A DNA stretch of 5,996 nucleotides, taken from Pseudomonadota bacterium (lineage in GTDB: Bacteria > Pseudomonadota > Alphaproteobacteria > Acetobacterales > Acetobacteraceae). Below the pieces are notes generated by a model that searched no databases, was not told the origin of the DNA, and worked only from the letters and a program-made list of their open reading frames with translations. A program made the position numbers and the translations under genes. Location of the stretch: assembly GCA_021805485.1 (NCBI GenBank), contig JAJZFF010000661.1, positions 1-5,996 on the forward strand, read 5' to 3'. Position 1 is the first letter of the stretch, and every line of letters begins with the position of its first letter. Shown piece by piece: positions 1-5,996 of this stretch.

Positions 1-173
1 CTCAAATCGACGACGTTGGAGAGCATCACCGCACTTGCGACCAAGCTGGCGTATTTCATCTGCTTTTCCTGTTCAACGGGATCGCCGCTCCTGACCACTG
101 GCCCGCCGAAGCAGATCCAGTCAAGAAGCCGACGCCACCGGGCTGTTTGAGCCCAGTCACCTCGTAGGTTCAT
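1..173 (-). pseudogene. Tn3-family transposase (TnpA) C-terminal fragment, off the left edge
   Basis: Read on the minus strand from about position 173 to the window edge, the frame contains a stretch like the C-terminal catalytic region of Tn3-family TnpA. A block reading LLDWICFGG is followed by SGDPVEQEKQMKYASLVASA and then VMLSNVVDL. Related transposases have FGG, then a polar DxxEQ segment, then KYxxLVAN and a hydrophobic helix ending in a V-D-like pair. Intact TnpA is close to 1000 residues; only some 45-57 codons lie here. The frame stays open upstream to about position 359 and into the end of pabC, but the resemblance is lost there (the part before about position 140 is not convincing). 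It is therefore treated as a remnant whose true 5' part is missing. The gene may continue beyond position 1. No 38-bp Tn3 inverted repeat was recognised. Family assignment is by eye. Confidence 0.5.
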
Positions 174-384
174 TTTCGGCCAAATTTTCGAACGCAACAA
201 AAGCAGGCGGCGCGTTTGGCTGTTGGCCTTTCGATCCCGGATGGTCGCTGGTCGGAATAGCTGGGAGATGTCTGTTGGAACGAGAACCAGGTCTGGCGGA
301 CCCGTCCGGCTGGTGGCGCCTGAGTATTGCCGAAGAGGTTTTTTCTCGCGGCGAAGCATCCACGGGCGCGGTTGGCCGCGGCAA
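174..384. other. No supported gene between the transposase fragment and pabC
   Basis: About 210 bases separate the transposase fragment from the pabC stop. A minus-strand frame ending at position 157 is open here, but its product is proline- and arginine-rich low-complexity sequence with no recognisable family. A short inverted repeat (CGCGG/CCGCG, 367-380) lies just after the pabC stop. On the minus strand it is not followed by a run of T, so it is not a convincing intrinsic terminator. Confidence 0.4.
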
Positions 385-1188
385 TCAGCCTGCCATTGCC
401 TGACGGGCAAGATCAGCGAGGACGTCTGACCTCGTGCCGATCGGTCGGCCGTCGATCGATGCAAGCGGGCGCAGCGCCAGGCTGCTGCTCAAGAAGACTG
501 CGTCGGCAGCAAGCAGATCCTCGACAAGCAAGGGGGCTTCCCGCGCATCGCATCGCTCGATCAGAACCTCGCGCATGATGCCGGGCAGTGCGCCGTCGGC
601 AACCGGCGGCGTCACGAGCGCCCCATTTCGAAGGACAAGGATGTTGGCAGCCGTTGCCTCCGCAACGTAACCACGTGTGTTGAGCAGCAATGCCTCATCG
701 GCGCCCCGCCTGGCCGCTTCCTGCCGTGCCAGGACACTATCCAGAAAATTGAGTGATTTGATACGGCTGAGTGGCGACATCTCGTTCCGTCGCGTCACTG
801 TGCAGGTGATCGCATCAGCCGCCGCAGCGATATCCGGGAGCCGTCCCGACGCGACCAGTACGGTCGGCTCCGAAGCCGGCGGCGGCATCACGCCGCGCAA
901 CGCCGGGCCACGCGAGACAGTCAGGCGGACTGCGGCGCTCTCCAGCCCGTTCGCTCGCAGCGCAACGGCAATGGCGTCCGCAAGGTCAGCGTCGGTCAAG
1001 GCGAGCGGTAGGGCAAGCACGGCCAAGCCAGCGCGCAGGCGCCGCAAATGCCGCTGCAGGTGTTGCGGTTTTCCATCAACCACGCGGATCGTCTCGAACA
1101 TGCCGTCGCCCAGCGTGAACCCCCGGTCTGCGGGATCTATGCACCTCGCCGTCGCCGGCATGATCGCGCCATTGAGCCAGACCTTCAT
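385..1188 (-). CDS. pabC: Aminodeoxychorismate lyase (class IV PLP aminotransferase fold)
   Basis: A 267-residue cytoplasmic PLP enzyme of the branched-chain/D-amino-acid aminotransferase fold. With pabB next to it, the likely reaction is cleavage of 4-amino-4-deoxychorismate to p-aminobenzoate and pyruvate for folate synthesis. Visible marks are: the N-terminal MKVWLNG start; the D-x-x-D-R-G-F-x-L-G-D-G-x-F-E-T block at residues 18-33; the PLP Schiff-base lysine K144 in RIKSLNFL; and the conserved glutamate E177 in a VAEATAANI segment. Length matches the family (about 260-290). A GTG two codons upstream (1194) is possible. ATG at 1188 is preferred because it overlaps the pabB stop as ATGA, the signature of translational coupling. 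Alternatives within the fold are D-amino-acid or branched-chain aminotransferases. The fold is certain; the PabC role rests mainly on the operon. Confidence 0.9.
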   Translation of the reverse strand: MKVWLNGAIMPATARCIDPADRGFTLGDGMFETIRVVDGKPQHLQRHLRRLRAGLAVLALPLALTDADLADAIAVALRANGLESAAVRLTVSRGPALRGVMPPPASEPTVLVASGRLPDIAAAADAITCTVTRRNEMSPLSRIKSLNFLDSVLARQEAARRGADEALLLNTRGYVAEATAANILVLRNGALVTPPVADGALPGIMREVLIERCDAREAPLLVEDLLAADAVFLSSSLALRPLASIDGRPIGTRSDVLADLARQAMAG

Positions 1189-2600
1189 GCGCACGCCTCA
1201 TCCGAAGGCATGCCGAGAACTCGGAGCAAGGGCCGTACTTTCACGAGCTGCTCTTCGTACTCGCCGGCCGGGTCGGAGTCCGCCACAATGCCACCCCCGG
1301 CTTGGGCCACGACCAGATCAGGCGTGATCACAAGGGTGCGTATGACAATGCTGCTGTCCATCGTGCCGTCGAAACCGATCCAGGCAATTGCGCCGCAATA
1401 GGGACCACGGCGCGCGGCCTCGAGCTCGTCGATAATCTCCATGGCGCGCAGCTTCGGCGCTCCCGTGACCGAACCGCCGGGAAACGTTGCTCGCAGCAGG
1501 TCAACCGGACCGAGACCGGGACGCAGCCGGCCCTCAACAGTGGACACCAGGTGATGCACGGACGCGAAGCTTTCGATTTCAAACAGCGATGGCACCGTCA
1601 CACTGCCGATCTTTGCCACGCGGCCGACATCGTTGCGCAGCAAGTCGACAATCATTAAGTTCTCGGCACGATCTTTCTCGCTCGCGGCCAGTTCTTGTGC
1701 TGCGGCTGCGTCCATCACGGGATCGGCATAACGCGGCCGGGTACCTTTGATCGGTCGCGTTTCGACGCGGCCCGTTGCATCGAGCCGCAGGAAGCGCTCG
1801 GGTGAGGCGCTCGCCAGCGTGAGCCGAGAGCCGCAGGCAACGAAGGCGCTGAAGGGCGCGGGACTTCGTGTGCGCAGGCGCAGGTAGAGGTCTGCGGCAC
1901 GGTGACGAGGCTGCCTTGGCGTCAAGTGGCGCATGGTGAAGTTGGCTTGGAATATGTCGCCGGCACGGATGTAGTCGAGTACACGCATGATCCGGGCCTC
2001 ATACGCTTGCCGGGTCAGTTCCGGCCGCCATCGTGCTCCGGTGTGCTCATGGCCAGCACTCGACGGAATGGGCGTCACGCCTTCCAAGCGGCGTAGTATG
2101 GCGTTTGCCCGCGCCGCTGCGCGGCTTTTCCGCGCTTCGGACGCGGTCTCGGGAAAACCTGACGAGAGCACCCAGCAGCGTCGTGTGTCTTCGTCGAACG
2201 CAAGCATGATATCGTGGAAGGCCACGGCCATGTCCGGAATGCCCAGCCCATCCACGTGGCGCCGGGGCAAACGCTCCAGGTGGCCGCCCAACTCGTACCC
2301 CAGGAAGCCGACCGCGCCCCCCGCGAACGGAACGGGTGCCTGCCCCGGCTCCAGCCGCCAGCGTGCGAGTTCGCGCTGTAAAGCCTGGAACGGATCTCCT
2401 TCAACGGGCGTTCCGTTCACGGTGACACGGGCGTCCTTCGCCTCCAACACCTGAAACGGCTTGACGCACAAGTAGCTGTAACGGCTGCGCGGGTCAGCCG
2501 GTGCCGCGCTGTCCAGCCAGGTCACATACGGGTCGTCCGCCCAAACCGCGAATGCCTCGGCTGGCGGGCGCCAAGCAATCTCTTGGATATGGATCATCAT
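1185..2600 (-). CDS. pabB: Aminodeoxychorismate synthase component I
   Basis: A 471-residue chorismate-binding enzyme that uses ammonia from the PabA glutaminase to turn chorismate into 4-amino-4-deoxychorismate. An N-terminal TrpE-like region (DSAAPADPRSRYSYLCVKPF near residue 30; GGAVGFLGYELGG near residue 95) precedes the chorismate-binding domain. Diagnostic motifs are PIKGTRPR with the PabB-type lysine K285 (anthranilate synthase has PIAGT), EKDRAENLMIVDLLRND, FPGGSVTGAPKLRAMEIIDE, GAIAWIGFDG, and AGGGIVADSDP near the end. A longer TTG-started frame from 2666 exists. The family start resembles MIHIQEIAWR, so ATG 2600 (or the adjacent ATG 2597) is chosen. The stop overlaps the pabC start as ATGA. 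No pabA is in the window. The gene is divergent from the IS256 remnant, with its start about 110 bases away, and no strong promoter was recognised between them. Confidence 0.93.
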   Translation of the reverse strand: MMIHIQEIAWRPPAEAFAVWADDPYVTWLDSAAPADPRSRYSYLCVKPFQVLEAKDARVTVNGTPVEGDPFQALQRELARWRLEPGQAPVPFAGGAVGFLGYELGGHLERLPRRHVDGLGIPDMAVAFHDIMLAFDEDTRRCWVLSSGFPETASEARKSRAAARANAILRRLEGVTPIPSSAGHEHTGARWRPELTRQAYEARIMRVLDYIRAGDIFQANFTMRHLTPRQPRHRAADLYLRLRTRSPAPFSAFVACGSRLTLASASPERFLRLDATGRVETRPIKGTRPRYADPVMDAAAAQELAASEKDRAENLMIVDLLRNDVGRVAKIGSVTVPSLFEIESFASVHHLVSTVEGRLRPGLGPVDLLRATFPGGSVTGAPKLRAMEIIDELEAARRGPYCGAIAWIGFDGTMDSSIVIRTLVITPDLVVAQAGGGIVADSDPAGEYEEQLVKVRPLLRVLGMPSDEACA

Positions 2601-2644
2601 GCCACGGATCCCGTCGCGAAGTGTGTAGAAATTCTGGGTGGCAT
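2597..2644 (-). CDS. Possible 15-codon leader ORF overlapping the pabB start
   Basis: On the minus strand an ATG at 2644 follows AGGAG (2652-2648) and opens a 15-codon frame, MPPRISTHFATGSVA. Its TGA (2599-2597) overlaps the pabB ATG (2600-2598) as ATGA. This is the same arrangement as pabB/pabC, and it would couple pabB initiation to translation of the leader. The gap between AGGAG and ATG is only 3 bases, shorter than optimal. The peptide shows no run of one amino acid that would suggest classical attenuation. It could equally be chance in the 5' untranslated region. Confidence 0.3.
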   Translation of the reverse strand: MPPRISTHFATGSVA

Positions 2645-2707
2645 AATCTCCTGAATTGCAAAGCAACCAGCAAACCGGCGGTTGGCGCCGCCGGAGGAGA
2701 TCACGCC

Positions 2708-3041
2708 ATGACGCAGAATATCACTACTGAGAACGAAGTTCCATTCCTGGGTGAGGATTGGGTCGATCCGCTTGAGGCCGGGGTCCGTCAGCAGGTCCGG
2801 CACTTCATTGAAAACATTCTTGAGCAAGAGCTTGCAGCGGTGCTCGGCCGCGGTCGGTACGGCCGGAGCGACGGGGCTGCCGGGTATCGGAACGGTCACC
2901 GAGAGCGGCAATTACTCGACACGTTCGGGCCGATGACGGTTTCGGTTCCCAGGGCCAGGGTGACCGTGGCGGACGGCAAGCAGACCGAATGGCGCGGCAA
3001 GGCGCTGCCGGCTTACAAGCCACCTGACGGTGCAGGCCGAG
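2708..3041 (+). pseudogene. IS256 (Mutator)-family transposase, truncated and frameshifted
   Basis: An ATG at 2708 behind a strong GGAGGAGA (2693-2700, 7-base gap) begins the N-terminal domain of an IS256-family transposase. The domain contains VRHFIENILEQELAAVLGR at residues 30-48, GYRNGHRERQLL at 59-70 and FGPMTVSVPRAR at 73-84. After AYK (residues 102-104, near 3019) the expected LTVQAE continues only in the +1 frame (CTG ACG GTG CAG GCC GAG, 3024-3041), so a one-base change has broken the frame. Similarity stops soon after. Intact family members are about 400 residues with a DDE catalytic triad; none of the triad is present, so this copy cannot make an active transposase. The open frame runs on to about 3079 as nonsense. 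Terminal inverted repeats were not identified. The remnant lies directly upstream of the cobalamin-regulated cassette and divergent from pabB. Confidence 0.87.
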
Positions 3042-3057
3042 CGGCCCAATCGCCGAT

Positions 3058-3091
3058 GCGCGCCAATGGCGCGCCTTGACAGCGTCAAGGC
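3058..3091. repeat. Two abutting palindromes upstream of the riboswitch
   Basis: The first is GCGCGCCA/TGGCGCGC around a single central A (3058-3074). The second is GCCTTGAC/GTCAAGGC around AGC (3073-3091), sharing two bases with the first. The second is followed three bases later by TTTT (3096-3099), so it could act as a weak intrinsic terminator for transcription arriving from the IS256 side. Alternatively it is an operator overlapping the candidate -35 hexamer. The symmetry is seen directly; either role is inferred. Confidence 0.5.
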
Positions 3092-3102
3092 TCAGTTTTA
3101 AT
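3076..3102 (+). promoter_or_regulatory. Candidate sigma-70-type promoter for the cobalamin-regulated cassette
   Basis: TTGACA at 3076-3081 matches the -35 consensus perfectly. TTTAAT at 3097-3102 matches five of six positions of the -10. The 15-base spacer is shorter than the usual 17. Transcription would begin near 3109, immediately before the first strand of the riboswitch P1 helix, which is where a riboswitch promoter should put it. The -35 lies inside a palindrome, so the TTGACA could be fortuitous. Confidence 0.4.
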
Positions 3103-3107
3103 CAACG

Positions 3108-3266
3108 GATATCCAGTATCCCGGAACGCGGTGAAATTCCGCGGCGGTCCCGCCGCTGTAATCGGGGACGTCGGAGACAAGGCGACGAGCCAGCCACTGG
3201 CAGGGTCTACCCTGCCGGGAAGGTGTCTGCAACGGACGATCCGAGAGCCAGAAGACCTGCTGGATC
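3108..3266 (+). promoter_or_regulatory. Cobalamin (B12) riboswitch aptamer
   Basis: The conserved landmarks of the cobalamin riboswitch occur in order. They are GGTGAAATTCCGCGGCGGTC (from 3130) running into CCGCCGCTGTA, the GCCACTG core (3193-3199), a GGCAGGG/CCCTGCC hairpin with loop TCTA (3199-3216), CCGGGAAGG (3215-3223), and the B12 box AGCCAGAAGACCTGC (3246-3260; family consensus AGCCAGGAGACCTGCC). A closing P1 helix can form between ATCCAG (3111-3116) and CTGGAT (3260-3265), fixing the boundaries within a few bases. The family senses adenosylcobalamin or other cobalamins and usually lowers expression on binding. Here it sits about 90 bases ahead of a small peptide gene and a radical SAM enzyme, not before the usual B12 synthesis or uptake genes. 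Confidence 0.95.
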
Positions 3267-3280
3267 TGATTCACGAAGGG

Positions 3281-3347
3281 CGAAATCCGATGGAAAGGAT
3301 TTCGGCGAGGCCGTTCGCCTGCCGACGTCCTTCATTGTGCATCGGAG
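3281..3347 (+). promoter_or_regulatory. Candidate expression platform that can mask the cbpA ribosome site
   Basis: Two mutually exclusive pairings are visible between the aptamer and the small gene. One is a local hairpin, CGAAATCC/GGATTTCG with an 8-base loop (3281-3288 and 3297-3304). The other pairs TCCGATG (3286-3292) with CATCGGA (3340-3346), covering most of the Shine-Dalgarno GGAG (3344-3347) in front of GTG 3354. Formation of the first helix uses bases needed for the second. This suggests translational control, consistent with the absence of a terminator with a T run here. The pairings are read from the sequence; the switching mechanism is inferred and no energies were computed. Confidence 0.45.
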
Positions 3348-3353
3348 AAGATC

Positions 3354-3494
3354 GTGAAGAAATCGCCTGATCGTAAACCCGACCAAGCCTCGAACAAGCC
3401 TCGCCCGGCGGTGATCGCCATCCGCAAGACTTGCGACGCGGAAGGCACGGGCCTGTCGCATTACGTTCTCATGGACAAGCAGGTGAAACGGTGA
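3354..3494 (+). CDS. cbpA: Putative RiPP precursor peptide, CbpA-like (46 residues)
   Basis: A 46-codon gene starts at GTG 3354 behind GGAG (3344-3347, 6-base gap). There is no in-frame ATG upstream. Residues 1-19 are lysine-, proline- and charge-rich (MKKSPDRKPDQASNKPRPA), like a leader. Residues 20-46 hold a compact segment, VIAIRKTCDAEGTGLSHYVL followed by MDKQVKR. It has one cysteine (C27), a GTG turn (31-33), H36 and Y37, all plausible sites of radical SAM chemistry. The TGA (3492-3494) overlaps the GTG start of the radical SAM/SPASM gene as GTGA, so the two are translated as a coupled pair. From memory, family databases hold a CbpA precursor family paired with the CbpB enzyme; I could not check this. 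There is no signal peptide or membrane segment. Which residues are modified, and what the peptide does, cannot be read from the sequence. Confidence 0.75.
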   Translation: MKKSPDRKPDQASNKPRPAVIAIRKTCDAEGTGLSHYVLMDKQVKR

Positions 3495-4888
3495 GCGCGC
3501 TGCCCCCGCGCTCCTCGCTGGAGGGCTCCGCAAGGAGCCCTCTTTCGCCCCTCCAGCCCTTCGACATCGCCCATCCCACCCACATCGCCGTGGTTGAGCC
3601 GGACAGCGCGTTCTGGGGGATCGTGCAAAAAGATCGCCTCGCCGAGTCGCTGGCGGGCGGGGTTTTGCGCGACACGCTGTGCGCCAAGGGCGCAGCGTTC
3701 GCGCGCGAAATGGATATGCTGCGGTTCCATCTGAAAGCCTCGGCGGTCTATTTCAATCCGACCGAACGCTGCAACCTGAACTGCTCCTATTGCTACATAC
3801 CGAGCGACATGCGCCGCCGCGGTAAGCAGATGGAGAAGAGCGAGGTTCTGGAAGCGCTGGAGCGGCTTCACCAATATTTTCGCGGCCATATGCCGGAGGA
3901 TCGACTGCCGCAAGTGATCTTTCACGGCGCCGAGCCCCTTCTGGCGCGCAAAGCCATTTTCGCGGGCATTGAAGCCTTTGGCGACCGGTTTCGGTTCGGG
4001 GTTCAGACCAACGCCACCCTACTTGATGAAGAGGCTGTATCGTTCCTGACCTCGCGCGGAATTGGCGTCGGCCTGTCCCTCGACGGGCCGGCGGCCGACA
4101 TAGCCAATCGCACGCGGAGGCGGTGGAGCGGCGAGGGAATCTTCGAGCAAGTCATCCACGCCATCGACCTGCTCGACGGCTATCCGGGCTACAATGTCAT
4201 CTGCACGATGACATCGGAGAACCTGCCTCATTTGACTGAGATGGTGGAGTTCTTCCACGAGCGGAAAGTGCCAGCCTGCATGCTCAACGTCACCCGTTGC
4301 ACTATGCCGGGAGCCCGCACGGTTCACGGCGGCGACGCGGAGGTGGCGGCAGGTTATATCGCCGCGTTGGAAAGAACGCATCAGCTATACCTGGAAACAG
4401 GACGAAAACTGGTTGTCGCCAATTTCGCCAATATCTTGATCGCCATTCTGGCGCCGACGGCGCGACGGCTGATGTGCGACATTTCACCCTGCGGCGGCGG
4501 TCGCAGCTTTTTCGCCCTCGCGCCGGGTGGCGATCTGTTCCCATGCAGCGAATTCATCGGCCTCCCCGCCTTCAACGGCGGCAACTTGTTTAAACAGCCG
4601 ATCGAGGACATCATCGACAGCGCGCCTTTTCGTCTGGTGACGGACCGGAAGGTCGAGGATATTCCAGGCTGCGACACTTGCGTCATCCGTCATTTCTGCG
4701 GCTCACCATGTCCGGCGGAAGCGCATGAAATGAACGGCGGCATGACGCAAAAAGGCGCCTTCTGTGACTTTTACAAGGAACAGGTGCGATACGCCCTGCG
4801 CCTGATCGCCGACGGCCGCCACGAAGATTTTCTTTGGGACGGGTGGGACGAAGGCGCTGAAATGGCGTGCAGTATCGGCATGACGTAA
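3491..4888 (+). CDS. cbpB: Peptide-modifying radical SAM/SPASM enzyme, CbpB-like
   Basis: A 465-residue cytoplasmic iron-sulfur enzyme. An N-terminal region of about 85 residues precedes the radical SAM core. C94, C98 and C101 in ERCNLNCSYCY bind the SAM-cleaving 4Fe-4S cluster. GAEP (146-149) stands where most relatives have GGEP. GVQTNATLLDEE and VGLSLDGP follow as further core strands. The C-terminal SPASM domain is complete: C334-x12-G347-x4-C352, then C394-x2-C397-x5-C403-x3-C407, then C425, enough for two auxiliary clusters. Such enzymes make thioether, C-C or other crosslinks in ribosomal peptides. A longer frame from ATG 3431 exists, but it would overlap the small peptide gene for 64 bases. 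GTG 3491 gives the 4-base GTGA coupling and is preferred. Expression is presumably under the upstream cobalamin riboswitch. The radical SAM/SPASM identity is certain; the CbpB name is from memory of a family model tied to B12 riboswitches. Confidence 0.92.
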   Translation: MSALPPRSSLEGSARSPLSPLQPFDIAHPTHIAVVEPDSAFWGIVQKDRLAESLAGGVLRDTLCAKGAAFAREMDMLRFHLKASAVYFNPTERCNLNCSYCYIPSDMRRRGKQMEKSEVLEALERLHQYFRGHMPEDRLPQVIFHGAEPLLARKAIFAGIEAFGDRFRFGVQTNATLLDEEAVSFLTSRGIGVGLSLDGPAADIANRTRRRWSGEGIFEQVIHAIDLLDGYPGYNVICTMTSENLPHLTEMVEFFHERKVPACMLNVTRCTMPGARTVHGGDAEVAAGYIAALERTHQLYLETGRKLVVANFANILIAILAPTARRLMCDISPCGGGRSFFALAPGGDLFPCSEFIGLPAFNGGNLFKQPIEDIIDSAPFRLVTDRKVEDIPGCDTCVIRHFCGSPCPAEAHEMNGGMTQKGAFCDFYKEQVRYALRLIADGRHEDFLWDGWDEGAEMACSIGMT

Positions 4889-4932
4889 GACGCCGCAGGC
4901 GACCGAGGAAAGAACGAAAGTAAATCGCTATG

Positions 4933-4962
4933 CTATTCTGACGTCACTCGGCGTCAGAATAG
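4933..4962. repeat. 13-bp hairpin shortly downstream of the radical SAM gene
   Basis: CTATTCTGACG (4933-4943) and CGTCAGAATAG (4952-4962) pair perfectly over 11 bp. The stem extends by a U-G and a C-G pair to a 4-base ACTC loop. It begins 45 bases after the cbpB stop. No T run follows on either strand, so it is either a processing or 3'-end-stabilising hairpin, a factor-dependent terminator, or a protein-binding palindrome. Confidence 0.6.
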
Positions 4963-5116
4963 AGCGCGACTGCGCGGAGCCGTCAACCGCTCATCTGAAC
5001 GTCGATCGGCGGACGCTTACCGCGAGAAAGCGAGAATTCTAGAAAGGAAGAAAGGATTCATACCGTCGCAGACACGGCTTTGAGGGGGCCGAGGGGCGTT
5101 GCCCCTTCTCTTCCCC

Positions 5117-5205
5117 AAACAGGCTTCCGCCGCAAAACGAAGACGAAATTTCCCTATAGGGCGGTCAATTTCGTTTCGTTTTCTGGTCTTCCGAGAAGCC
5201 TGTTT
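5117..5205. repeat. Large nested palindrome upstream of the ArdC-type gene
   Basis: The outer arms are AAACAGGCTTC (5117-5127) and GAAGCCTGTTT (5195-5205), 11 bp perfect. The inner arms are AAAACGAAGACGAAATT (5134-5150) and AATTTCGTTTCGTTTT (5167-5182), a 16-bp stem with one bulged G. The apex contains the perfect palindrome CCCTATAGGG (5152-5161). The whole can fold as one long hairpin of about 89 bases with an internal loop. Its place 80 bases ahead of a plasmid-type gene suggests a regulatory RNA, a single-strand promoter or a transfer/replication-related site; the role is unknown. Confidence 0.65.
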
Positions 5206-5284
5206 TCCCCGTCCAACCCCAGCGCTCGCGCGGCCCCGGGAAGCAGCGAGGCGCCGCTTCGCCGGACCAAGAAAGAGGTTGAAC

Positions 5285-5475
5285 ATGGCCGAATTCCAAG
5301 ATTTTTACGGCAAGATCACCGATCGCATTGTCGCCGATCTGGAGAAGGGCGTGCGGCCGTGGATCATGCCGCCGTGCGGATCACCCGGCCCCTGCGCCAC
5401 AACGGCATTCCCTACAAGGGCATCAATGTCCTGATGCTGTGGTCAGCTTCCGTGACCAAGGGCTACGACGGCGCG
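5285..5475 (+). pseudogene. ArdC-type anti-restriction protein, 5' fragment, frameshifted
   Basis: ATG 5285, with AGAGG a few bases upstream, opens MAEFQDFYGKITDRIVADLE and then KGVRPW, the start of the single-strand DNA-binding N-terminal domain (formerly DUF1738) of ArdC/TraC-primase-like proteins of plasmids and integrative elements. After W26 (near 5363-5365) the expected continuation, HAAVRITRPLRHNGIPYKGI then NVLMLWSASVTKGYDGA, is in another frame. The usual family segment like KPWNAxH is missing, so a deletion of a length not divisible by three has removed it. Similarity ends at about 5475, where IS110-like DNA begins. The normal protein is about 300 residues with a C-terminal metallopeptidase-like domain, absent here. 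The gene is dead; no further piece of it was confidently found on the far side of the IS110 remnant. Confidence 0.8.
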
Positions 5476-5495
5476 CGGGTCCCTCCTATGCACTC

Positions 5496-5720
5496 TCATG
5501 TTCGCCACTTCAAGCTGCAGGCGCACGGGCCGGCCTCGTAGTAGAACCGCAGCTCCGCCCCAGCCCGCGCCAGTTTGGCAGCCAGCCCCTTCAGGGCGGT
5601 GGGCGTGTTCGCGATCTTGCCATGCTCGCGCACTGCATCCCGCCTGCCAATCTCGGCCAGCGCCACCGCAATCGTCTCCTTGTGCACATCGAGGCCGACG
5701 TAAGTGATAGCCTTCTCCAT
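5496..5720 (-). pseudogene. IS110-family recombinase, N-terminal fragment
   Basis: ATG 5720 follows AGGAG (5732-5728, 7-base gap) and opens MEKAITYVGLDVHKETIAVA, the start of the DEDD (RuvC-like) domain of IS110 recombinases. D11 in GLDVHK and E62 in FYYEAGPC are the first two acidic catalytic residues. Family similarity runs to C66 (about 5523). The frame then passes into eight unrelated residues and stops at 5496. Intact proteins are about 320-400 residues with a second acidic pair and a C-terminal serine-containing domain, all missing, so this copy is inactive. A longer frame from ATG 5783 lies inside the structured leader and is not favoured. Confidence 0.87.
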
Positions 5721-5820
5721 GACCCGTCTCCTATGCATGAGGCCAGGCACCGGCCATCCGGTGCAACCCTCGAAAACCTGCATACTGTGAGACGGGTCGC
5801 CCCTATCTCAGGCGAACATC
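5721..5820 (-). ncRNA. Structured left end of the IS110 remnant, possible bridge RNA region
   Basis: Immediately before the recombinase ATG lies a nested hairpin. GACCCGTCTC (5721-5730) pairs with GAGACGGGTC (5789-5798), TATGCA (5732-5737) with TGCATA (5779-5784), and GCACCGG (5747-5753) with CCGGTGC (5758-5764) around a 4-base loop. The outer stem covers half of the recombinase Shine-Dalgarno, so it could also control translation. In IS110-group elements the non-coding end upstream of the recombinase encodes the bridge RNA with internal loops that specify target and donor DNA; the position and stem-with-internal-loop form fit that. Whether this is one of the bridge loops, and where the RNA begins, cannot be settled by eye. 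Confidence 0.4.
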
Positions 5821-5857
5821 TGGTCTACTGGATAAGCCCAAACTTGCATACCCAGAG

Positions 5858-5884
5858 GGGTCACGGTTGGACGCGAATTGACAC
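5858..5884 (-). repeat. IS21-like terminal sequence
   Basis: Read on the minus strand from 5884, the DNA begins TGTCAATTCGCGTCC and reaches GTGACCCC. This resembles ends of IS21-family elements, which start with TG and carry a TGACCCC-like inner block. The recombinase coding frame on the other side stops exactly at this point, supporting a real element boundary. No istA or istB coding sequence follows, so at most a stub remains. Recognition is from memory of terminus style. Confidence 0.3.
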
Positions 5885-5885
5885 C

Positions 5886-5994
5886 ATAAGGCGCACCACG
5901 TCCGTCGGCGTCGCCGCGGCGAGCGGCCGAAGAAGCGGTCGAACTTGGCCACGGCGTGGACATAGGATCGCTGGGTTGCCGGCGACAGGTTGCG
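5886..5994 (-). pseudogene. Tyrosine recombinase (phage-type integrase) N-terminal fragment
   Basis: On the minus strand, RNLSPATQRSYVHAVAKFDR followed by FFGRSP (5994-5917) matches the N-terminal core-binding, SAM-like domain of XerC/D-type tyrosine recombinases, with the S-P-x-T-x-x-x-Y pattern and F-x-x-F-x-G-R-S-P end. The expected following segment appears in a shifted frame as ATPTDVVRLMV up to about 5886, so a small indel has broken the gene. Similarity then stops at the IS21-like end. The start codon lies beyond the right edge or just outside it. The catalytic domain is absent. Confidence 0.65.
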
Positions 5995-5996
5995 GA

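Follow-up and report, generated by a model that had tools for sequence, protein, structure and literature searches.

The window, by which we mean the whole stretch of 5,996 nucleotides analysed here, carries on its forward strand a cobalamin riboswitch followed by two overlapping genes, cbpA and cbpB. The aptamer (RF00174, 3097..3278, +) is matched by cmscan with 85.4 bits against a gathering threshold of 31.5 (E 1.2e-20) over the full model, positions 1-189; the initial annotation had placed a cobalamin aptamer before the cassette from position 3108, and the match opens 11 bases earlier. On the 3' side of the aptamer lies a motif that we take to be the B12 box (3246..3257, +, AGCCAGAAGACC), by which relatives were also scanned, and the Shine-Dalgarno region CATCGGAG of cbpA (3340..3347, +) stands 6 bases 5' of the GTG start codon at 3354. 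The cbpA gene (3354..3494, +, stop TGA 3494) encodes a predicted precursor peptide of 46 residues, recognised from its homologues and from TIGR04164, which matches residues 20-44 with 60.5 bits (cut-off 35); alignments single out a conserved C-terminal part, the presumed core, from RPAVIAIRKTCDAEGTGLSHYVLMDKQVKR (3405..3491, +). The cbpB gene (3491..4888, +, start GTG 3491, stop TAA 4888) encodes a radical SAM/SPASM enzyme of 465 residues, predicted to modify peptides and assigned from TIGR04163, Pfam, an AF2 model and structural matches, and its start codon shares the bases GTGA (3491-3494) with the stop codon of cbpA. The 46-codon peptide gene and the radical SAM/SPASM enzyme with GTGA coupling, both read from the letters in the initial annotation, are thereby confirmed, and so is its statement that databases name the pair, which is found as TIGR04164/TIGR04163 in NCBIfam and in the RefSeq annotation of plasmid pHY1. 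By its genetic arrangement, a predicted precursor followed by a predicted modifying enzyme, the cassette is of RiPP type. A chance reading of the riboswitch or of the small frame is ruled out by RF00174, TIGR04164, the CbpA homologues and the riboswitch in relatives.

CbpB scores 701.4 bits with TIGR04163 (cut-off 375) over the whole model (1-428 of 428), and the Pfam profiles Radical_SAM (65.5 bits, cut-off 29.5) and SPASM (25.1 bits, cut-off 21.5) are both exceeded. Radical SAM/SPASM enzymes combine the motif spacing CX3CX2C with SPASM cysteines. CbpB has both sets, and C94, C98, C101, C334, C352, C394, C397, C403, C407 and C425 are invariant among 31 sequences. The N-terminal domain is of Beta3-alpha2 type in the AF2 model; as to whether it is an RRE (PqqD-like), the domain alone gives no significant match in the PDB, and in the full model the alignment with 5wgg sets in at residue 14.

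Upstream of the cassette the window holds, on the opposite strand, a pabC-like gene for a class IV aminotransferase (385-1194, -) that overlaps a pabB-like gene for a chorismate-binding protein (1185-2666, -). Pieces recognised by resemblance, namely one of an IS256/mutator transposase (2709-3077, +), one of an ArdC N-terminus (5285-5434, +) and one of an IS110 transposase N-terminus (5496-5783, -), flank the cassette, whose surroundings may therefore be mobile or rearranged. The DNA of the window matches the plasmid collection only in the short stretches 5079-5131 and 5314-5362. A single record of that collection exceeds 60% identity, the 278-kb plasmid pHY1 of Methylovirgula sp. HY1 (L095), where the annotated cbpA and cbpB have pqqA, pqqD and pqqE as well as a further radical SAM gene in their vicinity. 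The phage collection returned 29 records, each below 60% identity, and none of them covers 80% of CbpB.

Of the 7998 candidates scored in the protein search with CbpB, 2426 match at E <= 0.001, a figure bound to cover other radical SAM families too; the search with CbpA gave 204 matches at E <= 0.1. Scanning one genome per species yielded 261 loci, the best 80 of which were used. The CbpB tree of these 80 loci and the window spans 12 phylum labels, which are taken from submitters' titles and may include binning errors in metagenome-assembled genomes (MAGs). CbpB of the window groups with Rhodoblastus with full support and is 81% identical to that of locus L001; isolates carrying the cassette belong to Rhodoblastus, Magnetospirillum, Blastochloris and Propionivibrio.

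The precursor was compared in 95 sequences (the best 80 of the 261 loci, 2 plus 12 further loci, and the window). A near-fixed core, R-[KRQ]-x-C-x3-G-x-G-L-S-H-[YF], occurs beside CbpB in 94 of them, this pattern having been imposed by the search, and the sole sequence without it (L022) has its gene cut by a contig end; the conservation may be overstated, since of the 261 scanned loci the core was read in the best 80. The 93 regularly spaced cores have Arg at -3, then a single invariant Cys, three residues and GxGLSH, with Gly at +4 after the Cys in 93/93; the residue following GxGLSH is Tyr in 86 and Phe in 7, and Leu +12, Met +13 and Asp +14 are found in 91, 86 and 84, respectively. Cys-X2-Asp/Glu is present in 74/93. 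The cores outside this set either have an extra residue (L007) or two adjacent Cys (L020, L024, L033). Three gammaproteobacterial peptides (L043, L056, L070) contain two cores each, and these tandem copies mark the repeat unit. The idea that gamma- and betaproteobacterial relatives have a different peptide was discarded, their frames showing GVG, GIG or GAG cores in place of GTG. By hand count, cbpB could start at a codon that overlaps the stop of cbpA in 70 of 93 loci (-4 in 60, -1 in 10). The initial annotation had named three observations that would count against it: a missing riboswitch, a small frame unconserved beside homologous enzymes, and enzymes paired with another substrate gene. 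None occurred, as RF00174 is present in the window, the peptide accompanies the enzyme as above, and every untruncated locus that was read has CbpA of one type.

The Rfam scan covered 64 of the best 80 loci, 7 of a further 12 (L083-L094) and one plasmid stretch. At the gathering threshold RF00174 lies directly upstream of the cassette in 62 of 71 genome loci (55/64 and 7/7, respectively). Whole genomes (n=50) carry between 0 and 9 cobalamin riboswitches each, with at least one in 49/50, and the pairing of riboswitch and cassette is thus more than chance. Four of the nine negative loci are at contig ends (L022, L034, L061, L077), and two (L053, L078) lie downstream of same-strand cob genes, the cluster of L053 having a riboswitch in front, at 468. 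The other three (L038, L060, L062) are real absences despite enough upstream sequence; no cobalamin riboswitch was found by Rfam in the 538 bases upstream of cbpAB on pHY1 either, and that of L035 is scarcely over threshold (33.4 bits). A second riboswitch in opposite orientation points toward cob genes in L032, L035 and L041. A fluoride riboswitch is present in L016 (Telmatospirillum siberiense, 9038-9098, -).

The part of the leader downstream of the aptamer differs between lineages. A hairpin followed by a T-run lies between the B12 box and the core in 43 of 79 loci, where control by a terminator is likely; the remaining 36, to which the window and those alphaproteobacteria that were read belong, have no such element. 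In the window, translational control of cbpA is plausible, given a putative anti-Shine-Dalgarno segment (3286..3292, +) that could form 7 pairs with 3340-3346. In an alignment of 16 leaders of alphaproteobacterial type (the window and 15 others drawn from the 36 terminator-less loci) 98.2% of the cells of this helix are paired, with one double change, and 42 of 500 shuffles match the pairing. Since the RNAalifold consensus of the 16 platforms leaves the Shine-Dalgarno region unpaired and favours another structure, the helix is best regarded as an alternative with weak covariation.

Clustering of open reading frames around the 80 loci and the window revealed no universal neighbour other than cbpAB, and no recurrent transporter, receptor or protease; neighbours come from a crude ORF rule, so that all counts are lower bounds. 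Among annotated clusters found in at least four loci, the function-specific neighbours common to several phyla are cobalamin genes: CbiA/CobB, an aminotransferase-CbiP-like fusion, CbiB, CobS, CobT, CobU, tetrapyrrole methylases and CbiG, with CbiC and CbiD in smaller clusters. The other annotated clusters of at least four loci are sensor kinases, ABC-F, MCP, GGDEF, AMP-binding and TPR proteins and an RND/HlyD pair; three lack annotation, two of them lying on the opposite strand over the cassette and one being confined to L004, L028, L045 and L072. Cob neighbours occur in 11 of the 80 loci (L032, L035, L041, L043, L053, L056, L059, L069, L071, L076, L078), to which L065 would be added if a lone methylase-type frame were counted, making twelve, and the remaining 69/80 have none within the stretch read, under the same crude calling. 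L065 also contains, at 17749-19011, a second frame clustering with CbpB, about 7 kb downstream of cbpB. The RND efflux pump with its HlyD-type adaptor is near cbpAB in L018, L047, L058 and L079, Nitrospinota-type loci and one Rhodoblastus. In G202 and G234 a CbiM gene follows cbpB, with its own riboswitch in between. In G226 (L085) cbpAB, with its own riboswitch, adjoins a second riboswitch that is followed on the same strand by genes for a TonB receptor (BtuB-like), an ORF, BtuR, CbiA, a nitroreductase that is perhaps BluB-like judging by its position, and CbiB, with an aminotransferase on the opposite strand.

Fifty CbpB-positive genomes were chosen from the 80 loci, and CbiC was found in 40 of them; of the ten others, in which the absence may reflect incompleteness where they are MAGs, two carry five tetrapyrrole methylases each, the other eight no more than one or two. 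Within the G023 family (55 genomes) CbiC is present in 24/24 genomes with CbpB vs 25/31 without (p 0.03), and among 150 sampled genomes of the G047 family in 11/14 vs 38/136 (p 0.0003), CobS being present in 14/14 vs 102/136 (p 0.04); these Fisher tests ignore kinship. On the other hand, CbpB is accompanied by just two tetrapyrrole methylases and no CbiC in G120, G150 and G226, whose cbpB contigs measure 2.7, 4.0 and 4.2 Mb, and in the isolate G045, so that ring synthesis in these four is unlikely. A cassette serving ring makers only is thus too strict a reading. Among 49 ring makers of the G047 family, tallied by hand, CbiM is kept in 10/11 with CbpB vs 35/38 without, and CbtA occurs in four, including three of the four without CbiM, which rules out CbpAB as a stand-in for the known cobalt importers. 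The cassette therefore neither replaces CbiM or CbtA nor needs ring synthesis, and its product would be an addition to importers that remain unchanged.

These distributions bear on the alternative that survives best, in which cbpAB yields a cobalt metallophore or chaperone acting solely in cobalt insertion during de novo corrin synthesis. The enrichment of CbpB among ring makers, the CbiM genes (a cobalt importer family) adjoining cbpB in G202 and G234, and the Cys and His fixed in the core would all suit it; it is nevertheless unlikely in view of the four CbpB-positive genomes in which CbiC is missing and the tetrapyrrole methylases number at most two, and of the retained importers. Indeed, both a restriction to cobalt insertion de novo and a replacement of the known cobalt importers are disfavoured as roles. 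As the cassette is retained in genomes that lack ring synthesis, the handling of corrinoids or a shared late requirement is a better fit than cobalt insertion by itself.

From the observed parts of the cassette, their co-conservation, their regulon membership and their link to cob genes, we judge it slightly the better bet that cbpAB belongs to the cobamide-supply regulon as a RiPP-type cassette induced by B12 starvation and concerned with cobalt or corrinoid handling. Regulation, company and distribution agree, and the product therefore probably serves cobamide supply; likewise, since the unit recurs with a near-unchanged peptide in distant bacteria, sometimes by B12 genes, the peptide probably helps to obtain or handle B12 or cobalt. 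When adenosylcobalamin is plentiful the riboswitch would hold cbpAB off, and in the leader of the window, which has no T-run terminator, the switch may do so by masking the ribosome site of cbpA. When B12 is scarce, CbpA and CbpB would be produced by coupled translation. CbpB, with a predicted model similar to those of thioether-forming maturases, would then modify the near-invariant core, probably linking the invariant Cys to a neighbouring residue. The modified and presumably cleaved core would aid the handling of cobalt or a corrinoid, in cobamide makers and in salvage-only cells. Against this reading stand the 69 loci without a cob neighbour, the missing riboswitches of L038, L060, L062 and pHY1, the eight of 50 CbpB-positive genomes without CbiC and with at most two tetrapyrrole methylases, some of which are perhaps incomplete, and the lack of a recurrent transporter, receptor or protease around the 80 loci and the window.

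A small peptide presumably induced at B12 shortage, encoded in a self-contained two-gene cassette with no dedicated metabolic partner, might also be a signal or intracellular regulator reporting that shortage. This is improbable: no receptor or regulator recurs specifically nearby, the sensor kinases, MCP and GGDEF proteins near some loci being common families, and the core is frozen over the 12 phylum labels, unlike a species-specific signal. The context favours cobamide supply over signalling. An equally improbable role is that of a redox or structural cofactor which spares a B12-dependent reaction. PqqA is a cofactor precursor peptide, and the frozen core recalls such precursors. Moreover, this cofactor would resemble the B12-independent isozymes that count among known cobalamin-riboswitch targets (in the accessible part of PMC3766115); however, no candidate user enzyme gene recurs beside cbpAB, and most carriers make their own B12, as judged from CbiC. 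That an ordinary RiPP unrelated to B12, for example an antimicrobial, acquired the riboswitch would account for the loci without cob genes and for the plasmid relative without riboswitch, but is hardly to be expected when the riboswitch is retained at most loci though its downstream regulatory part varies by lineage, no immunity or export gene recurs and the core shows no diversification; for these last reasons a toxin or a diversifying signal is disfavoured as well.

A more tentative proposal, drawn from the genomic context, is that cobalt or a corrinoid is bound by the CbpB-modified core of CbpA itself. As a metallophore or carrier in B12 supply it would be the first ribosomal peptide, and it would represent a further output class of cobalamin riboswitches, kept with little change in a dozen phylum labels, among corrin makers and genomes without ring synthesis alike. 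B12 economy shapes microbial communities, and a frozen, presumably enzyme-modified peptide under B12 control in distant phyla suggests that some step in the handling of cobalt or corrinoids has gone unrecognised. The question is tractable at this locus, which offers a single peptide, a single enzyme and a defined effector and is carried by isolates that have names.

Among known systems, the CbpB model finds a structural match, at 20% identity, in 5wgg/5why, which we take to be CteB, and in related thioether-forming radical SAM/SPASM maturases; in contrast to CteB-type systems, CbpA is not Cys-rich and has the single invariant Cys of the 93 cores. With the ranthipeptide maturase PapB (NF047865) CbpB scores 123.3 bits, far under the cut-off of 340. 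PapB accepts Cys-Xn-Asp with n from 0 to 6 (according to the accessible part of PMC9413430), and the Cys-X2-Asp/Glu of most CbpA cores is a likeness, whereas the PapB-type Cys-X3-Asp/Glu motif is absent, position +4 being Gly throughout. Searches of the open-licence literature, which omits most subscription journals, yielded no paper on CbpA/CbpB or their product and no functional placement of the pair in cobamide supply. The family itself is already named in NCBIfam (TIGR04164 cobo_pep, TIGR04163 rSAM_cobopep), both window proteins exceed the curated equivalog cut-offs, RefSeq annotates the same pair on the Methylovirgula plasmid pHY1, and no difference was found between the family and the pair in the window. 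Finally, the aptamer of the window belongs to the same family as those of the RF00174 regulon, and some cassette loci sit among genes for B12 synthesis or uptake. The targets listed for cobalamin riboswitches in the accessible part of PMC3766115 are B12 synthesis, B12 transport, cobalt transport and isozymes, and a peptide with its modifying enzyme would add a class to the scheme as given there.
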